From: a bacterium
GTDB taxonomy: Bacteria; AUK180
Direction: 5' to 3'
Length of the DNA stretch: 7,389 nt
NCBI GenBank assembly: GCA_030622125.1
Contig: JAUXGM010000105.1
Span: 1 to 7,389, forward strand
Of this stretch, positions 1-7,389 are shown one piece after another. Below the pieces are notes generated by a model that was not told where the DNA came from, made no database searches, and saw only the letters and a list, made by a program, of their open reading frames with translations. The position numbers and the translations under genes are program-made. Within the stretch, counting starts at the first letter, position 1. Each line of letters begins with the position of its first letter.

Positions 1-465
1 GAAAATCAATGGGATACCATTACACGTCCCGTTTATTATTATGTTGGTAACGGACTTCAAAGAATCAGTTCGAATGATCACAATAATGCTTTTGATTGGA
101 AAAATGTTGAAAATAAGGATTTAAATCCGGGGAAGGACAATTCGGAAGATCTTGCAAAAGAACCGATAGAACTTTATCAAAATTACCCCAACCCCGGAAA
201 TGCAACCGGAACTACAATAAAATATTTCCTTCCAAAAGATGCGGAAGAGATTGAATTGAAGATATACACGATTTCCGGTGATATCATAAAAACCCTGATA
301 AATAAAGATACCACAGATTATGATAACCTTATAAAAGCAGGTTTTCAAATAATTAAATGGTACGGTGAAAACGATGCTGGAAATGAGGTTCAAACCGGAA
401 ATTACTTGATGGCATTAAATGTAGACGGAACGATAAAGGTCAAAAAGATGACCTTTATGAGGTAG
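1..465 (+). CDS. 3' end of a secreted protein with FlgD-like/type IX-like C-terminal domain (partial)
   Basis: The frame is open from base 1 to a TAG at 463-465, giving 154 residues; the start lies outside the window. Residues 58-62 read ELYQN and lead into NYPNP (61-65). A beta-sandwich pattern follows: TTIKYFLP (71-78), the strand ELKIYTISGDIIKTL (85-99), an IIKWYGENDAGNEVQTGNY segment (117-135), and a final KVKKMTFMR. This is the layout of the FlgD-type Ig-like domain, and of the type IX secretion C-terminal domain, found at the end of many secreted multidomain proteins in Bacteroidota relatives and candidate phyla. The usual 'NPFNP' linker is replaced by NPGNATG. Residues 1-57 (aromatic-rich, then a charged linker) match nothing I recognise. 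The role of the missing N-terminal part cannot be told. The next gene starts 9 bases after the stop, so the two are very likely co-transcribed. The domain call is fairly sure; use of a type IX system is inference. Confidence 0.82.
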   Translation, partial: ENQWDTITRPVYYYVGNGLQRISSNDHNNAFDWKNVENKDLNPGKDNSEDLAKEPIELYQNYPNPGNATGTTIKYFLPKDAEEIELKIYTISGDIIKTLINKDTTDYDNLIKAGFQIIKWYGENDAGNEVQTGNYLMALNVDGTIKVKKMTFMR

Positions 466-468
466 GAG
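464..468 (+). promoter_or_regulatory. Shine-Dalgarno AGGAG for the PorV/OmpA/SPOR gene
   Basis: AGGAG sits 6 bases before the ATG at 475 and shares bases with the TAG stop codon (463-465) of the upstream gene. Ribosomes finishing the first gene therefore end on the binding site of the second, which suggests translational coupling and one mRNA. It also supports ATG 475 as the start. Confidence 0.8.
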
Positions 469-474
469 AGTTAT

Positions 475-2457
475 ATGAAAAAGATAGTTGGCGCATTACT
501 CATTTTGGTATTATGCGGATATTTGATCTATGGTGAAGCGGATAGCGGAACGGATAAAGCAGGTTCTGCAATGATGGGTGATTTTCTCAAATTGAACTGG
601 GATCCTGCATCCTATGCTCTTGCCGACGCCTATTCGGGTGTATCCGATAATTTTGCAGGATCGATCTTTATGAATCCTGCCGGTATTGCCCGGCTTTTAA
701 ACAGCCAATTTACATTAAGTTCGTTCTATATTCCTTCTACGAATATAAAACTATTTTTTGCCGGTGTTGAACAGAATTTCGGAATAGAGGCATCAATGGC
801 AGTAGGTGGAGCTTACCTTGATTGGGGCGAAGAGGATGAAACCGATGGTACAGGACATGTATTGGATACATTTAGAAATAGAAATACAATGGTATTCGCC
901 AGTTTCGGATCAGTGTTGGGAGGCGGACTTTATCTCGGTTTTACCGCTAAATTTATTGATCAAGTGTTGTATAATACTTATAGAAAAACTGTTCTTGCCG
1001 ATGTCGGACTTCAATTTATTCCGGAAGTGTTTAAACAGGTAGGTATTGGCGCATCCGTAACAAACATTGGAATTGCAAATAAGATGGCTTATGATGATAA
1101 GGCATTAAAAGCGCCTACAACCTTCCATCTTGGCTGGGTTATAAAATTAATTGACACACAAGGTTCAGGGCTTTCCGTTTCATTTGATAATACCTTTCCG
1201 GTAGATGGTGCCTATAAATTGAGCTTTGGCGGCGAATTGAATCTTGGAAATACAATAATCCTAAGGGGTGGATATAAAGCACTTGGATGGGATATTCCGG
1301 AACTTACTCTGGGGTTCGGACTTGGTTTTTCAAACTCCTTAAAACTTGATGTTGCTTATTCAAAAAAAGGAAATTTAGGAAGTTATGAGCTTGCTTCATT
1401 AACGGTAATATTCGGTGGCAAAAAGAAAATGAAAGAAAAAGATTGGACACCCGAGATCAAAAAAGTTGAAGAGAAGGCGAATACAAATACAAAAACAATA
1501 GAACAGGTAAGTGAAGAACTTGAAACTCTAAAAGAGCTTCTTGCACAATCTTCATCTGAATTAAGAAAAGCACTTACAGAGCAAAAACAAATGAGTGCAG
1601 AAGAACTTGCAAAGAAAGAAGCACAATCGGAAGCAGAAAAAGAGGTACTAAGGCAACAGATGGCGGCAGATCAGAAAAAAGCGGTAGAAGAGGCGGCAAA
1701 GAAAGCAGCTGAGGATACAGCAGAAAGATTAAGAAAGGAATACGAGGCAAGGTTCAACAAGATTAAAGAAGAGGTATCAAAAGATAAATATATTGAATTG
1801 CGAGAAGATAAAAGAGGGATCGTACTGAATCTTCAAGGCATTAAATTTGCCTCAGGCAAGGCAACAATTCCCCCTTATGCATTTCCAACACTTGATAGAG
1901 TTGCAAAAATACTTTCACAGTATCCTGATGCAAAAATAAGGGTCGAAGGACATACCGACAGTCAGGGTTCCGAGGCATACAATCAGAGATTGTCAAATAG
2001 CAGAGCTCATTCGGTAATGCTTTATTTTGTTGAAAAGCAGGCTATTGATCCCAACAAGATTGATTCTATCGGTTACGGTGAATCAAAGCCAATTGCCGAT
2101 AATGGAACTCCGGAAGGTAGAGCGAGAAATAGAAGGGTTGAGATCATAATTATGGGAACTCAAAAAGTTGCTCCAAAAGCAGAAAAATCAAAGGAAACAA
2201 AGACATCCAAATTTAGATCAGGGGACAATAAGGTCTGTGTAGGTTCTTATGATAATGAAAAAGGTGCAGACACAGAGGTAAGGAAGCTGCAAGAACTCGG
2301 TTATGATACAGCAAGTTATGAAAAGGTTAGACAAACATTAGGAGAAACCTCAAAGATCATTTATAGGGTCAAAATAGGTAGCTTTGATGAAGAATCTGCA
2401 AACCGTCTTGTTGATGAATTGAAAGCAAAAGGATTTGATGCCTGGATAAAAAAGTAG
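475..2457 (+). CDS. PorV/PorQ-like barrel fused to coiled coil, OmpA and SPOR domains
   Basis: This is a 660-residue outer-membrane protein. Residues 1-22 form a signal peptide, with probable cleavage near GEA|D. Cys14 is in LVLCG, which is not a proper lipobox. Residues 23-315 resemble the PorV/PorQ (UPF0164-like) barrel family: an early MNPAG (66-70), then many alternating beta strands ending in SLTVIFGG. Residues 325-435 are Lys/Glu/Ala/Gln-rich and form a long coiled coil, probably a periplasmic spacer. Residues 445-560 are an OmpA C-terminal domain with EGHTD (491-495), LSNSRA (506-511) and RNRRVEI (551-557). Asp495 and Arg510 are spaced like the diaminopimelate-binding pair of Acinetobacter OmpA. 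After a Lys/Ser/Thr linker, residues 586-660 match a SPOR domain (KVCVGSYDNEKGA..., YRVKIGSF, closing GFDAWIKK), a fold known to bind glycan strands lacking stem peptides. It likely anchors the outer membrane to peptidoglycan. Carrying both OmpA and SPOR behind a PorV-like barrel is unusual. A transport role is inference only. Confidence 0.88.
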   Translation: MKKIVGALLILVLCGYLIYGEADSGTDKAGSAMMGDFLKLNWDPASYALADAYSGVSDNFAGSIFMNPAGIARLLNSQFTLSSFYIPSTNIKLFFAGVEQNFGIEASMAVGGAYLDWGEEDETDGTGHVLDTFRNRNTMVFASFGSVLGGGLYLGFTAKFIDQVLYNTYRKTVLADVGLQFIPEVFKQVGIGASVTNIGIANKMAYDDKALKAPTTFHLGWVIKLIDTQGSGLSVSFDNTFPVDGAYKLSFGGELNLGNTIILRGGYKALGWDIPELTLGFGLGFSNSLKLDVAYSKKGNLGSYELASLTVIFGGKKKMKEKDWTPEIKKVEEKANTNTKTIEQVSEELETLKELLAQSSSELRKALTEQKQMSAEELAKKEAQSEAEKEVLRQQMAADQKKAVEEAAKKAAEDTAERLRKEYEARFNKIKEEVSKDKYIELREDKRGIVLNLQGIKFASGKATIPPYAFPTLDRVAKILSQYPDAKIRVEGHTDSQGSEAYNQRLSNSRAHSVMLYFVEKQAIDPNKIDSIGYGESKPIADNGTPEGRARNRRVEIIIMGTQKVAPKAEKSKETKTSKFRSGDNKVCVGSYDNEKGADTEVRKLQELGYDTASYEKVRQTLGETSKIIYRVKIGSFDEESANRLVDELKAKGFDAWIKK

Positions 2458-2471
2458 TGGAAATACAGAGA

Positions 2472-2499
2472 GGCTAGAGGCTCGAGGTTAGAGGATAGT
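2472..2499 (+). repeat. 7-base tandem repeat array, left copy (about 4 units)
   Basis: Four consecutive 7-base units are visible: GGCTAGA, GGCTCGA, GGTTAGA and GGATAGT. They begin 15 bases after the stop of the PorV/OmpA/SPOR gene. The same unit recurs at 2603-2623. Short AGAGGTT/AGAGGCT heptamer arrays of this kind are common in intergenic DNA of several uncultured lineages. No function is known to me. Confidence 0.75.
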
Positions 2500-2520
2500 G
2501 AAGAAAATATAATGCAAAGC

Positions 2521-2545
2521 CGTAGGGGTCGTTCGTGAACGGCCC
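2521..2545. repeat. Intergenic palindrome, REP-like
   Basis: The arms GGGTCGTTC (2526-2534) and GAACGGCCC (2537-2545) pair along their whole length with one G.U wobble, giving about 8 base pairs around a tiny loop. The preceding GTAGGGG and the GTTCGTGAAC core match a form I know from dispersed intergenic repeats in many bacterial genomes, here degenerate on the right side. It is not followed by a T tract, so it does not look like a terminator. Confidence 0.6.
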
Positions 2546-2570
2546 ATTGTTAAAGAAACCGCCTTTTTTC

Positions 2571-2597
2571 GTCATTCTGAACGAATGTGAAGAATCT
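2571..2597. repeat. Dispersed intergenic element of the 'GTCATTCTGA...GAAGAATCT' type
   Basis: The stretch begins GTCATTCTGA and ends GAAGAATCT, with ACGAATGT between. It closely resembles the GTCATTCTGAGC/GAAGAATCT sequence found repeatedly between genes in many environmental genomes. I judge this by recall; no copy count is possible within one window. It is not coding here. Confidence 0.55.
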
Positions 2598-2602
2598 ACA
2601 AA

Positions 2603-2623
2603 AGATAGAGGTTAGAGGTTGCT
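2603..2623 (+). repeat. 7-base tandem repeat array, right copy, overlapping the TPR gene start
   Basis: Three units, AGATAGA, GGTTAGA and GGTTGCT, repeat the unit seen at 2472-2499. The last unit runs into the coding region: its TTG (2619-2621) is the start codon of the TPR gene. AGAGG at 2607-2611, 7 bases before it, is the best ribosome binding site. Confidence 0.7.
2607..2611 (+). promoter_or_regulatory. Shine-Dalgarno AGAGG that decides the TTG start
   Basis: AGAGG lies 7 bases before TTG 2619. An in-frame TAG at 2613-2615 rules out any earlier start. The next in-frame TTG (codon 22) has no binding site and would remove the signal peptide. A second AGAGG (2614-2618) touches the start codon and is too close to work. 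Confidence 0.65.
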
Positions 2624-3206
2624 AAAAATAATATTTAGTTTATTAATACTAATATGTGGAGTATTCCCCACAACAGCATCATTGCGTCAAGCAAAGATAT
2701 ACTACAATAGCGGAAAAATATCCCGTGCTTATGATGAGTTGGGACAATTGTATAACAAAAAGAGTGATCTTGAGGTAAAGATCTGGTATGCACGGGTCTT
2801 ATCCGAACTGGGGATATATACGAAAGCAAATGAGATCCTGCTCTCTATTGATCCGATAAAAAATCAAGAGGTTATCGGACTTCTTTTTTTAAAAAACCTC
2901 TATAGATGGCGAATGTTTCCACAAGCAAAATTGTATCTGGAAAAAATTTATCTTGATAATTACAAGTATTTCGAAATTTCAGGAGATATTTATTTTATGT
3001 TAAAGGATTATAAAAGAGCAATTGAAAAATATCAAAAAGCTCTCACCTTTCAAAGGGATTATGATCTTATCATATATAAACTTGCAAAAACCTATTTCAA
3101 GATAAAGGATCCTGAAAATGCCGAAAAATATATTGAAAAGGGGCTAACCGCAACAAAAAGCAGGCTGATGAAGCTAAATTTGAGGCGATTAAAGGAACTA
3201 ATGTGA
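2619..3206 (+). CDS. Exported TPR-repeat protein
   Basis: This is a 195-residue protein read from a TTG start. Residues 1-20 are a hydrophobic signal peptide (LKIIFSLLILICGVFPTTA), with probable cleavage after TTA. Cys13 is preceded by Ile, so it is not a lipoprotein site. The rest is helical-hairpin repeats of about 34 residues. The clearest TPRs are 117-150 (GDIYFMLKDYKRAIEKYQKAL) and 151-184 (AKTYFKIKDPENAEKYIEKGL). Three weaker units lie at about 21-50, 51-82 and 83-116. TPRs are protein-protein scaffolds; in the periplasm they often serve envelope assembly or secretion machines. No partner can be named. The stop TGA overlaps the GTG start of the threonine synthase gene by 4 bases, so the two are translationally coupled. 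Fold and export are well supported; the exact role is unknown. Confidence 0.82.
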   Translation: MLKIIFSLLILICGVFPTTASLRQAKIYYNSGKISRAYDELGQLYNKKSDLEVKIWYARVLSELGIYTKANEILLSIDPIKNQEVIGLLFLKNLYRWRMFPQAKLYLEKIYLDNYKYFEISGDIYFMLKDYKRAIEKYQKALTFQRDYDLIIYKLAKTYFKIKDPENAEKYIEKGLTATKSRLMKLNLRRLKELM

Positions 3207-4378
3207 ATTTTCATTACAAATGCCTAAGATGTGATTTTTTTGAAAAGGATGGCACAAAAGAATTACTAACCTGCCCAAAATGCGGTTCAAATCTTGATAT
3301 TACATATAACTATGATGATATTAAATTAAAACAACCCCAAATTTTTAATATGTTCTTACATCCTGAATTGATGCCGATCTCTGTTTCTACTGATATTTTT
3401 AGGACAAAGATTGGCGGCACTCCACTTATTGAAAGTAGAGCAAAAAAGTATCTATTTTTTAAGGATGATTCGAGAAATCCCTCTCTTTCATTCAAGGATC
3501 GTGCAAGTGCCATTGCAATTTTAAAGTCAATTGAACTTAATAAAAAGGGAATTGTTACCGCTTCAACGGGAAATGCTGCGGCATCACTTGCGACATTATC
3601 CGCTTTGACAGGACAAAAATGTGTGATCTTCGTTCCGGAATCGGCGCCAAAGGGAAAACTTATACAGATATTGATACATGGTGCTAAACTTATTAAAGTT
3701 AAAGGAAGCTATGACCAGGCATTTGATATTGCGACCGAATTTTCAAAAGTATCGGAATACTATCTCAGGAACACAGGCATAAATCCATTTATGACGGAAG
3801 GAAAAAAGACAGCAGCTTATGAGATCGCATACCAATTAAATTATGAAGTGCCCGATAATGTTTTTGTAAGTGTTGGTGACGGGTGTATTATCGGAAGTAC
3901 ATATAAGGGGTTTTATGAGTTAAAAATGGTAGGGAAAATCGACAAAATACCAAGGATATATGGTGTTCAAGCAATGGGAGCAAATCCAATATTTAGGGCA
4001 TTCAAAGCAAATAAGGAAGATATAGAACAACTCAAAGCAAATACGATTGCAGATAGTATCTCTGTCGGAAATCCACAGGATTATCAAAAAGCATTAAGAG
4101 CGGTCAGAAAAAGTGGAGGAGATTTTATTGAAGTTAGTGATAAAGAAATAATGGATGCTCAAAGAGAAATGGCTGTGTCGGAAGGTCTATATGCAGAACC
4201 GGCTGCCGCCGCTGCTTTTGCCGGCTATCTTAAAAAGAAGTTAGAAGGAAAAACCGTAATTCTCATAACGGGGAACGGGCTTAAAGATGTTGATGCTACT
4301 GAAAAAAGTTTTAATTTTGATTTTATTTCCATTGATCCGAATAATTACGATATAGAGGAGATCAATGAAAAAATATAG
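3203..4378 (+). CDS. thrC: Threonine synthase
   Basis: This 391-residue PLP enzyme converts O-phosphohomoserine to threonine in the cytoplasm, the last step of threonine synthesis. An N-terminal zinc ribbon carries Cys7, Cys10, Cys24 and Cys27 (YKCLRC, LTCPKCGSNLD), as in many bacterial and archaeal members. The PLP lysine is Lys98 in NPSLSFKDRA. The substrate/PLP loop STGNAAAS is at 121-128, the phosphate-binding turn VGDGCIIG at 224-231, the family signature SVGNPQDYQKALRAVRKSGG at 287-306, EPAAAAAF at 332-339 and TGNGLKD at 356-362. Length is normal. The start is GTG at 3203, with AAGGA at 3192-3196, 6 bases away. It overlaps the TPR gene by 4 bases and the NlpC/P60 gene by 14, so it sits within one operon. 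No other threonine pathway genes are nearby. Related fold-type II enzymes such as cysteate synthase are less likely given the GNPQDYQKAL motif. Confidence 0.92.
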   Translation: MNFHYKCLRCDFFEKDGTKELLTCPKCGSNLDITYNYDDIKLKQPQIFNMFLHPELMPISVSTDIFRTKIGGTPLIESRAKKYLFFKDDSRNPSLSFKDRASAIAILKSIELNKKGIVTASTGNAAASLATLSALTGQKCVIFVPESAPKGKLIQILIHGAKLIKVKGSYDQAFDIATEFSKVSEYYLRNTGINPFMTEGKKTAAYEIAYQLNYEVPDNVFVSVGDGCIIGSTYKGFYELKMVGKIDKIPRIYGVQAMGANPIFRAFKANKEDIEQLKANTIADSISVGNPQDYQKALRAVRKSGGDFIEVSDKEIMDAQREMAVSEGLYAEPAAAAAFAGYLKKKLEGKTVILITGNGLKDVDATEKSFNFDFISIDPNNYDIEEINEKI

Positions 4379-4841
4379 ATATTTTATCTTTATTATCCTT
4401 ATTATTTTTGTCGGATGTCATAGTGTTGTCGGTAAAGAAAGTTATGACAATAATAATAGTAATAATTTCGGTTCAAGAATTGTTAAGAAAGCAAAAAAAT
4501 ATCTCGGTACACCTTATCAATATGGTGGAACGGGCAAACCCGGGTTTGATTGTTCGGGTCTTGTGATGACCGTCTTTGCAAATCTTGGCGTAAAATTACC
4601 GAGAATGGTAAAAGACCAGATAAAATATGGCAAAGGCATTAAACGAGGATCTGAAAAAGCAGGTGATCTGATCTTTTTTGCAACCAGGAAATTCGGTAAG
4701 GTCGGTCATGTCGGTATAGTGATTGGGAATGGGAAGATGATCCACAGTAATTCAACCGGTGGCTCGGTCAGAATAACTAAATATATCGGAAACTCCTATT
4801 GGGAATCCCATTTTAAGACGATAAGGAGAATCAAAGGCTAA
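4365..4841 (+). CDS. NlpC/P60-family lipoprotein, probable peptidoglycan endopeptidase
   Basis: This 158-residue protein has a lipoprotein signal: a basic start (MKKYRY), a hydrophobic core and a lipobox FVGC with Cys18 (Phe at -3 is slightly off consensus). A Ser/Asn-rich tether (26-36) follows. The NlpC/P60 domain covers 37-158, with GTPYQYGGTGKPGFDCSG around catalytic Cys63, GHVGIVIGNG with His115, and MIHSNS with His127. The spacing of this Cys-His-His triad matches E. coli Spr (MepS). Such enzymes cut stem peptides or crosslinks of peptidoglycan in the periplasm. Length is typical of single-domain members. The ATG at 4365 follows GAGGAG (4355-4360) and lies within the end of the threonine synthase gene. 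A terminator begins at its stop codon, making it the last gene of the cluster. Family and active site are clear; the exact bond cut is inference. Confidence 0.92.
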   Translation: MKKYRYFIFIILIIFVGCHSVVGKESYDNNNSNNFGSRIVKKAKKYLGTPYQYGGTGKPGFDCSGLVMTVFANLGVKLPRMVKDQIKYGKGIKRGSEKAGDLIFFATRKFGKVGHVGIVIGNGKMIHSNSTGGSVRITKYIGNSYWESHFKTIRRIKG

Positions 4842-4880
4842 AAGTCAAGAAAAATTGATTTTAGCTCTTTCTTTTTTTCT
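4836..4880 (+). terminator. Intrinsic terminator after the TPR-thrC-NlpC cluster
   Basis: The left arm GCTAAAA-(G)-TCAA (4837-4848) pairs with TTGATTTTAGC (4855-4865), giving 11 base pairs with one bulged G and a 6-base A/G loop. A T-rich run, CTCTTTCTTTTTTTCTT, follows directly. The left arm includes the TAA stop (4839-4841) of the NlpC gene. Confidence 0.85.
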
Positions 4881-4896
4881 TAAAATATGTTATAAT
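4868..4896 (+). promoter_or_regulatory. Extended -10 promoter for the DEAD-box helicase gene
   Basis: A perfect TATAAT (4891-4896) is preceded by TG one base upstream (4888-4889), an extended -10 motif. The position 17 bases upstream reads TTTCTT, a weak -35 box, which extended -10 promoters tolerate. The predicted start of transcription is near 4903, giving a leader of about 40 bases. Confidence 0.7.
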
Positions 4897-4901
4897 AACT
4901 A

Positions 4902-4928
4902 ATTATCTTTTGAATTTCAATTGATAAT
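4902..4928 (+). promoter_or_regulatory. Palindrome/stem-loop at the predicted 5' end of the helicase mRNA
   Basis: The outer arms ATTATC (4902-4907) and GATAAT (4923-4928) pair perfectly. After a symmetric T-T/T-T mismatch, TTGA (4910-4913) pairs with TCAA (4917-4920). The structure starts at the predicted transcription start and stops just before the ribosome binding site (4930-4936). It could be a stabilising mRNA hairpin, an RNA sensor for helicase autoregulation, or a DNA operator. None of these is shown by the sequence. Confidence 0.5.
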
Positions 4929-4929
4929 C

Positions 4930-4936
4930 AGAGGAA
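4930..4936 (+). promoter_or_regulatory. Shine-Dalgarno AGAGGAA fixing the helicase start
   Basis: AGAGGAA ends 5 bases before ATG 4942 and directly follows the palindrome at 4902-4928. It supports ATG 4942 over the in-frame TTG at 4921. Confidence 0.75.
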
Positions 4937-4941
4937 TTGTT

Positions 4942-6594
4942 ATGACAAATTTAGATCAATTCAAAGCCTTGGGATTCGATGAAAAATCCCTAACGGCTAT
5001 TGAAAAAAAGGGTTTTGAAGAGCCCACACCCATTCAAAAAGAGGTAATACCCGTACTTTTGAAAAATAGCATAGATGTTATAGGTCAGGCACAAACCGGA
5101 ACCGGGAAAACAGCGGCATTTGCATTACCTATTATTGAGAAACTTGAAAGTAATGCTGATTATGTACAAGTCGTTATTCTTGCACCGACGCGTGAACTCG
5201 CTATTCAGGTATCGGAAGAGATATACTCTCTTAGAGGCGATAGAAAGTTCAAGGTACTTCCCATATATGGAGGGCAGAGTATATCAGGACAGATCAGAAG
5301 GCTTAAAAACGGTGTGGACATTGTTGTCGGCACACCGGGTAGAATACTTGATCATCTCCGAAGGAAAACCCTGAAACTTGGCAAAATATCATTTTTTGTT
5401 CTGGATGAAGCCGATGAAATGCTTAATATGGGATTTATTGATGATATTGAAACCGTTCTTGATGCTACTAATAAAGAAAAGAGAGTTGCACTTTTTTCAG
5501 CCACAATGCCGGCAAGAATAAGACAACTTGCAAAAAAATATATGGGAGAAACAAAGCTCATAAAAGTAGAAAACAAACCTCTTGCTACGGATTTGACCGA
5601 ACAAATATATTTTGAAGTAGACAGAAGAGACAAATTGGAAGCACTATGTAGGATCATAGATCTTGAAAACGAGTTCTACGGCTTGATCTTCTGTAGGACC
5701 AAGGTCGGGGCGGCGGAACTTACCCGCAAACTAATGGACAGAGGATATAATGCCGATAGTTTGCATGGGGATATTCCACAACCCGAGCGTATAAAAATTC
5801 TGGATAAATTCAGGGAAAAACGTACTATGATCCTTGTTGCCACCGATGTTGCAGCACGAGGGTTAGATGTATCGGACTTAACACATGTTATAAATTATTC
5901 ACTTCCGCAAGACACCATCTCCTATGTTCATAGAATAGGAAGAACCGGAAGAGCGGGAAAGAAAGGAACTGCTATAACATTTATCACACCTTCAGAATAC
6001 AGAAAACTCTCTTTTATAAAAAGAGAAGCAAAAACGGATATTCAAAAAGGCGAGCTACCCGAGATTCAAGAGATAATTGATTTAAAGAAAAGCAATATTA
6101 TTTCGCGAATTAAAGAAGCCCTGCACTCCGATATTCCTACATTTTATAAAGATATGGCGAAAGAGTTGCTGGAAGAAAAAGGACCGGAAGAAATAATGGC
6201 TGCCATTCTTAAAATAACCTATTCCGAAGAACTTGACGAAAACAATTACACTAAAATGAGACCTCCACGAAAAGAGAGAGGCATTGAAGAAGAAGGCAAG
6301 ACAAGGGTATTTATCTCATTGGGAAGAAAGAAGGGTTACACTCCCAAAAAAATGGTTGATTTTATTAAGGATACAATACGGCTTCAGGACCGTTTTATTG
6401 ATGATGTTTCCGTTCTGGATGATTTTTCCTTTGTAACACTTCCTTTTAAAGATGCCGAAGAACTCATTTCAATATTTAAAAAGAAATCAAAGGGGAAACC
6501 TCCTTTAATTACAAAAGCCAAAAGTACTGCTAAATCAGGTAGATCCAAAATAAGCTTTAGAGAACGAAACAGAAGAAAAAAAAGAAAAAAGTGA
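4942..6594 (+). CDS. deaD: DEAD-box ATP-dependent RNA helicase, DeaD/DbpA type
   Basis: This 550-residue cytoplasmic RNA helicase unwinds short RNA duplexes with ATP, typically in ribosome assembly, mRNA turnover and cold growth. Motifs in order: Q motif GFEEPTPIQ (24-32), Walker A AQTGTGKT (50-57), PTREL (82-86), TPGR (131-134), DEAD (155-158), SAT (186-188), IFCRT (249-253), ARGLD (305-309) and HRIGRTGR (330-337). Residues 455-526 (TRVFISLGRKKGYTPKKMVDF onward) match the RNA-binding RRM-like domain of DbpA/CsdA C-termini, and the last 24 residues are a Lys/Arg-rich tail. ATG 4942 is preferred because AGAGGAA (4930-4936) lies 5 bases before it. A TTG at 4921 in the same frame would add seven residues but has no ribosome binding site. 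The gene is shorter than E. coli deaD (about 630 residues) because the tail is short. It has its own promoter and no clear terminator. Whether it is DeaD, CsdA or DbpA in function cannot be settled by sequence alone. Confidence 0.93.
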   Translation: MTNLDQFKALGFDEKSLTAIEKKGFEEPTPIQKEVIPVLLKNSIDVIGQAQTGTGKTAAFALPIIEKLESNADYVQVVILAPTRELAIQVSEEIYSLRGDRKFKVLPIYGGQSISGQIRRLKNGVDIVVGTPGRILDHLRRKTLKLGKISFFVLDEADEMLNMGFIDDIETVLDATNKEKRVALFSATMPARIRQLAKKYMGETKLIKVENKPLATDLTEQIYFEVDRRDKLEALCRIIDLENEFYGLIFCRTKVGAAELTRKLMDRGYNADSLHGDIPQPERIKILDKFREKRTMILVATDVAARGLDVSDLTHVINYSLPQDTISYVHRIGRTGRAGKKGTAITFITPSEYRKLSFIKREAKTDIQKGELPEIQEIIDLKKSNIISRIKEALHSDIPTFYKDMAKELLEEKGPEEIMAAILKITYSEELDENNYTKMRPPRKERGIEEEGKTRVFISLGRKKGYTPKKMVDFIKDTIRLQDRFIDDVSVLDDFSFVTLPFKDAEELISIFKKKSKGKPPLITKAKSTAKSGRSKISFRERNRRKKRKK

Positions 6595-6890
6595 TACAAT
6601 AAACATATCTTTCATTTTTATTTCTTAAACATCCTTTGATTTTGTCGTTTTCATTTTTCACTTCTTATTTGCACCGCGAGTGCCGTGTTATTCAGAACCA
6701 ATTTGAAGCATTACACCAGTAACTATTCATATTTTAGAATTTTCCACTTTTAATTTACCCACACGATATGAGAAAGAACCTCTATTATTGGATGATATAG
6801 AAATTTATATCAAAGTTAAAAAAAATATATTTCATTTGATTTTTAAGGGAAAAAGAATTACAATATAATATAAGGTTCTTGGAGGAACTT
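6595..6890 (+). other. AT-rich intergenic spacer of 296 bases
   Basis: I see no gene of convincing length on either strand. The first half is T-rich after the helicase stop, but no clean stem followed by a T tract is visible. A small GC-rich island (6671-6688, GCACCGCGAGTGCCGTGT) stands out from very AT-rich surroundings. TGATATA (6793-6799) and TATATCA (6806-6812) form a 7-base-pair stem, with no T run after it. ATCAAA (6809-6814) and TTTGAT (6835-6840) form another inverted pair. A probable promoter lies at the right end. Confidence 0.6.
6840..6869 (+). promoter_or_regulatory. Probable promoter for the small ORF and FG-GAP gene
   Basis: TATAAT at 6864-6869 lies in a very AT-rich stretch rich in A/T runs upstream, with only a poor -35 (TTTTAA-like near 6841-6846). 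Transcription would start near 6876, 15 bases before the ATG of the 22-codon ORF. In DNA this AT-rich a TATAAT by chance is quite possible. Confidence 0.4.
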
Positions 6891-6959
6891 ATGAAGAAAG
6901 TATTTTCAATAAAAGCATTTGAGGATGTTCATAGAATTTCATTTAGCTTTGGATTTTAG
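6891..6959 (+). CDS. Possible 22-residue leader peptide or gene remnant
   Basis: ATG 6891 is preceded by a near-perfect ribosome binding site GGAGG (6881-6885) at 5 bases, then 22 codons to TAG (6957-6959). The product starts MKKVFSIKAF and ends RISFSFGF. It has no similarity I know. Its stop codon overlaps the AGGAG (6958-6962) used by the next gene, the same coupling geometry as at 463-475. It could be a translated leader that couples to the FG-GAP gene, or the broken start of an older MKK-type secreted-protein gene. No transcription attenuator hairpin is seen in or after it. Translation is plausible; function is unknown. Confidence 0.4.
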   Translation: MKKVFSIKAFEDVHRISFSFGF

Positions 6960-6968
6960 GAGATTATG

Positions 6969-7389
6969 ATGAGAAGGAATTTAGTTTTTACATTATTTTT
7001 GGTGATATCGCTCTTCGTACTTAGTGTTAATTGTTTTGCGGACATAGCTTGGGAAAGGGTTTATGAAGCACTGGTGGATGGTAGTACAATGGCTGGTGCC
7101 TATACGGGTGGAATAGGCATGAGTAAACCTGCATTTGTAGATATAGACAATGATGGTGATTATGATATGTTTATTGGTGAACAGGGTGGTAATATCTGGT
7201 ATTATCGTAATGATGGAACGGCAGGCAGTCCATCTTGGACTTTTGTTACAGCAGATTATGAATCAATAGATGTAGGAGGATATAGTGCACCTACCTTTGC
7301 GGATATAGACAATGATGGTGATTACGATATGTTTATCGGTGAATATGATGGTAATATTAATTATTATCGTAACGACGGAACAGCAGACA
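6969..7389 (+). CDS. Secreted FG-GAP/VCBS-like repeat protein (5' part)
   Basis: The frame runs open to the window edge, giving 140 residues. Residues 1-24 are a signal peptide (basic MRRN, hydrophobic core, probable cleavage CFA|D). Two repeat units follow, each with a DIDNDGDYD calcium-binding loop (58-66 and 112-120; the DxDxDGxxD pattern) and then MFIGE, GNI and YYRNDGTA. The unit is 54 residues (162 bases). This matches FG-GAP/VCBS-like beta-propeller blades of secreted or surface proteins, often involved in adhesion or polysaccharide binding; the ligand here is unknown. ATG 6969 is chosen because AGGAG (6958-6962) is 6 bases away; ATG 6966 is also possible and adds one Met. Such proteins often end in a C-terminal sorting domain like the one at the window's left edge, but that end is outside the window. 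Confidence 0.85.
   Translation, partial: MRRNLVFTLFLVISLFVLSVNCFADIAWERVYEALVDGSTMAGAYTGGIGMSKPAFVDIDNDGDYDMFIGEQGGNIWYYRNDGTAGSPSWTFVTADYESIDVGGYSAPTFADIDNDGDYDMFIGEYDGNINYYRNDGTAD
7140..7389 (+). repeat. 162-base tandem repeat inside the FG-GAP gene
   Basis: The unit starting at 7140 recurs at 7302. The first 42 bases of each unit differ at only two positions, both silent, and the ...TATTATCGTAA... segment is also shared. This nucleotide-level match points to recent duplication or gene conversion of propeller blades. The second unit is cut by the window end. Confidence 0.8.

Follow-up and report, generated by a model that had tools for sequence, protein, structure and literature searches.

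A PorV-type barrel fused to OmpA and SPOR domains follows a sorting-domain gene in Candidatus Uvuciota and may be a self-anchoring carrier of a T9SS-like surface protein

The phylum AUK180, Candidatus Uvuciota, has been reported with three genomes, including the MAG AUK180, from deep-sea and marine hydrothermal sediments (PMC11382960). The window, that is, the whole stretch of DNA analyzed here, is one whole contig of 7389 bases from a 2.08 Mb draft genome that is 96% complete. It begins inside a gene with a sorting-domain-like end, which is followed on the same strand by a gene that joins a PorV-type barrel to two wall-binding domains. The features are as follows.

1..465, + strand: 3' part of the partner gene, with a FlgD_ig / T9SS type A-like C-terminal sorting domain; its 5' end is lost at the contig edge
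475..2457, + strand: fusion gene for a PorV-type barrel, helical spacer, OmpA and SPOR (profile scores; full-length orthologs in 7/7 genomes)
475..540, + strand: probable Sec signal peptide, residues 1-22 (hydrophobic N-terminus, read by eye from the sequence)
541..1425, + strand: PorV/PorQ-family barrel, residues 23-317 (NF033709; top Foldseek matches on a low-confidence model)
1447..1785, + strand: helical spacer, coiled-coil-like and of variable length, residues 325-437 (modelled helices and alignment)
1846..2151, + strand: OmpA peptidoglycan-binding domain, residues 458-559 (PF00691; conserved Asp/Arg)
1957-1959, + strand: OmpA Asp495, invariant in 7 orthologs
2002-2004, + strand: OmpA Arg510, invariant in 7 orthologs
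2218..2454, + strand: SPOR domain, residues 582-660 (PF05036; modelled fold; Arg631 kept, conserved Gln absent)

The start codon of the fusion gene lies 9 nt past the stop codon of the partner gene, and the open reading frame (475-2457, + strand) encodes 660 amino acids. Through profile searches, we found that residues 36-310 match PorV_fam (NF033709) with 95.6 bits (curated cut-off 90, E 4e-27), residues 458-553 match OmpA (PF00691) with 82.1 bits (cut-off 27.2), and residues 589-659 match SPOR (PF05036) with 33.5 bits (cut-off 21). A preliminary description of this DNA had read the same four parts in the frame and had suggested searches with PorV/PorQ, OmpA and SPOR profiles; all three scored over their curated cut-offs, which bears out the four-part reading and shows that the SPOR match is not noise. 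The best PDB sequence match of the OmpA part is the OmpA domain of OprF (5u1h, E 5e-24), and the Asp495/Arg510 pair pointed out in that description turned out to be invariant in the seven orthologs. The coiled coil of about 110 residues described there holds in part: residues from about 325 to 434 are predicted to be helical (helices 325-337, 339-372 and 375-434 in the model), but the alignment showed that the length varies among orthologs, as would suit a spacer, and that the second family of the class has a far shorter stretch. Anchoring of the fusion protein as a lipoprotein was rejected, because no proper lipobox surrounds Cys14 and Cys is absent at this position from the aligned orthologs.

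The fold of the barrel was modelled with low confidence. In the full-length model its pLDDT is about 20-43 from a 4-sequence alignment, and a barrel-only model, likewise from 4 sequences, gave a mean pLDDT of 41. A Foldseek comparison of the low-confidence barrel model with the whole PDB returned only 8gl6_F and 6h3i_F at E <= 0.001 (E 3e-4); both entries are T9SS translocon structures, and chain F of each is what we take to be PorV. When PDB sequences were searched with a profile of the barrel, no match was obtained. PorV is a member of the FadL group of barrels, FadL chains appeared at lower ranks of the same fold search, and one ortholog showed a weak match to Toluene_X (FadL), so that the barrel could be imagined as a FadL-like channel for hydrophobic compounds that is held by the wall-binding domains and takes no part in secretion. 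We regard such a channel as quite improbable, since the barrel scores over the PorV cut-off, PorV structures come first in the fold search, and a sorting-domain gene is adjacent.

Full-length fusion proteins were found in all seven genomes of the class (GTDB AUK180), 40-70% identical to the window protein and with the same domain order, and each genome has one copy with the PorV-OmpA-SPOR architecture. The count of this domain order across genomes, which had also been suggested, is thus 7/7 in the class and at least 7 of 386 overall, the latter being a lower bound with three candidates scored per genome and the second-phylum genome G322 among the weaker matches. In two loci of the sister family (L041 and L042, at G006:C142 and G005:C188), the fusion gene is immediately followed by another gene that is strongly PorV-like. 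The genome of the window also encodes two long OmpA proteins that have no SPOR domain, one at L003 (505-2361, + strand), with a weak PorV-like barrel match, and a second at L002 (1501-3120, - strand).

The upstream partner had been overlooked in the preliminary description, and it is more telling about function than the SPOR domain. Its tail in the window matches FlgD_ig with 28.5 bits (cut-off 27) and the type A sorting domain TIGR04183 with 26.2 bits (cut-off 23); the G003 ortholog scores 19.0 bits against TIGR04183, under the cut-off of 23. A gene with a FlgD_ig / Por_Secre_tail-like C-terminal domain lies directly upstream of the fusion gene in all seven genomes of the class. Six partner orthologs are complete and have 306-319 amino acids, a signal-peptide-like start and an LTD-like N-terminal part, for which the Lamin Tail Domain match is over the cut-off in G005 and weak in G001. 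The earlier suggestion that the barrel is linked to export is supported by its PorV profile score together with this gene neighborhood.

The same arrangement was analyzed for PorV-family genes in general. We sampled 70 loci, 30 of which came from the class and 40 from the best-scoring PorV rows of other genomes; 60 of them have an upstream ORF on the same strand, and after omission of the window's own, 59 were tested. A seed profile made from six partner tails of the cassette matched 40 of the 59 upstream tails, and the iterated profile showed a sorting-domain gene immediately upstream of 43 of the 59 PorV-family genes. Among 163 control tails from other loci there were 7 matches, 4 of them cassette partners, leaving 3/159 (Fisher p about 2e-28, to be read with the facts that the iterated profile contains many of the tested tails, the seed-only profile none, and that related loci are not independent). 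These results indicate that a PorV gene behind a sorting-domain gene is the rule.

This rule also bears on the possibility that the fusion protein belongs to the export machine and, in the manner of PorQ or PorE, fixes the translocon to the wall for many substrates. One copy of the architecture per genome, in 7/7 genomes, would suit such a part, and PorE has been proposed as the anchor of the T9SS to the wall (PMC9143113). However, the many PorV paralogs behind their own sorting-domain genes point to dedicated pairs, and the fusion protein is outside the PorE and PorQ families, both models being far under cut-off: the PorQ equivalog NF033711 gave 52.8 bits against 220 required, and the PorE model, composed of TPR, propeller, CRD and OmpA parts, gave 59.2 bits against 600, with the OmpA part alone matching. 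A general machine component therefore seems unlikely to us.

For the export machinery itself, SprA homologs were found in 7/7 genomes of the class, three of them scoring above the curated cut-off; the copy in the window's genome is a frame of 1766 amino acids that scores below it. GldM/PorM gave no match in the seven genomes and was found in the control genomes G209 and G339. The PorU sortase model had no catalytic match in the family of the window, where matches were confined to the sorting-domain tail of the model, and weak matches to its protease domain were seen in the sister family. As no GldM and no catalytic PorU match were found, the export system may differ from the T9SS of Bacteroidota, and for the same reason the cargo may remain on its carrier instead of being cut and attached by a sortase.

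Based on these data, we propose, at even chances in our judgement, that the fusion protein serves one T9SS-like surface protein as a dedicated PorV-type carrier that anchors itself. After export by Sec, the partner would cross the outer membrane through SprA, and the PorV-type barrel would collect it, presumably in physical contact, by its C-terminal Ig-like sorting domain. The periplasmic tail of the carrier, composed of the helical spacer, OmpA and SPOR, would fix it to peptidoglycan, so that the anchored carrier would hold its cargo statically at the surface and would not be recycled. The evidence for this reading, which we hold neither above nor below an even chance, consists of the scores over cut-off, the gene pair in 7/7 genomes, the ratio of 43/59 against 3/159, SprA in 7/7 genomes, and PorV as first match in the fold search. 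It also draws on other PorV genes that bear other wall-binding domains and on parallels in Bacteroidota, namely PG1035-PorP-PorE and the SprF-like shuttles.

Such other fusions were read in several loci of the Uvuciota class and elsewhere. A PorV-OmpA-AMIN protein of another phylum (L024, 502-2367, + strand) is a carrier barrel with two wall-binding domains. PorV is joined to OmpA in L099, L100, L020, L110 and L111, the L020 barrel scoring 59.7 bits, under the PorV cut-off, and to TPR in L091, L105 and L108. In L101 (775-2253, + strand), L102 (630-2129, + strand) and L107 (938-2419, - strand), the PorV barrel precedes ComEA/T2SSK-like helix-hairpin-helix repeats, whose fold commonly goes with the binding of DNA or protein, and immediately upstream of each of these three genes lies one with a sorting-domain-like end. 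L104 (1490-3709, + strand) and L106 (826-2247, - strand) join PorV to CsgG/LpoB/TolB_N-like domains, and these fusions explain TolB_N matches in the class. PorV genes of 760-920 amino acids (L096, 1193-3700, + strand; L089, L090, L092, L094) have a long insert that seems to split the N-terminus from the remaining barrel; in L096 it is a Reg_prop propeller.

The preliminary description knew of no earlier account of the exact four-part architecture, and we found no description of PorV fused to OmpA and SPOR in the open-access literature searched; the architecture is nevertheless not unique, because it recurs in a second phylum. There, among 84 genomes, PorV-Ig-(OmpA)-SPOR proteins occur, and 77 genomes match the G322 protein at E <= 2e-39. 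In the 24 loci read, local profiles showed PorV and SPOR in 24/24 and OmpA also in 9, with SPOR confirmed by Pfam in four; the G322 protein scores 51.8 bits against PorV_fam, under the curated cut-off of 90. These proteins resemble the Uvuciota fusions in barrel, SPOR and domain order, but, where annotated, Ig-like domains take the position of the helical spacer. In a careful tree of the barrels, the Uvuciota fusions form one clade that adjoins L008, a stand-alone PorV encoded in the same genome, which has a long branch and is itself behind a sorting-domain gene. The free trees placed the Uvuciota and second-phylum fusions in separate clades, and a common clade of both was not rejected (AU p 0.80 in the quick tree, for which the constraint even gave a better tree, and 0.34 in the careful tree); a single origin is thus neither shown nor excluded by these barrel sequences.

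The SPOR domain was modelled in the order beta-alpha-beta-beta-alpha-beta with a pLDDT of about 85. In SPOR domains of known structure, one glycan-contacting Gln is highly conserved (RlpA Q270, FtsN Q251), together with a basic patch (PMC6895207). This Gln is replaced by Cys in the window protein and is absent in all PorV-fused SPOR domains read, which have Cys, Tyr, Phe, Leu, Met or Ser instead, whereas three further SPOR proteins from the class retain it. Every PorV-fused SPOR domain read has the Arg that corresponds to FtsN R285 (Arg631 in the window protein), with the FtsN row used as a position ruler only. Because the conserved Gln is missing, binding of denuded glycan by PorV-fused SPOR domains is doubtful, and we did not accept SPOR as proof of septal targeting. 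The earlier idea that one protein reads two states of peptidoglycan therefore stands for OmpA-type binding, by score and conserved residues, and is weakened for SPOR on denuded septal glycan. A bias of the SPOR domain towards the growing or dividing wall would be conceivable.

The main rival to the carrier is an outer membrane-peptidoglycan tether in the manner of OmpA/Pal, in which SPOR perhaps pulls the outer membrane inwards during division, the barrel serves only to anchor the protein in the membrane, and the gene upstream is merely carried along. OmpA and SPOR are both wall-binding families, and we found no convincing TolB: in the class, TolB_N gave weak matches, located in ORFs of 309-740 amino acids, two of which were read as PorV-CsgG-like fusions, and four second-phylum genomes have no TolB_N match. 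Moreover, where second-phylum loci were read with flanks, no sorting-domain gene immediately precedes the PorV-SPOR fusion, which suits a tether and means that the link to a substrate is not universal. On the other hand, the barrel belongs to the PorV family and is not a plain OmpA-type barrel, and a sorting-domain partner is upstream of it in 7/7 genomes, as of most PorV genes, so we hold a tether to be clearly less probable than the carrier.

The proposed carrier compares with known systems as follows. The PG1035-PorP-PorE complex of Porphyromonas gingivalis has an OmpA-type wall anchor (PMC9143113) and, like the cassette described here, combines a sorting-domain surface protein, an outer-membrane barrel and an OmpA-type peptidoglycan anchor. 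There, however, three separate proteins, a PorP-family barrel and a type B sorting domain are used, whereas here a PorV-type barrel and the anchor are in one chain; PorE contains TPR, propeller and CRD parts but lacks the SPOR domain that the fusion has. In Flavobacterium johnsoniae, dedicated SprF-like shuttles are encoded directly downstream of their substrates, one per substrate, and a PorE-like gene is often in their operon (PMC12618676). The fusion gene is likewise directly downstream of the gene for its putative substrate, but the SprF-like shuttles are PorP/SprF barrels for type B sorting domains and their anchor is unfused. By analogy, the fusion might work as a shuttle barrel and a PorE-type anchor in one chain. 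With PorV of Bacteroidota it shares the barrel family and probably the pick-up of Ig-like type A sorting domains; that PorV lacks a wall-binding tail, handles every type A substrate and is presumed to be recycled (PMC12618676), whereas here mostly one PorV-like gene stands behind each sorting-domain gene, and the carrier would be fixed to peptidoglycan because of its own periplasmic tail.

More speculatively, and with clearly less confidence than for the carrier itself, outside Bacteroidota each substrate might have one dedicated PorV-type carrier, whose fused module (OmpA, OmpA+SPOR, OmpA+AMIN, TPR, HhH or CsgG-like) would set the envelope site of the cargo, with OmpA-SPOR marking the growing or dividing wall. 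In Bacteroidota, the fixing of surface proteins has been pieced together from separate proteins, and a natural protein that unites the carrier barrel with the wall anchor is direct evidence that both functions belong together. The PorV fusion family thus offers testable combinations of carrier and anchor in phyla with hardly studied T9SS-like export.

Two further observations concern the rest of the window. The intergenic region at 2458-2618 contains three copies of GAGGTTAGAGG, one of them mismatched, and an element resembling CGTCATTCTGAACGAATGTGAAGAATCTAC, which may be a dispersed repeat. At 6966-7389, cut by the contig edge, lies the start of an exported FG-GAP repeat protein, possibly another surface protein.
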